From the NCBI RefSeq assembly GCF_017743995.1, contig NZ_JAGHRB010000006.1:62001-126000 (forward strand): a stretch of 64,000 bases of DNA, written 5' to 3'. Positions 1 to 64,000 of this stretch are shown piece by piece (the first letter of the stretch is position 1; every line of letters starts with the position of its first letter). Both the position numbers and the translations under genes were made by a program. Under the pieces are notes generated by a model. It was not told the origin of the DNA. It made no database searches and saw only the letters and a program-made list of their open reading frames with translations. The DNA comes from Ruegeria sp. R13_0. Lineage in GTDB: Bacteria; Pseudomonadota; Alphaproteobacteria; Rhodobacterales; Rhodobacteraceae.

Positions 1-2
1 CA

Positions 3-626
3 GGGTATGCCTATGATCTGGACAGCATGCTGTTTGCCCGCGACGGGTTAGAGAAGACAATCCGCGACCTGAAATCCATCGGCGTGAAACGGGTTGTGCT
101 GGTCGCCCACTCCATGGGCGGTGCCTTGTCGATGGAGATGATGCGTCAGGCCGAGCTACGCTCCCCCGGCTGGTCGCGGCGCAACCTTGATGGCGTATTC
201 CTGATCTCACCCGATCTGGATCTTGACGTGTTTCGTTCGCAAATGGACAGCATAAAAACTCCGCCCGATCCCTTTGTCGTGATGGTTTCGCAAAAGGACA
301 AAATCCTGAATATCTCGGCCCGAATTCGCGGCACACCGGGGACGGAACGGCTGGGCAATATCAGTACCATCGAGGCGCTGGCGGACTATCCAATCGAAGT
401 GATCGACGCGACTGCATTCAACAGCGATGCCGAGTCCTCGCATTTCGTTGCCGCAACCTCACCCGCCTTGCTGTCGCTGCTCAGTTCGGCCCGGCGTGTT
501 GGAAACACCCTTGGAAACCGACGCCGGGGGGTCGATTATTTAATCCCCGGCGGTCGACGCAACCCCTCGGGTGCGACGGGGGTTGTTCTGTCTGAGCCCG
601 GACAGGCGCAGGTCACCAGTCAGTAG
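3..626 (+). CDS. alpha/beta hydrolase, DUF900-like (5' end missing)
   Basis: The reading frame is open from the window edge, so the N-terminus is missing; the first ATG at 27 is probably internal. The fragment carries a nucleophile elbow of the form A-H-S-M-G-G, with the serine codon at 111-113, preceded by a hydrophobic strand (VVLVAH). This fits the alpha/beta hydrolases grouped as DUF900, which are serine hydrolases of unknown substrate. A histidine in the SSHF stretch (codons near 435-445) is a candidate for the catalytic His. The tail after about position 510 is low in hydrophobic residues and looks disordered. The substrate is unknown. Confidence 0.7.
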   Translation, partial: GYAYDLDSMLFARDGLEKTIRDLKSIGVKRVVLVAHSMGGALSMEMMRQAELRSPGWSRRNLDGVFLISPDLDLDVFRSQMDSIKTPPDPFVVMVSQKDKILNISARIRGTPGTERLGNISTIEALADYPIEVIDATAFNSDAESSHFVAATSPALLSLLSSARRVGNTLGNRRRGVDYLIPGGRRNPSGATGVVLSEPGQAQVTSQ

Positions 627-678
627 GGTTCTGGGATTTGCTTGAGAGTCTTCAACCTTCTCGGTCGGCGGGCCGAGC

Positions 679-1266
679 CTAGCGGACCCGTCTCAGATAC
701 ACGTAGTAGGCACCATCCCCGCCATGGCTGATATGCGCAGGTGTCACCTGCATCACCGCCTGCGCCAGAGGCGGGATCGACAGCCAATGTGGTACCTGAT
801 TGCGCAATACACCGCGCGGGGTCGGGATCGGCCCTGGCTCATCGCGGTCTTTTCCCTTGCCCGTGATCACCAGAACCAGGCGTTTGCCCTGCGCTTGCGC
901 TGTCAGCACAAAGCGTACGAGCGCCGGATGCGCCGTGTCTATGCGCATCCCATGCAGGTCCAGCTTGCCCTCGGGCTTGAGCTTGCCACGCTTCATACGG
1001 CCAAAGGCCTTGGTATCCATCTGAACAGGGGCGGCGCGCAGCGTCTCGGTGATCGACGGTTTCAAGCGATTTGTAGACGGCTTGGAAGGTTGGTTCTGCC
1101 CTACCTCAAACGTCTCGATCCGGGGTTTTGGCAGTTTCTTGGGCGTGGGTTTGGGCAGAGTTGTCGGATGCACGGTCTGAGGAATCTCAGGGTGTAGCCG
1201 CTCAGCCTGTTTAGCGACCTTGCGCCACAGCTCGATCTCGTCGCTGGTCAGTTTGCGCCGGGTCAT
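679..1266 (-). CDS. Smr domain protein
   Basis: A 195-residue protein with a variable, lysine- and proline-rich N-terminal half (about residues 30-75) and a C-terminal Smr domain. The Smr signatures are LDLHGMR at 102-108, ITGKGKD at 134-140 and HGGDGAYYVYLRR at 181-193. Small Smr domains of the MutS2/SmrA type bind or nick nucleic acid, and recent work on family members points to cleavage of mRNA at stalled ribosomes; the role of this one is not known. Its start codon overlaps the stop of the upstream mltA by 4 bp, so the two are probably cotranscribed with the Tim44-like gene. Confidence 0.85.
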   Translation of the reverse strand: MTRRKLTSDEIELWRKVAKQAERLHPEIPQTVHPTTLPKPTPKKLPKPRIETFEVGQNQPSKPSTNRLKPSITETLRAAPVQMDTKAFGRMKRGKLKPEGKLDLHGMRIDTAHPALVRFVLTAQAQGKRLVLVITGKGKDRDEPGPIPTPRGVLRNQVPHWLSIPPLAQAVMQVTPAHISHGGDGAYYVYLRRVR

Positions 1267-2303
1267 CCGTCGTCATCCGTCGCCATCGCATAGGCGCGCT
1301 GGATCGGCAGTAGAACGACCATGCGACCGGGGTCTTTCAACCGGCCAGCAGCTTGCCCGGCCTCGTCACCCGTTCCAAAGAAAATATCGGCCCGTTGCGC
1401 GCCCTTGATCGCCGCGCCGGTATCCTGCGCGATCATCAGACGACGCAAGGGCTTCTTGCCGTCTTTCTCAACCCAGACCGGAGCACCGAGCGGCGTATAG
1501 GCCGGATCGGCCGCGATGCTGCGCATGGTCGTTATCGACCGGTTCATGGCACCCAAAGGCCCCAGTTCTGGCGCAACGCGGCTGACCTCGCGGAAGAACA
1601 CATATGAGGGGTTGTGGAACAAAAGCTCAGCCCCAGCTTCGGGGTTCTTGCGGACCCAGGCTTGAATCATCTGCGCACTGACCGCGTGGGCACCCAAAGC
1701 GCCGCGCCGGACCAGCTCAACCCCGATGGAACGATAGGGCTGCCCGTTCGCGCCACCATATCCCACACGCAAGGCACCTCCATCGGGCAGGCGCACCCGG
1801 CCAGAGCCTTGAATTTGCAGGAAGAATAGCTCAACCGGGTCATCGACCCATGCGATCTCAAGCCCACGGCCCTGCATCACATCGCTGGTCAGGATCTCGC
1901 GCCGACTAAGCCACGGTCCGTCCCGCGCCTCAGGCGGCATCTTGTAGATCGGGTACTTGAAACGATCCGTCCGGGTTCTGGAGCCATCAAGCTCGGGCTC
2001 AAAATACCCGGTAAACAGACCATCCTTACCGTCCTCCACCAAAACGGGCCGGAAGAAGAGTTCAAAGAAGGACCGCGCAGCATCCCCCTCGTATGTCCGG
2101 GCGACACCACAAAGCGCACGCCAATCCGGGTCGTTCAGATCACCGCAAGTGTTCAAAAAAACGGAAAGGGCCGCGCCGTGGTCATCCTCGGCCCAGCCCT
2201 GCAGGTCGTCAAACGACAGAACAGATCGCGTCGCCTCGGCTCCGGCGGCGCTGGCAGTGGTCATCGCACCCACCAGAATAAGCGACCGGAGCGTGGCAAT
2301 CAT
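1263..2303 (-). CDS. mltA: membrane-bound lytic murein transglycosylase A
   Basis: Cleaves peptidoglycan glycan strands to 1,6-anhydro-muropeptides in the periplasm. The 346-residue protein starts with a signal peptide (hydrophobic core at residues 5-20, Ala-rich end). The MltA domain is recognisable by FTGYFEPEL near residue 97 and FLQIQGSGR in the middle. The C-terminal 3D domain has QDTGAAIKG and RADIFFGTG (Asp294 and Asp306), the region that holds the catalytic aspartate in the family. No lipobox cysteine is seen, unlike E. coli MltA. It overlaps the genes on both sides by 4 bp, which argues for one transcript with the Tim44-like and Smr genes. Confidence 0.92.
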   Translation of the reverse strand: MIATLRSLILVGAMTTASAAGAEATRSVLSFDDLQGWAEDDHGAALSVFLNTCGDLNDPDWRALCGVARTYEGDAARSFFELFFRPVLVEDGKDGLFTGYFEPELDGSRTRTDRFKYPIYKMPPEARDGPWLSRREILTSDVMQGRGLEIAWVDDPVELFFLQIQGSGRVRLPDGGALRVGYGGANGQPYRSIGVELVRRGALGAHAVSAQMIQAWVRKNPEAGAELLFHNPSYVFFREVSRVAPELGPLGAMNRSITTMRSIAADPAYTPLGAPVWVEKDGKKPLRRLMIAQDTGAAIKGAQRADIFFGTGDEAGQAAGRLKDPGRMVVLLPIQRAYAMATDDDG

Positions 2304-2959
2304 GCGTCCGTGGCAACAAGCAGCCAGTTCGGATCGTCCTTGCCCATCACGCGAGCAAAGGTCCAGCTGTCCTTTTGGCGTTTCACGGTGTTCGGGTTGC
2401 CTTCGATGATGTCACCACCACGATCCCGCACGACCGAGGTCAGCTCACCAATGAACTTCATGGTGATTTCGGCCTCATTCGTATCTTTGTCAAAGGACAC
2501 ATCGGTCAGGGTGGTTTCGCGCACGCCGATAAACTCGGCCTCGATTGTCAGGCCTTGATCTTCGCGCGCGGATACAACCGAGACGAAGGTTTCGAACACA
2601 TCTTCGGCCAGGAAGGGCTGGATTTCGTCCAGGTTGCCCTTCTCAAAACCCATCACAATCATTTCATAGGCACCGCGGGCACCCTGAACAAATTCACTGA
2701 CCGAGAAGCTGGGCTCGACCCGCTTCATCGCGGCCAGGGTCTGGGCTTGCTCGCTGTCTTCGGGGACGTGATCGGTGATGTCATGATCCGGACCACCTTC
2801 GATCACCTCGAAATCACGACGGGACGCGCCCGCATCGGGCTGATGCGGAACAGGGGGTTTTTCGAAACCTTCACGCGTTCCCAGCACGCTTTTCAAACGC
2901 AGGATCAGGAAAACGGCAATTCCGGCCAGTACCAGCAGCTGGATCATGGGTTCGTTCAT
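2300..2959 (-). CDS. Tim44-like domain membrane-anchored protein
   Basis: A 219-residue protein with one N-terminal membrane segment (about residues 5-22), a charged linker rich in Asp and Glu, and a C-terminal Tim44-like domain from about residue 90 on. Mitochondrial Tim44 tethers Hsp70 to the import channel; the alphaproteobacterial relatives (TimA) lie near secB and fxsA in many genomes, but their function is not settled. Here it is the first gene of the leftward Tim44-mltA-smr group and is divergent from fxsA. The spacing and the 4-bp overlap with mltA suggest an envelope-related transcription unit. Confidence 0.82.
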   Translation of the reverse strand: MNEPMIQLLVLAGIAVFLILRLKSVLGTREGFEKPPVPHQPDAGASRRDFEVIEGGPDHDITDHVPEDSEQAQTLAAMKRVEPSFSVSEFVQGARGAYEMIVMGFEKGNLDEIQPFLAEDVFETFVSVVSAREDQGLTIEAEFIGVRETTLTDVSFDKDTNEAEITMKFIGELTSVVRDRGGDIIEGNPNTVKRQKDSWTFARVMGKDDPNWLLVATDA

Positions 2960-2985
2960 TTCATCCTCTTTTCAGAACCGAGACT

Positions 2986-3014
2986 TTGTGTACGCGGCCT
3001 CCTGCCACTATGTA
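2986..3014 (+). promoter_or_regulatory. candidate sigma-70 promoter of fxsA-secB
   Basis: TTGTGT at 2986-2991 and TATGTA at 3009-3014 are separated by 17 bp, 54 bases before the fxsA start. The -35 match is fair and the -10 match is partial. The same TATGTA hexamer follows a TTGACT upstream of rho in this window, which gives some support. Confidence 0.35.
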
Positions 3015-3067
3015 GGTGACAGTTGGTGGCAAGTCCACAGTTCGGCCATAGGTAAAGGATAACGCAA

Positions 3068-3568
3068 ATGTACCTGTTCTTGGCATTTTTATTGGTTCCG
3101 ATCCTCGAGATCGCCCTGTTCATTCAGGTTGGCGGTCTGATCGGTCTGTGGCCAACCCTTGCCATCGTGGTTCTGACAGCGGTTTTGGGCACCACATTGG
3201 TGCGGACACAAGGTCGCATGGCGTTGGGGCAATTGCAGCAATCCTTCGCCACTCTGGACGACCCGACCGAGCCCTTGGCCCATGGCGCAATGATCCTTTT
3301 GTCCGGCGCACTGTTGCTGACACCCGGATTTTTCACCGATGCCGTTGGGTTTGCGCTGTTAATCCCCGGCGTGCGGATCGCCGTTTTCCGCTATCTGAAG
3401 ACCAAGGTGACCGTGACCCAGTTCCAGATGGGGCCGGGCGCGGGCTTCCAACAACCACGCGGTCCCCATGATCAGGGCGACGTGATTGACGGCGAGTTTA
3501 CTGAGGTGCGCCCACGCAGGGACCCTTCGAAACCGTCAAAATGGGTGGAAGGCCCCCACCAGCATTGA
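3068..3568 (+). CDS. fxsA: FxsA family inner-membrane protein
   Basis: A 166-residue membrane protein with three to four hydrophobic segments: residues 1-25 (starting MYLFLAFLLVPILEIALF), about 27-45, 75-98 and 98-107. The opening 'LVP-ILEI-LFI-VGG-IG-W-TL' pattern is typical of the FxsA/YtzA family. E. coli FxsA overexpression relieves phage T7 exclusion by the F plasmid; its normal job is unknown. The C-terminal third is polar and probably cytoplasmic. It lies 54 bp upstream of secB on the same strand, the arrangement seen in many alphaproteobacteria. Confidence 0.88.
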   Translation: MYLFLAFLLVPILEIALFIQVGGLIGLWPTLAIVVLTAVLGTTLVRTQGRMALGQLQQSFATLDDPTEPLAHGAMILLSGALLLTPGFFTDAVGFALLIPGVRIAVFRYLKTKVTVTQFQMGPGAGFQQPRGPHDQGDVIDGEFTEVRPRRDPSKPSKWVEGPHQH

Positions 3569-3622
3569 GGTGCCGCGCGCAACTTGCTAAGCAGTGTCGA
3601 ATTTCATTTTTGGAGTAGATCC

Positions 3623-4132
3623 ATGGCCGAAGAAAACGCTGCAGAAAACACTGCGGCCCAAGCCGCCCCTCAGGTTCAGATGCGCGTTCTGGGACAGTTC
3701 ATTCGTGATATGTCCTTTGAAAACGTCATGGCGCAAAAAGGCGTGTCCGGTGACGTACAGCCCGAGATTCAGGTTCAGGTGAACCTGGACGCGAAAAAGC
3801 GTCAGGTCGAGCATCAGTACGAAGTTTCGATCAAGCTGAAGCTGACCTCGAAAGCCAAAGGCATGGACGATGTCCTGTTCCTGTGCGAGCTGGACTATTG
3901 CGGGCTGTTCCACGTGGAAGGCGTGCCAGAAGATCAGCTGCACCCATTCCTGATGATCGAATGCCCGCGCATGCTGTTCCCGTTCCTGCGCCGTATCGTC
4001 AGCGACGTCACCCGCGATGGTGGCTATCCGCCGGTGAACCTGGACAACATTGATTTCGTTGCACTTTACCGCAACGAGCTGATGCGCCGTCAGGCCGCTC
4101 AGGCGGAACAGGCCGAGCAGACCGACGCCTAA
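3623..4132 (+). CDS. secB: protein-export chaperone SecB
   Basis: A cytoplasmic homotetrameric chaperone that keeps secretory precursors unfolded and delivers them to SecA. The start at 3623 is preferred because GGAG at 3612-3615 lies 7 bp before it; the frame is open upstream to an ATG at 3584, but that start has no good ribosome-binding site and would add 13 non-conserved residues. The protein (169 residues) has an Ala/Glu-rich N-terminus, the family stretch LGQFIRDMSFENV near residue 20, and the CPRMLFPFLRRIVSDVTRDGGYPP region that forms part of the core. A terminator follows directly. Confidence 0.95.
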   Translation: MAEENAAENTAAQAAPQVQMRVLGQFIRDMSFENVMAQKGVSGDVQPEIQVQVNLDAKKRQVEHQYEVSIKLKLTSKAKGMDDVLFLCELDYCGLFHVEGVPEDQLHPFLMIECPRMLFPFLRRIVSDVTRDGGYPPVNLDNIDFVALYRNELMRRQAAQAEQAEQTDA

Positions 4133-4143
4133 ATCCCTTGAGC

Positions 4144-4170
4144 CCCGTGCCTGACCGGATCAGGCACGGG
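4144..4170. terminator. bidirectional terminator between secB and dnaQ
   Basis: An 11-bp perfect stem (4144-4154 with 4160-4170) with the loop CCGGA. It lies 11 bases after the secB stop. The right arm contains the dnaQ stop codon and its last codons, so the same hairpin can serve both convergent genes. No long T-run follows on either side. Confidence 0.6.
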
Positions 4171-4882
4171 TCCACAGGGCGCTTTCGCCCAGTTTCTCGA
4201 CAAATGCCTCATGCGCTGCGCGCTCATCCTCGGTGATCCGGGACGGCAGAGGCGTTGCGCGCGGTGTCGGACGCCAGTCATCTGCACCCCCCGCGCCGGA
4301 CGCGGCCGAGGTAGACAGGCCGAAATCCGGTTGGCGTCCGCCGATCAGCTCTAGATAAACCTCGGCCAGGATCTCCGAGTCCAAAAGCGCGCCGTGCAGC
4401 ACTCGGTTCGAGTTGTCGATATTGAACCGCCGACACAGTGCATCCAACGAGGCCGGAGAGCCCGGAAACCGTTTGCGCGCAATGGCGAGCGTATCGAGCG
4501 CCTGATCCATCGGAATCGGCGGCAGGCCCATCCATTTCAGCTCGGCGTTCAGGAACTTCATGTCGAAAGACGCGTTGTGGATCACCAGTTTCGCGTCGCC
4601 AACAAAATCGCGAAACCCTTGACCCACTTTGGCAAAAACCGGTTTGTCTTTCAGCGTCACCTCACCCTTTTCGGGCGGGCGCGGGGTTTCCAGCAGGTCG
4701 GGACCGATGCCATGTACGCCAAACGCCTCTTCCGGCATGCCGCGTTCGGGGTTGATATAGACATGATAGGTCTCGCCCGTGGCCACGTGGTTCCACAGCT
4801 CGACCGCGCCGATCTCAACAATTCGGTCACCGCTTTCAGGATCAAAGCCCGTGGTTTCGGTATCGAGTACAATCTCACGCAT
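4160..4882 (-). CDS. dnaQ: DNA polymerase III epsilon subunit (3'-5' exonuclease)
   Basis: The proofreading subunit of the replicative polymerase. Exo I is DTETTGFD with Asp7 and Glu9, Exo II is in HNASFDMKFL, and Exo III is in HGALLDSEIL, together giving the DEDDh metal ligands. The 240-residue length is normal. The C-terminal tail after about residue 180 is Gly/Ala-rich and should link to the polymerase alpha subunit. It overlaps the 3' end of coaE by 8 bp and is the last gene of maf-aroE-coaE-dnaQ, a conserved order beside the origin in alphaproteobacteria. Confidence 0.94.
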   Translation of the reverse strand: MREIVLDTETTGFDPESGDRIVEIGAVELWNHVATGETYHVYINPERGMPEEAFGVHGIGPDLLETPRPPEKGEVTLKDKPVFAKVGQGFRDFVGDAKLVIHNASFDMKFLNAELKWMGLPPIPMDQALDTLAIARKRFPGSPASLDALCRRFNIDNSNRVLHGALLDSEILAEVYLELIGGRQPDFGLSTSAASGAGGADDWRPTPRATPLPSRITEDERAAHEAFVEKLGESALWTRA

Positions 4883-5468
4883 CAGCCATCCCCGCCCTTA
4901 TTTGCCTGACCACATCCTGCACCTGCGCGCGGGCATGGTCCAGTGTGTCGGTTTCAATCACATAGTCCGAGCGCGCGCATTTCTCGTCATTCGGCATTTG
5001 CTTGGCGCGGATCTGTTCGAACTGCGCCTCGGACATCGTGCCGCGTTCCATCACGCGGCGCTTTTGTTCGTCAGACGACGCCCGAACGCAGGCGACCGCA
5101 TCCATCACGGCCTCACCGCCCGTTTCGAACAGAAGCGGGATGTCGAACACCAGAATATCGGCCGAGGCACTTTCGCGAAACGCTGCACGGTCCGCGGCAA
5201 CCAGAGGGTGAACGATCCCTTCGATCCGTTTCAACGCAGACCTGTCTTCCGAGATAATCCGTTTCAAAGCCTCGCGGCTGACTGCGCCCTCTAAGATAGC
5301 CGAGGGAAAACCCTCAGCCATGGGTCCGACTGCCGCGCCACCCTTGGCATAGAGCCGATGCACCGCTGCATCCGCATCCCAAAGCGCGCAGCCTTCATCG
5401 ACGAACATCTGCGCCGTGGTGCTTTTGCCCATCCCGATCGAGCCTGTCAGGCCAAGCGCAAACCTCAT
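4875..5468 (-). CDS. coaE: dephospho-CoA kinase
   Basis: Catalyses the last step of coenzyme A synthesis, ATP-dependent phosphorylation of the 3'-hydroxyl of dephospho-CoA. The 197-residue protein has a Walker A loop GSIGMGKST at residues 9-17, the conserved DADAAVHRLY stretch near residue 32, and the lid region with CVRASSDEQKRRVMERG. It overlaps aroE upstream by 4 bp and dnaQ downstream by 8 bp, so translation of the group is probably coupled. Confidence 0.94.
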   Translation of the reverse strand: MRFALGLTGSIGMGKSTTAQMFVDEGCALWDADAAVHRLYAKGGAAVGPMAEGFPSAILEGAVSREALKRIISEDRSALKRIEGIVHPLVAADRAAFRESASADILVFDIPLLFETGGEAVMDAVACVRASSDEQKRRVMERGTMSEAQFEQIRAKQMPNDEKCARSDYVIETDTLDHARAQVQDVVRQIRAGMADA

Positions 5469-6298
5469 GCCAGCACGGCCGCGCGCAAATCGTCATTGAC
5501 CTCCGGGCGTACGCCGAACCAACGTTCAAAGCCCGGAACCGCCTGATGCAGCAGCATGCCCAGACCATCGACCACGGTGCATCCGGCCTCTTCCGCCGTT
5601 TCCAACAGGTTGGTCTTGAGCGGCGCGTAGACCAGATCGGTCACCACGGCGCCCGGCTGCAAGCCATCCAATGGCACCCGCAGTTCGGGCTGGCCCTGCA
5701 TGCCCAGAGAGGTCGTGTTGACCACAAGCTCGGCGTTTTCGATCACGTTGCCAGCCTGTACCCAATCCACAACGGTAATGCGCTGGCCGAATTCTTCTCT
5801 CAGATGATCGGCACGGGTGCGGGTGCGGTTGGTCAGCAGAATTTCGGGCACACCCGCATCCGCCAACGCCTGCAACACGGCGCGCGCCGCTCCGCCTGCG
5901 CCAAAGACCACGGCCGGGCCATCCTTGGCGTTCCAATCCGGTGCGCCAGCGCGCAGGTTCTCCATGAACCCATACCCATCGGTGTTATCGGCGTGGATCG
6001 AGCCATCCTCGCGGAAAACCAACGTGTTCGCGGCCCCGATCACGGTCGCCCGGTCCGAGACGTGGTCTGCAATGCGCAAGGCAGCCTCTTTATGCGGCAC
6101 CGTCACGTTTGTTCCCACAAAACCGGCCTTGGGCAGGGTGCGCAGGACGGCCTCCAGATCAGCCGGGGCGACATCCATGGGAACGTAGTGCCCATCCAGC
6201 CCGTATGTCTTCAGCCAATGCCCATGCAATCTGGGTGAGCGGGAATGGCCCACCGGGTGCCCGATCACTCCGGCCAGAGGAATCTTGTGGTCCGTCAT
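5465..6298 (-). CDS. aroE: shikimate dehydrogenase
   Basis: Reduces 3-dehydroshikimate to shikimate with NADPH in the aromatic amino-acid pathway. The shikimate-binding serines are in GHSRSP (residues 18-22), the catalytic pair is Lys70 (in NVTVPHK) and Asp107 (in NTDGYG), and the nucleotide-binding loop is GAGGAARA near residue 131. At 277 residues it has the usual AroE length rather than that of the YdiB or fused plant enzymes. It shares 4-bp overlaps with maf and coaE. Confidence 0.95.
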   Translation of the reverse strand: MTDHKIPLAGVIGHPVGHSRSPRLHGHWLKTYGLDGHYVPMDVAPADLEAVLRTLPKAGFVGTNVTVPHKEAALRIADHVSDRATVIGAANTLVFREDGSIHADNTDGYGFMENLRAGAPDWNAKDGPAVVFGAGGAARAVLQALADAGVPEILLTNRTRTRADHLREEFGQRITVVDWVQAGNVIENAELVVNTTSLGMQGQPELRVPLDGLQPGAVVTDLVYAPLKTNLLETAEEAGCTVVDGLGMLLHQAVPGFERWFGVRPEVNDDLRAAVLA

Positions 6299-6894
6299 TG
6301 ATCAATCACCCCTTTGACAGCCAGATAGTTGAGCAGCTCCAACAGTGGCATACCCAAAACGTTAAAGTAGTCACCGTCAATGGTGGCGAACAGGCGCACG
6401 CCTTCTTCCTCAAGCTTATATGCGCCCACCGCGTGGCGGATGCTGTCCCAGTTGCGGTCGACATAGTCGCGCAGATAAGCGTCCGAACTCATCCGCATCC
6501 GCAGGCGCACCTGACCGACATGGCGCCAGATCGGCTCTCCGTCCTGATAAATCACCGCTGCGGACAGCAACATGTGCCGCTTGCCCCGCATCATCTTCAA
6601 CTGGGCAAAGGCATCCTCAGGGGTCTGAGGCTTCGACAATAGCTGTCCGTCGAAATCCAGAACCTGATCGCAGCCCAGCACCATCGCTCCGGGTGTCTTG
6701 TCACTCACCTTGCGCGCCTTCATTTCCGCCAGCGCATCGGCAATGTCACGCGGCGAGGCGCCCTCGGCCAACAAGGCGCGCTTTATGCTATCCTCGTCTA
6801 CGCGCGCGATCTGAACAGAGAAAGGCACGCCTGCATTTTTCAGCAACTGCGCGCGAATGGAGGATCCTGAGGCCAGGACAATGGGGACAGACAT
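6295..6894 (-). CDS. maf: Maf family nucleotide pyrophosphatase
   Basis: Hydrolyses non-canonical or modified nucleoside triphosphates to monophosphates; Maf proteins also influence septation in Bacillus. The 199-residue protein has the N-terminal LASGSSIRAQLL motif, a Lys/Arg-containing core, and GCDQVLDFDG (about residues 74-83) with the catalytic Asp. The SKPQTPEDA stretch resembles the subgroup that includes E. coli YceF, but exact substrate class is an inference. It is the first gene of the leftward operon and starts at the edge of the origin candidate; a TGTGGACAA box overlaps its start codon. Confidence 0.9.
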   Translation of the reverse strand: MSVPIVLASGSSIRAQLLKNAGVPFSVQIARVDEDSIKRALLAEGASPRDIADALAEMKARKVSDKTPGAMVLGCDQVLDFDGQLLSKPQTPEDAFAQLKMMRGKRHMLLSAAVIYQDGEPIWRHVGQVRLRMRMSSDAYLRDYVDRNWDSIRHAVGAYKLEEEGVRLFATIDGDYFNVLGMPLLELLNYLAVKGVIDQ

Positions 6895-7298
6895 GTGGAC
6901 AACCCCGTGGGCAAATCGTTGAGCGGTCTTGGACGCTTTGTATGGTTTTCAGATTGACACGCAAGCCCGGGAATTTCGCGAAAAACTTCCCTGAGTCGCT
7001 CAAAAATCATCCAATCGGGGTAAGGATAACTTGGAAACGGCGGATAACCGGGAAATCTGGAATTGTTCAAGGTGTTATCCCCAGATGCATCCTCTGACGT
7101 CAGTTTTAACTATATGTTTTATATGATTTATTATTGAAATGCACAGAATCACTCAAATCTTGTCCAAAACTGTCCACTTGGGGAAAACCAATGGGTAAAA
7201 AAGTAATCCACGGATTTTACCCACCCTACAAAACCATCTTCCTTTCTTCTTTCTTATTTTTTTATTAGGGAGAGTTCCGAGCAACGCCCGGAGCCAAA
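6895..7298. other. oriC: candidate chromosomal replication origin (oriC)
   Basis: A 404-base gene-free stretch between divergent maf and hemJ. Sequences close to the DnaA box TTATCCACA occur on both strands: TGTGGACAA at 6894-6902 (reverse, one mismatch), TTATCCCCA at 7075-7083 (one mismatch), and two-mismatch forms at 7021-7029 and 7039-7047 (reverse), 7160-7168, 7179-7187 (reverse) and 7204-7212. An AT-rich tract at 7104-7140 sits in the middle and could be the unwinding element. Two GANTC (CcrM) sites lie at 6993-6997 and 7146-7150. A T-rich run at 7228-7265 precedes hemJ. In Caulobacter the origin also lies between a hem gene and the maf-aroE-coaE-dnaQ group, near rho, mnmE, mnmG and parAB. 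Function is inferred. Confidence 0.75.
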
Positions 7299-7748
7299 AT
7301 GACTGATCTTCTTTTCGCGATTTACCCGTGGGTGAAGTCCCTTCATATCATGGCGGTGATTTCGTGGATGGCAGGTCTGTTCTACTTACCTCGTCTGTTC
7401 GTCTATCACGTCGAAAAGGCGCAAGCGGTTAACGGGGCCGAGACCATCTTCTTTGAAATGGAAGAGAAGCTGCTGCGCGTGATCATGCGCCCTGCGATGA
7501 TCGTGGCCTGGGTCTGTGGTCTGATCATGGTGTTCACGCCCGGTATCGTCGGTTGGGATTTTGCATGGCCTTGGGCCAAAGGCGCGGCCGTGATTGGCAT
7601 GACCTGGTTTCATCATTGGCTGATGGCCCGCCGCAAGGATTTCGCTGAGGGGCGAAATAAGCTCACTGGGCGGCAGTATCGCATGATGAACGAGGTTCCG
7701 ACCGTTCTGATGGTTGTCATCGTTCTGGCGGTCATTCTGAAGTTCTGA
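7299..7748 (+). CDS. hemJ: protoporphyrinogen IX oxidase HemJ
   Basis: An inner-membrane enzyme that oxidises protoporphyrinogen IX to protoporphyrin IX in heme and chlorophyll synthesis, used where HemG and HemY are absent. The 149-residue protein has four predicted membrane helices and the family motif around SLHIMAVISWMAGLFYLPRL, including His16, Arg32 and His37, of which the histidine is implicated in heme binding in studied members. It is the first gene rightward of the origin candidate and lies upstream of rho, an order common in alphaproteobacteria. HemJ was formerly annotated UPF0093/CopD-like. Confidence 0.88.
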   Translation: MTDLLFAIYPWVKSLHIMAVISWMAGLFYLPRLFVYHVEKAQAVNGAETIFFEMEEKLLRVIMRPAMIVAWVCGLIMVFTPGIVGWDFAWPWAKGAAVIGMTWFHHWLMARRKDFAEGRNKLTGRQYRMMNEVPTVLMVVIVLAVILKF

Positions 7749-7771
7749 GGGCCATTCAAGCACGGGCCTGT

Positions 7772-7800
7772 TTGACTCCGCAGATCGACGCAACTATGTA
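7772..7800 (+). promoter_or_regulatory. candidate sigma-70 promoter of rho
   Basis: TTGACT at 7772-7777 and TATGTA at 7795-7800 with a 17-bp spacer, 84 bases before the rho start. The -35 is strong and the -10 weaker. The same -10 hexamer is seen upstream of fxsA. Confidence 0.4.
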
Positions 7801-7810
7801 GGGGACAACA

Positions 7811-7833
7811 CGCCCGTCCGGGCGGCGTCTTTT
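7811..7833 (+). terminator. GC hairpin plus T-run in the hemJ-rho gap
   Basis: CGCCCG (7811-7816) pairs with CGGGCG (7819-7824), and TCTTTT follows at 7828-7833. It may terminate hemJ. If the promoter just upstream is real, it would instead lie at the start of the rho leader, where attenuation is plausible because rho is autoregulated in other bacteria. Confidence 0.4.
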
Positions 7834-7883
7834 CCGTACTAAAATTCCACTTCCAACCGCAGTCCGCGGTGAAGGTATGCATC

Positions 7884-9155
7884 ATGTCCAATGAATCCCT
7901 GAATCTGGCCGACCTAAAAGCCAAAAGCCCCAAAGACCTTCTGGCAATGGCCGAAGAGCTGGAGATCGAAAACGCCTCGACCATGCGTAAAGGCGAGATG
8001 ATGTTCCAGATCCTGCGCGAACGCGCGGATGAGGGCTGGACTGTTGGCGGTGACGGCGTTCTTGAGGTCCTGCAAGACGGCTTTGGCTTTTTGCGTTCAC
8101 CCGAGGCGAACTATCTGCCGGGTCCCGATGACATCTATGTCTCGCCCGACATGATCCGCCTGCATTCGCTGCGCACCGGCGATACCGTTGAAGGTGAGAT
8201 CAAAGCGCCAGACGATAACGAGCGTTACTTCGCGCTGACCAAGGTCACCAAGATCAACTTTGAAGATCCTGAGAAGGCCAAGCACAAGATCCTGTTTGAC
8301 AACCTGACGCCGCTCTATCCGGATGAGCGTCTGAAGATGGAGATCGAAGATCCCACCATCAAAGACAAGTCGGCCCGTGTAATCGACCTGGTCTCGCCCA
8401 TCGGTAAAGGCCAGCGGTCGCTGATCGTGGCCCCGCCGCGGACCGGTAAAACGGTGATCCTGCAGAACATCGCGCACTCGATCGAACAGAACCACCCGGA
8501 GTGTTATCTGATCGTCCTGCTGATCGACGAACGCCCCGAAGAGGTGACGGACATGCAGCGCTCGGTGAAGGGAGAGGTTGTGTCTTCGACCTTTGACGAA
8601 CCGGCGACACGTCACGTCGCCGTGTCCGAGATGGTGATCGAAAAAGCCAAACGTTTGGTCGAGCATAAACGAGATGTTGTTATTTTGCTCGACTCGATCA
8701 CAAGACTTGGTAGGGCGTTTAACACTGTTGTGCCTTCTTCGGGTAAAGTTCTGACCGGGGGTGTGGACGCGAACGCCTTGCAGCGGCCCAAGCGGTTCTT
8801 TGGTGCCGCGCGGAATATCGAGGAGGGTGGTTCGCTGACCATCATCGCCACCGCGCTGATCGATACCGGCAGCCGGATGGATGAGGTCATCTTTGAAGAA
8901 TTCAAAGGCACGGGTAACTCGGAAATCGTTCTGGATCGGAAGATTGCAGACAAGCGCGTGTTCCCGGCCATCGACATCCTCAAATCCGGTACCCGGAAAG
9001 AGGACCTGCTGGTCGACAAGGGCGATCTGGCCAAGACTTTCGTTCTGCGCCGTATCCTCAACCCGATGGGCACCACCGACGCAATCGAGTTCCTGTTGTC
9101 CAAGCTGAAACAGACGAAGACAAACGGCGAGTTCTTCGATTCGATGAACACCTGA
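7884..9155 (+). CDS. rho: transcription termination factor Rho
   Basis: A hexameric RNA-dependent ATPase that ends transcription. The ATG at 7884 is chosen because GAAGG at 7871-7875 lies 8 bp before it and the product then begins [12 protein letters not shown], as usual in the family; a GTG at 7869 would add five residues. The 423-residue protein has the N-terminal Rho helix bundle ([16 protein letters not shown]), the cold-shock-like RNA-binding domain with [23 protein letters not shown], a Walker A PPRTGKT, Walker [11 protein letters not shown], and the C-terminal R-loop region. Full length, no insertion domain. Confidence 0.96.
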
Positions 9156-9185
9156 CACAGGTCTTAACTGACGCGAGGCCTTCGA

Positions 9186-10472
9186 ATGGACACGATATTC
9201 GCCTTGGCCAGCGCGCAAGGCAAAGCCGGGGTGGCGGTCATCCGCCTCTCTGGTCCTGACGCGCATCGTGCAGCGGCTGGGATGACCGGTGGCGCACTTC
9301 CGGCGCGTGGGATGTCTCTGCGGGTTTTGCGGGATGCTGACGGTACTCGTCTGGATGATGGGCTGGTGCTGACCTTTAAGGCTCCGGCCAGCTTCACCGG
9401 TGAAGATGTGGCAGAGCTGCAGATCCACGGAAGTACGGCCTCGGTCAATGCTGTCATGCGCTGCTTGTCGGACACGAACGGTCTGCGCCTTGCCGAACCC
9501 GGAGAGTTCACCCGCCGCGCGTTGGAAAACGGCAAGATGGATTTAGCCCAGGTCGAAGGCCTTGCCGATTTGATCGACGCCGAGACGGAAGCCCAACGCA
9601 AACAGGCGCAAACGATCCTCGCTGGTGAGTTGGGAAATCTGGCCGAGCGATGGAGGAGGGATCTGATCCGAGCGGCCTCTCTGTTAGAGGCCGTGATCGA
9701 CTTTGCCGATGAAGAGGTTCCGACCGATGTCACCCCTGAGGTGCGCGATCTGATCTCGGGCGTCATGGCGGATTTGAGGCGCGAAGCAGATGGTGTTCAG
9801 ATCGCGGAACGCATCAGAACCGGATTCGAAGTCGCAATCGTCGGCCTTCCCAACGCGGGCAAGTCTACCTTGCTGAATGCTTTGGCGGGGCGAGACGCTG
9901 CAATTACATCAGAATATGCGGGGACAACGCGGGACGTTATCGAAGTCCGAATGGATCTGGCAGGGCTTCCGGTGACTTTGCTGGACACTGCCGGGCTGCG
10001 CGATACGGACGACCACGTTGAAAGCCTTGGTATCGCATTGGCTAAGAAACGCGCTGAAACTGCTGATTTGCGTGTTTTTCTTTCTGACGACCCGTTGAGT
10101 CTTGGTGTTGATATTCAGCCGGATGATATTCAGGTGGCACCGAAAGCGGACCTTCGAAACCCAGAAGACGGTGGAGTTTCAGGTAAAACGGGTCAGGGGA
10201 TTGATCAGCTGATATCCAATATATCGCGTGTACTGAGTGATCGCACCACTAGCCATGGTATTGCAACACGAGAACGCCATCGCATTGCTTTGACTAGAGC
10301 ATTGGACGCTCTGACTGCGGCAATGTCGGTTCTGGAATCAGGTCCGGACCTGTATGATATCGCAGCAGAAGAGATGCGCACTGCGATCCGCGCACTTGAA
10401 TATTTGGTGGGCAGAATAGGTGTCGAGGATCTGTTAGATGAAATATTCTCGAGCTTCTGCCTGGGAAAATAG
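9186..10472 (+). CDS. mnmE: tRNA modification GTPase MnmE
   Basis: With MnmG it forms the cmnm5U modification at wobble U34 of several tRNAs. GAGG at 9175-9178 lies 7 bp before the ATG. The 428-residue protein has the N-terminal tetrahydrofolate-binding domain (1 to about 120), a helical domain, an inserted GTPase domain with G1 GLPNAGKST at 220-228 and G3 [10 protein letters not shown] at 267, and the C-terminal catalytic-cysteine motif CLGK (Cys425). The last third shows lower GC and more A/T-ending codons than the start. mnmG begins 3 bases after its stop. Confidence 0.95.
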
Positions 10473-10475
10473 GGA

Positions 10476-12353
10476 GTGTTTCACGTGAAACATTCAGACT
10501 TTGATGTAGTCGTCATTGGCGCAGGGCACGCGGGCACCGAGGCTGCGCATGCAGCAGCCCGAATGGGTGTTTCGACAGCATTGGTCACGCTATCCGCCGC
10601 AGATATCGGTGTGATGTCCTGCAATCCTGCAATCGGGGGATTGGGTAAAGGCCACTTGGTTCGTGAGATAGACGCTTTGGACGGCGTTATGGGGCGTGTT
10701 GCCGACCAAGCAGGGATCCAGTTCCGGCTGTTAAACCGTCGCAAGGGGCCAGCAGTGCAGGGGCCAAGAACACAAGCAGATAGGGCGCTTTACCGAGCTG
10801 CGATGCAAAGGGAAACGGATAGGCAAGAAAACCTGTCTGTTATTGTTGGCGAAGTCGTAGACTTTCTGATGAATCAGGATCGTGTCGCTGGTGTAAAATT
10901 GGGCGACGGGTCAGAAATCTCAGCAAAGTCAGTCATTCTTACATCGGGCACGTTCCTTCGCGGTGTGATCCATATCGGAGACGTCTCGCGACCCGGAGGT
11001 CGCATGGGAGATCGCCCTTCCGTCAGATTGGCGGAACGTTTGGATGCATATGACCTTCCAACGGGACGGTTGAAAACGGGAACCCCACCGAGGTTGGACG
11101 GGCGCACCATAGATTGGTTAGGTTTGGAGCGCCAGGACGGCGACGACGAGCCAACCTTGTTCTCGTTCCTGTCGACATCCGTTGTCGCGCCTCAGATTTC
11201 GTGTGGGATTACGCATACGAACGCTCAGACACATGAAATAATTGAAAAGAACCTAAGCAAGTCGGCGATGTATGGCGGCCATATCGATGGGGTGGGTCCA
11301 AGATACTGCCCGTCGATCGAAGACAAGATCGTTCGGTTTGCAGAGAAAGACTCGCATCAGATCTTCCTTGAGCCCGAAGGAGTGAACGACCATACAATAT
11401 ACCCCAACGGTATTTCGACGTCCTTGCCGCAGGATGTGCAGCTACAATATGTTCGTTCGATCAAAGGGCTAGAGAATGTTGACATCCTGCAGCCCGGCTA
11501 TGCCATTGAGTACGACTATATAGACCCCCGTGTCTTATCAGCGACTTTGGCCTTGCCCGAGATTCCAGGCCTATATCTAGCTGGCCAGATCAACGGAACC
11601 ACAGGATATGAGGAGGCTGCCGCTCAGGGTATGGTTGCTGGCCTCAATGCGGCTTTGGCTGTTCAGGATCGGGAACCGATCCATTTCACCCGTGCCGATA
11701 GCTACATCGGTGTCATGATAGATGACCTCACCACTCGAGGCGTTGCAGAGCCGTATCGGATGTTCACCTCGCGTGCAGAGTTTAGATTGTCTCTGCGTGC
11801 GGATAACGCCGATCAGCGTTTAACGCCGATTGGGCTACAGTTGGGTTGTGTTGGAAGCCGACGCCGAAAAGTCTTTACTGAAAAGATGGATCAATTAAGC
11901 GACGCGAAATCGCTTTTGAGTGATCGAACCTATACGCCGAAAGAGGTTTTGGCAGCTGGCATCAATGTCAATCAGGACGGGAATAGACGTGATGGAATGG
12001 CGATTCTGGCTTTTCCGGATGTGGCTTTTGAGGATCTGCTGCCCTTGATACCCGAACTGGACACGGTGATGCCAGAAATCCGGCTTCAGGTCGCTAGGGA
12101 TGCGCTATACGCAAACTATATCGCACGGCAACAGCGGGATGTCGAAGCTATGAAGAGGGATGAATCCTATCAGATTCCCAGGGATTTCGACTATTTTGCT
12201 TTGGATGGGCTTTCATCTGAAATGAAGCACAAGCTGTCTCAGGCAAAACCCGGAAATATTGCTCAGGCCAGTAGGGTAGAAGGCGTTACACCCGCGGCAT
12301 TGACTTTGGTTTTGGCAAAACTTCGGCGTGATCAAAAAGTTAAACAAGCATGA
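10476..12353 (+). CDS. mnmG: tRNA uridine-5-carboxymethylaminomethyl modification enzyme MnmG
   Basis: The FAD-dependent partner of MnmE. The GTG start at 10476 gives an N-terminus [10 protein letters not shown] whose codons are part of a perfect parS site; an in-frame GTG at 10485 is an alternative. The 625-residue protein has the FAD-binding [10 protein letters not shown] at residues 15-25, the [23 protein letters not shown] region with an active-site Cys, the second family signature [16 protein letters not shown] near residue 370, and a C-terminal helical domain for MnmE and tRNA contact. It overlaps rsmG by 4 bp. Confidence 0.96.
10477..10492. other. parS: parS centromere-like site 1
   Basis: The 16-bp palindrome TGTTTCACGTGAAACA, an exact match to the ParB-binding consensus. 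It overlaps the first codons of mnmG and lies about 3.3 kb from parB. ParB loads here, spreads, and is moved by ParA; SMC loading is a further known role. Confidence 0.93.
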
Positions 12354-12961
12354 AGCCTGAATTTTCCAAGTTCGATGTTTCACGTGAAACATTCGACCGG
12401 CTGGATAGGTATGTGGAGCTGGTGAAACGCTGGAATCCCAAGATCAACCTGGTTTCCAGGAACAGTCTGGAGGACATCTGGGACCGACATATTTTGGATT
12501 CCGTCCAGGTATTCCGATGTGCAACGGTCGCGGATACCTGGGTGGATATCGGAACCGGAGGCGGATTTCCGGGGATGGTATGCGCGATTGTGGCATTGGA
12601 CGAGGCGCCATACACCCGTTTCCAATTCGTTGAAAGTGATCAGAGAAAATCGGCTTTTCTAAGGAACGTTGCACGTGAATGTGGGGTGACGTGTCAGGTC
12701 ATTTCAAAACGAATCGAATCCGTTGATCCACTTGAAGCTGACATCCTATCAGCCCGCGCTTTGGCAGATCTACGCACATTATTGTTCTTTTGTGACAGGC
12801 ATTTAAGCGAGAATGGCACTGCTTTGTTGCCGAAAGGCGCGAACTGGAAAAAAGAACTGTCAGAGGCCCAGGAAGAATGGAAATTCGATGTTGAGCCGAT
12901 TACAAGTTTAACAGAGCCCCAAGCCGTAATCCTTAAAATCAAAGGAGTATCTCGTGGTTGA
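12350..12961 (+). CDS. rsmG: 16S rRNA (guanine527-N7)-methyltransferase RsmG
   Basis: Methylates G527 (E. coli numbering) of 16S rRNA with SAM; loss gives low-level streptomycin resistance in several bacteria. The 203-residue protein has the SAM loop [11 protein letters not shown] at 65-75 and the preceding [19 protein letters not shown] typical of GidB. Its codons 9-14 (DVSRET) come from the second parS palindrome. ATGA overlap joins it to mnmG and its 3' end overlaps parA by 8 bp, so mnmE-mnmG-rsmG-parA-parB is probably one unit. GC content looks lower than in the flanking genes. Confidence 0.95.
12376..12391. other. parS: parS centromere-like site 2
   Basis: A second exact copy of TGTTTCACGTGAAACA, inside the 5' part of rsmG and about 1.9 kb from the first copy. 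Two perfect copies so close to parAB make a functional segregation site very likely. Confidence 0.93.
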
Positions 12962-13757
12962 TCTTTCTCGTCCTTCAGGGCCCCGGATAATTGCGGTTGC
13001 CAATCAGAAGGGCGGAGTTGGGAAAACTACGACGGCGATAAATCTGGCTGCGGGTTTGGCCGAAGCTGGCTGCCGGGTTCTGGTTGTTGATCTCGATCCG
13101 CAGGGCAACGCGTCGACTGGATTGGGTGTCGAAGACCGAGATTGGACCACTTATGATCTTATTCTGGACGACGCACCGCTCGAGGCGGTCATACAAGAAA
13201 CTGAGATAGGTGGTCTTTTCGTCATTCCGGCCACTGTCGATCTGAGCTCGGCGGATATCGAACTGATTTCAAACGAAAAACGCAGCTACTTGCTGCATGA
13301 CGCGTTGCGACAAACCTCAATAGACGGATTCGAGCTGGATTTCGTCTTGATTGACTGCCCTCCGTCCTTGAATCTGCTGACGGTGAACGCAATGGTTGCG
13401 TCCCATTCGGTTCTTGTTCCATTGCAGAGTGAATTCTTTGCTCTGGAGGGTTTGTCTCAGTTGATGCTGACGATTCGAGAGGTTCGCCAAACTGCGAATC
13501 CGGATCTAAGAATCGAAGGTATTGTGTTGACCATGTATGACAACCGCAACAACTTGTCCCGTCAGGTCGAGAAAGACGCACGTGACAATTTGGGTGAGAT
13601 GGTTTTTAAGACCAAGATACCCAGAAATGTGCGGGTCAGTGAGGCGCCGTCTTACGCGTTGCCAGTTTTGCAATATGACTCGGGCTCGCTTGGGGCGATG
13701 GCATATCGTCATTTGGCCCGCGAAGTCATGCACAAGAACAACAAAGTCGCTGCTTAA
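12954..13757 (+). CDS. parA: chromosome partitioning ATPase ParA
   Basis: A Walker-type ATPase that binds DNA non-specifically and moves ParB-parS complexes. The start is a GTG with AAGGAG at 12942-12947, 6 bp before it. The 267-residue protein has the deviant Walker A KGGVGKTT at 19-26 (signature Lys included), DLDPQGNAS near residue 47, and the Walker B-type VLIDCPPSLNLLT near residue 125. No N-terminal helix-turn-helix is present, so it is the short chromosomal (Soj-type) form rather than a plasmid P1-type ParA. Confidence 0.95.
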   Translation: MVDLSRPSGPRIIAVANQKGGVGKTTTAINLAAGLAEAGCRVLVVDLDPQGNASTGLGVEDRDWTTYDLILDDAPLEAVIQETEIGGLFVIPATVDLSSADIELISNEKRSYLLHDALRQTSIDGFELDFVLIDCPPSLNLLTVNAMVASHSVLVPLQSEFFALEGLSQLMLTIREVRQTANPDLRIEGIVLTMYDNRNNLSRQVEKDARDNLGEMVFKTKIPRNVRVSEAPSYALPVLQYDSGSLGAMAYRHLAREVMHKNNKVAA

Positions 13758-13777
13758 GCGACAATGAGGAGGGCGAC

Positions 13778-14674
13778 ATGAGCGCCAAAAAAGCGAAACC
13801 CAGGGGTCTTGGTCGTGGTCTTTCGGCCCTTATGGCGGATGTTACGCAGGAAACGGATGGACGCTCACCGGCCGAGCCGCGCCGGCCGGATATGACGGTT
13901 CCCATTGAAAAGCTGAAGGCGAACCCGAACCAGCCGCGCCGGACATTCCAGCCTGAGCAGTTGGACGAGTTGGCGTCCTCGGTCAAGGAAAAGGGAATCA
14001 TCCAACCATTGATCGTGCGGTCGATCGGTGCCGGAGAGTATGAAATCGTTGCGGGGGAACGCCGTTGGCGCGCCGCGCAAATGGCGCAACTGCATGATAT
14101 TCCAGTCATTGTTCGCGATTTTGATGATACCGAGGTTCTGGAAGTCGCGATTATTGAAAATATACAACGGGCGGATTTGAATTCCGTCGAAGAAGCGGCT
14201 GGTTACAAGCAGCTCATGGACCGTTTCGGCCACACGCAGGAGAAACTGGCTGAGGCTTTGGGTAAAAGTCGCAGTCATATAGCCAACCTTCTGCGCCTGT
14301 TGTCACTGCCGATAGATGTGCAAGCCCTTGTGATTGAAGGGAAATTATCCGCAGGGCATGCAAGGGCTTTGATCACGGCCGAGAATCCATCGGAACTGGC
14401 CAAACGGGTCGTGAAAGACGGGCTTTCGGTAAGGGCGACAGAAGCCCTAGTGAAAAAGCAACAGCAGGGCTCAGGAGATCGTCCCGCGCCGAGGTCTCGG
14501 GATCTGAACGCAGGTAAAGATGCAGATACCCGCGCGCTGGAGAAAGACCTCTCGGCCATCTTGGCTATGAAGGTTTCGATCAATCACAAGGCCGGGACAG
14601 AAACAGGTCAGGTTGTTTTGACCTATGAGAACCTGGATCAGTTGGACGATCTTTGCGCCAAACTCAGCCGTTAG
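13778..14674 (+). CDS. parB: chromosome partitioning protein ParB
   Basis: A CTP-dependent DNA clamp that recognises parS. The 298-residue protein has the basic GLGRGLSAL N-terminus used for ParA contact, the CTP-binding motif GERRWRA at 93-99, ENIQRADLNSVEEA, a helix-turn-helix (QEKLAEALGKSRSHIANLLRLL about 150-170), and a C-terminal dimer domain. GAGGAGGG precedes the ATG. Its last 11 bases overlap the 3' end of the convergent DUF454 gene. The two perfect parS sites lie just upstream in mnmG and rsmG. Confidence 0.95.
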   Translation: MSAKKAKPRGLGRGLSALMADVTQETDGRSPAEPRRPDMTVPIEKLKANPNQPRRTFQPEQLDELASSVKEKGIIQPLIVRSIGAGEYEIVAGERRWRAAQMAQLHDIPVIVRDFDDTEVLEVAIIENIQRADLNSVEEAAGYKQLMDRFGHTQEKLAEALGKSRSHIANLLRLLSLPIDVQALVIEGKLSAGHARALITAENPSELAKRVVKDGLSVRATEALVKKQQQGSGDRPAPRSRDLNAGKDADTRALEKDLSAILAMKVSINHKAGTETGQVVLTYENLDQLDDLCAKLSR

Positions 14675-15017
14675 GGCGTGTCCAGATAAAGATCATGACG
14701 CCGCTCAGAACCACGGCCTGAATGATCAGGACGTGGGACGGTAAAGACAATAGAACCGAGATGCCAAATACGGCGGCGACCGAAGCGGTGGCCGCCTTTT
14801 TTGCGCTCGGATGAATCGCGCCTGATCTCTGCCAATCGATAATCATTGGACCAAAGACCCGATGGGTCAAAAGCCAATTGTGCAGCCGGGACGATGAGCG
14901 GGCAAAGAAAAACGCGGCCAGCAGCAGAAAGGGAACGGTTGGGAGCAGGGGCAAAACCACTCCGACCATAGCGAGCGCGACGCAGAGCAAACCAAGACCG
15001 GCCCAAAGGTACTGCAT
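14664..15017 (-). CDS. DUF454 (YbaN-type) inner-membrane protein
   Basis: A 117-residue protein with an N-terminal membrane hairpin (residues 3-40, containing the family's GVVLPLLPTVPFLLLAAFFFARSS region), a short polar segment with HNWLLTHRVFGP, and two further hydrophobic segments near 75-112. This matches the DUF454/YbaN family, whose function is unknown. It is convergent with parB and overlaps its 3' end by 11 bp. hemW lies 3 bp upstream on the same strand, so it may be the last gene of the rph-rdgB-hemW group. Confidence 0.82.
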   Translation of the reverse strand: MQYLWAGLGLLCVALAMVGVVLPLLPTVPFLLLAAFFFARSSSRLHNWLLTHRVFGPMIIDWQRSGAIHPSAKKAATASVAAVFGISVLLSLPSHVLIIQAVVLSGVMIFIWTRPNG

Positions 15018-15020
15018 CGG

Positions 15021-16175
15021 CTACTCCAATAACTCGCGGATAACCGCGTTCAGAACGGCACGCCCGTCTTTGGTGGCTTTCAGTCGCGAGTCTGACAGCT
15101 CAATCATGCCAAGGTCGGACAGAGAGTCGAGCTTGTCTTTGGGGAGAGGGTGTCCGGAGAGCGCGCTGTATCTCTCCATATCTAGGCCTTCTCTCAAACG
15201 AATACACATCATCAGGTATTCAGCGGCCTGTTCGATCAGAAGAACCTCGGTTCGATCACTTTCTCCGGATCCGTTGGAAACCGCATTCAGCCAAGTATTC
15301 GGGGACAAATGGGTTTCCGTCGCGAACTTCCGTCCGTTCAAAGTGACGCGACCATGCGCGCCGGGTCCGATACCAACATAGTCGCCGTAGCGCCAATAGA
15401 TCTGGTTGTGCTGCGACTCGGCGCCGGGGCGGGCATGGTTGGAGACTTCATAGGCGGGCAGACCGTGTGCCTCGCAGATCTCTTGCGTCGCCAAATACAT
15501 ATCCGCGGCGTGGTCATCCTCGGGCAAACCGCGCAATTTACCGACCGCATAGCGATCCCCAAAGGCGGTGCCTTCTTCGATGGTCAGTTGATAGAGCGAC
15601 AGGTGATCGACAGCCATCGACAGGGCCTCGGTCAACTCGGCCTGCCAAGATTCAAGGGTTTGATGTTGGCGCGCGTAGATCAAATCAAAGCTGACGCGGT
15701 CGAAACAGGCGCGGGCGATGTCGAAGGCGGCGCGTGCTTCGGCGACCGTATGGATGCGACCCAAGCGGCGGAGGTCTTCATCGTTCAGCGCCTGCACACC
15801 CATCGAAATCCGATTGACGCCGGCGTCACGATAGGCGGCAAAGCGCCCGGCCTCGACCGAACCGGGGTTGGCCTCGAGCGATATTTCCATGTCGTTGGCG
15901 GGCCGCCAGAGGCTGCGGGCTTCGTCAATGACGACTGAAACGGTGTCGGGGTTCATCAGTGACGGGGTGCCACCGCCAAAGAAGATCGTATTTAGAACCC
16001 TGTCGGGCGTTTCAATGGCTGATCGGCGCAGTTCGGCTAGATAGGCATCAAGCCATTGTTTTTGATCAATATTTTTAGAAACATGGCTGTTGAAATCGCA
16101 ATAGGGGCACTTGGCCTCGCAAAAGGGCCAGTGCACATACAGGCCAAAGCCCCCGTTGCGCCAATCATCCGCCAA
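15021..16175 (-). CDS. hemW: HemW, radical-SAM heme chaperone
   Basis: Formerly annotated as oxygen-independent coproporphyrinogen oxidase-like. The radical-SAM cysteines are Cys19, Cys23 and Cys26 (CEAKCPYC). The HNQIYW motif matches the HNxxYW heme-binding signature of HemW proteins rather than true HemN. SAM-binding FFGGGTPSLM follows near residue 65. The 384-residue length is normal. HemW delivers heme to respiratory enzymes in studied species. It overlaps rdgB by 11 bp, which suggests coupled translation. Confidence 0.92.
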   Translation of the reverse strand: MADDWRNGGFGLYVHWPFCEAKCPYCDFNSHVSKNIDQKQWLDAYLAELRRSAIETPDRVLNTIFFGGGTPSLMNPDTVSVVIDEARSLWRPANDMEISLEANPGSVEAGRFAAYRDAGVNRISMGVQALNDEDLRRLGRIHTVAEARAAFDIARACFDRVSFDLIYARQHQTLESWQAELTEALSMAVDHLSLYQLTIEEGTAFGDRYAVGKLRGLPEDDHAADMYLATQEICEAHGLPAYEVSNHARPGAESQHNQIYWRYGDYVGIGPGAHGRVTLNGRKFATETHLSPNTWLNAVSNGSGESDRTEVLLIEQAAEYLMMCIRLREGLDMERYSALSGHPLPKDKLDSLSDLGMIELSDSRLKATKDGRAVLNAVIRELLE

Positions 16176-16779
16176 AGCAGCGCTTCACGAACATCTCCAC
16201 CGCGTGGCCGCGATGGCTGATCTTGTTCTTTTCCCAACGATCCATCTCGGCAAAGGTAATGTCATGACCTTCGGGGACAAACATTGGGTCATACCCGAAG
16301 CCGTCTTTACCTCGGATTGGCCAGACGAGATGACCGGGCGCGATGCCCTCGAACACTTCGTCATGACCGTCGGGCCAGGCCAGAACCAACGTGCAACGAA
16401 ATTGCGCGGTGCGCGGGTGAGGGGCGTTCTTAGCCTCCAATTCGTTGTTGGCACGGGTCATGGCCATCATGAAATCGCGGCCATTGTCTGTTTCGGCCCA
16501 GTCGGCCGTATAGACGCCCGGCGCGCCGTCCAGCGCGTCGATGGTGATTCCGGAATCGTCCGACAGGGCAGGCAGACCGGTGGCCTTGGCGGCAGCATGC
16601 GCCTTGATCCGGGCATTGCCGACAAAGGTGTCCTCGGTCTCTTCCGGTTCGGGCAGGTTCATCTCAGCCCCGCCAACCACCGTCACGCCAAAGGGGCTGA
16701 GGAGATGCGCCATCTCCTCAAGCTTGCCTTTGTTATGCGTGGCGACCAGCAGTCTGTCCCCGTCGAACTTGCGGGTCAT
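16165..16779 (-). CDS. rdgB: RdgB/HAM1 non-canonical purine NTP pyrophosphatase
   Basis: Removes dITP, XTP and ITP from the nucleotide pool by hydrolysis to monophosphates. The 204-residue protein has the N-terminal [11 protein letters not shown], the catalytic [14 protein letters not shown] region near residue 70 with the family's Asp, and [11 protein letters not shown] and SHRGHAV near the C-terminus. It overlaps rph by 4 bp at its start and hemW by 11 bp at its end. The rph-rdgB-hemW order is widespread in proteobacteria. Confidence 0.95.
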
Positions 16780-17489
16780 GCGGTGGCTGCCTTTTGGGCG
16801 GCAGCCAGCTCACCCACGCCTTTTTCGGCCAGATCAATCAGTTGATCCATCTGCACGCGGCTGAAGACCGAGCCTTCGGCGCTCATCTGGACTTCGATCA
16901 GTTTGCCCGAGCCGGTCATGATGAAGTTGCCGTCCACGCCCGCCTCGCTGTCTTCGGGGTAGTCGAGGTCCAGAACCGGCTGACCCGCGTAGATGCCGCA
17001 AGAAACGGCTGCAACAGGGTCTACCAAGGGATCTGAGATCACGTCACCCGCTTTCATCAGCTTGTTCACGGCCAGACGCAGCGCCACCCAGCCACCGGTG
17101 ATCGAGGCGCAGCGGGTACCGCCATCCGCCTGTATGACATCACAATCAACGGTGATCTGGCGCTCACCCAATGCAACCCGGTCGACGCCGGCCCGCAGGG
17201 CTCGGCCGATCAGGCGCTGGATTTCGACGGTACGACCGCCTTGTTTGCCCGAAGCCGCCTCACGCCGCATCCGCGTGTTGGTTGCGCGGGGCAGCATGCC
17301 GTATTCGGCAGTGACCCAGCCAAGGCCAGAACCCTTGATGAAGGGCGGCACACGATCCTCGATCGTGGCAGTACACAGCACATGGGTGTCGCCCATCTTG
17401 ATCAGGCAAGATCCTTCGGCATGTTTGGTGAAGCCCGTCTCGATTGAAACGGCGCGCATTTCGTTTAGATCACGTCCTGAGGGTCGCAT
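16776..17489 (-). CDS. rph: ribonuclease PH
   Basis: A phosphate-dependent 3'-5' exoribonuclease that trims tRNA 3' ends. The ATG at 17489 is preferred: AAAGGA lies about 7 bp before it and the product then begins [12 protein letters not shown], the conserved RNase PH start; the open frame continues upstream to 17534 without conserved residues. The 237-residue protein has the phosphate/RNA-binding core with RRE and [21 protein letters not shown] and the [12 protein letters not shown] motif. Divergent from hrcA. Confidence 0.95.
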
Positions 17490-17550
17490 GGGAATTCCTT
17501 TGTTTGCTGGGTTGGGGATAACGTCCTGCGGCATTACGATGCAACCCCGA

Positions 17551-17578
17551 TTGACCTTTCATTTACCTGCGATTTAAT
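17551..17578 (+). promoter_or_regulatory. candidate sigma-70 promoter of hrcA-grpE
   Basis: TTGACC at 17551-17556 and TTTAAT at 17573-17578 with a 16-bp spacer, 23 bases before the hrcA start. No CIRCE operator (TTAGCACTC-N9-GAGTGCTAA) is seen in the gap. Confidence 0.5.
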
Positions 17579-17601
17579 GGCAGTCCAGCAGGGGACCGAG
17601 A

Positions 17602-18666
17602 ATGAGCGAAGCCAGCAGAATTCTGTCAGAGATGAACGACCGGTCGCGTGAGGTGTTTCGGCTGATCGTCGAAAGCTATCTGGAAAGCGGTGAGCCGGTG
17701 GGAAGCCGCACCCTGACACGAACCCTTTCCGAAAAAGTCAGTGCCGCAACCGTGCGCAATGTGATGCAGGATCTTGAGTTTCTGGGTCTGCTGGACAGCC
17801 CTCATGTGTCTGCAGGACGAATTCCGACGCAGCAGGGGCTGCGGATGTTCGTAGACGGATTGCTTGAGGTCGGCGATCTGGGCGCTGACGATCGGCAGAA
17901 GCTGGATGAGACTTTAGGCTCTAACGCAGGCGATGTTGGCGGAATGCTGGATCGCGTGGGCTCGGCCTTGTCACACGTGACACATGGCGCATCACTGGTT
18001 TTGACGCCAAAACACGAGGCCGAAATCAAACATATCGAGTTTGTCTCATTGGCGCATGATCGGGCGCTGGTGGTTCTAGTTTTCTCGGATGGGCATGTCG
18101 AAAATCGGCTGTTCACGCCGCCACCGGGTCAGACGCCCAGTTCGATGCGAGAGGCCGCGAATTTCCTGAATGCGCTGATCGAGGGGCGAACGCTCAGCGA
18201 AGTGCGCCGTCAAATGCTGTCGCAGATTGACGCACGTAAGCAAGAGATTGATATTCTAGCTCGCGAGATGGTAGAAAGCGGGATTGCGGCCTGGGACGGG
18301 GATGGAAGCGACTCGGCCCGTCTGATCGTGCGCGGTCGGGCGAATCTTCTGGCGGATTCGGGTGAGGCCGAGGAGTTGGACCGCATTCGCACCCTGTTCG
18401 ATGATCTGGAACGCAAGCGCGACATAGCCGAATTCCTTGAATTGACCGAGGAAGGCGAGGGTGTGCGCATTTTTATTGGCTCTGAGAACAAACTTTTCTC
18501 ACTTTCGGGTTCCTCTTTGGTGGTGTCTCCTTATATGAACGCTGATCGTAAGATAATTGGTGCGGTTGGGGTCATCGGGCCCACACGTTTGAATTATGGA
18601 CGGATCGTACCGATCGTGGATTATACGGCGCAACTGGTCGGCAAGCTGATATCCGACCGGAGCTAG
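17602..18666 (+). CDS. hrcA: heat-inducible transcription repressor HrcA
   Basis: The CIRCE-binding repressor of chaperone genes. The 354-residue protein has an N-terminal winged helix with SGEPVGSRTLTR and KVSAATVRNVMQDLEFLG, then HVSAGRIPTQQGLRMFVDGLL, and the GAF-like HrcA domain; the end has YGRIVPIVDYTAQLVG. The full length is typical. No CIRCE element is visible before this gene or before dnaK in the window, so its targets (classically groESL in alphaproteobacteria) are probably elsewhere. grpE follows 10 bp downstream in the same unit. Confidence 0.95.
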   Translation: MSEASRILSEMNDRSREVFRLIVESYLESGEPVGSRTLTRTLSEKVSAATVRNVMQDLEFLGLLDSPHVSAGRIPTQQGLRMFVDGLLEVGDLGADDRQKLDETLGSNAGDVGGMLDRVGSALSHVTHGASLVLTPKHEAEIKHIEFVSLAHDRALVVLVFSDGHVENRLFTPPPGQTPSSMREAANFLNALIEGRTLSEVRRQMLSQIDARKQEIDILAREMVESGIAAWDGDGSDSARLIVRGRANLLADSGEAEELDRIRTLFDDLERKRDIAEFLELTEEGEGVRIFIGSENKLFSLSGSSLVVSPYMNADRKIIGAVGVIGPTRLNYGRIVPIVDYTAQLVGKLISDRS

Positions 18667-18676
18667 AGGGTAAGAG

Positions 18677-19240
18677 ATGGCAGAGCCCAAGAACGAAGAA
18701 TTTCTGGACGACATCATGGCGGCCGAAGCGGAAGAATTGGCCGAAGAGTTCGCTGAGATCAGCGACGAGGCGCTGGAACTGGATGAGTTGCGCGCCGAGC
18801 GGGATGACTACAAAGACAAGTTCATGCGCGCTTTGGCTGATGCGGAAAACGCACGCAAGCGTGGCGACAAGGCCCGCCGGGACGCGGAGCAATATGGTGG
18901 GTCGAAACTGGCCCGCGACATGCTGCCGGTCTATGACAACATGAAACGCGCGCTTGAGGCCGCGACTGATGAGCAAAAAGAAGTGGCTGCCGGTTTGCTG
19001 GAAGGTGTTGAGCTGACCATGCGGGCGCTGAAGGACGTGTTCCAGAAGCATGGGATCGAAGTGATCACGCCTGAGGTTGGGGATCGGTTTGACCCGAATG
19101 TGCATGAGGCGATGTTTGAAGCTCCGGTACCGGGAACCCGCGCGGGGGACATCATTCAGGTTTCGGCTGAAGGGTTTATGTTGCACGACCGTTTGCTGCG
19201 CCCGGCGCAGGTTGGCGTGTCGTCGACACCTGCGAGCTGA
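18677..19240 (+). CDS. grpE: nucleotide exchange factor GrpE
   Basis: Releases ADP from DnaK in the DnaK-DnaJ-GrpE folding cycle. The 187-residue protein has an acidic N-terminus, a long coiled coil (about residues 30-75, with ELDELRAERDDYKDKFMRALADAENARKR) and the beta-wing domain with FQKHGIEVITPEVGDRFDPNVHEAM and PGTRAGDIIQVSAEGFMLHDRLLRPAQVGV. dnaK and dnaJ are about 35 kb away on the same strand, so the system is split into two loci. A hairpin terminator follows. Confidence 0.95.
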   Translation: MAEPKNEEFLDDIMAAEAEELAEEFAEISDEALELDELRAERDDYKDKFMRALADAENARKRGDKARRDAEQYGGSKLARDMLPVYDNMKRALEAATDEQKEVAAGLLEGVELTMRALKDVFQKHGIEVITPEVGDRFDPNVHEAMFEAPVPGTRAGDIIQVSAEGFMLHDRLLRPAQVGVSSTPAS

Positions 19241-19260
19241 TTGGCCTCTGCGAGGCCAAG

Positions 19261-19280
19261 CCTCCGGCGGAGGTATTTTT
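19261..19280 (+). terminator. rho-independent terminator of hrcA-grpE
   Basis: CCTCCG-G-CGGAGG hairpin at 19261-19273 followed by TATTTTT at 19274-19280, 20 bases after the grpE stop. A second small hairpin (GGCCTC/GAGGCC, 19243-19257) precedes it. The words CCTCCGG and TATTT followed by an A/G-rich stretch recur near 57264-57280. Confidence 0.7.
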
Positions 19281-19298
19281 GAACAGAAGAAGGGGCGG

Positions 19299-21929
19299 TC
19301 AGGATTTGGCCGCCTCTTTCAGTTTGTAGATCAGGTCGAGTGCTTCGCGAGGGGTCAGCTCGTCTGGCAGGATGTCGTTCAGCATGTCCGCGACCGGTGA
19401 GGCTTTCGGTGCAGGCGGCGGTGGTGGCGCGGCTGAGAAAAGCGGAAGGTCGTCAATTAGGGTTTTTTGTTTACCGCCCTCACGCTCGGTTTTTTCCAGT
19501 TGATCCAATACGATGCGGGCACGTTCGACGACTGAGGCAGGCAACCCCGCCAGTTGGGCGACTTGCACGCCATAGGACCGGTCGGCGGCGCCCTTGTGAA
19601 CTTCATGAAGAAAGATGACCTCACCTTCCCATTCCTTCACGGTCACGGTGGCGTTGTTGACGCCTTTGAGCTTTCCAGCAAGAGCGGTGAGTTCGTGGTA
19701 ATGCGTGGCGAACAAGGCGCGGCATTGGTTGGCAGCGTGCAGGTGCTCCAGCGTGGCCCAGGCGATGGAGAGGCCGTCATAGGTGGCGGTACCGCGGCCG
19801 ATTTCATCCAGAATGACCAGGGCGCGGTCATCGGCCTGATTCAGAATGGCGGCGGTTTCGACCATTTCGACCATGAAGGTCGAGCGACCTCGGGCCAGAT
19901 CGTCAGAGGCTCCGACGCGGCTAAAAAGCTGGCTGACAAGGCCGATATGGGCCTGTTCCGCAGGGACGTAGCTGCCCATTTGGGCCAGTAGGGCGATCAG
20001 GGCGTTCTGGCGGAGGAAGGTTGATTTACCGGCCATGTTGGGACCGGTCAGCAGCCAAATCGCGGCCCCGTCTTCGGCACTTAGATCGCAATCATTTGCG
20101 ACGAAGGCATCGCCGCTTTGCTGGCGCAGCGCGTGTTCGACCACCGGGTGGCGTCCGCCCTGAACCTCAAAGGCGCGCGAAGTATCTACCTGCGGGCGAC
20201 ACCAATTCTCACCGCGTGCGAGATCGGCCAGTGAGGTGGTCAGATCCAGCTCGGCCAGTCCTCGGGCGGCTTGGTTGAGACGGGCGGCGAGGGCTAAAAT
20301 TTCGTCAGAAAGCCTTTTATAGAGACGCTTTTCGATCTCAAGCGCCAAGTTTCCAGCGTTCAAGATCCGGGTTTCGATTTCCGAGAGTTCGACTGTGGTA
20401 AACCGCACCTGATTGGCTGTGGTTTGGCGATGGATATAGGTCTCAGAGAACGGCGGGTTCAGCATCTTCTCGGCATGCGTAGCCGTGGTTTCGATGAAAT
20501 AGCCCAGCACGTTATTGTGCTTGATCTTCAGCGAGGTGATCCCGGTGTGTTCCGCATATTTCTGCTGAAACCCGGCGATGACAGATCGGCCTTCGTCGCG
20601 CAGGGTGCGCGCTTCGTCCAGTTCGGGTTCAAAGCCGGGGGCGATGAAACCTCCGTCGCGGGCCAGCAGGGGCGGTTCGGCCACCAAAGCCTCATCCAGC
20701 AGGTTCAGGAGGTTGTCGAAGCCAACAAGGTTTTGCAAGGCGGTTGCCAGCAGGACCGGCAAATCTTGTCCCTCGCAGATGCCTGCAATTACGGCGGCTT
20801 GGGTCAGGCCGTTGCGGATGGCGGCCAGATCGCGGGGCCCGCCACGTTCAAGCGACAGGCGAGACAGGGCGCGGTCCAGATCGGGGGTTTTGCGCAGGGC
20901 CTCGCGCAGGTCTGATGCGATAAGGCTGTCCTCTGAGGCAAAGCTGACCGCGTCGAGACGGCCATGGATCACATCCAAATTGCGCGACGGGCTTGAGAGG
21001 CGTTGTTCCAGCAACCGCGCGCCGCCCGGCGTGACTGTGCGGTCAACCACCGACAACAACGATCCGGCGCGACCGCCCGACAGGGATCGGGTCAGTTCCA
21101 GATTGCGGCGCGTGGCTGCATCGATCTGCACCACGCGGTCTTCGGATTCCTTCAAGGGTGTTTGCAGCAGGGGCAGTTTTCCCTTCTGCGTGATCTCAAG
21201 ATAGTCGATCAGGGCACCCATGGCCGAAATCTCGGCCCGGCCAAAGGACCCGAATGCCTCCAGCGCGCCCACGTGAAACAGTCCGCAGATGCGTTTTTCC
21301 GCTGCGGTACTGTCGAAGCTGGCCCGCCCGACGGGTGTCAGCGAAATTCCGAGGTCGCGGATGGTTTCGTTCAACGACTGCTCCATCCCGTCAGCAACGA
21401 TCAGTTCGGAAGGGGCCAAACGTGCCAGCTCGGGGCTGAGGCGCACCGAGGTCAAAGGCATCACGTGAAACGCCCCGGTCGAGATGTCGGCCCAGGCGAG
21501 TGCGGACTCATCCCGGACCTCGGCATAGGTGGCCAGAAAGTTGTGGCGGCGGGCTTCAAGCAGGGCGTCTTCGGTCAGCGTGCCGGGCGTCACTAGACGC
21601 ACGACATCGCGCTTTACCACCGATTTAGAGCCTCTTTTCTTCGCTTCCGCAGGGCTTTCCATCTGTTCGCAGACGGCCACGCGGAAGCCTTTGCGGATGA
21701 GGGTCAGCAAATAGCCCTCGGCTGCATGCACCGGGACACCGCACATCGGGATATCGTTACCATTGTGTTTGCCGCGCTTGGTCAGGGCGATGTCCAGCGC
21801 TTCGGCGGCGTTGACGGCGTCCTCGAAGAACATCTCGTAGAAATCGCCCATACGGTAGAACAGCAGGGCGTCGGCATGGGCCTCTTTGATCTCGAGATAC
21901 TGCGCCATCATCGGCGTGACTGTGGACAA
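19299..21929 (-). CDS. mutS: DNA mismatch repair protein MutS
   Basis: Recognises mispaired bases and small loops. The 876-residue protein has the N-terminal mismatch-binding motif Phe30-Tyr31-Glu32 (GDFYEMFFEDA), connector and lever domains, Walker A GPNMAGKST at 629-637, Walker B LVILDEIGRGTATYDG, and FATHYHELT. The tail has a short proline run (around residue 825) before a conserved C-terminal helix (LTPREALDLIYKLKE), the tetramerisation end. It is a MutS1 protein; MutL is not in the window. Convergent with grpE and divergent from maeB. Confidence 0.96.
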   Translation of the reverse strand: MSTVTPMMAQYLEIKEAHADALLFYRMGDFYEMFFEDAVNAAEALDIALTKRGKHNGNDIPMCGVPVHAAEGYLLTLIRKGFRVAVCEQMESPAEAKKRGSKSVVKRDVVRLVTPGTLTEDALLEARRHNFLATYAEVRDESALAWADISTGAFHVMPLTSVRLSPELARLAPSELIVADGMEQSLNETIRDLGISLTPVGRASFDSTAAEKRICGLFHVGALEAFGSFGRAEISAMGALIDYLEITQKGKLPLLQTPLKESEDRVVQIDAATRRNLELTRSLSGGRAGSLLSVVDRTVTPGGARLLEQRLSSPSRNLDVIHGRLDAVSFASEDSLIASDLREALRKTPDLDRALSRLSLERGGPRDLAAIRNGLTQAAVIAGICEGQDLPVLLATALQNLVGFDNLLNLLDEALVAEPPLLARDGGFIAPGFEPELDEARTLRDEGRSVIAGFQQKYAEHTGITSLKIKHNNVLGYFIETTATHAEKMLNPPFSETYIHRQTTANQVRFTTVELSEIETRILNAGNLALEIEKRLYKRLSDEILALAARLNQAARGLAELDLTTSLADLARGENWCRPQVDTSRAFEVQGGRHPVVEHALRQQSGDAFVANDCDLSAEDGAAIWLLTGPNMAGKSTFLRQNALIALLAQMGSYVPAEQAHIGLVSQLFSRVGASDDLARGRSTFMVEMVETAAILNQADDRALVILDEIGRGTATYDGLSIAWATLEHLHAANQCRALFATHYHELTALAGKLKGVNNATVTVKEWEGEVIFLHEVHKGAADRSYGVQVAQLAGLPASVVERARIVLDQLEKTEREGGKQKTLIDDLPLFSAAPPPPPAPKASPVADMLNDILPDELTPREALDLIYKLKEAAKS

Positions 21930-22008
21930 AAGCGGCCCCCTTCTGGCGTGTTCCGGACGTGACCTTACAAATCCCCCATCTTCTGTAAAAGCCGAAAACT
22001 CATTCTCG

Positions 22009-22037
22009 TTGAGGCCCGCGCGTGGCTGCGCTATGAC
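22009..22037 (+). promoter_or_regulatory. candidate sigma-70 promoter of the malic enzyme gene
   Basis: TTGAGG at 22009-22014 and TATGAC at 22032-22037 with a 17-bp spacer, 17 bases before the start at 22055. The short leader would favour the second ATG at 22073 as the real start. Confidence 0.4.
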
Positions 22038-22054
22038 GCATCAGCCCCGAAGTC

Positions 22055-24334
22055 ATGGAAACGACATTTAAGATGCCCAAAGCGAAGATCACCAAAGAAG
22101 AGGCGCTGGCCTTTCACCTCGACCCGACCCCCGGCAAGTGGGAGGTGCAGGCCACCGTTCCCATGACCACGCAGCGCGATCTTTCGCTGGCCTATAGCCC
22201 CGGCGTCGCTGTTCCATGTGAAGCCATCGCCGAAGCGCCCGAGACGGCGTATGACTATACCAACAAGGGCAATCTGGTCGCTGTGATCTCGAACGGGACC
22301 GCCGTTCTGGGCCTTGGGAATCTTGGCGCGCTGGGCTCAAAACCGGTGATGGAGGGGAAATCCGTCCTGTTCAAACGGTTCGCCGACGTGAATTCGATCG
22401 ATATCGAGTTGGACACCGAGGACCCGGATGAGTTCTGCCGCGCGGTGCGTCTGATGGGGCCGACCTTTGGCGGCATCAACCTCGAAGACATCAAAGCGCC
22501 GGAATGTTTCATCATCGAACAGCGCCTTAAGGAAGAAATGGACATCCCGGTTTTCCACGATGACCAGCACGGCACGGCGGTGATCTGCGCGGCGGGTCTG
22601 CTGAATGCGCTGCATATTTCGGGCAAGAAAATTGAAGATGTTAAGATCGTTCTAAACGGCGCGGGTGCTGCGGGGATTGCCTGTATCGAGCTGCTCAAGT
22701 CGATGGGCGCACGGCACGAGAACTGCATTGTCTGTGACACCAAAGGCGTGATCTATCAGGGCCGGACCGAGGGGATGAACCAGTGGAAATCGGCCCATGC
22801 GATCACCACGGATCTGCGCAGCCTGGAAGACGCCATGAAAGGTGCGGATGTATTCCTGGGCGTTTCGGTCAAGGGCGCCGTAACGCAGGATATGGTTGCA
22901 AGCATGGCCGACAATCCGGTGATTTTCGCGATGGCGAACCCGGATCCTGAGATCACGCCGGAAGAGGCGCATGAGGTCAGGGTGGATGCGATCGTTGCTA
23001 CAGGCCGCAGCGACTATCCGAACCAGGTGAACAACGTTCTGGGCTTCCCCTACCTGTTCCGCGGTGCGCTGGATATCCATGCGCGCGCCATCAATGACGA
23101 GATGAAGATCGCTTGTGCCCATGCTCTGGCCCGTCTGGCGCGTGAGGATGTACCGGATGAGGTCGCCATGGCTTATGGCAAGTCGCTGACATTTGGCCGC
23201 GACTACATCATCCCGACGCCGTTTGACCCGCGCCTGATCCACCGCATCCCGCCGGCGGTCGCAAAGGCCGGGATGGATACCGGAGCGGCCCGCCGTCCGA
23301 TCATCGACATGGAGGCTTATGAGCTGAGCCTCAAGTCCCGCATGGACCCGACCGCCAGCATCCTGCGCGGCCTGAACGCCCGTGCGCGTCAGGCGCAAAG
23401 CCGCATGATCTTTGCCGAGGGCGACGATCCGCGTGTGTTGCGCGCTGCGGTGACCTATCAGCGCTCGGGCTTTGGCAAGGCGCTGGTTGTGGGCCGTCCA
23501 GATGATGTGAAAACCAAGCTGGAAGAAGCCGGTCTGGGCGACGCGGTGCGTGAACTTGAGGTGGTGAACGCCGCCAACACCACCCATCTCGAGACCTATT
23601 CGAACTTCCTGTACAAGCGTTTGCAGCGCAAGGGTTTTGACCGCAAAGACATTCACCGTTTGGCGGCGCGGGACCGGCATGTGTTCTCGTCCCTGATGCT
23701 CGCGCATGGGCATGGCGACGGCCTGGTGACCGGGGCGACGCGCAAGTCGGCTCATGTGTTGGATCGGATCAACCATGTGTTCGACGCGGACGCGGCTCAT
23801 GGCGCTGCTGGCGTGACGGCGCTGCTGCACAAGGGGCGCATTGTTCTGATCGGCGATACGCTCGTGCATGAATGGCCGGATGAAAACGACTTGGCCAATA
23901 TCGCTGAACGCTCGGCCGCCGTGGCCCGCCATATGGGGCTTGAGCCGCGCGTGGCCTTTGTCAGCTTCTCGACCTTTGGCTATCCGGTCTCGGAACGGGC
24001 CGAAAAGATGCACCGTGCGCCTGCCGTTCTGGACCAGCGCGGCGTTGATTTCGAATACGAAGGCGAGATGACCGTCGATGTTGCCTTGAATGTGGATCAG
24101 CAGGCCGGATACCCGTTCCAGCGCCTGACCGGGCCGGCCAACATCCTGATCGTGCCCGCACGGCACTCGGCCTCGATCTCGACCAAACTGATGCAGGAAA
24201 TGGGCGGAGCCACAGTGATCGGCCCGATCCTGTCTGGTGTCGACAAGCCGATTCAGATCTGTTCGACCGTGTCGACGGCCAATGATATCCTGAACATGGC
24301 CATTCTGGCCTCCTGCGATATTGGCAAGTCATGA
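22055..24334 (+). CDS. maeB: NADP-dependent malic enzyme with phosphotransacetylase-like domain
   Basis: Oxidatively decarboxylates malate to pyruvate, giving NADPH. The 759-residue protein is the large MaeB form: an N-terminal malic domain (SLAYSPGVAVPCEAI, DRDL-type region NGTAVLGLGNLGALGSKPVMEGK), an NAD(P)-binding domain with VLNGAGAAGIACIELL, and from about residue 440 a phosphotransacetylase-like domain (ARMIFAEGDDPRVLRAA), thought to bind acetyl-CoA as a regulator and not to be catalytic. An in-frame ATG at 22073 (MPKAKITKEEAL) is an alternative start. It overlaps the ribokinase-type gene by 4 bp. Confidence 0.94.
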   Translation: METTFKMPKAKITKEEALAFHLDPTPGKWEVQATVPMTTQRDLSLAYSPGVAVPCEAIAEAPETAYDYTNKGNLVAVISNGTAVLGLGNLGALGSKPVMEGKSVLFKRFADVNSIDIELDTEDPDEFCRAVRLMGPTFGGINLEDIKAPECFIIEQRLKEEMDIPVFHDDQHGTAVICAAGLLNALHISGKKIEDVKIVLNGAGAAGIACIELLKSMGARHENCIVCDTKGVIYQGRTEGMNQWKSAHAITTDLRSLEDAMKGADVFLGVSVKGAVTQDMVASMADNPVIFAMANPDPEITPEEAHEVRVDAIVATGRSDYPNQVNNVLGFPYLFRGALDIHARAINDEMKIACAHALARLAREDVPDEVAMAYGKSLTFGRDYIIPTPFDPRLIHRIPPAVAKAGMDTGAARRPIIDMEAYELSLKSRMDPTASILRGLNARARQAQSRMIFAEGDDPRVLRAAVTYQRSGFGKALVVGRPDDVKTKLEEAGLGDAVRELEVVNAANTTHLETYSNFLYKRLQRKGFDRKDIHRLAARDRHVFSSLMLAHGHGDGLVTGATRKSAHVLDRINHVFDADAAHGAAGVTALLHKGRIVLIGDTLVHEWPDENDLANIAERSAAVARHMGLEPRVAFVSFSTFGYPVSERAEKMHRAPAVLDQRGVDFEYEGEMTVDVALNVDQQAGYPFQRLTGPANILIVPARHSASISTKLMQEMGGATVIGPILSGVDKPIQICSTVSTANDILNMAILASCDIGKS

Positions 24335-25203
24335 CGATCTGGAACCTGGGCTCGATCAATGCCGACATGGTTTACGGCCTGCCGCACCTGCCTGCGGCAG
24401 GTGAGACCTTGGCGGCAGACGGTCTTGAGCGTTTTCTGGGCGGCAAAGGGGCGAATATGTCCGTTGCCGGAGCGCGCGCGGGTTCTCGGGTCAACCATAT
24501 CGGTGCCGTGGGTCCGGATGGGCGCTGGGCCAAGGATCGGCTGACGGAATATGGCGTCGACACGCGGTTCATCGCCGAAGTGGATGTGCCGACCGGTCAC
24601 GCGATCATTGCCGTGGACGCGCAGGGCGAGAACCTGATCATCCTTTACCCCGGTGCCAACCACGCGCTGGACAAAGCGCAGATCGGGCAGGCGCTGGCCT
24701 CGGCCAATACCGGGGATATTCTGGTTTTGCAGAACGAAACCAATGCACAGGTCGAAGCGGCCCGTCTGGGGCATGAGCTTGGTCTGACCGTCTGCTACGC
24801 CGCCGCGCCGTTTCAGGCGCAATCGGTGCAAGAGGTTCTGCCATATCTGGATTTCCTGATCCTCAACGAAGTCGAGGCCGAGCAATTGCAGCAGGAAACC
24901 GGGCTGGATGCAGCGGAACTGCCGGTACGCCATGTGATCGTTACGCTTGGGTCGAAAGGCGCGCGGTATCTGCAGCAGGGTTGTGACCCCGTGGATTTCG
25001 CTGCGCATAAGGTGCAGGCGGTGGATACGACGGGCGCGGGGGACACGTTCACCGGCTATGTTCTGGCCGGGATGGACCGTGGCATGCCGATGGAGCAGGC
25101 CATTCTACAAGCAAATCGTGCCGCAGCCCTGATGGTCACGCGGCACGGTACTGCGGATGTCATTCCGGATCTGAGGGAAGTCCGGGACGCGCAGTTGGAT
25201 TAA
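24331..25203 (+). CDS. PfkB-family carbohydrate kinase (ribokinase-like)
   Basis: An ATP-dependent sugar kinase of about 290 residues. The N-terminal PfkB signature is in GGKGANMSVAGARAG near residue 37, and the C-terminal signature DTTGAGDTF runs from residue 232 with the catalytic base Asp238. NEVEAEQL matches the NxxE phosphate/Mg motif of ribokinases. The nearest named family is ribokinase, but the substrate cannot be fixed from sequence. Its ATG overlaps the malic enzyme stop, and its stop codon interlocks with that of convergent msrA. Confidence 0.85.
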   Translation: MTIWNLGSINADMVYGLPHLPAAGETLAADGLERFLGGKGANMSVAGARAGSRVNHIGAVGPDGRWAKDRLTEYGVDTRFIAEVDVPTGHAIIAVDAQGENLIILYPGANHALDKAQIGQALASANTGDILVLQNETNAQVEAARLGHELGLTVCYAAAPFQAQSVQEVLPYLDFLILNEVEAEQLQQETGLDAAELPVRHVIVTLGSKGARYLQQGCDPVDFAAHKVQAVDTTGAGDTFTGYVLAGMDRGMPMEQAILQANRAAALMVTRHGTADVIPDLREVRDAQLD

Positions 25204-25871
25204 GATCCGGCAAAGGGCGCGTCGCTTCCCCAAAGCTGCTTCACCCGAGCATCCCGACCGCAGGCATTGCGGTAGGCTTTATAGGCGTTCTTCTGGCGTT
25301 TGGGGCCAAAGCGGGTGAAGACCAGCTTGTCACCTTTGTAGTAGTCCTGATGGTATTCCTCGGCCGGAAAAAACGCACCCTCCTGCAGGATCGGGGTGAC
25401 AACCGTTTGGCCAAGGGCCCGTTGCGCGTTGGTCTTTGCCTGTTGCGCAAGCGCTTTTTCCCCTGCGTTAGAGACGAAAATGGCCGTGCGGTAGCTGTCA
25501 CCGCGGTCGCAGAACTGACCGCCCGCATCTGTGGGATCGACCGAGCGGAAGAACAGGTTCAGCAGCGTTTCACGTGAGACGCGCGCGGGATCAAACGTGA
25601 TCTGAACCGCCTCGTAATGGCCCGTACCGCCTTTGGTCACCTGATCATAAGTCGGGTTCGAGACCGAGCCGCCGGTGAACCCGGACACAGCACCGATGAC
25701 GCCGGGTACGGATTCGAAATCGGATTCAACACACCAGAAACATCCACCGGCAACCGTCAGTGTCTCGGTCCCTGCAGCCGGGGCCGGAACGGCGCGCAAG
25801 GTTGCGGCCAGTGCAATCCAGGTGAACAACAGGGCGGGTTTTAGGTAGTCGAGATATGCAGTCCGGGTCAT
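25200..25871 (-). CDS. msrA: exported peptide-methionine (S)-S-oxide reductase
   Basis: Reduces methionine-S-sulfoxide in proteins. The ATG at 25871 is chosen for its GGAG ribosome-binding site (AGGAGACATACC); 223 residues. A hydrophobic segment (about residues 11-33) ends in an Ala/Pro-rich stretch, which indicates export or membrane anchoring. The catalytic motif GGCFWC is at 42-47 with Cys44 nucleophilic. GTGHYEAVQITFDP and FFPAEEYHQDYY are typical MsrA blocks. A C-terminal cysteine (NACGRD) can act as resolving Cys. No MsrB domain. Its coding strand contains a degenerate parS-like sequence. Confidence 0.9.
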   Translation of the reverse strand: MTRTAYLDYLKPALLFTWIALAATLRAVPAPAAGTETLTVAGGCFWCVESDFESVPGVIGAVSGFTGGSVSNPTYDQVTKGGTGHYEAVQITFDPARVSRETLLNLFFRSVDPTDAGGQFCDRGDSYRTAIFVSNAGEKALAQQAKTNAQRALGQTVVTPILQEGAFFPAEEYHQDYYKGDKLVFTRFGPKRQKNAYKAYRNACGRDARVKQLWGSDAPFAGS

Positions 25872-25994
25872 GGTATGTCTCCTTCCGAGACTCAAGGTGA
25901 CCGGTGTTTAGACAAGTTGCAATTGCCTGACATGGAATGTCACGCGCTGGTGACCCGAGTTTATTGACCGATCTGTTTACCCACGCGACCGGCG

Positions 25995-26028
25995 AAAAAA
26001 AAACGCCCGGCTGCGTAGGCCGGGCGTT
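25995..26028 (-). terminator. rho-independent terminator of the amino-acid binding protein gene
   Basis: Read leftward, a 10-bp stem (26019-26028 with 26002-26011) is followed by a run of T (the A-run at 25995-26003 on the + strand). It lies 8 bases after the stop of the binding-protein gene. Confidence 0.85.
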
Positions 26029-26035
26029 GGCAGGG

Positions 26036-26806
26036 TCACAGACCCCATTTGTTTTTGTTTTCCTCAAAGAAGCCTTGGGCCTTCTTCACCTCGATCCAGT
26101 TGTTCACATAGTTGATCCAGACCTGATCGTCCTGCGGCAGGATCATCGCAATCGGCGAGGGCGAGCGTGGACCGGCGTTCTTCACACGCTCGATCGGGAA
26201 CTTCTCTTCCAGGGTCGAGCCTTCGATATTCGAGGTGATGAACACATCGGCCCGTCCAGCGATCACCTCTTGAAAACCACGCGCGGGGGCTTCGACTACT
26301 TTGATTTCTGCATTCGGGAACCACTCGCGGACGCGCTTCTCAAAGGTGGTGCCCAGCGTTGTCGCGACCGTCACACCCGGCTGGTTGATCGAATCGTACC
26401 CGTCGAATTTGTCGGCCTTGTCCTTGGTCGTGTAAGGGAACAGCTCAACCGAGATATAGCTGTCCGAGAATCCGGCAACCTTCATGCGCGGCGGCGAGAT
26501 TGAGGCCGAGCCGGTCAGGTGGTATTTCTTTGCCACAACACCATTCACCAGTGTTTTCCAATCGGTCGGGACGTATTCGACCTCAACCCCCAGATCGGCG
26601 GCAAGCTCGTTCATGATGTCGATGTCATAGCCTTTGTAGCTGTTCGTAGCCGGATCCCGCAGGGACATCGGGTTCCAGTCGCCTGTCGTGCCGACCTTCA
26701 ACACACCGGAATCCAGGATTTCGTTCAGCGCCGATTGCGCCTGGGCTGCGCCTGACAAGACCAGACCAAGCGCAGCGGCAGCGGCTGCTCTCCAGATTGT
26801 GTTCAT
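26036..26806 (-). CDS. polar amino-acid ABC transporter, substrate-binding protein
   Basis: A 256-residue periplasmic protein with a clear Sec signal (positively charged start, hydrophobic core to about residue 20, AQA cleavage site). The body matches the family-3 solute-binding fold: [42 protein letters not shown] and the Asp/Arg ligand region with [10 protein letters not shown]. The substrate is probably a polar amino acid or derivative but cannot be named. The ATPase and permease genes are divergent from it across 122 bp, which is an unusual but not rare layout; AGGAG precedes its start. Confidence 0.88.
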
Positions 26807-26928
26807 TTAATTCTCCTGTTGGTGGCAGCTGGGACTTGCTGCCATATATAGTTCGTTGTTTTAAGCGGGATAGGGGGCGCAGGCCCAATAAATCAATCCA
26901 CCCGCGCAAACTAGGGACAGATCGACCA

Positions 26929-27669
26929 ATGCCAGACCCCGCCATCGAGCTTGTCGATGTGAACAAGTGGTTCGATACGTTCCATGTCCTCAAGAATATC
27001 AACCTTACGGTCAATAGTGGTGAAAAGGTTGTGATCTGTGGGCCGTCCGGCTCGGGCAAGTCCACAGTTGTGCGCTGTATCAACCAGTTGGAGAAACACC
27101 AGAAAGGCACCATCCGCATTGACGGGGTCGAGCTTAAGGATGACGCCAAATCTGCAGCCACCATCCGATCCGAGGTCGGCATGGTGTTTCAGCAGTTCAA
27201 CCTGTTCCCGCATCTGAGCGTTCTGGACAACCTGACACTCGGTCCGATCAAAGCGCGGGGTCTGAGTCGCGCGAAGGCCGAAGAGCGCGCGCGCCATTAT
27301 CTAGAGCGTGTTCACATCCCCGATCAGGCTGACAAGCGCCCGACCCAACTGTCCGGCGGCCAGCAACAGCGCGTCGCCATCGCCCGATCCCTGTGCATGG
27401 AGCCGAAAGTTCTGTTGTTTGATGAGCCGACCTCGGCCCTTGATCCGGAAATGATCGCCGAGGTGCTGGACGTGATGGTTGAGCTGGCGCATGAAGGCAT
27501 GACCATGGTCGTTGTCACCCATGAGATGGGGTTTGCCCGCAAGGTCGCTGACAAGATGATCTTCATGGATGAGGGCGAGATCGTGGAGCAGGGCAAGCCC
27601 GAGCATTTCTTCACCAATCCGACTTCGGAGCGGTGCCGCAAGTTCCTCAGCCAGATTTTGCAGCACTGA
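26929..27669 (+). CDS. polar amino-acid ABC transporter, ATP-binding protein
   Basis: The nucleotide-binding subunit of the importer, of the GlnQ/HisP type. The ATG at 26929 ([15 protein letters not shown]) is chosen; the frame is open further upstream but without conserved residues. Walker [10 protein letters not shown] is at 38-46, the Q-loop is in [16 protein letters not shown], the signature is LSGGQQQR, Walker B is [14 protein letters not shown] and the H-loop is VTHEMGF. 246 residues is normal. The permease gene follows immediately. Confidence 0.93.
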
Positions 27670-27675
27670 GTGGGT

Positions 27676-28437
27676 ATGATGAAAAAAGCACTTCTCCTCA
27701 TACCGCTTCTGCTGCTGGCAGGCTGTTCCTCATCCCAGACATGGGGCTGGTATGTCATAGACCCGCGGACTGACTCCGGCTGGACCAATGTGAAATTCCT
27801 GATCTCGGGCATGGGTGCCACGATCCTGATCTCTCTGATCGCGGCGGCGCTGTCGATTGTGATCGGCTTGTTGGTTGCCTTGCCCGGACTGTCCGAGAAA
27901 CGCGGTTGGCGGCTGCTAAACAGGGTCTATGTCGAGTTTATTCGTGCGATTCCGCTGCTGCCCATGCTGTTCTGGGTGTTCTACGGCCTGCCGATCGTGT
28001 TCCAGTCGATGGGCCTGAACATCCCGATTGACCCATTCTGGGGCGCGATCATCACCCTGGCAATTTCCGACAGCGCCTTTACGGCCGAGATTTACCGCGC
28101 CGGCATCCAATCCATCGCACGCGGTCAGCGCGAGGCGGCCCAGACCATCGGGCTGAACTACGTGCAAACCATGCGCTACGTGATCCTGCCGCAAGCGATC
28201 CGGCGTATCCTGCCGCCCTTGGCAAACCAGTTCATCTACATCGTCAAGATGAGCGCCTTTGCCAGTGTCATCGGCATGCAGGAATTGACCCGCCGTGCGA
28301 ATGAGCTGGTGGTGACAGAATACCGCCCGCTGGAAATCTACACCTTGCTGATATTCGAATACCTGATCCTGGTTCTGATTATCAGCGCCGGGGTACGTTG
28401 GCTGGAACGCCGTATGGGCGCGGACGAGCGCGGATAA
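27676..28437 (+). CDS. polar amino-acid ABC transporter permease with lipoprotein-like N-terminus
   Basis: The membrane subunit of the importer. After residue 40 it has the His/Glu-permease pattern: several membrane helices and the EAA loop region with GQREAAQTIGLNYVQTMRYVILPQAIRRILPPLANQ-type order. The start is odd: MMKKALLLIPLLLLAGCSSS, a signal with a lipobox (LAGC) followed by a short loop before the first true helix. The start codon is uncertain (GTG 27670, ATG 27676 or ATG 27679). Only one permease gene is present, so a homodimer is expected. Confidence 0.88.
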   Translation: MMKKALLLIPLLLLAGCSSSQTWGWYVIDPRTDSGWTNVKFLISGMGATILISLIAAALSIVIGLLVALPGLSEKRGWRLLNRVYVEFIRAIPLLPMLFWVFYGLPIVFQSMGLNIPIDPFWGAIITLAISDSAFTAEIYRAGIQSIARGQREAAQTIGLNYVQTMRYVILPQAIRRILPPLANQFIYIVKMSAFASVIGMQELTRRANELVVTEYRPLEIYTLLIFEYLILVLIISAGVRWLERRMGADERG

Positions 28438-28448
28438 GGAGGCACAGT

Positions 28449-28790
28449 ATGGACTGGAAAGACTTCATGGCCGAGACCGAGGCCAATATCGGCATCCTCT
28501 CGAAAGAGGTCCCCGAAACGGTGCGCGGCTTCGGGATGATGGGCAAGGCGGCCAAAACCGATGGCGCCCTGAGCGAGAAAACCAAAGAGTTCATCGCGCT
28601 GGGCATTGCCATCGCCACACGTTGCGACAGCTGCATCGGGTTTCACGTGAAATCACTGGTGCGTCTTGGTGCCACTCGCGAGGAGTTGTGCGAGGCGCTG
28701 TCGATGGCGACCTATATGGGCGGAGGCCCGTCGTTTGCCTACAGCGCAAAGGCGCTGAAGGCGTTTGATGTGTTCTCGGAAGGCGACTAA
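28449..28790 (+). CDS. carboxymuconolactone decarboxylase/AhpD-like protein
   Basis: A 113-residue single-domain protein. AAGGAGG at 28436-28442 lies 6 bp before the ATG. Cys59 and Cys62 (CDSC) with His66 form the CxxCxxxH redox centre of the AhpD-like branch, so an alkylhydroperoxidase or thiol-redox role is more likely than decarboxylation. SEKTKEFIALGIAIATRC and CEALSMATYMGGGPSFAYSAKAL are typical family blocks. It follows the importer genes by 11 bp and may be cotranscribed. Its stop codon interlocks with that of the convergent SCP2 gene. Confidence 0.87.
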   Translation: MDWKDFMAETEANIGILSKEVPETVRGFGMMGKAAKTDGALSEKTKEFIALGIAIATRCDSCIGFHVKSLVRLGATREELCEALSMATYMGGGPSFAYSAKALKAFDVFSEGD

Positions 28791-29068
28791 CCCAGCAGCT
28801 GCCCCAGCTTCATCGCCACACCCATATTGCCCGAGATCTTGAGCTTGCCCATAGCAACGCCGGTCATCGGGTTCAGCTTGCCGGTCAGCAGCTTGGTCAG
28901 GTTGTCCTGTGAGATACGGATGGTGCAATCGGTATCCTGATCCTGCGTGGTGGCCTGATTGTCGGCCAGCACGATCACGCCCGCGTCGCCGCAATCGAAC
29001 TTGAGCGAGCCGTCAAAGCTTTTGCCATTCAGTCCTTTTTGAATTACGTCGGCGATCTCTTGCAGCAT
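28787..29068 (-). CDS. SCP2 sterol-binding domain protein
   Basis: A 93-residue protein consisting of one SCP2 domain, which binds hydrophobic ligands such as fatty acyl-CoA or sterol-like lipids. The start at 29068 has AAAGGA about 7 bp upstream. LKFDCGDAGVIVLADN, CTIRISQDNLTKLLTGKLNPM and GKLKISGNMGVAMKLGQLL are characteristic. The ligand is unknown; similar stand-alone proteins are common in alphaproteobacteria. A terminator from argG lies upstream, so it has its own promoter. Confidence 0.88.
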   Translation of the reverse strand: MLQEIADVIQKGLNGKSFDGSLKFDCGDAGVIVLADNQATTQDQDTDCTIRISQDNLTKLLTGKLNPMTGVAMGKLKISGNMGVAMKLGQLLG

Positions 29069-29151
29069 GGTATATCCTTTCAAACTTGACGTATGCGTAA
29101 AGACATGGCCCCACATCCGGCAAGCATGACGCTGGGTCCGGTGGGCAAAAG

Positions 29152-29185
29152 AAAACCCCGGCAACTGTGTGATTGCCGGGGTTTT
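29152..29185 (-). terminator. rho-independent terminator of argG
   Basis: A 13-bp perfect stem (29152-29164 with 29173-29185) whose arms begin and end in A4 and T4, 22 bases after the argG stop in the leftward direction. The A/T ends make it usable in both directions. Confidence 0.88.
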
Positions 29186-29207
29186 GAATTCCAAACTGTT
29201 GGCCAGG

Positions 29208-30434
29208 TTACTTGGACAGACGCTTGTCGCGCGCCGCCAGCAGTTTCAAACGCAGTGCGTTCAGCTGGATAAAGCCCGCCGCGTCGGTTTGATCATAGGC
29301 ACCGGCGTCTTCCTCGAAGGTCACATGCGCCTCGGAATACAGCGAGTGATCGGACCAGCGACCCACAGTCGAGGCGAGACCTTTATACAGTTTCACCCGC
29401 ACGGTGCCGGTCACGTGTTCCTGCGATTTGTCGATGGCGGCCTGCAGCATCTCGCGTTCGGGCGAGTACCAGAAACCGTTGTAAATCAGCTCGGCATATT
29501 GCGGCATCAGCTGGTCTTTCAGGTGCATCGCGCCACGGTCCATGGTGATGGACTCGATCCCCCGGTGTGCTTCCAGCAGGATGGTGCCGCCCGGAGTTTC
29601 ATAGATGCCACGCGACTTCATGCCAACAAACCGGCCTTCGACCAGATCGAGGCGACCGATGCCGTGCTTGCCGCCATATTCGTTCAGCTTGGTCAGGATG
29701 GTGGCCGGGCTCATCGCCTCGCCATTGATGCTGACGGCGTCGCCTTTTTCGAAACCGATCTCGATGAATTCGGGCTGATCGGGCGCGTCCTCAGGGTGGA
29801 CGGTGCGCTGGTAGACATAGTCGGGTGCCATATCGGCGGGGTCTTCCAGAACCTTGCCCTCGGAGGAGGTGTGCAGCAGGTTGGCATCGACCGAGAAGGG
29901 CGCCTCACCACGTTTATCCTTGGCTATCGGAATCTGATGCGCTTCGGCCCATTCGATCAGTCGAGTACGGCTGGTCAAATCCCATTCGCGCCACGGGGCG
30001 ATGACCTTGATTTCGGGGTTCAGTGCGTAGGCGGCCAATTCAAAGCGAACCTGATCGTTGCCCTTGCCGGTCGCGCCATGTGCTACGGCATCAGCACCGG
30101 TTTCCTGCGCGATCTCAACCAGACGTTTCGAGATCAGGGGCCGCGCAATCGAAGTGCCCAGCAGGTACAGACCTTCATACTGCGCATTTGCACGGAACAT
30201 CGGGAAAACGAAGTCGCGCACGAACTCTTCGCGGATGTCCTCGATATAGATGTTTTCGGGTTTAATCCCCAGCATCTCAGCCTTTTGGCGGGCGGGTTCC
30301 AATTCCTCACCCTGACCCAGATCGGCAGTGAAGGTGACGACCTCACAGCCATACTCGGTCTGCAACCATTTCAGAATGATCGAGGTATCAAGGCCACCGG
30401 AATAGGCCAGAACAACTTTCTTAGGCGCGGACAT
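29208..30434 (-). CDS. argG: argininosuccinate synthase
   Basis: Joins citrulline and aspartate with ATP in arginine synthesis. The ATG at 30434 has GGGGAAG upstream; 408 residues. The N-terminal PP-loop is [15 protein letters not shown] (about residues 10-24). [20 protein letters not shown] carries the citrulline-aspartate site, and the [19 protein letters not shown] block is typical. It is the type-I ArgG length. No other arg gene is adjacent. An antisense open frame lies on the other strand but has no support. Confidence 0.96.
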
Positions 30435-30576
30435 CTGACTTCCCCTTATTCGCAAGACGATTGGCCCCTAACGGGTTTTGTGGGCGGGGGCAAGCTGTGT
30501 GGATTGACGCAGGCCGGGAATTGGGGTGAAACGGCCTGACAAAGAACAAGAGATAGTTGAGCAGGGGCATTTACAG

Positions 30577-31344
30577 ATGTTGGCGTTCGAGATTTTCATG
30601 CATTCGATCAAGATGGTTTTGCGGAACCTGAAACAGGCGATTCAGATCACTCTGATCCCCGCGCTGATCGGTTTTCTGGTCATAGTCGCATTCAGCCTTC
30701 TGTTTGGTATTTCGTTCGAAGATATCTCGACCGAACCAAACGGCCTGCCAGATGCCGCATCGCCAGGCGCGGTCACAGCTTTCCTGTTCTGCGTGCTGGC
30801 ATCCCTATTTGCGATCATGGTTTGGATTATCGTGTCCTGGCATCGCTTTGTGCTGCTCGAAGAATATCCGGCCGGTTTTCTGCCCGCGTTCAGATCGGAT
30901 CGAATGCTCGCTTACATTGGGCGGATGGTGATGCTGGCCTTGCTGGGCGTGGTCATTCTGATCCCGGCAATGCTTGTCATCGGATTTTTGACCCAAGCCT
31001 CGGCCGCGATAGGCATATTGGCGTGGCTTTTGGTTATTGTGGGCCTTTCCGTGGCCTTTTACCGGGTGTCTCCGATCATGCCCGCCGCAGCAATAGGCGA
31101 ACCGTTGAAACTGTTGGACGCGTGGCGGGCAACTGACGGAGCGAACGGCACCATTATGGCGCTGGTTGTGTTGCTGGTGTTGTTCCAGATGGTGCTTCAG
31201 CTTCTGTTCGCAGCGCTTCTGATCATCCCGGTGATTGGCGCTTTGGTGGTGGTTTTCGCCAGCATGCTGATCGTGCCATTGATCAATGTCAGCATCCTGA
31301 CAACGTTCTATGGCGTCTTCATCGAAAAACGCGCGCTATCGTAA
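30577..31344 (+). CDS. hypothetical multi-pass membrane protein
   Basis: A protein of about 255 residues with roughly six hydrophobic segments: near residues 27-47, 72-95, 115-140, 145-170, 195-220 and 220-245 in this numbering. A charged, amphipathic N-terminus (MLAFEIFMHSIKMVLRN) precedes the first helix. The start is uncertain: the frame is open from a GTG at 30526. The family is not recognised with confidence. It is bordered by argG (divergent) and ilvA (57 bp downstream, same strand); neither gives a function. Confidence 0.7.
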   Translation: MLAFEIFMHSIKMVLRNLKQAIQITLIPALIGFLVIVAFSLLFGISFEDISTEPNGLPDAASPGAVTAFLFCVLASLFAIMVWIIVSWHRFVLLEEYPAGFLPAFRSDRMLAYIGRMVMLALLGVVILIPAMLVIGFLTQASAAIGILAWLLVIVGLSVAFYRVSPIMPAAAIGEPLKLLDAWRATDGANGTIMALVVLLVLFQMVLQLLFAALLIIPVIGALVVVFASMLIVPLINVSILTTFYGVFIEKRALS

Positions 31345-31400
31345 TTCGTACACACATGTATTCCTTGCCCTTTTGCTTAGGATAAGCCACTGAAACCGGC

Positions 31401-32627
31401 ATGAGCGATTTCATGACCCGTGCCCGCGCTGCCGAACAGGCGATGCGCTCTGTGTTTCCAGCAACGCCTTTGCAGCGGAATGCCCATCTGTCTGACCGCT
31501 ACGGTGCTGATATCTGGCTCAAGCGAGAGGACCTCAGCCCGGTGCGCTCCTACAAAATCCGGGGCGCGTTCAATGCCATGCGCAAGCAGCTGGGGCAGGA
31601 TCTGTTCGTCTGTGCCAGCGCGGGAAACCACGCGCAGGGCGTGGCCTTCATGTGCAAGCATCTGGATGTGAAGGGGGTGATCTTCATGCCGGTCACCACG
31701 CCTCAGCAGAAGATCCAGAAGACCCGTATTTTCGGCGGCGACAATGTCGAGGTTCACCTCAGCGGTGACTACTTCGACGACACGCTTGCGGCGGCACAAG
31801 CTTGGTGCGCAAAGGAGGGCGGGCATTTCTTGTCGCCGTTCGATGATGAGGATGTGATCGAGGGGCAGGCCTCGCTAGCTGTCGAGATCGAGGAACAGCT
31901 GGGCCGTGTGCCTGATCATGTCATCTTGCCGGTCGGCGGGGGTGGCATGTCGTCCGGCGTAGCAACCTGGTTCGGGGATCGGACCCACTGTTTGTTTGTC
32001 GAACCCAAAGGTGGGGCCTGTCTGCACGCGGCAATGGCCGCGGGTCATCCGGTTGCCTTGGATCACGTAGATAATTTCGTCGATGGCGCGGCGGTCGGCA
32101 AGATCGGTTCCAAGCCCTTTGAGCTGTTAAAAGACCGTCACCTGTCGGATGTGCTGGCCCTGTCCGAGGATCGTATCTGTACCACGATGATCGAGATGTT
32201 GAATGTGGAAGGCATCGTGCTGGAACCCGCTGGCGCGTTGGCGATTGAGGCGGTTGCCGATGTGCAGAGCTTCATTCGCGGCAAAACGGTTGTCTGTGTC
32301 ACCTCTGGCGGCAATTTCGACTTTGAGCGTCTACCCGAGGTCAAGGAGCGTGCGCAGCGCTATTCCGGGGTCAAGAAATATTTCATCCTGCGCCTGCCAC
32401 AGCGTCCTGGCGCGTTGAAAGAGTTCCTGAACATCCTCGGCCCCGAAGACGATATCGCCCGGTTCGAATACATGAAGAAATCGGCGCGCAATTTCGGTTC
32501 GGTCCTGATCGGGATCGAGACCCGCAAGCCCGAGAACTTCGCTCGCCTCTTTGCGCATCTCGATGAGGCCGGCTTCACCTATACCGACATCACCGAGGAT
32601 GAGACGCTGGCACAGTTTGTGATCTAG
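31401..32627 (+). CDS. ilvA: threonine ammonia-lyase (threonine dehydratase)
   Basis: A PLP enzyme that converts threonine to 2-oxobutanoate, the first committed step to isoleucine. The 408-residue protein has PLP lysine Lys52 in RSYKIRGA, the phosphate-binding VGGGGMSSG loop and a C-terminal ACT-like regulatory domain (about residues 325-408, YFILRLPQRPGALKEFLNILG). One regulatory domain rather than two puts it with the short, Bacillus-type IlvA. Its stop interlocks with that of the convergent Hpt gene. Confidence 0.93.
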   Translation: MSDFMTRARAAEQAMRSVFPATPLQRNAHLSDRYGADIWLKREDLSPVRSYKIRGAFNAMRKQLGQDLFVCASAGNHAQGVAFMCKHLDVKGVIFMPVTTPQQKIQKTRIFGGDNVEVHLSGDYFDDTLAAAQAWCAKEGGHFLSPFDDEDVIEGQASLAVEIEEQLGRVPDHVILPVGGGGMSSGVATWFGDRTHCLFVEPKGGACLHAAMAAGHPVALDHVDNFVDGAAVGKIGSKPFELLKDRHLSDVLALSEDRICTTMIEMLNVEGIVLEPAGALAIEAVADVQSFIRGKTVVCVTSGGNFDFERLPEVKERAQRYSGVKKYFILRLPQRPGALKEFLNILGPEDDIARFEYMKKSARNFGSVLIGIETRKPENFARLFAHLDEAGFTYTDITEDETLAQFVI

Positions 32628-32953
32628 TGCAGATTGTCTTTAAGTTCGGCTTGAAACACCAATTTCGACGCATCAAACGCGGCGAGGATTTCCGGCAGAT
32701 CGACTTTCGTCGCCTTGCCTGACACGGCCAGCCTTTCACCATCCTGACAGAGCTTCGAGAACACCTCGAACCCAAGGCTCAGGGCGCTGCCTTTCAGGAA
32801 ATGCAGGTTTTGTTCCAGATCCTGCCGCGCGGTGTCTGCATGCAGACGGGCGATGACCTCTTGCACCTCGTCCAGAAAGATCTCGACAACCTCATCGAAC
32901 TCATCAGCGCCAACCTCGTCACGGAGCTGTCGAACTCGGGGCCAGTGGATCAT
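32624..32953 (-). CDS. histidine phosphotransfer (Hpt) protein
   Basis: A small 109-residue helical protein. The phosphoacceptor is His51 in HFLKGSALSLGF, the standard Hpt motif (HxLKGS). The helices before and after (FDEVVEIFLDEVQEVIARLH and VFSKLCQDGERLAVSG) fit the four-helix bundle. It is divergent from the receiver-PP2C gene with 142 bp between them, so it probably passes phosphate to or from that receiver; this pairing is inferred from position only. The cognate hybrid kinase is not in the window. Confidence 0.87.
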   Translation of the reverse strand: MIHWPRVRQLRDEVGADEFDEVVEIFLDEVQEVIARLHADTARQDLEQNLHFLKGSALSLGFEVFSKLCQDGERLAVSGKATKVDLPEILAAFDASKLVFQAELKDNLH

Positions 32954-33095
32954 GGGTCGCGTCCTGCATCGGAATTGAATGGATCCTTGGTAGCGCGGCC
33001 TGAGTAAATACCGGGTTAAGCGTCGGCCTCTATTGGCCTTCACCCGATGTTAAGCCCCAGACGCGTAGGATCGCACCATCCCGATAAAAGGAAGC

Positions 33096-34382
33096 GTGTG
33101 GGGTTGCAGAGTGCCAGCGGCAAGTCTTGAGGAAACCAGATCCGATCTGGACTTCGGTGCAATCCGGAGGGTGCTGGTTGTGGATGACAGCCGCCTGCAA
33201 CGGCGCATTCTGGTGGCCTCGCTCAAGAAATGGGGTTTTGAGGTACTTGAGGCCGACAATGGCGAGGCGGCGATAGATATCTGCGCCGAAGTCGCGCCAG
33301 ACCTTGTGCTCAGCGATTGGGTCATGCCGGGGATGAGCGGGCTTGAGTTCTGCCGCGCCTTCCGCGCGCTTGAGGCGGAGCACTACAGCTATTTCATCCT
33401 GCTCACCTCAAAAAGCGAAAAACAGGAGGTGGCGCGGGGTCTGGATGCAGGCGCGGACGATTTCCTGATCAAACCGCTTGAGGCGGATGAGCTGCGCGCG
33501 CGTATCTCGGCCGGGGCGCGGATTCTGGATATGCAGCGTGAGTTGTCACAGAAGAACCGCCTGATCGAATCCGCCCTGCAAGAGCTGAAACTGGCGCATG
33601 AGGCCATCGACAAGGACCTGATCCAAGCCCGCAAGATACAGGAATCGCTGGTGCCCGACCTCACGCAAGAGTTTGGTAAATCGCGTGTCAGTCTGTTGTT
33701 GAAGCCTTGCGGGCATATCGGAGGCGATCTGGTAGGGATGTTCTCACCCGGTCCGAACCGCCTTGGGTTCTACAGTATTGATGTATCCGGGCACGGCATC
33801 ACCTCGGCCATGATGACCGCGCGGTTGGGCGGCTATCTGTCCAGCAAGCATTTCGATCAGAACGTCGCCATGGAAAAGCGGTTTGATAAATTCTACGCCC
33901 TGCTTCCTCCGGACGAGGTCGCAGGGATGCTGAATTCCCGATTGCTGGCGGACGCGGGGATCGAAGAATACTTCACGATGGTTTATGCCATTGTCGATCT
34001 GCGCAACGGGCATATCAGGATGGTGCAGGCCGGACATCCACATCCTCTGATGCTAAGGCGCGATGGCACGACCGAGTTTCTGGGCGAAGGCGGGTTGCCC
34101 ATCGGGTTGATCCCGGATGCGAAATTTCAGCAGATTGAGGCGAAGATGGAGCCGGGGGACCGGTTGTTACTGCATTCAGACGGGTTCACGGAATGCACCT
34201 TGGCCGAAGGTGGAATGCTGGATGAGGATGGCTTGCGGGACATGGCGCTCGACTGTGCAGCGGGTCGCGGTGGGCCTGAGTTTCTGGACGATCTGTTCTG
34301 GCGCCTGACACAGGTGATGTCACCTGACAGCGGTATGGGGGACGATGTCTCGGCCGTGTTCTTTGAATACAATGGCGCCTAA
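33096..34382 (+). CDS. response regulator with PP2C (SpoIIE/RsbU-type) phosphatase domain
   Basis: A 428-residue two-domain regulator. The N-terminal receiver (about 24-140) has Asp30/Asp31, phosphoacceptor Asp74 in SDWVMPGMSG, and Lys126. A coiled coil (about 145-190, QKNRLIESALQELKLAHEAIDKDLIQARKIQESLVP) leads to a PPM phosphatase with GGDLVGMF, DVSGHGITSAMMTARL, HSDGFTE and DDVSAVFF. Proteins of this build dephosphorylate anti-anti-sigma factors; Rhodobacter RbaY is a comparable example. The GTG at 33096 is used; GTG 33111 is an alternative. Confidence 0.9.
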   Translation: MWGCRVPAASLEETRSDLDFGAIRRVLVVDDSRLQRRILVASLKKWGFEVLEADNGEAAIDICAEVAPDLVLSDWVMPGMSGLEFCRAFRALEAEHYSYFILLTSKSEKQEVARGLDAGADDFLIKPLEADELRARISAGARILDMQRELSQKNRLIESALQELKLAHEAIDKDLIQARKIQESLVPDLTQEFGKSRVSLLLKPCGHIGGDLVGMFSPGPNRLGFYSIDVSGHGITSAMMTARLGGYLSSKHFDQNVAMEKRFDKFYALLPPDEVAGMLNSRLLADAGIEEYFTMVYAIVDLRNGHIRMVQAGHPHPLMLRRDGTTEFLGEGGLPIGLIPDAKFQQIEAKMEPGDRLLLHSDGFTECTLAEGGMLDEDGLRDMALDCAAGRGGPEFLDDLFWRLTQVMSPDSGMGDDVSAVFFEYNGA

Positions 34383-34479
34383 AGCGTTTCGGGTTTTACA
34401 TGAATCATCTGACGCGAATGTCCCGAGACTGCTGAAAGCGCGGCAGGGTATTCGTGTCGCAGGTTAAACCCGAAACGAT
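34383..34479. repeat. 97-bp element filling the convergent junction
   Basis: It lies exactly between the stop codon of the PP2C gene and that of the convergent Nudix gene. Its ends form an inverted repeat, CGTTTCGGGTTT (34385-34396) with AAACCCGAAACG (34466-34477). It shares the word TCATCTGACGCG (34405-34416) with a similar 98-bp element at 44230-44327. It may be a bidirectional terminator derived from a repeat family. Confidence 0.55.
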
Positions 34480-34923
34480 CTAAAGCCCGTGAAGATGCAG
34501 CATTGCGAAATGGCGATCGCCATCGTTGCCCAGTGTTTCAACTGCGTCGGCGGTATGCATCCAGAGCGCTTCGTGGAACGGCTCGCTCGGTGGCCCAATA
34601 CGGCGCACGGGACGCGCTCGATAGATCAGGCAGACCTTCTCGGCCCAGAGGTCATATTCCGGCATATACGTGAACCGACGGAATGCGCCGACACGACGGG
34701 GTGTTGCGATCAGCCAGCCTGTTTCCTCGAACACTTCGCGGTGCAGGGCGGTTGTCGGCGATTCTCCCGGATCTATGCCGCCGCCGGGCAGTTGCAGATC
34801 CGGCCCCGGTTCGGTCTGGCAGGTCAAAAGAAGGTGCCCGGCGCGGGGCAGCAACGCGTAGACTCCGACCCGCCGAGTATACTTGCGCCCGGGTTCAGGG
34901 CTTTCGCCGAACCGTCTGATCAT
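34480..34923 (-). CDS. Nudix hydrolase
   Basis: A 147-residue protein starting MIRRFGESPEPG at 34923. The Nudix box covers GGGIDPGESPTTALHREVFEETGW-type spacing, with REVFEETG at 62-69 giving the metal-binding glutamates. It is preceded by YALLPRAGHLLLTCQ, a strand common in MutT-like enzymes. Substrate class is open. The upstream open frame to 35001 overlaps the hslO promoter region and is not conserved. Convergent with the PP2C gene through the 97-bp element and divergent from hslO. Confidence 0.85.
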   Translation of the reverse strand: MIRRFGESPEPGRKYTRRVGVYALLPRAGHLLLTCQTEPGPDLQLPGGGIDPGESPTTALHREVFEETGWLIATPRRVGAFRRFTYMPEYDLWAEKVCLIYRARPVRRIGPPSEPFHEALWMHTADAVETLGNDGDRHFAMLHLHGL

Positions 34924-34932
34924 GTATGGCCC

Positions 34933-34963
34933 CTTACAACCCAATCTCTGCGACCTATATGGT
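34933..34963 (+). promoter_or_regulatory. candidate sigma-32-type promoter of hslO
   Basis: CTTA at 34933-34936, a 17-bp spacer and CCTATATGGT at 34954-34963. The -10 part matches the alphaproteobacterial RpoH pattern CYTATNTNNG at nine of ten positions and the -35 (CTTG) at three of four. Hsp33 is a heat-shock protein in other bacteria. A sigma-70 reading (TTACAA-N16-TATATG) is also possible. Confidence 0.45.
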
Positions 34964-34999
34964 GCCGGTATGCCAACCCTTGGCGTGTAAGGAAACCCC

Positions 35000-35986
35000 A
35001 TGTCTCTTGGAACAAAAATCGCGTGGGACGATACCGTCCTGCCCTTTCAACTCGATGTATCGGACATGCGCGGGCGTGTGGCCCGTTTGGATGGCGTGCT
35101 GGACGGCATCCTGAAACAGCATGACTATCCTGAAAAGGTTGAGGCCCTCGTGGCCGAGATGGCCCTGCTGACCGCGTTGATCGGCCAGACTGTCTCGCTT
35201 CGCTGGAAGCTGTCGCTGCAGGTGCAGTCCAAGGGTCCGGTGCGCATGATTGCCACCGACTACTATGCGCCACAGAAAGAGGGTGAGCCGGCCCGCATCC
35301 GCGCTTACGCCAGTTTCGACCGCGATCGTCTGACCGATGGCGCGCCCTTCGATCAGGTGGGCGAGGGCTATTTCGCAATCATGATCGACCAGGGCGAAGG
35401 CACACAGCCTTATCAGGGCATCACTCCGCTGGCCGGAGGCTCGATCAGTGCCTGCGCCGAAGCCTATTTTGCGCAGTCCGAGCAGTTGCCGACCCGGTTC
35501 TCGCTGAGCTTCGGCAAATCGACCGAACCGGGTGTGGGTGAGCATTGGCGCGCAGGCGGCATCATGTTGCAGCATATGCCCAAAGCTTCGCCTTTTGCGG
35601 CGACCAGCGAAGGCACCGGAGAGATCCTGACCGCCACTGATCTTGTCGATGGCGAAGAGGGTGAGAACTGGGGCCGCGTCAACATCCTGTTGGACACGGT
35701 CGAGGATCTTGAGCTGATCGGCCCCTCGATCGCGCCAACCGATCTGCTGGTGCGTTTGTTCCACGAGGAAAACCCACGGGTCTATGACGCGCAGCAGGTA
35801 CAGTTTGGCTGTACCTGTTCAGAAGAGCGTGTGCGCCAGAGCCTGTCGATCTATTCGGCCAAGGACATTGAAAAGATGACCACGTCTGAGGGTCAGGTTA
35901 CGGCCGATTGTCAGTTCTGCGGTGCGCATTACGTGCTGGATCCTTCCACCGTGGGGTTTGACGCCGAAGACAGCAAAAGTGTCTGA
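35000..35986 (+). CDS. hslO: redox-regulated chaperone Hsp33
   Basis: A holdase that is activated by oxidation and unfolding. The 328-residue protein has the N-terminal core domain and, at the C-terminus, the zinc cysteines as CxC (FGCTCSEERV) followed about 30 residues later by CxxC (DCQFCGAHYV), the diagnostic Hsp33 arrangement. The C-terminal tail after the switch is short. It overlaps the following Nudix gene by 8 bp. A sigma-32-like promoter is proposed in the 76-bp gap before it. Confidence 0.94.
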   Translation: MSLGTKIAWDDTVLPFQLDVSDMRGRVARLDGVLDGILKQHDYPEKVEALVAEMALLTALIGQTVSLRWKLSLQVQSKGPVRMIATDYYAPQKEGEPARIRAYASFDRDRLTDGAPFDQVGEGYFAIMIDQGEGTQPYQGITPLAGGSISACAEAYFAQSEQLPTRFSLSFGKSTEPGVGEHWRAGGIMLQHMPKASPFAATSEGTGEILTATDLVDGEEGENWGRVNILLDTVEDLELIGPSIAPTDLLVRLFHEENPRVYDAQQVQFGCTCSEERVRQSLSIYSAKDIEKMTTSEGQVTADCQFCGAHYVLDPSTVGFDAEDSKSV

Positions 35987-36575
35987 GTTAGAGACACAAC
36001 TCCGGACGGCCTTGGGGCGTCCGGGCCATGGGTCCAGTGATTTTGACCTGAACCCAGACACCGTGCTGCCGCCGGGGCGCAAACTGCGCCCGGCGGGGGT
36101 GCTGGTGCCGATCACCGTCGCGGACGGGATGCCACGGCTGATCCTGACCAAACGATCCTCGGCGTTGAAGCACCATCCCGGCCAGATCGCCTTTCCCGGC
36201 GGCAAGCAGGATGAAGGTGACGCGGATGTCACCGCCGCTGCCCTGCGCGAGGCGCGGGAAGAGGTCGGTCTGTCCATCAATCTTCCCGAGGTTCTGGGCT
36301 TTTTGCCCACGCATGAAACCGTCACGTCCTTCTCGGTCACTCCGGTGGTGGCAATCATCCGGCAGGGCTTCGACCCGGTGCCTGAACCCGGCGAAGTAGA
36401 CGAAATTTTCTCGGTTCCTCTTGCACATGTGCTGGACCCTGCGAATTATGTGATCGAGTCGCGTCGTTGGCAGGGGACAAGACGGAAGTATTTCGCCGTG
36501 CCCTATGGCCCTTATTACATATGGGGCGCGACCGCCCGCATATTGCGCGGGCTTGCAGCACGGGTGAGTGAATGA
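35979..36575 (+). CDS. Nudix hydrolase, CoA pyrophosphatase-like
   Basis: A 198-residue protein with a GTG start at 35979 inside the end of hslO. The Nudix box runs from GGKQDEGD to REAREEVGL. Upstream, LTKRSSALKHHPGQIAFPGGKQD matches the extra UPF0035/NuCoA motif (LLTKRSxxLRxHxGQxxFPGG) of coenzyme A diphosphatases of the YeaB/CTO type. It therefore probably splits CoA or oxidised CoA to 4'-phosphopantetheine. Its 3' end overlaps the CCA-adding gene by 4 bp. Confidence 0.88.
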   Translation: MSELETQLRTALGRPGHGSSDFDLNPDTVLPPGRKLRPAGVLVPITVADGMPRLILTKRSSALKHHPGQIAFPGGKQDEGDADVTAAALREAREEVGLSINLPEVLGFLPTHETVTSFSVTPVVAIIRQGFDPVPEPGEVDEIFSVPLAHVLDPANYVIESRRWQGTRRKYFAVPYGPYYIWGATARILRGLAARVSE

Positions 36576-37726
36576 AGCAAATCAGCGCGGCTTGGGTTTC
36601 GGACCCTGCGACACAAAAGGTATGCGCAGCCCTAAGGGATGGCGGTGCGCAAGCGCTGTTTGTGGGGGGATGTGTGCGCAACGCGCTTTTGGGCGCGCCG
36701 GTGTCGGACATTGATATCGCAACGGATGCGCATCCCAAAAGGGTGCTGGAGCTGGCGCAGAGCGCGGGGCTCAAGGCGATTCCCACGGGGATTGATCACG
36801 GCACGATCACTGTGGTCTGCAATCACATCCCGCATGAGATCACCACTTTTCGCCGCGACGTGGAAACCGATGGCCGTCGCGCGGTCGTGGCCTTCTCGGA
36901 CAACGTTGAAGAGGACGCAGCCCGGCGCGATTTCACCATGAATGCCATCTACGCAAAGCCAAATGGCTTCGTGTTAGACCCGCTTTTGGGCCTGCCGGAC
37001 CTTCAGGCGCGCCGTGTGCGGTTTATCGGGACCGCAGAAAACCGCATCCGCGAAGACTACCTGCGATCCCTGCGCTACTTCCGGTTTCATGCCTGGTACG
37101 GAGATGTCGAGGCCGGGTTCGACCCGGATGCTCTGGCCGCGATTGCAGCGAACCTGGACGGTTTGTCCACCTTGTCGCGGGAACGTGTCGGGGCGGAGCT
37201 GTTGAAACTTTTGGGCGCGCCCGACCCGGCCCCTTCCGTTGCCGCAATGCGCAGCACGGGGGTGCTGGCGCAACTTCTACCGGGCGCGGATGATCGCGCC
37301 TTGGCGCCTTTGGTCGCCATTGAGCAGGCCGCAGGAGCCGAACCGGACGCGGTGCGCAGACTGGCTGCCATCGCCGTGCCTGAGGACGCGGAGACGCTGC
37401 GCCTGAGCCGCAACCAGCTGCAACGATTGACCCGAATGCGGGAAGAGGCACAGGCCTCGACCAGTGTGGCCGAACTGGGCTACCGCTACGGCGACGAGGG
37501 CGGCTTGCACGAAACACTGCTGCGATGTGCGTTTCTGGAGCGGCCCTGGTCCGAGGATCTGCGCACGGCGCTGCATTCCGGGGCCGCGGCGCAGTTCCCG
37601 ATCAAGGCAACCGACCTGATCCCCAATTTCTCTGGCCCTGCGCTGGGCAAGAAACTGGCCGATCTGGAAGCAAGCTGGATCGCGTCCGGCTTTACCCTGA
37701 CGCGCGAGGATTTGCTGGCCGGGTAG
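36572..37726 (+). CDS. cca: CCA tRNA nucleotidyltransferase
   Basis: A class II nucleotidyltransferase that adds or repairs the 3'-CCA of tRNA. The 384-residue protein has FVGGCVRNALLGAPVSDIDIAT with the catalytic DxD, the DFTMNAIYA block, and the EDYLRSLRYFRFHAWYG motif that corresponds to the nucleotide-template helices. A poly(A) polymerase role cannot be excluded by motif alone, but the length and context fit CCA-adding enzymes of alphaproteobacteria. No HD phosphohydrolase domain is seen. The following 192 bp hold no clear gene. Confidence 0.9.
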   Translation: MKQISAAWVSDPATQKVCAALRDGGAQALFVGGCVRNALLGAPVSDIDIATDAHPKRVLELAQSAGLKAIPTGIDHGTITVVCNHIPHEITTFRRDVETDGRRAVVAFSDNVEEDAARRDFTMNAIYAKPNGFVLDPLLGLPDLQARRVRFIGTAENRIREDYLRSLRYFRFHAWYGDVEAGFDPDALAAIAANLDGLSTLSRERVGAELLKLLGAPDPAPSVAAMRSTGVLAQLLPGADDRALAPLVAIEQAAGAEPDAVRRLAAIAVPEDAETLRLSRNQLQRLTRMREEAQASTSVAELGYRYGDEGGLHETLLRCAFLERPWSEDLRTALHSGAAAQFPIKATDLIPNFSGPALGKKLADLEASWIASGFTLTREDLLAG

Positions 37727-37918
37727 CGCGAAGTCTCAAAAGGGGATGACAAATCAGAACGTTTGTGCTTACGTGCGGCTGTCACATGGATGGAGGACTG
37801 CGAATGTATTACGGGATCTGGTTCGGCTAAAGCCGGGACGCTTACCCCGTATAGGGTGGTGTTCAGGCGCCATTCTTCTTCGCACGTCTAATTTTCTGCT
37901 CAATCGGAGCACTCCTCT

Positions 37919-39757
37919 ATGTTTCGCTATTTCGAAAACCTCGTTGACCCTTTTGGCCCCTACAAAGAAGCCGACGCGCCACCAACCAAGCTGTGGCCGT
38001 TCATGCTGGACTATTCGCGCCCGTTCTATCGGGTGTTTGCCTGGGCGGCGCTGATCTCGATCATCGTGGCCGGGGTCGAGATCGGGTTGATCGCCTATAT
38101 GGGTCGCGTGGTTGACCTGCTGGGCGGCACTCCGGCCGAGGTCTGGCAAAACCACGGGACCGAGCTGTTGCTGATGGCTGCGTTTGTCCTGCTGCTGCGT
38201 CCGTTGCTGCATTTGATCGACGTACTGCTGCTCAACAACACGATCCTGCCGAACTTTGGCACGCTGATCCGCTGGCGGGCGCATAAACATGTTCTGCGTC
38301 AGTCGGTTGGCTGGTTCGAGAATGACTTTGCCGGGCGGATCGCGAACCGGATTATGCAGACCCCTCCGGCCGCGGGCGAGGTGGTGTTTCAGGTCTTTGA
38401 CGCGATTTCGTTCTCGCTGGCATATCTGATCGGCGCTGCCATTTTGCTTTATGCTGCAGACCCACGATTGCTGATCCCGCTGCTGATCTGGTTCGCGTTA
38501 TACGCGCTGTTGGTGCGCTGGACGATTGAGCGCGTTGGCCCGGCGTCCAAGGCGGCGTCCGATGCGCGCTCGACCGTGACGGGGCGCGTGGTGGACAGCT
38601 ATACCAATATCCACTCGGTCAAGATGTTCGCCCATGGTCGGCAAGAGATGGACTATGCCCGCGAAGCCATCGAAGAGACGCGCCGCACCTTCCAGATTGA
38701 AATGCGGATCTTCACCATCATGGACGCGGTTCTGGTCACTCTGAACGGCTTGCTGATCGTGGGCGTCGTGGGCTGGGCGATTTCCCTGTGGATGCAGGGC
38801 ACGGCCTCGGTTGGTGTTGTTGCCGCGGCGACTGCCTTGACCCTGCGCCTGAACGCGATGACCGGGTGGATCATGTGGGCGCTGACCAGCTTCTTCCGCC
38901 AGCTTGGGATCGTCGCTGAGGGGATGGAAACAATTGCCCAGCCCATCGACTTGCTAGATGCGCCTACAGCGAAGCCATTGCAACTGAGCGAGGGTAAAAT
39001 CGAAATCAACGATCTGTCGCACCACTATGGCCGCGAGGCCGGAGGTTTGGACCACATCAACCTGACCATTCAACCGGGTGAGAAGATTGGCCTGATCGGG
39101 CGCTCCGGGGCCGGAAAATCGACCCTAGTAAAGCTTCTTTTGCGATTCTATGACGTTGAGCGAGGGGCAATTCTGATCGACGATCAGAACATTGCGCAGG
39201 TCACACAGGACAGTTTGCGCAGCCGTATCGGCATGGTCCAACAGGACAGCGCTTTGCTGCACCGGTCGGTGCGCGACAATATCCTCTATGGCCGTCCCGA
39301 CGCGACCGAGGATCAGATGATCGCCGCCGCCAAACAGGCCGAGGCGCATGAGTTCATTCTCGACCTGCAGGACCCTCAGGGCAGAACCGGGTATGACGCG
39401 CATGTGGGTGAGCGTGGCGTGAAGCTATCAGGAGGTCAGCGGCAGCGGGTCACGCTGGCCCGGGTCATTCTGAAGGACGCTCCGATTTTGTTGTTGGATG
39501 AGGCGACATCCGCCCTAGATTCCGAGGTCGAAGCGTCCATTCAGGAAACCCTCTACGGTATGATGCAAGGAAAAACCGTGATCGCCATTGCCCACAGGCT
39601 CAGCACTATCGCGCAGATGGACCGTATTCTGGTGATGGATGCGGGCCGGATCGTGGAAGAGGGCGCGCATGCCGATCTTTTGGCGCAGGGTGGCCTTTAC
39701 GCGCAGTTCTGGGCGCGGCAATCTGGCGGCTTCATGAATCCGGAGGCCGCTGAATGA
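37919..39757 (+). CDS. ABC exporter half-transporter 1 (fused membrane and ATPase domains)
   Basis: A 612-residue exporter. About six membrane helices lie in residues 35-320, and the nucleotide-binding domain in 355-600 has Walker A GRSGAGKST, Q-loop MVQQDSALL, signature LSGGQRQR, Walker B ILLLDEATSALD and the H-loop IAHRLST. The substrate is unknown; MsbA/lipid or drug export types are possible. It is followed with a 4-bp overlap by a similar gene and the two probably form a heterodimer. No adaptor or outer-membrane protein gene is adjacent. Confidence 0.92.
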   Translation: MFRYFENLVDPFGPYKEADAPPTKLWPFMLDYSRPFYRVFAWAALISIIVAGVEIGLIAYMGRVVDLLGGTPAEVWQNHGTELLLMAAFVLLLRPLLHLIDVLLLNNTILPNFGTLIRWRAHKHVLRQSVGWFENDFAGRIANRIMQTPPAAGEVVFQVFDAISFSLAYLIGAAILLYAADPRLLIPLLIWFALYALLVRWTIERVGPASKAASDARSTVTGRVVDSYTNIHSVKMFAHGRQEMDYAREAIEETRRTFQIEMRIFTIMDAVLVTLNGLLIVGVVGWAISLWMQGTASVGVVAAATALTLRLNAMTGWIMWALTSFFRQLGIVAEGMETIAQPIDLLDAPTAKPLQLSEGKIEINDLSHHYGREAGGLDHINLTIQPGEKIGLIGRSGAGKSTLVKLLLRFYDVERGAILIDDQNIAQVTQDSLRSRIGMVQQDSALLHRSVRDNILYGRPDATEDQMIAAAKQAEAHEFILDLQDPQGRTGYDAHVGERGVKLSGGQRQRVTLARVILKDAPILLLDEATSALDSEVEASIQETLYGMMQGKTVIAIAHRLSTIAQMDRILVMDAGRIVEEGAHADLLAQGGLYAQFWARQSGGFMNPEAAE

Positions 39758-41586
39758 GGGTTGCCGACCTCATCAACCCGTTCAAGAACATCGAGACGCC
39801 CCCACCACAAACGCTGGGGGCGTTCATTCGCTGGAGTCTGTCAGGCGCCTGGCCCATGCTATTTGTCGCGGCGGCTTTCTCGGCGATTGCAGGCGCGATG
39901 GAGGCCGCCACCGCCTGGATTCTGGGCCGGGTCATCGACGTCGCCACCTCGGGCGGGCCCGAGCATTTTCTGACCGCCGAGAATATCTGGATGATTGTCG
40001 GCGCGGCGGCCTTCTTTATGGTGATCCGCCCGATCCTGTTCGGCCTGTCCTCGGTGTCGAACAACTATATCGTCATGCCGAACATCCCGCCCTTGGTTCT
40101 AGCCAAGCTGAACCGTTGGACCTTGGGCCAGTCAGTCACGTATTTCGACGACGATTTTGCCGGTCGGATTGCCCAGAAGCAGATGCAAACCTCGAACGCG
40201 ATGGCCTCGGTCGTGTCGGAAACGATCAGTGCGATTGTGTTTGCCCTAGCCTCCCTTGCGGGGTCTTTGCTTTTGTTAGGGTCTATTCATCCGTTGGTGA
40301 TGCTGCCCTTTGCCGGTTGGCTGGTGGTCTATTTCATGTTGGTCCGCTGGTATCTGCCCCGCATTCGCAAACGCTCGGCCGCGCGGGCGGGCGCACGGGC
40401 GATGGTGTCGGGGCAGGTGGTGGATACGATCACCAATATCAAGACCGTCAAACTGTTCGCTCACTCTGCGTTCGAAGATCAGACAGCGCGAAACGCGATG
40501 GTCGACCTGCGCGAAAGATCTCTGGATTTCGGCAAACTTTCCGCCACGTTCCGGTTCATCCTCATGGTTCTGGCAGGTGTTCTGCCCGTGATGCTACTGG
40601 GTGCAACGCTTTGGCTGTGGCAACTGGGAATGGCTACGGCCGGAGACATCGTGGCCGCGGGTGCGGTTGCGATCCGCATTTCCCAGATGACGGGCTGGGT
40701 CAGCTTTACGCTGATGGGTCTCTACGCCAATGTTGGCGAGATCGAAAACGGCATGAAAACGCTGGCCAAGCGGGACCGGGTTGAGGATGCCGCAGCAGCC
40801 AAGGACCTTGCCGTGTCTCAGGGCAGCATCGCCTTTCAGGCGGTCAGCTTTGCCTATGGCCGGGATATTGGCGGCGTTTCTGATCTGAACCTAACGATCG
40901 CACCGGGCGAAAAGCTGGGCATCGTCGGGGCGTCAGGGGCGGGCAAATCAACCCTCGTTTCGCTGTTGTTGCGACTCTATGACGGGGAAAAAGGCGCGAT
41001 TTTGATTGACGGGCAGGATGTGTCGCAAGTGACGCAAGACAGCCTGCGCCGTCAGATCGGGATGGTCACGCAGGAAACCGCCATGTTCAACCGTTCGGCG
41101 CGTGAGAACATTCTGTATGGCCGCCCCGATGCGTCCGAGGCCGAGATGATCGAGGCCGCCGAGAAGGCCGAAGCCCATGAGTTCATCCTGAGCCTTCAGG
41201 ATGCGCAAGGCCGAAAAGGCTACGACGCGCATCTGGGTGAGCGGGGCGTGAAGCTCAGCGGTGGACAACGGCAGCGGATCGCCCTGGCCCGCGCCATTCT
41301 GAAAGATGCACCCATCCTCGTGCTAGACGAGGCAACCTCGGCGCTCGATTCCGAGGTCGAGGCTTCGATCCAGACTGCGCTGCATCGGGTGATGGAGGGC
41401 AAAACCGTGCTGGCCATCGCGCACCGCCTGTCGACCCTCAGCGAGATGGACCGGATCGTCGTGCTGGATCAGGGGCGGATTGTTGAGGCCGGAACGCATG
41501 AGGCGCTTTTGGATCAGGGCGGGCTGTATGCGCGGTTCTGGCATCGCCAGTCGGGCGGTTTCATTCAGGCCGAGGCCGCAGAATAA
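39754..41586 (+). CDS. ABC exporter half-transporter 2 (paralogue)
   Basis: A 610-residue protein with the same build as its upstream neighbour: membrane domain (about 30-320) and nucleotide-binding domain with GASGAGKST, MVTQETAMF, LSGGQRQR, ILVLDEATSALD and IAHRLST. Both catalytic ATPase sites look intact, so it is not a degenerate partner. Close similarity of the C-terminal halves (for example the QAEAHEFIL and KAEAHEFIL stretches) points to an old tandem duplication. The stop-start overlap with the first gene implies cotranslation. Confidence 0.92.
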   Translation: MRVADLINPFKNIETPPPQTLGAFIRWSLSGAWPMLFVAAAFSAIAGAMEAATAWILGRVIDVATSGGPEHFLTAENIWMIVGAAAFFMVIRPILFGLSSVSNNYIVMPNIPPLVLAKLNRWTLGQSVTYFDDDFAGRIAQKQMQTSNAMASVVSETISAIVFALASLAGSLLLLGSIHPLVMLPFAGWLVVYFMLVRWYLPRIRKRSAARAGARAMVSGQVVDTITNIKTVKLFAHSAFEDQTARNAMVDLRERSLDFGKLSATFRFILMVLAGVLPVMLLGATLWLWQLGMATAGDIVAAGAVAIRISQMTGWVSFTLMGLYANVGEIENGMKTLAKRDRVEDAAAAKDLAVSQGSIAFQAVSFAYGRDIGGVSDLNLTIAPGEKLGIVGASGAGKSTLVSLLLRLYDGEKGAILIDGQDVSQVTQDSLRRQIGMVTQETAMFNRSARENILYGRPDASEAEMIEAAEKAEAHEFILSLQDAQGRKGYDAHLGERGVKLSGGQRQRIALARAILKDAPILVLDEATSALDSEVEASIQTALHRVMEGKTVLAIAHRLSTLSEMDRIVVLDQGRIVEAGTHEALLDQGGLYARFWHRQSGGFIQAEAAE

Positions 41587-41624
41587 GGGTTTTGTTGCAG
41601 GCAAAGCCCGGCTATCAGGCCCCC

Positions 41625-42854
41625 ATGACGCAGCAATTCACCATCAACCGCCTTGGTCATCAAGGCGACGGCATCGCAGACGGTCCCGTCTATGTTCCCC
41701 GGACTTTGCCGGGTGAAGTGGTCAGCGGAACATTGGTCGGCCAGCTACTGGAAGACATGCGGGTGGAAACCCCTTCGGATCAACGGGTTAAAGCCCCGTG
41801 CCGCCACTACAAAGCCTGCGGAGGCTGCCAGCTGCAGCACGCCTCGGACGCATTTGTGGCGGATTGGAAGGTGGAAATCGTGCGCGCAGCGCTGTCAGCA
41901 CAGCGCCTCGAGGCCCCGATGCGACCGATCCACACTTCGCCCGAGCGGTCTCGACGGCGGGCAACGATTGCCGTGCGGCGGACAAAGAAAGGCACACTGG
42001 CTGGATTTCACGGTCGCGCCTCCGACACGATCACTGAAATCCCGGATTGCCATCTCCTGGACCCGGCCTTGATCGAAGCGATCCCGGTCGCCGAGGCGCT
42101 GGCGCTGCTGGGTGGCAGCCGCAAAGGTGTACTGGCAGTTACGCTGACCCTGTCCGAGGGTGGTCTGGATATCGCGGTGTCAGGGGGCAAACCCCTGGAC
42201 GGCCCGCTGGAGTTGGCCTTGGCGCAAGCGACCGAGAAACACGGGCTGGCGCGCCTCAGCTGGGATGGTGAGGTGATCGCGGTGCGGCAACCGCCCGTTC
42301 AGCGTTTTGGGACCGCCGGGGTCATCCCACCTCCAGGGGCCTTTCTTCAGGCGACAAAGGACGGAGAACAGGCTCTAACACGGGCTGTATTGGAAGCCAC
42401 GCAAGGTGCAAAGCGGGTTGTGGACTTGTTTGCCGGGGGTGGAACCTTCTCTCTCCCGCTCGCGCAGGAGGCCGAGGTTCACGCCGTGGAAGGTGAATCC
42501 GCGATGACGCAGGCGCTGGATCAGGGATGGCGCAAGGCAACGGGTCTGAAACGCGTCACCTGTGAGGCCCGCGATCTGTTCCGGCGCCCTCTGATGCCGG
42601 ATGAGTTCAAGGGCTTTGATGCCGTGGTTCTTGATCCTCCGCGCGCAGGGGCCGAAGCGCAGGTGGCGGAACTGGTGCAGGCGCAGCCGCCGGTGATCGC
42701 CTATGTCTCGTGCAATCCCGTCACCTTTGCGCGGGATGCAAAAACGCTGGTTGATGCAGGCTACACCCTTGAATGGGTGCAGGTCGTTGACCAATTTCGG
42801 TGGTCGTCCCATACGGAACTGGCCGCGCGGTTTGTGCTGAACCCCGCACGTTAA
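41625..42854 (+). CDS. TrmA/RlmD-family RNA (uracil-5)-methyltransferase
   Basis: A 409-residue SAM enzyme. It has an N-terminal TRAM-like beta domain, an iron-sulfur motif CRHYKACGGCQLQH, and the methyltransferase core with DLFAGGGTFSLPLA, VLDPPRAGAE and YVSCNPVTFARDA, where Cys of SCNP is the catalytic nucleophile. It matches the RlmD/RumA class; which RNA it acts on (23S rRNA or other) cannot be decided here. ATG at 41625 is used; the frame is open 33 bases further upstream. AAGGAG for the next gene overlaps its stop. Confidence 0.88.
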   Translation: MTQQFTINRLGHQGDGIADGPVYVPRTLPGEVVSGTLVGQLLEDMRVETPSDQRVKAPCRHYKACGGCQLQHASDAFVADWKVEIVRAALSAQRLEAPMRPIHTSPERSRRRATIAVRRTKKGTLAGFHGRASDTITEIPDCHLLDPALIEAIPVAEALALLGGSRKGVLAVTLTLSEGGLDIAVSGGKPLDGPLELALAQATEKHGLARLSWDGEVIAVRQPPVQRFGTAGVIPPPGAFLQATKDGEQALTRAVLEATQGAKRVVDLFAGGGTFSLPLAQEAEVHAVEGESAMTQALDQGWRKATGLKRVTCEARDLFRRPLMPDEFKGFDAVVLDPPRAGAEAQVAELVQAQPPVIAYVSCNPVTFARDAKTLVDAGYTLEWVQVVDQFRWSSHTELAARFVLNPAR

Positions 42855-42868
42855 GGAGACAGCAACCC

Positions 42869-43654
42869 ATGGCGTTCAAACAGCGCTTGCAGAGCATCAT
42901 CGAAGCCCCCCTTTTTGGGCAGTTCATCACGGCAGTGATCATCTTCAACGCGATCTTGCTGGGGATGGAGACCTCCCCCACGCTGATGGACGCGGCGGGG
43001 CCGCTGATCGTCATTCTCGATAAACTTTGCCTTGCGGTTTTCGTGGTCGAGATCGCGATGAAGCTGTTCGTCTCAGGCCGCAATTTCTTCAAGAACGGCT
43101 GGAATCTGTTCGATTTCACAATCGTCGGCATCGCTCTGGTCCCAAGTGCGGGCGGTCTCTCGGTACTGCGGGCCCTGCGAATCCTGCGGGTTTTGCGCGT
43201 GATCTCGGTCGCGCCGCGCCTGCGCCGCGTGGTCGAGGGCTTTATCTCGGCCCTTCCGGGCATGGCCAGTGTGTTCCTGCTGATGGCGATCCTGTTTTAT
43301 ATCGGCGCGGTGATCTCGACCAAGCTGTTCTCTTATTCCTTCCCGGCTTGGTTCGGGGATCTGGGCCTGTCAGCCTATACGCTGTTTCAGATCATGACGC
43401 TGGAAAGCTGGTCCATGGGCATCGTGCGCCCGGTGATGGAGGTTTACCCCTACGCCTGGCTGTTTTTTGTGCCCTTTATCATGGTCACGACCTTCGCGGT
43501 TGTGAACTTGCTGGTCGGTTTGATCGTGAATTCGATGCAGGATGCGCACCACGCCGAGGACGAAGTGAAGACCGATGCCTACCGAGATGAGGTGTTGGAG
43601 CGCCTTGAGGCCATAGAACGCCGCCTTATTGAGCAATCAAACATCAAAAAGTGA
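42869..43654 (+). CDS. bacterial voltage-gated sodium channel (BacNav)
   Basis: A 261-residue, six-helix subunit that assembles as a tetramer. The S4 segment has the arginine ladder RALRILRVLRV (about residues 100-110). The pore has TLESWSM at 177-183, the high-field-strength glutamate (Glu179) of sodium-selective BacNav channels such as NavAb and NaChBac, followed by GIVRPVMEVYPYAW. A C-terminal coiled coil (DEVLERLEAIERRLIEQ) closes the protein. Its start has AAGGAG at 42853-42858. Related channels are described from Ruegeria (NavSp) and Roseobacter. It may influence flagellar or pH behaviour; this is not shown here. Confidence 0.93.
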   Translation: MAFKQRLQSIIEAPLFGQFITAVIIFNAILLGMETSPTLMDAAGPLIVILDKLCLAVFVVEIAMKLFVSGRNFFKNGWNLFDFTIVGIALVPSAGGLSVLRALRILRVLRVISVAPRLRRVVEGFISALPGMASVFLLMAILFYIGAVISTKLFSYSFPAWFGDLGLSAYTLFQIMTLESWSMGIVRPVMEVYPYAWLFFVPFIMVTTFAVVNLLVGLIVNSMQDAHHAEDEVKTDAYRDEVLERLEAIERRLIEQSNIKK

Positions 43655-43710
43655 TTTCAGTTTTTGCAGTTTTTGGCATAATACCAAAAAAAAGCAGCAG
43701 GCAGTGAATC

Positions 43711-44229
43711 ATGGATCGTCGAGCATTTGGATTGGGTGCAATGGCAACGCTGAGCCTTTCGGCTTGTGCCTCAGCCAGCCCCAGATTTCTGACATATGAT
43801 GGGCCCGAGGTGACCTCTCTGGTCGTCAACAAGGGTGCGCGCAAGATGTACCTTCTGCATCATGAGCAGATCTTGCGGGAATATGATGTCGATCTGGGCT
43901 TTGCGCCCAATGGCACCAAAACCAAGCGCGGCGATGGCCGGACGCCCGAAGGTAGCTATCTGATCGACCGGCGTAACCCGAACAGCCGCTATCATCTGTC
44001 CTTGGGTATTTCCTACCCCAACTCACAGGATGTCGCGCAGGCCAAGGCGGCGGGCGTTGATCCGGGTGGTGATATCTTTATCCACGGTCAGCCCAATCTG
44101 CGGTCCGAGCTGAAGCGCGCCAAGAAGACGCCGGATTGGACTGCCGGATGCATCGCGGTCAAGAATGACGAGATCGAAGAGATCTATGCGATGGTCAACC
44201 GCGGTACGCTGATCACCCTGCGGCCCTAA
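43711..44229 (+). CDS. L,D-transpeptidase family lipoprotein (YkuD)
   Basis: A 172-residue protein with an N-terminal signal ending in a lipobox-like LSAC (Cys19), so it is probably a membrane-anchored lipoprotein. The YkuD domain has His125 in FIHGQPN and the catalytic Cys147 in DWTAGCIAV, where the usual serine of SxGC is threonine. YkuD enzymes make 3-3 peptidoglycan cross-links or attach proteins. An A/T hairpin lies before it (TTTTTGG 43670-43676 with CCAAAAA 43684-43690). Confidence 0.88.
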   Translation: MDRRAFGLGAMATLSLSACASASPRFLTYDGPEVTSLVVNKGARKMYLLHHEQILREYDVDLGFAPNGTKTKRGDGRTPEGSYLIDRRNPNSRYHLSLGISYPNSQDVAQAKAAGVDPGGDIFIHGQPNLRSELKRAKKTPDWTAGCIAVKNDEIEEIYAMVNRGTLITLRP

Positions 44230-44327
44230 GGCGTTTTTGATTTAGTTTGAAGGTGTGATATCATCTAACGCGTTGAAATCTTTGATTTCAGGCAGTGTTG
44301 GATGAGTCCGGGCTATCAAAAACTGCC
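44230..44327. repeat. 98-bp element filling the convergent junction
   Basis: It fills exactly the space between the L,D-transpeptidase stop and the stop of the convergent sulfotransferase gene. Its ends form an inverted repeat, GGCGTTTTTGAT (44230-44241) with ATCAAAAACTGCC (44315-44327), one base out of register. It shares TCATCTAACGCG (44261-44272) with the 97-bp element at 34383-34479. It contains a small hairpin GAAATC/GATTTC at 44275-44289. Confidence 0.55.
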
Positions 44328-45749
44328 CTAGCGCCAGGGTCCAAACCCGAATTTTGCATAATCCCGCTGATAGGCTTTTGCTGCCAGCGCCTCAAGCTGT
44401 GCGTCGTATATCTCTGCCAATCTATAGGGCGTATCTGCGGTGCGTCCTTCCGGCGGAGGTGGGTTTGTGTGCCCCAGGCTTGTGGCGAGATCGGGCAGAG
44501 CGGTCCCTAGGTCATCCTCTCGCAGGATCAGATCGGGTAGGGCGATGGGCGCCATCGCCTCAATCACCTTTGACTGGCTGCACCACATCGCATCGACCCG
44601 GATTGGGGTCTGGCCGTTCAGGTTGTGATGCAGGAAGGTCAGGAAAGCCGCAAATGCCGAATGGTGCTGATCTTTCGAGTAGTTCTTTTCACGCAGCTGT
44701 CCGGGGATCGGCAGTTTGAACCGATTGCGCAGCATGTGGCGGATATCGGCATAGTCGTCATGGTTCTTGGCCAGAACATAGTTGCAAAACGCAGTATGTG
44801 CGCGGGCGATCGGATGTTGCAGAACGGTGAATTTGCGGTGCCCGGGATGGGTTTGCATCCAGCTTTCGACCGCGTCTTGGGTGTCGTGCAATGCGCCCTC
44901 GTCACACCCATCCATCCGCGCCAGCCACTGGGTAACAACAGGCTCTAACCCGCCGGGAATTGGCAGAAATAGCAGCGGTGTTGTCGGCGCCGCGATGAGC
45001 CTTTGCAGCTTTGGCGCGCGTCGAGGTTCCAGATCTGGCGTGCGGTGCAGGGCGAAACGGTCCATCCCTGACACGGCACGCGCCATCTCGTCCGGGTTGG
45101 TCACCTTGGTCACCGCGGCTGACGGGTTCTGCGGCTTGAGCGTATCATCCAGCGCATCCAACCGCCCATCGACTCCCAGCCACCTGGCGAGACCGTTCAA
45201 AACCTCAAGATCGCCGAGGTCATCATAATTGATGTAAAATGCGGTCTGCCCCGATCTTTGCAGGTGGCTCAGCAGCGACGTCTGATAAGAGGCGAGGGTG
45301 TCAACGTAGTCCGAGAACTCAGCCGCGTCGAATTCAACCGTTTCCTCCAACCGGCGCTTGATGTTCTTCAACTGCCATTGCTTGGTTTTCCGAACGATCT
45401 TCAGCGACAGATAGCTGTCCAGCGGATTGCGGCTGAGGATGATCTTGGCGCAGAGCGGGTCGTTCAGGACCTCAGGCAGGACGCGCGGGTCGTGGTCCTG
45501 AAAATACCGAAACCCGTGCAACCCGTCCGGGGCCGTGCGGATGGCTGCCAGAAGTTTGCTGGAATCTTCGTCCCTTTCGTCCAGTGTTAGACCCAGAATC
45601 TGGTCGGATTTCACCCGCCCGATGAAATGCGGGTTGAAGGCCTCGCCATGGCAGGTGAGGCCGTCGATCCGGTTCAGGTTGGCCTCAAGCAGGTTTGATC
45701 CGGTGCGCATCGCACCCAGGATCACGAAGGATTCAAAGGGATCGGCCAT
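44328..45749 (-). CDS. two-part sulfotransferase
   Basis: A 473-residue protein. The N-terminal part has a PAPS 5'-phosphosulfate loop ILGAMRTGSNLLEANLN (about 10-26) and a 3'-phosphate-type ILSRNPLDSYLSLK motif (about 102-115), the pattern of Stf0/sulfotransferase-1 enzymes. A second part from about residue 240 has LLFLPIPGGLEPVVTQWL and LQHPIARAHTAFCNYVL, which resemble the same two motifs in degenerate form. It is the last gene of the glycan cluster; cysQ, which removes the PAP by-product, is the first. The acceptor is probably a surface glycan, by inference. Confidence 0.8.
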   Translation of the reverse strand: MADPFESFVILGAMRTGSNLLEANLNRIDGLTCHGEAFNPHFIGRVKSDQILGLTLDERDEDSSKLLAAIRTAPDGLHGFRYFQDHDPRVLPEVLNDPLCAKIILSRNPLDSYLSLKIVRKTKQWQLKNIKRRLEETVEFDAAEFSDYVDTLASYQTSLLSHLQRSGQTAFYINYDDLGDLEVLNGLARWLGVDGRLDALDDTLKPQNPSAAVTKVTNPDEMARAVSGMDRFALHRTPDLEPRRAPKLQRLIAAPTTPLLFLPIPGGLEPVVTQWLARMDGCDEGALHDTQDAVESWMQTHPGHRKFTVLQHPIARAHTAFCNYVLAKNHDDYADIRHMLRNRFKLPIPGQLREKNYSKDQHHSAFAAFLTFLHHNLNGQTPIRVDAMWCSQSKVIEAMAPIALPDLILREDDLGTALPDLATSLGHTNPPPPEGRTADTPYRLAEIYDAQLEALAAKAYQRDYAKFGFGPWR

Positions 45750-45755
45750 CGGGGA

Positions 45756-47456
45756 TCACTGCACCAGATAAGGTTTGCGGAAAGGTTTGGTGCGGGTGCC
45801 AAACACATCATCAACGGGGAAGTCGCCCATCAGTTGCGGATGCATGCCCTGGTTCTTGAGGTTCTGGAGGAACTGCCCAAAACCGGCCAGATCGACCATC
45901 AGCGGGGCCTCGGTCAGGTGGCGGGCTGTCTGTGGCGCGATCTCGTCAAGTATGGTTTGCAGAGGCTCCATTGGGGCCTCAATGAACTCTGCCAGTGTCC
46001 AGCTCCGTACACGCGCCTTGGTCCAAACCGAGCTCAGCACCTCAAGCTGTTTGCTCTCGATCTGTTGCAAGCGGGCGGCTTCGCACCGGATATCGGCGAA
46101 GTTCATGTTTGACCGGAACAGCGGGATTGCCCATGCCCCGGTAATCACCGAGATCTGCGCGTTCTTGTCCCGCGCCAGAAACCAGTTGATGTCCTGCGTA
46201 TCCTGAGGGCCGAACTGGAAACACTGGCGCTGCCCGCGTGTGTTCCAGATCAGGTTCGAAAGAAACGCTTTTGGGTTATAGTCGCGCAACGTGGCACTGT
46301 CGCTGAGCGCGCCATTGGTGATCGTCTCACCCTGTGCGAATTCGGCGCGGCTCGGGGCAAAAAGGCGCCCGTGAACCCGCGTGTTGGTCGCAGTTTCCAG
46401 CCAGGTTTCGAACTCTTCAAACAGGTCCGAGAAACCCTGAAACACCGAATAACCCGCCGCCGTCAGGCCGTTCTCGCTTCCGTGACGAGGAAAGCGGCTT
46501 TGCATGTAAAGACCATCCCGCCCATGCGTGCGCCGTTCGACCGCTTTTGAGAAAACACGGTCGATCTTGCCTGGGTTAGGTTCGGCCGGCCGCATCGCGC
46601 TCGTCTGGTTGGCCAGGAAAGACTGATACAGCTTCTCGGCCCGAGGCCAGATTTTACGGGCAACAAAGCAGTCCGACCGGCGCAGCAATTGCAGGTGATC
46701 ATCGTAAAAGATGTGAGGCCGCCCCTGGTAGTCGAATTTCGAAAGGGTCAGGGACCGGCTTTCGATATGCGTGGAATAGAGCCGCGCAAGGGTCTGAAAA
46801 TAGCTTTCATCCGGTATCCAGACATGGCGGAAATAGCGGTCATAGATCTTGCGCCTAGGGTCCTGCAAAATGGCCGAGAGGGTCTGCCGCGTCAGGCACC
46901 ACCATTGGCTGCCCATATGCGGGGTCAAACCGTCGGGGATGCGGCGGCGCATGCCGGTCGCCCGTTGCAGTTTTACATAGGCGTCAAACAGTTTGCGCTG
47001 ATTGCGCCATGAAAACGGGAACCGCAGGGTAAAGCGTTCATGGTCCAGCCCACCGATCGTCCAGCTGACATCAGCGGTTGTAGCGCTTTCGATGAAATCG
47101 ACGCGGGGACGGTCGGACAGGTAGTCGATCAGCTCTTGCACAGGGCGCAGAGGCAGACACGCGCCGGACGACAGGAATACATGCCGCACGTCCGGGAAGT
47201 TCTCCAGCATTTGCTCGGATGCGGATTGTGAGGCGGCCACGATACCCCAACGGCCCCAATCGCACGTATGACGCTCCGAGAAACTGATCAGAGGGTTGTC
47301 CGCGCAGGACGCGACAAAGTTGGAATAGGTCTTTTCGGCGACCTTGCTGTCCACATGGATCACAACCGGGCAGCCCGCAGCGGTCCAGTGGCGGGCGACC
47401 TGCTCGGCCCGGTCCAGAGCCGTGTGAACCAGCATGACGATACCCAGCGAACTCAT
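45756..47456 (-). CDS. core-2/I-branching-type glycosyltransferase with extra C-terminal region
   Basis: A 566-residue protein. The start at 47456 overlaps the upstream glycosyltransferase stop (ATGA). Residues 1 to about 290 resemble the GT14 (beta-1,6-N-acetylglucosaminyltransferase) family: VDSKVAEKTYSNF, VFLSSGACLPLRPVQELIDYL, GSQWWCLTRQTL and IPDESYFQTL. The remaining 270 residues have no recognised family and contain patches of conserved-looking aromatic and charged residues. It probably builds or branches an envelope glycan. Confidence 0.8.
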   Translation of the reverse strand: MSSLGIVMLVHTALDRAEQVARHWTAAGCPVVIHVDSKVAEKTYSNFVASCADNPLISFSERHTCDWGRWGIVAASQSASEQMLENFPDVRHVFLSSGACLPLRPVQELIDYLSDRPRVDFIESATTADVSWTIGGLDHERFTLRFPFSWRNQRKLFDAYVKLQRATGMRRRIPDGLTPHMGSQWWCLTRQTLSAILQDPRRKIYDRYFRHVWIPDESYFQTLARLYSTHIESRSLTLSKFDYQGRPHIFYDDHLQLLRRSDCFVARKIWPRAEKLYQSFLANQTSAMRPAEPNPGKIDRVFSKAVERRTHGRDGLYMQSRFPRHGSENGLTAAGYSVFQGFSDLFEEFETWLETATNTRVHGRLFAPSRAEFAQGETITNGALSDSATLRDYNPKAFLSNLIWNTRGQRQCFQFGPQDTQDINWFLARDKNAQISVITGAWAIPLFRSNMNFADIRCEAARLQQIESKQLEVLSSVWTKARVRSWTLAEFIEAPMEPLQTILDEIAPQTARHLTEAPLMVDLAGFGQFLQNLKNQGMHPQLMGDFPVDDVFGTRTKPFRKPYLVQ

Positions 47457-48463
47457 GCCCAATTGCCTTTCGACATGAGGCCCAGAATTTCCAACTGTCG
47501 CCAGTTGATGTATTGTTCGGACCAATCGCAGCGGAAAACGGGCTGCTCCTCTAGCTGTTTGGCGTAGGCCTTGTATTCACCGGACCCGCGATAGTGCTGA
47601 TTGCGCTGCATCTCTTCGCGTGCCTTTTCGCCTAGGGTGTTGATCAGTTTGGCATGCAACAACGCGCCACTGGTCTTTTCCCCGCCCCATTCGTCATAAA
47701 CTTGGTTCAAACCCCTCGGCAGCAGCGAATGGGTCGAGCTGATATAGACATAGCGCCGATCCCACTTCACCAAGGGGATCTTGTTCAGCGCCGGGGCCTT
47801 CGAGGGGTTGTCCTGAAAGAAAACACGGGCCCTTGGGCCGCCCTGAATCCACAGGTTCTTATATTCGGGGTTCTTGGAAATCATGTAATTCCCGGCATCA
47901 AACCAACGCGTGATTTCAAACGGGTCCTGACCTTCGTGATAGGGTTCGTCGTCTACGGGACCTTCGGGATACATGTCGATCAGCATGGTGCCGAAACTGC
48001 GCACCGCGCAGCTGTCCAGCCAATCGGTCAGCGCGCTGATCGGGCGGGTGTCGCAGAACGGATAGATAAAGAACTCATCCGGATCGACGGTCAGAACCCA
48101 ATGCCCATGCGCATAATTGCGCAGTAGATAGTTGGACCAGTCCAACCCGAACCCCGCTTTTTTATAGCTGGTTTTCGTCTGCCAGACCGAGACATCGGGC
48201 TGCGTGCGCAGAAACTCGAGACTGCCGTCGCCGCTGTCGTTATCGACAAACAGAAAATGGTTCACGCCCAGCTTGCGGTAGTATTCCAGAAAGAAGGGCA
48301 GGCGGATCTTCTCGTTACGGACAACGCTCATCAGCAACACATCGTCCGGGCGGATGGCGGCGGTATTGGTGCTGACGGGCTTCAGCTCACGCCGTCTTTT
48401 GACGCAGCGCACAAGGCGGCGCTTGCGCCGCAACCTCATGCGATAAGATTCCAAAAGGCCCAC
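47453..48463 (-). CDS. GT2/GT92-like glycosyltransferase, paralogue A
   Basis: A protein of about 336 residues. The start is uncertain: TTG 48475, GTG 48463 or ATG 48439 are in frame, and GTG is chosen because GGG-N7 precedes it. The fold shows VLLMSVVRNEKIRLPFFLEYYRKLGV, FLFVDNDSGDGSLEFL and TVDPDEFFIYP, the Asp-rich metal/nucleotide motif of GT2-like enzymes. The block KIPLVKWDRRYVYISSTHSLLPRGLN recurs in the neighbouring paralogue. A basic N-terminal stretch (RLRRKRRLVRCVKRRR) may bind the membrane. Confidence 0.82.
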   Translation of the reverse strand: MGLLESYRMRLRRKRRLVRCVKRRRELKPVSTNTAAIRPDDVLLMSVVRNEKIRLPFFLEYYRKLGVNHFLFVDNDSGDGSLEFLRTQPDVSVWQTKTSYKKAGFGLDWSNYLLRNYAHGHWVLTVDPDEFFIYPFCDTRPISALTDWLDSCAVRSFGTMLIDMYPEGPVDDEPYHEGQDPFEITRWFDAGNYMISKNPEYKNLWIQGGPRARVFFQDNPSKAPALNKIPLVKWDRRYVYISSTHSLLPRGLNQVYDEWGGEKTSGALLHAKLINTLGEKAREEMQRNQHYRGSGEYKAYAKQLEEQPVFRCDWSEQYINWRQLEILGLMSKGNWA

Positions 48464-48593
48464 GCGACTGCCCAACCCTTGTTATTGACGCGAGCTTCCC
48501 CGGATTGATTGCTGAGTGTCCAACACCCGGGTTCCGCTGACTATGCCATTTTTTCATCTTGAGGGGCAATGCATTTACAACAGGTTAGTGACC

Positions 48594-49646
48594 CTAGCTG
48601 TGTTGATCTGGCCAGCCCCCTGCATTCATCAGCCCCAACTGCTGTAGTTTTATCCAACCGGTGTAAGCCTCGGACCGCTCGGTCCACATATCCGGCTGCG
48701 CGATGATCCCATCATAGTATGTCTGGAATTGGTCGGGATCATGAAAATGCTGGCGGCGTTGTTTCTCGATTTGCGACCTCGCGGTGATCTCGGGCAGGAA
48801 CTTCGTGTGCAAAAGCACGCCCGAAGGTGCTACTCCGTTCGGCCCATCATAAAGCGCATTCAGGCCACGTGGCAGCGCGGAATGGGTCGAATTTACATAG
48901 GTATAGCGCCGGGACCATTTGACCAGAGGGATCTTGTTCAAAGTCGGTGAACGCTGGCGTGTATTGGCGAAAAACACCCGTTCGCGCGCGCCGCCCTGGA
49001 CCCATAGATTGCCCATCGGGGTTTGCCGCTGCCCGCGGTAGGGGCCAGCGTCGAACCAGTTCAGGGTCTCGGTCGGATCACATTCTGGGTCGTGGGTCTG
49101 CGACCCCAGCGGGCCTTTCGGGTAGAGATCCAGCATCAAAGCACCGAACCCGGCGCGGCCCTGCCGTTCCAGCCAACGGGTCAGGTCTTGCAAGGGTTGG
49201 GTGTCGTGATGCGCGTAGATCAGCAACTCATCCGCGTCGACTGTCAGGCACCAATGGCCGTGACCGTACCGGATTTGCAGCGAGGTCAGCCAATCCAGCC
49301 CAAAGCGCGCGGCGCGGTAGCTGGCCTGAGTGTGCCAGAGCGAAACGTCAGATTGCTGCGCGAGATACTCGGTCGATCCGTCGTCGCTGCCATTGTCCAC
49401 GATCAGAAAATGGTCGACGCCCAAGGCGCGGTAGTGTCGGAAAAACCAAGGTAGACGGTCCAATTCGTTGCGCAGGGTGACGAAGGCCAGAATATCTCCG
49501 CGCTGGATATCCAAGGTTCTGTTCTGCAAACAGGTCAACTGGTGACGACTGCGCCAGGATTGCCACAGCAGCCTGCGCCGTTTCCAGCGCAGCCGGTATT
49601 TCTGGGCCGGGCCGATGCGGGGAAGCTGGGCGCTGACGGGGGTCAA
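48594..49646 (-). CDS. GT2/GT92-like glycosyltransferase, paralogue B
   Basis: A 350-residue paralogue of the next gene, with the same layout: basic N-terminus (YRLRWKRRRLLWQSWRSR), LAFVTLRNELDRLPWFFRHYRALGV, FLIVDNGSDDGSTEYL, LTVDADELLIYA and KIPLVKWSRRYTYVNSTHSALPRGLN. The start is a TTG at 49646 with GAG six bases upstream. galE ends 7 bp upstream and is likely cotranscribed. Donor and acceptor sugars are not identifiable. Confidence 0.82.
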   Translation of the reverse strand: MTPVSAQLPRIGPAQKYRLRWKRRRLLWQSWRSRHQLTCLQNRTLDIQRGDILAFVTLRNELDRLPWFFRHYRALGVDHFLIVDNGSDDGSTEYLAQQSDVSLWHTQASYRAARFGLDWLTSLQIRYGHGHWCLTVDADELLIYAHHDTQPLQDLTRWLERQGRAGFGALMLDLYPKGPLGSQTHDPECDPTETLNWFDAGPYRGQRQTPMGNLWVQGGARERVFFANTRQRSPTLNKIPLVKWSRRYTYVNSTHSALPRGLNALYDGPNGVAPSGVLLHTKFLPEITARSQIEKQRRQHFHDPDQFQTYYDGIIAQPDMWTERSEAYTGWIKLQQLGLMNAGGWPDQHS

Positions 49647-49653
49647 CGGCGGC

Positions 49654-50637
49654 TCATTTCTCGTAGGCGCCGGTTTGATGCCAGCGCCACGCGTCGGTGA
49701 TCATCGTCTCTAACGTTGAGCGTTTTGGCCTCCAGCCCAGCTCACCCTCGGCGTGGAGTGAACCTGACACCAGCTTGGTACAATCGCCTGCGCGGCGCGG
49801 TCCGACGCTATAGGGAACGGCGCGGTTGGTGACGGTTTTTGACTGCTCGATAACTTCAAGAACCGAAAACCCCGAGCCGGTGCCCAGATTGAACACACGG
49901 CTGCCCTTGCCCTGTTGAAGCCAGTTCAGACCCAGAACATGCGCGTCGACTAGGTCGCAGACATGCACATAGTCACGGATGCAGGTGCCGTCTGGTGTGT
50001 CGTAGTCGGTGCCAAACACAGTCAGGCCATCCCGTTTGCCATCTATCGCATCCAGCATCAGTGGGATCAAATGGGTCTCAGGCCGGTGGAACTCTCCAAC
50101 CTCGCCTTCGGGATCGGCACCAGCCACATTGAAATAGCGGAAGATCACATGGCGCAGGCCATGAGCGGCTTCAAAATCCCGCAGGATATCCTCGATCGCG
50201 CGTTTTGAGGCTCCATAAGCGTTGATCGGGTGCTGGGGCGTATTCTCATCCAGCACCACATTGTCCTGATCGCCATAGGTCGCGCAGGTCGATGAAAACA
50301 CGAAATCCAGACAGCCTGCGGCCACGGCAGCCTCGATCAGGGTCAGCGAGCCAGTCACATTGTTCGACCAGTAGCGCGCGGGCTGTTTCATGGCCTCACC
50401 CACCTGGCTGAGCGCAGCGAAATGCATCACGGCCTGAGGCTGATATTTGGCAAAAACCTCATCCAGCCGCGCGCGGTCTAGCAGGTCGCCCTGTTCAAAC
50501 GGGCCAAATTTGACCGCATCCTGCCAGCCGGTGACAAGGTTGTCGTAGGTCACCGGTACGAAGCCCGCCTGCGCCAGCGCCTTACACGCATGAGAGCCGA
50601 TATAGCCTGCGCCACCCGTGACAAGGATCGTTTTCAT
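49654..50637 (-). CDS. galE: UDP-glucose 4-epimerase
   Basis: Interconverts UDP-glucose and UDP-galactose (or the N-acetyl forms). The ATG at 50637 begins MKTILVTGGAGYIGSHACKAL with the NAD-binding GGAGYIGS motif. SSTCATYG and YGASKRAIE provide the catalytic Ser/Thr and YxxxK. 327 residues is normal. Its place between kdsB and the glycosyltransferases indicates supply of UDP-galactose for surface-glycan synthesis rather than the Leloir pathway; no galK or galT is nearby. Confidence 0.92.
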   Translation of the reverse strand: MKTILVTGGAGYIGSHACKALAQAGFVPVTYDNLVTGWQDAVKFGPFEQGDLLDRARLDEVFAKYQPQAVMHFAALSQVGEAMKQPARYWSNNVTGSLTLIEAAVAAGCLDFVFSSTCATYGDQDNVVLDENTPQHPINAYGASKRAIEDILRDFEAAHGLRHVIFRYFNVAGADPEGEVGEFHRPETHLIPLMLDAIDGKRDGLTVFGTDYDTPDGTCIRDYVHVCDLVDAHVLGLNWLQQGKGSRVFNLGTGSGFSVLEVIEQSKTVTNRAVPYSVGPRRAGDCTKLVSGSLHAEGELGWRPKRSTLETMITDAWRWHQTGAYEK

Positions 50638-50706
50638 ATCAGGTCCATTGGTCATAGTTGGGCGCTTCTACGTCAGATTGGCAGGCTCGGTCAGGGGGAA
50701 AGGGGA

Positions 50707-51507
50707 TCACTCCAGCCCCATATCTGCCATCATCGCTTCGATCTTGGGCACGTCCTGAGGGTTATTCAGCTCCCAGAACTGGCGGCCTTTGGCCTCGACC
50801 TCGACGCAGAGAACCTTGCGGCCGTTTTCCATGAAGCGCAGCTGTTCCAGACCTTCCAGCTTTTCCAACGGCCCGGTGGGCCAACTGGGATAGGCGGCCA
50901 GCGCATCCGGGCGGTAGGCGTAGACACCCACGTGGTGAAACACCGGCGTTGGATCTGTGCCCGTATAGCTGTCGGACGTGAAGGGCACCACCTCTTTCGA
51001 GAAATACATCGCGCTGTTATCGCTGGCAAAAACGGCAGTCGTTCCGCCAACGCGCCCGTGCTTGCGATCATTGAGCAGGCTGTTCAGCGCGTCTCCGTCG
51101 CAGCGTAGAACGGGTGTGGCGACACCGGCCTCTGGTGCCGCACGAAGGCCCGAGATCAGGTCCTCGACAAACCAATGCGGCGTCAGCGGCGCGTCGCCTT
51201 GCAGGTTCACGATGATCTCGTAGCCGACGCCCAAAACCTCATGTGCCTCGGCACAGCGTTCGGTGCCATTCTGGCAGGCTTCCGAGGTCATCACGACCTC
51301 GGCCCCGAACCCCTCGGCGGCGTCCCGGATGCGGTCGTCATCTGTAGCGACAACCACCTTGTCCACGCCTGACACAGACTTGGCCGCTCGCCACGAGCGT
51401 TCGATCAGTGTCATAGCTTTGCCCGTCGCGCCGGTCAGCGGCACCAAAGGCTTGCCCGGATAGCGGGATGAGGCATAGCGGGCGGGAATGGCGATCAGAA
51501 CGGACAT
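50707..51507 (-). CDS. kdsB: 3-deoxy-manno-octulosonate cytidylyltransferase
   Basis: Activates Kdo with CTP to CMP-Kdo, needed for lipid A core and Kdo-type capsules. The 266-residue protein has IAIPARYASSRYPGKPL at the start, VVVATDDDRIRDAAEGFG, QNGTERCAEA, and VNLQGDAPLTP, where most KdsB have GDEP; the block with PVFHHVGVYAYR is typical. Its position in this cluster suggests a capsule-type (or core) glycan. Its start overlaps the cysQ stop by one base. Confidence 0.92.
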   Translation of the reverse strand: MSVLIAIPARYASSRYPGKPLVPLTGATGKAMTLIERSWRAAKSVSGVDKVVVATDDDRIRDAAEGFGAEVVMTSEACQNGTERCAEAHEVLGVGYEIIVNLQGDAPLTPHWFVEDLISGLRAAPEAGVATPVLRCDGDALNSLLNDRKHGRVGGTTAVFASDNSAMYFSKEVVPFTSDSYTGTDPTPVFHHVGVYAYRPDALAAYPSWPTGPLEKLEGLEQLRFMENGRKVLCVEVEAKGRQFWELNNPQDVPKIEAMMADMGLE

Positions 51508-52304
51508 CAGGCTTCCTTCAACTCAACACCCGGAGCGTAGGCGATGAAGAACGGGTTTGCATAGCCGTCCTTGCCATAGGTCAGAGGTGTGTGGTCGTCG
51601 AACCTGACCACCTGACCACCGGCCCCTGCCAGTACAGCGTGCCCGGCGGCGGTGTCCCACTCCATCGTGCGCCCGACCCGCGGGTAGAGATCTGCCTCAC
51701 CCGTTGCGACCAGACAGAACTTGAGGGACGAGCCCGCGCTCTTGCTGTCCTGGACCTTGTATTTGTTGATGTAATCCTCGGTTGCCTGATCCCGGTGCGA
51801 CTTGGACGCGACGATCAAAAGAGCGGAATTGTCCGGGTTAGAGACTGAAATCGGCGTGATCTCACCGACGTGGACCTTGTCCAATGCGCCGGTTTCCTCG
51901 ACCGATTGCCCATCGGCTTGGGTGTAGAACATGCGACCGCGCGCAGGGGCATAGACGACGCCGCGCGTGGGGGTGCCGTTTTCGACCAGTGCGATATTGA
52001 CGGTAAAATCTCCGCGCCGATTGATGAACTCTTTGGTGCCATCCAGCGGATCAACGATCAGGAATGTCTCGCCCTTCTCGGAATGCGAGGCGGCCTGTTC
52101 CTCGGTCACCAGAAGGATGTCGGGGAAGGCCGCGCGCAGCCCCGCTGAAATCAACGCATCGGCGGCCTCATCCGCCTCGGTCACGGGGCTTTCGTCGGAT
52201 TTGACCTTCACATCGAACGTATCCGAGTTGTAGATCTCCATGATCTTGTCACCGGCTTCCAGTGCCAGACGTCGGATGACGGGGATAAGGGCGTCGTAGG
52301 TCAC
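51507..52304 (-). CDS. cysQ: 3'(2'),5'-bisphosphate nucleotidase CysQ
   Basis: Hydrolyses PAP to AMP, removing the by-product of PAPS-dependent sulfation. The GTG at 52304 is preferred because GGAG lies 7 bp upstream; 265 residues. The inositol-monophosphatase-fold metal motifs are SPVTEADEAAD, EEQ, and VDPLDGTKEF, and the C-terminal EWDTAAGHAVL gives the last aspartate. It is the first gene of the leftward glycan cluster. The sulfotransferase at the far end makes a role in glycan sulfation plausible; a general sulfate-assimilation role is also possible. Confidence 0.92.
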   Translation of the reverse strand: MTYDALIPVIRRLALEAGDKIMEIYNSDTFDVKVKSDESPVTEADEAADALISAGLRAAFPDILLVTEEQAASHSEKGETFLIVDPLDGTKEFINRRGDFTVNIALVENGTPTRGVVYAPARGRMFYTQADGQSVEETGALDKVHVGEITPISVSNPDNSALLIVASKSHRDQATEDYINKYKVQDSKSAGSSLKFCLVATGEADLYPRVGRTMEWDTAAGHAVLAGAGGQVVRFDDHTPLTYGKDGYANPFFIAYAPGVELKEA

Positions 52305-52329
52305 AAAAAAGCTCCGATTTGGTAGTTTG

Positions 52330-52358
52330 TTGATCGAATGTGGTGCCGGACTTATGAT
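52330..52358 (+). promoter_or_regulatory. candidate sigma-70 promoter of the ABC-2 permease
   Basis: TTGATC at 52330-52335 and TATGAT at 52353-52358 with a 17-bp spacer, 69 bases before the permease start. The -10 has one mismatch to TATAAT. The leader then holds AGGAAAG near 52411. Confidence 0.5.
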
Positions 52359-52426
52359 GTGCTGGTTACCGAACGGCAAGGTATTCGTGAAAGACTGAGG
52401 TCAACAGAGCAGGAAAGACCCGACAC

Positions 52427-53248
52427 GTGTTCTATTTCAGGAATAACAAGACCCTGCTGGGTGGTGCGTTTACTACCGCAGAACTGGTGTTTCATGCTGT
52501 GGTGCGCAATATACGGTCGCAACATTCGAATGCTGTTGTCGCTATCGTCCGCAGCATCGTACAAGTCCTTGCGCTGGTTGTGGTTTTCTATTTGATCATG
52601 TCCTTCATGGGTGCGCGGGTCGCCAAGGTTCGAGGCGACTTGGTTTTGTACCTGTTGTCCGGTGTCTTTTTGTTTCTAGTTCACATTAAATCGGTGAAGC
52701 AGGTGGCAGGAGTTAGCGCTGGAAACAACCCGATGATGCTGCATTCGCCAATGAACATGATGGTGATGATCATGGCCTCTGCGTTTGGCATACTTTACAC
52801 CATGCTGGTGACACTGTTCATCATATTGTTCTTGTACCATGTCGCGATTACCCCGTTGGTTATAGAAGAACCGGGGGCAGCATTTGCAATGGTGCTGCTG
52901 TCTTGGTTCACTGGTTGCGCCGTTGGGTTGGTATTCATGGCGCTAACACCTTGGTTTCCAACGACAGCTGCTATTCTCACGACCGTATACCGGCGCCTCA
53001 ACATGGTCTTTTCCGGCAAGATGTTTCTGGCAAATGCTCTGGGCGGATACACATTGATGCTCTTCGCCTGGAATCCCCTGTTTCATTTGATCGACCAGTG
53101 TCGCGGCTATGTGTTTCGAAATTATTACCCGCGCAACACAAGCTGGGAATATGCGGTCTGGGTTGGCGTCGCGCTGCTAATGATCGGCCTGCTGGGCGTT
53201 TTCTTCACCAAGAAACACGTCTCACAAAGCTGGAGCGCGCGCCGCTAA
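52427..53248 (+). CDS. ABC-2 type polysaccharide export permease
   Basis: A 273-residue, six-helix membrane protein of the KpsM/TagG type. The GTG start has AGGAAAG about 9 bp before it. Helices lie near 37-60, 68-90, 110-140, 148-175, 182-205 and 240-262; the C-terminal WNPLFHLIDQCRGYVFRNYYP stretch is typical of ABC-2 glycan exporters. It is divergent from the cysQ-kdsB-galE group. No partner ATPase (KpsT type) lies in the window. Its stop interlocks with that of convergent alkB. Confidence 0.88.
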   Translation: MFYFRNNKTLLGGAFTTAELVFHAVVRNIRSQHSNAVVAIVRSIVQVLALVVVFYLIMSFMGARVAKVRGDLVLYLLSGVFLFLVHIKSVKQVAGVSAGNNPMMLHSPMNMMVMIMASAFGILYTMLVTLFIILFLYHVAITPLVIEEPGAAFAMVLLSWFTGCAVGLVFMALTPWFPTTAAILTTVYRRLNMVFSGKMFLANALGGYTLMLFAWNPLFHLIDQCRGYVFRNYYPRNTSWEYAVWVGVALLMIGLLGVFFTKKHVSQSWSARR

Positions 53249-53847
53249 CGCGCAACGCGCAGGGTTAGGTTGATCCGCCCGCCCTTGGGCAGCAGTTTGG
53301 ATGACTTGAACCGGATGCGGTCTACGCCGTGATAGGTCAATCGCGCTGGGCCGCCCATGATCACCACATCGCCCGAGTTCAGCCAGAGGGATTCCGTCTT
53401 GCCTCCGCGTGTTGTGTTGCCGATGCGGAACAGCGCATCATCGCCGAGTGAGACCGACAGCACGGGCCAAGAAAAATCGGCCTCATCTTTGTCCTGATGC
53501 AGGCCCATCCTGGCGTCTTCGCCGTAGTAGTTGATCAGGCAGCAATCCGGTGCGCGATCACGCCCTACCAGATCCTGCCAGATCGCAAGGACAGGTTCGG
53601 GGATCTCGGGCCAGTCCATGCCTTTGGGATGCTGGTCCTGATAGCGGTAGCCCGCCTTGTCCGTCACCCAGCCCAAATCTCCGGCAGACGTCATGCGCAC
53701 CGACATTTCTTTGCCCGATGGTGTCATGGGGCGGAACAGGGGTGCGGATTTCAGAATCGGGCGAAGCGCGTCTATCAGCCGGCGCTGGGCGGCATTGTCC
53801 AGATAGCCCTTCCTGATCTCAAATCCCCGTAAAAGCAGCCGAGCCAT
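53245..53847 (-). CDS. alkB: AlkB-type alpha-ketoglutarate dioxygenase
   Basis: Removes alkyl groups from damaged DNA bases with Fe(II) and 2-oxoglutarate. The ATG at 53847 gives 200 residues. The iron ligands are His117, Asp119 (HQD) and His173, and the 2-oxoglutarate arginines are Arg191 and Arg197 in GGRINLTLRVAR. INYYGEDARMGLHQDKDE is the standard AlkB motif. A methyltransferase Ada is not adjacent. It is convergent with the permease and divergent from dnaK. Confidence 0.94.
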   Translation of the reverse strand: MARLLLRGFEIRKGYLDNAAQRRLIDALRPILKSAPLFRPMTPSGKEMSVRMTSAGDLGWVTDKAGYRYQDQHPKGMDWPEIPEPVLAIWQDLVGRDRAPDCCLINYYGEDARMGLHQDKDEADFSWPVLSVSLGDDALFRIGNTTRGGKTESLWLNSGDVVIMGGPARLTYHGVDRIRFKSSKLLPKGGRINLTLRVAR

Positions 53848-53921
53848 GCCGGATTCCCCATTCCTTACCAAATCCTTGCCAAAAAAGGCCGCAGATTCCC
53901 GAAAACCTGCGATTTACAGTG

Positions 53922-53953
53922 CTTGCAGGCCTCTGGTCCGGCCCTTATATACG
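53922..53953 (+). promoter_or_regulatory. sigma-32 (RpoH)-type promoter of dnaK-dnaJ
   Basis: CTTG at 53922-53925, an 18-bp spacer and CTTATATACG at 53944-53953. The latter matches the alphaproteobacterial heat-shock -10 pattern CYTATNTNNG at all positions. It lies 108 bases before the dnaK start. No CIRCE is seen in the 214-bp gap. Confidence 0.7.
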
Positions 53954-54061
53954 CCGGGACGCGCGATGGTGTAGTGCTGTCGCGCACATCAGATCGGGGA
54001 CAGGATGCCATAACGGGTCCGGCCCTCGGGACATCGCCTTGAAGAGAAAGGGATTGAAAAT

Positions 54062-55969
54062 ATGGGAAAAGTAATCGGGATTGACCTCGGAACCACCAAC
54101 TCGTGTGTCGCGATCATGGATGGCTCGCAGCCGAAGGTCATCGAAAACGCCGAAGGGGCGCGGACCACGCCCTCGATCGTCGCCTTTACTGAAGATGAGC
54201 GACTGGTCGGTCAGCCTGCAAAACGTCAGGCGGTCACCAACCCCGACAACACGATCTTTGGCGTCAAGCGCCTGATCGGTCGTCGTGTGGATGATGCCGA
54301 AGTCGAAAAAGACAAGAAAATGGTGCCGTATGCCATCGTGAATGGCGGCAACGGCGACGCGTGGGTTGAAGCCCGCGGTGAAAAGTACTCCCCAAGCCAG
54401 ATCTCGGCCTTCACTCTGGGCAAGATGAAGGAAACCGCCGAGAGCTATCTGGGTGAGGAAGTCACACAGGCGGTTATCACCGTGCCGGCATATTTTAACG
54501 ATGCTCAGCGTCAGGCCACCAAAGATGCTGGTAAAATCGCCGGTCTGGAAGTGCTGCGGATCATCAACGAACCGACAGCGGCTGCTCTGGCCTATGGTCT
54601 GGACAAGGAAGAAACCCAAACCATCGCGGTTTATGACCTTGGTGGCGGTACCTTCGACGTGACCATTCTGGAAATCGACGACGGGTTGTTCGAAGTCAAA
54701 TCGACCAACGGTGACACCTTCCTGGGTGGCGAAGACTTTGACATGCGCATCGTCAACTACCTGGCGGAAGAGTTCAAAAAAGAACACGGTGTCGATCTGT
54801 CCAGCGACAAGATGGCGCTGCAGCGTCTGAAAGAAGCTGCTGAAAAAGCCAAGATCGAGCTGTCTTCGACCTCGCAAACCGAAATCAACCAGCCGTTCAT
54901 CTCGATGGGCTCGAACGGCCAGCCGCTGCACATGGTCATGAAACTGACCCGTGCCAAGCTGGAATCGCTGGTGGGCGACTTGATCAAGAAGTCGATGAAG
55001 CCTTGCCAGGCCGCCCTGAAAGACGCGGGCCTGTCGGCTGGCGATGTGGACGAAGTTGTTCTGGTCGGTGGCATGACCCGGATGCCGAAAGTGATCGAAG
55101 AGGTCACCAAGTTCTTCGGTAAAGAGCCCCACAAAGGCGTGAACCCGGACGAAGTGGTTGCCATGGGCGCGGCTATCCAAGCCGGTGTTCTGCAGGGCGA
55201 CGTCAAAGACGTGGTTCTGCTGGACGTGACCCCACTGTCGCTGGGTATTGAGACGCTGGGTGGCGTGTTCACCCGCCTGATCGACCGTAACACCACGATC
55301 CCGACCAAGAAGTCTCAGGTCTTCTCGACCGCCGAGGACAACCAGAACGCCGTGACCATCCGCGTGTTCCAGGGTGAGCGTGAAATGGCTGCGGACAACA
55401 AGATCCTGGGTCAGTTCAACCTCGAAGATATCCCGCCGGCACCGCGCGGTATGCCTCAGATCGAGGTGACTTTTGACATCGACGCCAACGGCATTGTCTC
55501 GGTTTCGGCCAAGGACAAAGGCACCGGCAAAGAGCAGAAGATCACCATCCAGGCTTCGGGCGGTCTGTCCGATGAGGACATCGAAAAGATGGTCAAGGAC
55601 GCCGAAGAGAACGCGGAAGCCGACAAGGAACGCCGCGAGCTGGTCGACGCCAAGAACCAGGCGGAAAGCCTCATCCATTCGACCGAGAAGTCGATGGAAG
55701 AGCACTCCGACAAGGTCGATCCGACCACGATCGAAGCGATCGAGCTGGCAATTGCCGCGCTGAAAGACGAGTTGGAAACCGAGAACGCCGACAAGATCAA
55801 GTCTGGCATCCAGAACGTCACCGAAGCTGCTATGAAGCTGGGCGAAGCCATCTACAAGGCGCAAGCCGAAGAGGGCGAGGAAGAGCCTGCAGCAGCAGAC
55901 GCAGGTCCTGCGGATGATGACATTGTCGACGCCGAGTTCGAAGATCTGGACGACGACAAGCGTAAGTAA
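54062..55969 (+). CDS. dnaK: molecular chaperone DnaK (Hsp70)
   Basis: ATP-dependent folding chaperone. The 635-residue protein has the N-terminal ATPase signature [25 protein letters not shown] near residue 195, VGGMTRMP near residue 340, and the substrate-binding domain with lid; the C-terminus is acidic and ends in [11 protein letters not shown]. GrpE is at 18.7 kb and DnaJ follows 74 bp downstream, on the same strand. The leader has a sigma-32-type promoter. A long antisense open frame exists and is discussed under rejected items. Confidence 0.97.
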
Positions 55970-56043
55970 CCGGTAACCGGGCCAATCTGGGCCGGTCCGC
56001 TTGCCGGGCCGGCCCGATTACGTTGAGGCAGAAGGGAAAACTG

Positions 56044-57192
56044 ATGTCAAAACGCGACTACTATGATGTGCTTGGTGTCACCAAGGGCGCATCTGCGGAT
56101 GAGATCAAGAAAGGTTTTCGCAAGAAAGCCAAAGAATTGCATCCCGACCGCAACAAAGACAACCCGGATGCCGAGGCGCAGTTCAAAGAAGCGAACGAAG
56201 CCTATGACGTGCTGCGCGATGCTGACAAAAAAGCCGCCTATGACCGCTTTGGTCACGCCGCCTTTGAAAACGGCATGGGCGGCGGTGGCCGTCCGGGCGG
56301 CGGCTTCGGTCAGGGTGACTTCTCCAGCGCGTTCTCGGATGTGTTCGACGATCTGTTCGGCGATTTCATGGGCGGCCAACGTGGTGGTGGTGGCGGACGT
56401 CGCGCAGCACGCGGGTCCGACCTGCGCTATAACCTGCGCGTCACGCTGGAAGAGGCGTTTTCGGGCCTACAGAAAACCATCAACGTTCCTGCCGCCGTTG
56501 CTTGTTCGGCCTGTGACGGCTCGGGCGCTGAGGGTGGTGTAGAACCTACGACATGTCCGACTTGCTCTGGCATGGGTAAAGTTCGGGCGCAGCAAGGGTT
56601 CTTTACCGTTGAGCGGACTTGTCCGACCTGTTCGGGCCTTGGGCAGATCATCAAAAACCCCTGTAAATCCTGCAATGGCGCGGGTCGTGTGGAAAAAGAA
56701 CGCGCGCTGTCGGTCAATATCCCAGCTGGTGTTGAGACCGGTACACGCATCCGCCTGGCGGGAGAGGGTGAGGCCGGGATGCGCGGCGGCCCTCCGGGTG
56801 ACCTCTATATCTTTGTTGAGGTCTCGGATCACAAACTGTTCGAACGCGACAGCGTGAACCTCTATTGCCGCGTGCCTGTCAGCATGGCCAAGGCCGCGCT
56901 GGGCGGGTCCATCGAGGTGCCGACCATTGATGGCGGGCGAGGACGGGTGCAGATCCCGGCGGGCAGCCAATCCGGTCGCCAAATGCGCCTACGCGGCAAA
57001 GGTATGCCCGCGTTGCGGGGTGGTGGCATCGGTGACATGTTCATCGAACTGGCTGTGGAAACACCGGTCAACCTCACCTCTCGCCAGAAAGAGCTCTTGC
57101 GGGAGTTTGATGATTTGGGTGAGGATAACCACCCAGAATCAAAAAGCTTTTTCTCATCCGTTAAGTCCTTCTGGGACGGGATGAAAAGCTAA
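56044..57192 (+). CDS. dnaJ: chaperone protein DnaJ
   Basis: Hsp40 co-chaperone. The ATG at 56044 gives 382 residues. The J-domain has HPD at 33-35, then a Gly/Phe-rich linker ([17 protein letters not shown]), and the four zinc-finger repeats [24 protein letters not shown] and CKSCNGAG. The C-terminal peptide-binding domains follow. It is full length, class I. A hairpin terminator ends the operon. Confidence 0.96.
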
Positions 57193-57195
57193 ATT

Positions 57196-57226
57196 CAGGC
57201 CGCTTTAATTGGGGCGGCCTGTTCGT
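57196..57226 (+). terminator. rho-independent terminator of dnaKJ
   Basis: CAGGCCGC (57196-57203) pairs with GCGGCCTG (57214-57221); TTCGTTTTG follows. It starts 3 bases after the dnaJ stop. Confidence 0.75.
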
Positions 57227-57263
57227 TTTGGGGGCTCTTCCCCCGTCGCCCTACGGGCGCCTC

Positions 57264-57330
57264 CTCCGGGATATTTCTGGCCAGATGAATGGAGGATCCT
57301 TTCCTTCATCTGGCTAAAAATATCTCGGAG
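57264..57330. repeat. long imperfect palindrome between dnaJ and the thi operon
   Basis: Arms of about 30 bases (57264-57293 and 57301-57330) match at 25 of 30 positions, with a 7-base loop. The words CTCCGGGATATTT and CCAGATGAA are conspicuous. A second small hairpin GCGAGGC/GCCTCGC follows at 57332-57348. The CTCCGG...TATTT pattern echoes the hrcA-grpE terminator. It may be a member of a dispersed repeat family. The rest of this 399-base gap up to thiD holds the dnaJ terminator, the riboswitch and a weak promoter (TTGGGG-N16-AATAAG at 57379-57406). Confidence 0.6.
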
Positions 57331-57446
57331 CGCGAGGCAGAGCCTCGCTGAGTCCTGAACGCGCCATTTTTTACCTCCGTTGGGGCTGCAAAACTCAACC
57401 GAATAAGACTTGATTTTTTCCAACTGCCCTGAGATTGTCCGCGCCA

Positions 57447-57535
57447 ACCGTTGGGGTGCCCTTATCGAAGGGCTGAGAGGCGCCAAGCGCTAACCCATCG
57501 AACCTGATCCGGGCAATTCCGGCGTAGGGAACGGT
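57447..57535 (+). promoter_or_regulatory. TPP riboswitch (THI element)
   Basis: The outer stem is ACCGTT (57447-57452) with AACGGT (57530-57535). Inside are GGGGTGCC, the conserved CTGAGA (57473-57478), ACCTGAT (57502-57508) and GCGTAGGGAA. Thiamin pyrophosphate binding represses the operon. A hairpin GTTGC (57565-57569) with GCAAC (57584-57588) encloses the GGAG ribosome-binding site at 57581-57584, so the platform could act on translation; this part is inference. Confidence 0.93.
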
Positions 57536-57591
57536 CTAAAGCAAACAGACGTTTTCCATGCCCGGTTGCCCAAAATAGATGGAGCAACGAC

Positions 57592-58395
57592 GTGGCACCT
57601 ATTGCCTTGACCATAGCAGGATCCGACAGCGGCGGCGGCGCGGGCATTCAGGCCGATCTCAAGGCGATGTCGGCTTTGGGTGTTTTCGGGGCCAGCGTGA
57701 TCACCGCTGTTACTGCTCAGAACACGCAGGCGGTTACTGCCGTGCATGGTATCCCGTCCGAGGTCATCTCGGCCCAGATCCAAGCGGTGCTCAGCGATCT
57801 GGATGTGCGCGCCATCAAGATCGGAATGCTGGCGACGCCGGAGATTATTGAGACTGTGGCGCAGGGGATTTCCCGCTTTCAAGGGCCTGTCGTTCTGGAC
57901 CCCGTAATGATTGCGAAATCCGGTGATGCCCTGCTGGCCGATGAGGCGGTTCAGACCCTGCGCGATGTCTTGTTGCCTCGTGCGACGGTTCTGACGCCTA
58001 ACCTGCCCGAGGCGGCATGTTTGCTGGATCAAGGTGATGCCGACACGCCTGAGGCGATGGTTGATCAGGGGAAAGCTCTGTGTGCGCTGGGGGCACAAGC
58101 AGTTTTGATGAAGGGCGGTCATGGCAAGGGGGATGTGTGCCATGATCTGCTGATCGACGAAACCGGGGTGATTGCCGAATTTCAGGCCCCAAGGAAGGCC
58201 ACTCGAAACACCCATGGAACGGGTTGCACCCTGTCCTCATCCATCGCTGCCGGTTTGGCCAAGGACCTGACCCTTGTCGATGCTGTGGCGCAGGCGCATG
58301 AGTATCTGCAGGGCGCCATCATGCGAGCCGATGAGCTGAAGATCGGCGCGGGCCACGGACCTGTTCATCACTTCCACCGGGTTTGGCCTGCGTGA
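57592..58395 (+). CDS. thiD: hydroxymethylpyrimidine/phosphomethylpyrimidine kinase
   Basis: Phosphorylates HMP and HMP-P to HMP-PP for thiamin synthesis. The GTG start has GGAG at 57581-57584, 7 bp before it. The 267-residue protein has GSDSGGGAGIQADLK near residue 10, VLDPVMIAKSG, GGHGKGD and THGTGCTLSSSIAAGL near the C-terminus with the catalytic Cys/Gly region. First gene of the operon, directly under the TPP riboswitch. It overlaps thiO by 4 bp. Confidence 0.95.
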   Translation: MAPIALTIAGSDSGGGAGIQADLKAMSALGVFGASVITAVTAQNTQAVTAVHGIPSEVISAQIQAVLSDLDVRAIKIGMLATPEIIETVAQGISRFQGPVVLDPVMIAKSGDALLADEAVQTLRDVLLPRATVLTPNLPEAACLLDQGDADTPEAMVDQGKALCALGAQAVLMKGGHGKGDVCHDLLIDETGVIAEFQAPRKATRNTHGTGCTLSSSIAAGLAKDLTLVDAVAQAHEYLQGAIMRADELKIGAGHGPVHHFHRVWPA

Positions 58396-59369
58396 CCCTC
58401 TGGTCCGTCATAGGGGCCGGTGTTGCCGGTTTGGCCGTCGCGTCCGAGCTGGTCTCGCGCGGGGCAAAGGTGCAGGTTTTTGATCCCGGCGGCCCTCCGG
58501 GTCCGCATGGATGTTCCTGGTGGGCGGGCGGTATGCTGGCCCCGTGGTGCGAGTATGAAAACGCCGAGGAACCTGTCCTCAGGCTCGGTCAATCCGCCAT
58601 CGAGTGGTGGGCCTCCCGAACACATGTGCACCGATGCGGTACTCTGGTCGTGGCCAATGCGCGGGACCTTCCGGATTTACGCAGGTTTGCTCGTCGGACG
58701 AGTTCCTATTCCGAGGTAGATCGGGCGAAAATCTCCGAATTAGAGCCTGATTTGCATGGCTTCGGAAAGGGATTGTACTTCGATCAAGAAGCGCATCTTG
58801 ACCCCCGTCAGTCGTTGCTGGACCTGCACCGAGGTCTCAAAGACAAGGGCGTAGAATTCCATCGCAAACTCGCACCTGCGCAGCTGGAAAACGCTATAGA
58901 CTGCCGAGGGTTTCACGCGCGGGAATACCTGCATGATCTGCGTGGCGTAAAGGGCGAGATGCTGGTTGTGCGGTGCCCCGATGTGACGCTGAACCGTCCA
59001 GTGCGCCTGCTGCACCCGCGGATGCCACTCTACATCGTCCCGCGTGGTGAGGGCATTTACATGCTGGGCGCGACCATGATCGAAAGCGAAGATAGCAGCC
59101 GGATCACCGCGCGCTCAATGCTGGAACTGCTCAGCGCGGCATACGCTTTGAACCCGGCCTTTGGTGAGGCTGAGGTGCTGGAAATCGGCGTCGATCTGCG
59201 CCCTGCCTTTCCCGACAACCTGCCGCGTATCCGGCGCTTGGGCCGGACGATCTATGCCAATGGCCTTTACCGCCACGGCTACCTGTTGGCCCCTGCCTTG
59301 GCACAGGGCGTGGCCGATCTGGCGCTTGAGAACAAACATTCGGAGATGGTCGATGAAGATCGTGCTTAA
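58392..59369 (+). CDS. thiO: glycine oxidase ThiO
   Basis: An FAD enzyme that oxidises glycine to the iminoglyoxylate used for thiazole formation in thiamin synthesis. The GTG at 58392 forms a GTGA overlap with the thiD stop; 325 residues. The N-terminal FAD fold has SVIGAGVAGLAVASELVSRG and HGCSWWAGGMLAPW; YIVPRGEGIYMLGATM and RHGYLLAPALAQG are the C-terminal ThiO blocks. Its end overlaps thiS by 17 bp. Confidence 0.92.
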   Translation: MTLWSVIGAGVAGLAVASELVSRGAKVQVFDPGGPPGPHGCSWWAGGMLAPWCEYENAEEPVLRLGQSAIEWWASRTHVHRCGTLVVANARDLPDLRRFARRTSSYSEVDRAKISELEPDLHGFGKGLYFDQEAHLDPRQSLLDLHRGLKDKGVEFHRKLAPAQLENAIDCRGFHAREYLHDLRGVKGEMLVVRCPDVTLNRPVRLLHPRMPLYIVPRGEGIYMLGATMIESEDSSRITARSMLELLSAAYALNPAFGEAEVLEIGVDLRPAFPDNLPRIRRLGRTIYANGLYRHGYLLAPALAQGVADLALENKHSEMVDEDRA

Positions 59370-59547
59370 TGGCGACCCCAAGGAGGTAAAGGCCTCTACC
59401 TTGGCAAAGCTGCTAGAGGAATGCGGTTTCTCGGGCCGTGTCGCAACGGCGGTGAACGAGGAATTCGTGCCCTCCAGTCTACGCATTGCCCATGCCCTGT
59501 CTGAAGGTGACCGGGTCGAAATCCTGTCGCCGATGCAAGGAGGGTGA
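59353..59547 (+). CDS. thiS: sulfur carrier protein ThiS
   Basis: A 64-residue ubiquitin-like protein that carries sulfur as a C-terminal thiocarboxylate to thiazole synthase. It starts at ATG 59353 ([15 protein letters not shown]) inside the end of thiO and ends in the diagnostic Gly-Gly (QGG). [13 protein letters not shown] is the standard C-terminus. Activation is by ThiF, encoded four genes further along. Confidence 0.94.
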
Positions 59548-59549
59548 GG

Positions 59550-60314
59550 ATGAAAAGCTTCTATGGCGTCGATCTGCCCAACCCGCTGATGCTGGGCACC
59601 GCGCAGTATCCCAGCCCTGCTGTCCTCGAACAGGCGTTCCGCGATAGCGGCGCGGGTGTGGCGACGGTCTCACTGCGGCGGGAATCGGGGGCCGGGCAGA
59701 CTTTTTGGCAGATGATCCGTGATCTGGGCGTGCTGGTGCTGCCCAACACCGCCGGGTGTCATACGGTGAAAGAGGCGGTGACTACCGCACATATGGCGCG
59801 CGAAGTGTTTGAGACCAAGTGGATCAAACTGGAGCTGATCGGCCATACCGACAGTTTGCAGCCGGACGTCTTCCAGCTGGTCGAAGCCGCGCGCATCCTG
59901 ACCGAGGACGGGTTCGAGGTCTTCCCTTACACCACCGACGACCTGATCGTGGGCGAGCGGTTGCTCGAGGCCGGGTGCGAGGTTCTGATGCCCTGGGGTG
60001 CGCCCATCGGCTCGGGCCGGGGGCTGAACAATGAATACGCCCTGCGCGCGATGCGGGCCGAGTTCCCGGATGTGTCGCTGGTGATTGATGCTGGGATCGG
60101 CCTGCCCAGCCATGCGGCCCGCGCGATGGAGCTGGGATATGACGCGGTATTGCTGAACACAGCCGTCGCTCGCGCTGGTGATCCGGCGTTGATGGCAAAG
60201 GCCATGATGCGTGCGGTTGAGGCCGGGCAGCTGGCCCATCAGGCCGACCCGATCGAGGCTCGGGACATGGCCGAACCCTCAACCCCCGTCGTTGGAAAGG
60301 CGTTCCTGTCATGA
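59550..60314 (+). CDS. thiG: thiazole synthase ThiG
   Basis: Builds the thiazole phosphate from DXP, iminoglycine and ThiS-thiocarboxylate. The ATG at 59550 has AAGGAGG at 59538-59544; an in-frame GTG at 59544 is less likely. The 254-residue TIM-barrel protein has [24 protein letters not shown] with the Schiff-base lysine region, [16 protein letters not shown] and [30 protein letters not shown]. It overlaps thiE by 4 bp. Confidence 0.95.
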
Positions 60315-60907
60315 GCTTGGACCGTTTCTACCCGATCTTTGACCACTCGGACTGGCTGCGGCGGATGCTGCCCTTAGGTGTAAAGCTGGTACAGCTGCGC
60401 ATGAAGGATCAGCCGGACGATGTTGTCCAAGCCGAGATCGCGACCTCTCGCGATTCGTGCAAGCAGCATGGCGCGGTTCTGGTGGTGAATGACTATTGGC
60501 AGGCCGCCATTGATGCGGGTTGCGACTGGATTCATCTAGGGCAGGAAGATCTGGACGATGCCGACCTCAAGGCGATCCGAAAAGCGGGTCTAAAGCTGGG
60601 CGTTTCTACCCATGACGATGATGAGCTAGAGCGCGTTCTGGCCATGGACCCCGACTATGTCGCGCTGGGTCCGGTCTATCCTACGATCCTGAAAAAGATG
60701 AAGTGGGAGCAGCAGGGCCTGCCGCGCGTCACCGAGTGGAAGGCCCGTGTGGGTGATATTCCTCTGGTCGGGATCGGCGGTATGAGCGTCGAACGCGCGC
60801 CCGGCGTGCTTGAGGCAGGGGCGGACATCGTTTCGGTCGTTACGGACATTACCCTGAACGCCGACCCCGAGGCGCGGGTACGTCAGTGGATCGAGGCCAC
60901 TAGATGA
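60311..60907 (+). CDS. thiE: thiamin-phosphate synthase ThiE
   Basis: Couples HMP-PP and thiazole phosphate to thiamin phosphate. The 198-residue barrel has [49 protein letters not shown] and VALGPVYPT, then [24 protein letters not shown] for phosphate binding. The length is on the short side of the family. ATGA overlap with thiG and thiF on either side. Confidence 0.94.
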
Positions 60908-61866
60908 GCCGCTACGCTCGCCAGATGATCCTGCCTGAGGTGGGGGCCGAAGGGCAAGCGCGCCTGTCCAAGGCGCGGGTTCTGGTTGTCGGGGCGGGCG
61001 GTTTGGCGGCCCCGGTCCTGCCTTTGCTGGCTGGGGCGGGTGTTGGCCATCTGACGATCCTCGATGCGGACGACGTGGCCCTGTCGAACCTGCATCGGCA
61101 GACGCTGTTTACCGAGGCCGATTGCGGACGCCCAAAGGCCGAAGTTGCAGCAGATCGCTGCCGTGCTTTGAATTCTGATATCAACGTCGTGGCGCTAAAA
61201 CAGGCTCTAACAAGCGAAAATGCGGCCGGTTTTGTTTCGCAGGCCGATCTGATCCTAGACTGTGCGGACAGCTATGCCGCCAGCTACACCCTGTCGGATA
61301 TCTGCCTGACCTTGGGCAAACCACTGGTCAGCGCCTCGGTGCTGGGCCTGTCTGGCTATGTCGGAGCGTTCTGCGGCGGTGCGCCGTCACTGCGGGCCGT
61401 GTTCCCCGAAGCCCCGACCAGCGGGGCGAGCTGTGCCACGGCAGGTGTGCTGGGGCCAGTCGTGGGCATGGTCGGTGCGATGCAGGCGCAGATGGCACTG
61501 GCTTTGATCCTGGGTCTCGACCCGTCGCCTCTTGGCCAGATGGTGCAGTTGGATGCCCAGACCTTCCGAAGCTCCAGCTTCCGCTTTGATGCAGCGCCCG
61601 AGCCTGAGCAGTCCTTCGCCTTCGTGGCCGCATCGCAGCTGTCCTCAGAGGATGTGATTGTTGAGCTTCGGAGTGAAGACGAAGCTCCTCAACCCATCCA
61701 CCCCCTGGCACGACGCCTAAGCGTAGAACACCTGAGATCAGAGCCTAACAAAGCGAAAAGGCTGGCTTTGTGCTGTGCAACCGGCCTGCGCGCCTGGCGC
61801 GCTGCTGAACAGATTGAACCGGATTGGCCGGGCGAGATTGTCCTCGTCGCGGCCTCAACCTCGTGA
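60904..61866 (+). CDS. thiF: ThiF-type adenylyltransferase with rhodanese-like tail
   Basis: Adenylates the C-terminus of ThiS. The 320-residue protein has the E1-type nucleotide fold: VVGAGGLAAPVLPLLAGAGVGHL near residue 28, DADDVALSNLHRQTLF, and the ASCATAGVLGPVVG region with the likely catalytic cysteine. Two features differ from E. coli ThiF. The zinc-binding CxxC pairs are not present (the first is replaced by SLRA). Residues from about 245 to the end form a rhodanese-like tail with LCCATGLRAWRAAE, in which Cys291 sits in a CxxGxR motif, as in MOCS3-type proteins. Confidence 0.88.
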   Translation: MSRYARQMILPEVGAEGQARLSKARVLVVGAGGLAAPVLPLLAGAGVGHLTILDADDVALSNLHRQTLFTEADCGRPKAEVAADRCRALNSDINVVALKQALTSENAAGFVSQADLILDCADSYAASYTLSDICLTLGKPLVSASVLGLSGYVGAFCGGAPSLRAVFPEAPTSGASCATAGVLGPVVGMVGAMQAQMALALILGLDPSPLGQMVQLDAQTFRSSSFRFDAAPEPEQSFAFVAASQLSSEDVIVELRSEDEAPQPIHPLARRLSVEHLRSEPNKAKRLALCCATGLRAWRAAEQIEPDWPGEIVLVAASTS

Positions 61867-61886
61867 GTGAAAAGGAAACGCGAGAC

Positions 61887-62822
61887 ATGAAAAAGCTGAT
61901 GACAGCCATCGCCCTTCTGGCCGCTGCGCCGGCCTGGGCCGAAGACAAGATGACCGTTCTGCTGGATTGGTTCATCAACCCCGATCATGGGCCCATCATC
62001 GTGGCGCAGGAAAACGGCTATTTCGCCGAGCAGGGCCTCAAGGTTGAGATCGTTCCCCCCGCTGACCCGTCCGCTCCGCCGCGTCTGGTGGCTGCTGGTC
62101 AGGCCGAACTTGCCGTATCCTATCAGCCGCAACTGCACCTGCAGATCCACGAAGGCCTGCCGCTGAAACGCGTCGGCACGCTGGTCGCGACTCCTTTGAA
62201 CTGCCTGTTGGTTCTGGAAGATGGCCCGATCAAGTCGCCTGCGGACCTGAAAGGCAAGAAAATCGGTTTCTCGGTCGCGGGCGTGGAAGAGGCTGTTCTG
62301 GGCACCGTTCTGGGCAAATACGATGTGACGCTGGACGATGTTGAACTGATCAACGTGAACTTCTCGCTCTCGCCGTCGCTGATGACCGGTCAGGTGGACG
62401 CGGTGATCGGTGCCTATCGGAACTTCGAGCTGAACCAGATGGATATCGAAAGCCGCCCCGGCACCTGCTTCTATATCGAGGAAGAGGGCGTGCCGTCCTA
62501 TGACGAGCTGATCTACGTTGCTAACCCCGAGACGATGGACAAGGACAAGATCGCGCGTTTCCTGGCAGCAACCGAAAAAGCGACCCAGTACATCGTCAAC
62601 AACCCGGAAAAAAGCTGGGAGATCTTCGCCGCGACGTCGCCCGAGTTGCAGGATGAGCTGAACGCCCGCGCCTGGGTCGACACTCTGCCGCGTTTCGCTC
62701 TGCGCCCGGCTGGTTTTGACGCAGGCCGCTACGCCCGTTTTGAAACCTTCCTGAACGAAAGCGGCATGATCGACAGCGTTCTGCCGGTCAGCGACATTAC
62801 GATCGACGTGACCGCGCAATGA
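61887..62822 (+). CDS. thiY: thiamin-pyrimidine ABC transporter substrate-binding protein ThiY
   Basis: A 311-residue periplasmic protein with a Sec signal (MKKLMTAIALLAAAPAWA). The body is of the NMT1/THI5-like fold: MTVLLDWFINPDHGPIIVAQENGYFAEQGL, GKKIGFSVAGVEEAVLG and GTCFYIEEEGVPSYDELIYV. ThiY in other bacteria binds N-formyl-aminomethyl-pyrimidine, a thiamin breakdown product. The identity rests on family resemblance and the position beside tenA and thiZ. Start 61887 follows AAAGGAAA. Confidence 0.9.
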   Translation: MKKLMTAIALLAAAPAWAEDKMTVLLDWFINPDHGPIIVAQENGYFAEQGLKVEIVPPADPSAPPRLVAAGQAELAVSYQPQLHLQIHEGLPLKRVGTLVATPLNCLLVLEDGPIKSPADLKGKKIGFSVAGVEEAVLGTVLGKYDVTLDDVELINVNFSLSPSLMTGQVDAVIGAYRNFELNQMDIESRPGTCFYIEEEGVPSYDELIYVANPETMDKDKIARFLAATEKATQYIVNNPEKSWEIFAATSPELQDELNARAWVDTLPRFALRPAGFDAGRYARFETFLNESGMIDSVLPVSDITIDVTAQ

Positions 62823-63493
62823 GCGACTATGGCAAAGCCTTTACGCTGATGCGTGATGCGGCGCAGGGGCCGTGGCGGGACTACACCCGCCACGGCTTTG
62901 TTGAAGGGATGAAGGACGGCTCTCTGCCCCGAGAGGCATTCCTGCATTACCTGCGTCAGGACTATGTGTTCCTGATCCACTTCAGCCGTGCCTGGGCGCT
63001 GGCAGTTGTTAAATCGGAGACGCATTCCGAAATGCTGACGGCTGTGGGCACCGTGAACGCATTGGTCGCCGAAGAGATGCAGTTGCATATCGGGATCTGT
63101 GAAGCGGCCGGGATCTCTCAGGAGGAGCTGTTTGCAACCCCGGAACGTGCAGAAAATCTGGCCTATACGCGCTTCGTGCTGGAGGTCGGGTATAGCGGCG
63201 ATCTGCTGGACCTGTTGGCCGCACTTGCGCCCTGTGTGATGGGCTATGGTGAGATCGGCGCTCGGCTGGCCTCCGGGGCCACATCCGAGGCCTATCGCGA
63301 CTGGATCAACACCTATGCCGGTGAGGACTACCAGGGTGCGTGCAAAGCGGTTGGCGAACTGCTGGATTCGGCTCTAACACGACGGATTGGGGCAGATTTC
63401 GAGGCCTCTCCGCGATGGGAGCGTTTGTGCCAGACCTTCCGAACCGCGACGGAGTTGGAGGTCAATTTCTGGCAAATGAGTCTGACCCCATGA
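62819..63493 (+). CDS. tenA: aminopyrimidine aminohydrolase TenA
   Basis: Hydrolyses aminomethyl-HMP to HMP in thiamin salvage, or acts as a thiaminase II. The 224-residue all-helical protein has PREAFLHYLRQDYVFLIHFSRAWA with the active-site Asp48 region, and Cys139 in LAPCVMGYGEIG as the catalytic cysteine of TenA-C. Overlaps both thiY and thiZ by 4 bp. With ThiY and ThiZ it forms the pyrimidine uptake-and-salvage module. Confidence 0.93.
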   Translation: MSDYGKAFTLMRDAAQGPWRDYTRHGFVEGMKDGSLPREAFLHYLRQDYVFLIHFSRAWALAVVKSETHSEMLTAVGTVNALVAEEMQLHIGICEAAGISQEELFATPERAENLAYTRFVLEVGYSGDLLDLLAALAPCVMGYGEIGARLASGATSEAYRDWINTYAGEDYQGACKAVGELLDSALTRRIGADFEASPRWERLCQTFRTATELEVNFWQMSLTP

Positions 63494-64000
63494 CCCGGGC
63501 GCCCGATCTCACCATCAGCGGACACGCGAGCATTGGCGATACGCCCTTATTCGCACCGCTGACCCTGACCCTTGGGGCGGGGCAGTGGACTTGTCTGTTG
63601 GGTGGATCGGGCGTTGGCAAAACCACCGTTCTGCGCCTGATCGCAGGGTTGGAGACAGGCGCGGATTTCACCGGCCAGATCTTGGCCAGCGATGGCCAAA
63701 CAGTCCCGACTCGCGTGGCCTACATGGCGCAGGACGACTTGCTGCTGCCTTGGGCGACGGTGGCGCAAAACGTCTCGCTCGGCGCGCGGTTGCGGGGTGA
63801 GAAACCTGATCTGGATCGCCGGGACCGTCTGATCGAGCGGATGCGCCTGCAAGATCACATGGCCAAGAAACCGTCGGAACTGTCTGGCGGCCAGAGACAG
63901 CGCGTCGCCTTGGCGCGGACCCTGATGGAGGATCGCCCCATCGTGCTGCTGGATGAGCCATTCTCGGCCCTCGACGCGCGCACCCGCGCAGACATGCAGG
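63490..64000 (+). CDS. thiZ: thiamin-pyrimidine ABC transporter ATP-binding protein ThiZ (3' end missing)
   Basis: The first 170 codons of an ABC ATPase, cut by the window edge. Walker A is GGSGVGKTT, Q-loop YMAQDDLLLPW, signature LSGGQRQR and Walker B IVLLDEPFSALD, all intact. It is of the SsuB/TauB/ThiZ group. Context with thiY and tenA gives the ThiZ name; a thiX permease gene is expected just outside the window. Confidence 0.88.
   Translation, partial: MTRAPDLTISGHASIGDTPLFAPLTLTLGAGQWTCLLGGSGVGKTTVLRLIAGLETGADFTGQILASDGQTVPTRVAYMAQDDLLLPWATVAQNVSLGARLRGEKPDLDRRDRLIERMRLQDHMAKKPSELSGGQRQRVALARTLMEDRPIVLLDEPFSALDARTRADMQ

Follow-up and report, generated by a model that had tools for sequence, protein, structure and literature searches.

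A candidate chromosomal origin of replication between maf and hemJ in Ruegeria sp. R13_0

The gap between maf and hemJ

The window analysed here is a stretch of 64,000 nucleotides from the draft genome of Ruegeria sp. R13_0, which comprises 4.68 Mb in 56 contigs; it spans positions 62,001–126,000 of a contig of 280,331 bases, labelled C53 (G000:C53:62001-126000). Based on the list of open reading frames and on Pfam matches, the window contains a gene-free gap of 404 bp at 6895–7298, bounded on the left by maf (6295–6894, minus strand; PF02545) and on the right by hemJ (UPF0093; 7299–7748, plus strand; PF03653). To the left of the gap lie, in order, smr, mltA, tim44, fxsA, secB, dnaQ, coaE, aroE and maf; to the right follow hemJ, rho, mnmE, mnmG, rsmG, parA and parB. 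The parA gene (12954–13757, plus strand) matches models of ParA/MinD-type ATPases and parB (13778–14674, plus strand) matches PF02195, PF17762 and PF23552. The Pfam check covered maf, hemJ, parA and parB, and the names of the other neighbours are those that we presume from their translations. A preliminary description of this DNA had reported a gene-free stretch of 404 bp close to parAB and to a maf-aroE-coaE-dnaQ group, and this arrangement was recovered in full, with parA and parB at 12954–14674 and dnaQ, coaE, aroE and maf directly to the left of the gap.

A scan against the perfect DnaA box, TTATCCACA, revealed eight DnaA-box-like sites in the gap and at its left edge, distributed over both strands. 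Two of these have one mismatch: TTGTCCACA at 6894–6902 (minus strand), which overlaps the maf start codon by one base, and TTATCCCCA at 7075–7083 (plus strand). The other six have two mismatches and comprise TTATCCTTA, with a TTATCC core, at 7021–7029 (minus), TTATCCGCC at 7039–7047 (minus), TTTTCCCCA at 7179–7187 (minus) and TAATCCACG at 7204–7212 (plus), as well as two doubtful boxes, TTGTCCAAA at 7160–7168 (plus) and TTACCCACC at 7217–7225 (plus). None of the eight is perfect. The scan bears out the earlier account of this region, which had listed box-like sequences on both strands at the same positions, with one-mismatch boxes at 6894–6902 and 7075–7083, no perfect box and a first box that overlaps the maf start codon.

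The cluster is denser than base composition would predict. With up to two mismatches, seven sites fall fully within the gap, whereas 2000 first-order Markov simulations yielded 1.37 on average (p = 0.0005); with up to one mismatch, the single site within the gap (0.10 expected) is not significant in the same simulations (p = 0.09). Among the 412-bp tiles scanned over 280,000 contig bases, the candidate ranks first with 8 boxes and the next best tile has 5; the scan found no perfect DnaA box in these 280,000 bases.

An AT-rich tract at 7095–7154 (75–80% A+T) forms a candidate unwinding region, most letters of which are poorly conserved. The A+T content reaches 80% at 7095–7134 and 75% at 7115–7154, and boxes lie on either side, in agreement with the AT-rich tract among boxes that had been noted before. 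Two GANTC sites are located at 6993–6997 (kept in 62 of 81 aligned sequences) and 7146–7150 (kept in 37 of 81). Both had been put forward in support of an origin; they are present, but their number does not exceed the simulated mean of 1.65 significantly (p = 0.49) and they carry no statistical weight in this respect.

Two further elements occupy the ends of the gap. On the maf side, conservation and spacing suggest a putative maf promoter, TTGCGT and TACAAA separated by 16 nt, at 6937–6964 (minus strand); a scan for consensus promoters did not return this element and reported one site, at 7106–7134, against 0.4 expected. On the hemJ side, column conservation marks out CCTACAAAACCATC and a pyrimidine/AT stretch at 7223–7268, which may represent an unwinding module and/or the hemJ promoter. 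By eye, the corresponding gaps of outgroup genomes end in a similar block. An inverted 8-base repeat was also observed, ATGGTTTT at 6942–6949 and AAAACCAT at 7230–7237, with the arms 280 nt apart and both falling in the conserved promoter-like blocks at the gap ends.

Conservation of the boxes among relatives

For comparison, we used the best 80 of 431 HemJ matches and aligned the gaps of these 80 loci with that of the window (81 sequences). Many of the aligned rows are close relatives, which means that the counts given below are not independent; HemJ of the window is 88–95% identical to that of the first 42 of the 80 loci, nearly all of them from Ruegeria. In all of these best 80 loci, maf and hemJ face each other over 371–452 bp, and the gap measures 402–406 bp in 55 of the 81 sequences, including the window (lengths are approximate in L068, L075 and L077, where the Maf match starts late).

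Conserved blocks in the alignment of 81 sequences coincide with most of the boxes, and two further blocks lie at the gap ends. Conservation, taken as how far the 62 more distant sequences agree on average with the window, was 0.83 for the five boxes at 7021, 7039, 7075, 7179 and 7204 and 0.56 at other positions; of 363 circular shifts, none scored as high. When all seven inner boxes were included, the values were 0.71 and 0.57, and 6 of the 363 shifts did as well; this weaker result is due to the boxes at 7160 and 7217, which are not conserved.

The boxes differ in how they are kept. The box at 6894 has no or one mismatch to TTATCCACA in 80 of the 81 sequences, reading TTTTCCACA in 61 and matching perfectly in 5; given its contact with the maf start codon, it may be kept constant for the sake of maf expression, and DnaA could, as suggested earlier, also act on this operon. 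At 7021 (mean conservation 0.85) the alignment consensus is TTATCCTTG, and 57 of the 81 sequences have three mismatches to the perfect box. The site at 7039 is variable (0.61), with no or one mismatch in 13 of 79 ungapped rows and a perfect box in one of the 79. The box at 7075 (0.88) reads TTATCCCCA in 47 of 81 and is perfect in 14, while that at 7179 (0.89) reads TTTTCCCCA in 56 of 81 and is perfect in 3. The most uniform inner box is the one at 7204 (0.93), which has one or two mismatches in all 81 sequences. Conservation drops to 0.30 at the doubtful site 7160 and to 0.47 at 7217, where 2 of 61 ungapped rows have two mismatches and all others have more.

Boxes with at most one mismatch occur at 3.67 per kb in the 81 gaps, compared with 0.10 per kb in 160 control gaps (the tim44-fxsA and hemJ-rho gaps of the 80 loci) and 0.11 per kb in neighbouring coding DNA. 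A perfect box is present in 19 of the 81 gaps and in none of the 160 control gaps. The R. pomeroyi genome holds 12 perfect boxes, against 14 matches to a reversed control pattern, and none lies at its origin. Two of its perfect TTATCCACA boxes, 76 bp apart, are found at about 6629–6713 of locus L110 (positions 1676629–1676713 of the R. pomeroyi contig), where they precede a reading frame that contains a repeat of 20 residues and lie beside a gene that by eye resembles exonuclease III. This pair is possibly a DnaA-regulated or DnaA-titrating site.

We also examined motifs of other proteins and of the unwinding reaction. The strict CtrA motif, TTAA-N7-TTAA, is absent from the window gap and matches 4 of the 81 gaps. 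Allowing one mismatch, the window gap again has no match, and matches occur in 29 of 81 gaps, 7 of 81 shuffled gaps and 1 of 160 control gaps. The loosest TTWW form occurs twice in the window gap and in 75 of the 81 gaps, compared with 6 of the 160 control gaps, which are shorter. Two forms of the IHF consensus gave no match in the window gap; one of them, WATCAN5WTR, matched 29 of 81 gaps, 7 of 81 shuffled gaps and none of the 160 control gaps. CtrA control of the origin in Ruegeria sp. R13_0 is not supported by these motif searches; it may operate in relatives, whose gaps match more often than shuffled ones. An influence of CtrA on replication has been shown in some Rhodobacterales (PMC8116508).

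A search rule for DnaA-trios is set out in PMC8287927, and the form applied here combined a DnaA box, a spacer of 0–16 and three or more NAN trios. Matches to the core of this rule were found at 7217–7244 and also starting from two further boxes, those at 7021 and 7039. The rule is permissive: it matched 66 of the 81 gaps, 22 of 28 outgroup gaps and none of 80 rho interiors, but also 24 of 81 shuffled gaps. The pattern next to hemJ was present in 24 of the 81 real gaps, and a run-length test after the box at 7204 gave a median shuffle p of 0.05, with values below 0.05 in 49% of the 81 rows. With respect to the published basal unwinding system (PMC8287927), the Ruegeria gap matches the core of the rule, as do 24 of the 81 shuffled gaps, and the box at 7217 is unconserved.

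GC skew, parS sites and dnaA

Since the draft genome is split into 56 contigs, GC skew was followed along the contig and along two sampled scaffolds of relatives. The cumulative minimum lies at window position 7327, 29 bases into hemJ, both for the window alone and for 280,000 of the 280,331 contig bases. Exceptions occur along the contig: of the six 10-kb tiles before 60 kb, two have a slightly positive skew, and of the 21 tiles beyond 70 kb, five have a slightly negative one. Among the best 80 of 431 HemJ loci, 69 have the minimum no more than about 1 kb from the gap and 11 have it elsewhere. Of 28 outgroup pieces of 8.4 kb, 15 have their minimum close to the gap, and in the other 13 the distance exceeds about 600 bases.

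On the scaffold of R. pomeroyi SZCCDBG043, 20 sampled stretches were negative in 7 of 8 cases on one side and positive in 10 of 12 on the other, and the reverse switch lies between the stretches at 2.20 and 2.40 Mb. On the G120 scaffold, which is probably from the same assembly as locus L029, 6 of 8 stretches to the left were negative; to the right, 9 of 10 were positive up to 1.5 Mb, followed by two of two negative (20 stretches in total). Three of 20 stretches ran against the pattern in each scaffold. The skew of both sampled scaffolds fits an origin at the maf/hemJ gap. The skew minimum of the complete chromosome had been named beforehand as a check on the candidate; on the contig it falls on the site, and the two related scaffolds switch sign there, with the exceptions given.

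A genome-wide search for the 14-base parS core that tolerated one mismatch returned four places, all of them in the window (10478, 12377, 25567 and 28640) and all 3–22 kb to the right of the gap. Two are perfect parS sites on the plus strand, at 10477–10492 and 12376–12391, which belong to the beginnings of the mnmG and rsmG coding sequences, respectively. The sites at 25566–25581 and 28639–28654 (both plus strand) are degenerate, with 3 of 16 bases mismatched, one of them in the 14-base core. All of the best 80 of 431 related loci contain two or three parS sites with no more than two mismatches of 16. By position, a counterpart of the perfect site was seen at the mnmG start in 79 of the 80 related loci and at the rsmG start in 80 of 80.

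A dnaA domain match was located at C53:272558, 203 kb from the gap. The surrounding 4 kb hold two boxes with one mismatch and neither a perfect box nor a cluster. A second locus with perfect boxes beside dnaA, named in the preliminary description as a finding that would speak against the candidate, is thus absent.

The origin reading and its flanking genes

We place the candidate oriC at 6892–7298, from the maf start codon to the last base before hemJ. A chromosome origin between maf and hemJ had been proposed from inspection of the letters, and the skew minimum, the box cluster, the clustering of parS sites and the conservation of the gap, which is present in all 80 loci kept, support this proposal. 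The locus combines the features of a DnaA-dependent oriC: a box cluster, an adjoining AT-rich region, a GC-skew switch, and parAB with parS sites nearby. We conclude, with a probability of about 0.95, that the maf/hemJ gap is the chromosomal oriC of Ruegeria sp. R13_0. Origins have been assigned in 101 of 109 Rhodobacteraceae from skew, mismatch-tolerant DnaA boxes and closeness to parAB (PMC6699656); our candidate belongs to the same family and is based on the same criteria as these predicted origins.

At such an origin, DnaA would load onto mostly weak boxes that flank the AT-rich tract, with a left group at 7021–7083, a right group at 7179–7212 and an outlier at 6894. Strand opening would then take place within the AT-rich tract, the conserved stretch 7223–7268 or both, and two replisomes would depart in opposite directions, which would account for the switch in skew as well as for the divergent orientation of the genes. 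ParB, bound to the parS sites 3–22 kb rightward, would subsequently segregate the new origin.

Alternatively, the gap could serve solely as a conserved region of divergent promoters for the operons of maf and hemJ, in which the boxes are regulatory or due to chance. The conserved TTGCGT-16-TACAAA on the maf side, a CTACAAA on the hemJ side and the box abutting the maf start would suit this function. Promoters alone, however, leave the skew switch and the parS cluster unexplained. Gaps with boxes are also retained in genomes in which the neighbours do not include hemJ, or include neither maf nor hemJ, and boxes with no more than one mismatch are about 36 times as dense in the aligned gaps as in the control gaps, making this explanation very improbable. 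Slightly less credible still is a true initiation site a few kb away in the same neighbourhood, to which the gap would merely be close. Skew has a resolution no better than some hundred bases and its minimum lies 29 bases inside hemJ, but elsewhere on the contig 412-bp tiles hold at most 5 boxes, and the 160 tim44-fxsA and hemJ-rho control gaps hold no perfect and two one-mismatch boxes between them. We give the least credence, close to none, to a structured RNA or small gene in the gap. A mechanically called reading frame at 6420–7097 (plus strand) does extend into it; against this, the fold energy is unremarkable (z-score 0.12, one strand, DNA parameters), no Rfam match was returned up to E = 1 in 6700–7500, and conservation is confined to short blocks, several of which are boxes.

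The origin at the maf/hemJ gap resembles Cori of Caulobacter crescentus in its weak DnaA sites and in its wider neighbourhood, since in Caulobacter maf-aroE-coaE-dnaQ and parAB adjoin the origin as well. Cori is described as having weak DnaA sites and not perfect boxes (PMC4468827), and five CtrA sites and one IHF site (PMC1914354). In contrast, the Ruegeria gap has no strict or one-mismatch CtrA match and no IHF consensus match. The immediate flanks differ as well: in Caulobacter and Rickettsia, the origin is bordered by hemE and COG1806 (DUF299; PMC1914354), whereas the Ruegeria gap is flanked by maf and hemJ. The earlier statement that the position matches the Caulobacter origin therefore holds for the wider neighbourhood but not for the genes on either side. 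A profile search of the Ruegeria genome gave no match for DUF299 (PF03618), and its hemE is located on another contig, C52.

The comparison was extended to 121 genomes of the order, our own included, and the locus could be read in 49 of the others. DUF299 was detected in one of the 121, G110, which has maf-DUF299, a gap of 431 bp with one perfect box, and hemE-hemJ-rho, and so displays the Caulobacter layout. In this sole DUF299-bearing genome, the Caulobacter-type order of DUF299, gap and hemE is seen at 2694–4990 of locus L182. The 28 genomes with hemJ at the locus comprise 26 with maf and hemJ around the gap, one with aroE and hemJ (maf undetected) and the one with DUF299 and hemE. The outgroup set consisted of 40 stretches, of which 12 (L170–L181) were omitted, having weak HemJ-like matches or none by tblastn and lying off the neighbourhood. 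These 12 genomes and 9 others without any HemJ match were read via maf; in all 21, which lack a similar hemJ, maf faces rho across 503–601 bp. Boxes with up to two mismatches are present in 21 of these 21 maf/rho gaps and boxes with up to one mismatch in 18. A box-bearing gap is thus found in all 49 further genomes read, while the flanking genes vary. At 4482–4997 of locus L160, no maf was detected between aroE and hemJ; this gap, possibly overlong because maf was undetected, has 39% A+T yet contains a perfect box.

The simplest account of these gene orders is that the origin stayed put and the genes on either side were lost or moved, the direction of change being taken from the Caulobacter layout and not from a tree. 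Among the titles and abstract openings covered by our literature search, none concerns a maf/hemJ origin or the loss of hemE and COG1806 from the Rhodobacteraceae origin. A rule that places the origin between hemE and COG1806 would overlook that of Ruegeria and those of 48 of the 49 further genomes.

Most sequences are one step away from a perfect box at 6894 and 7075, and this raises the idea that the oriC boxes form a fixed array whose weakness is kept by selection. We regard this as doubtful, though worth considering. Shared ancestry alone could preserve the letters of weak boxes. In Caulobacter, weak boxes have been discussed together with competition by CtrA, whereas the origin of Ruegeria sp. 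R13_0 is without CtrA consensus matches; the CtrA-like matches in 29 of 81 relatives weigh against a reading of the weak boxes that is free of CtrA.

The present analysis assigns the probable origin, for a common marine genus, to a 404-bp fragment whose boxes are named; of some interest are the altered neighbouring genes and the retention of weak boxes. If the weak-box pattern is indeed selected, it could help to separate the role of weak boxes from CtrA control, and box weakness would be a basic timing device, retained while the flanking genes were lost or moved.
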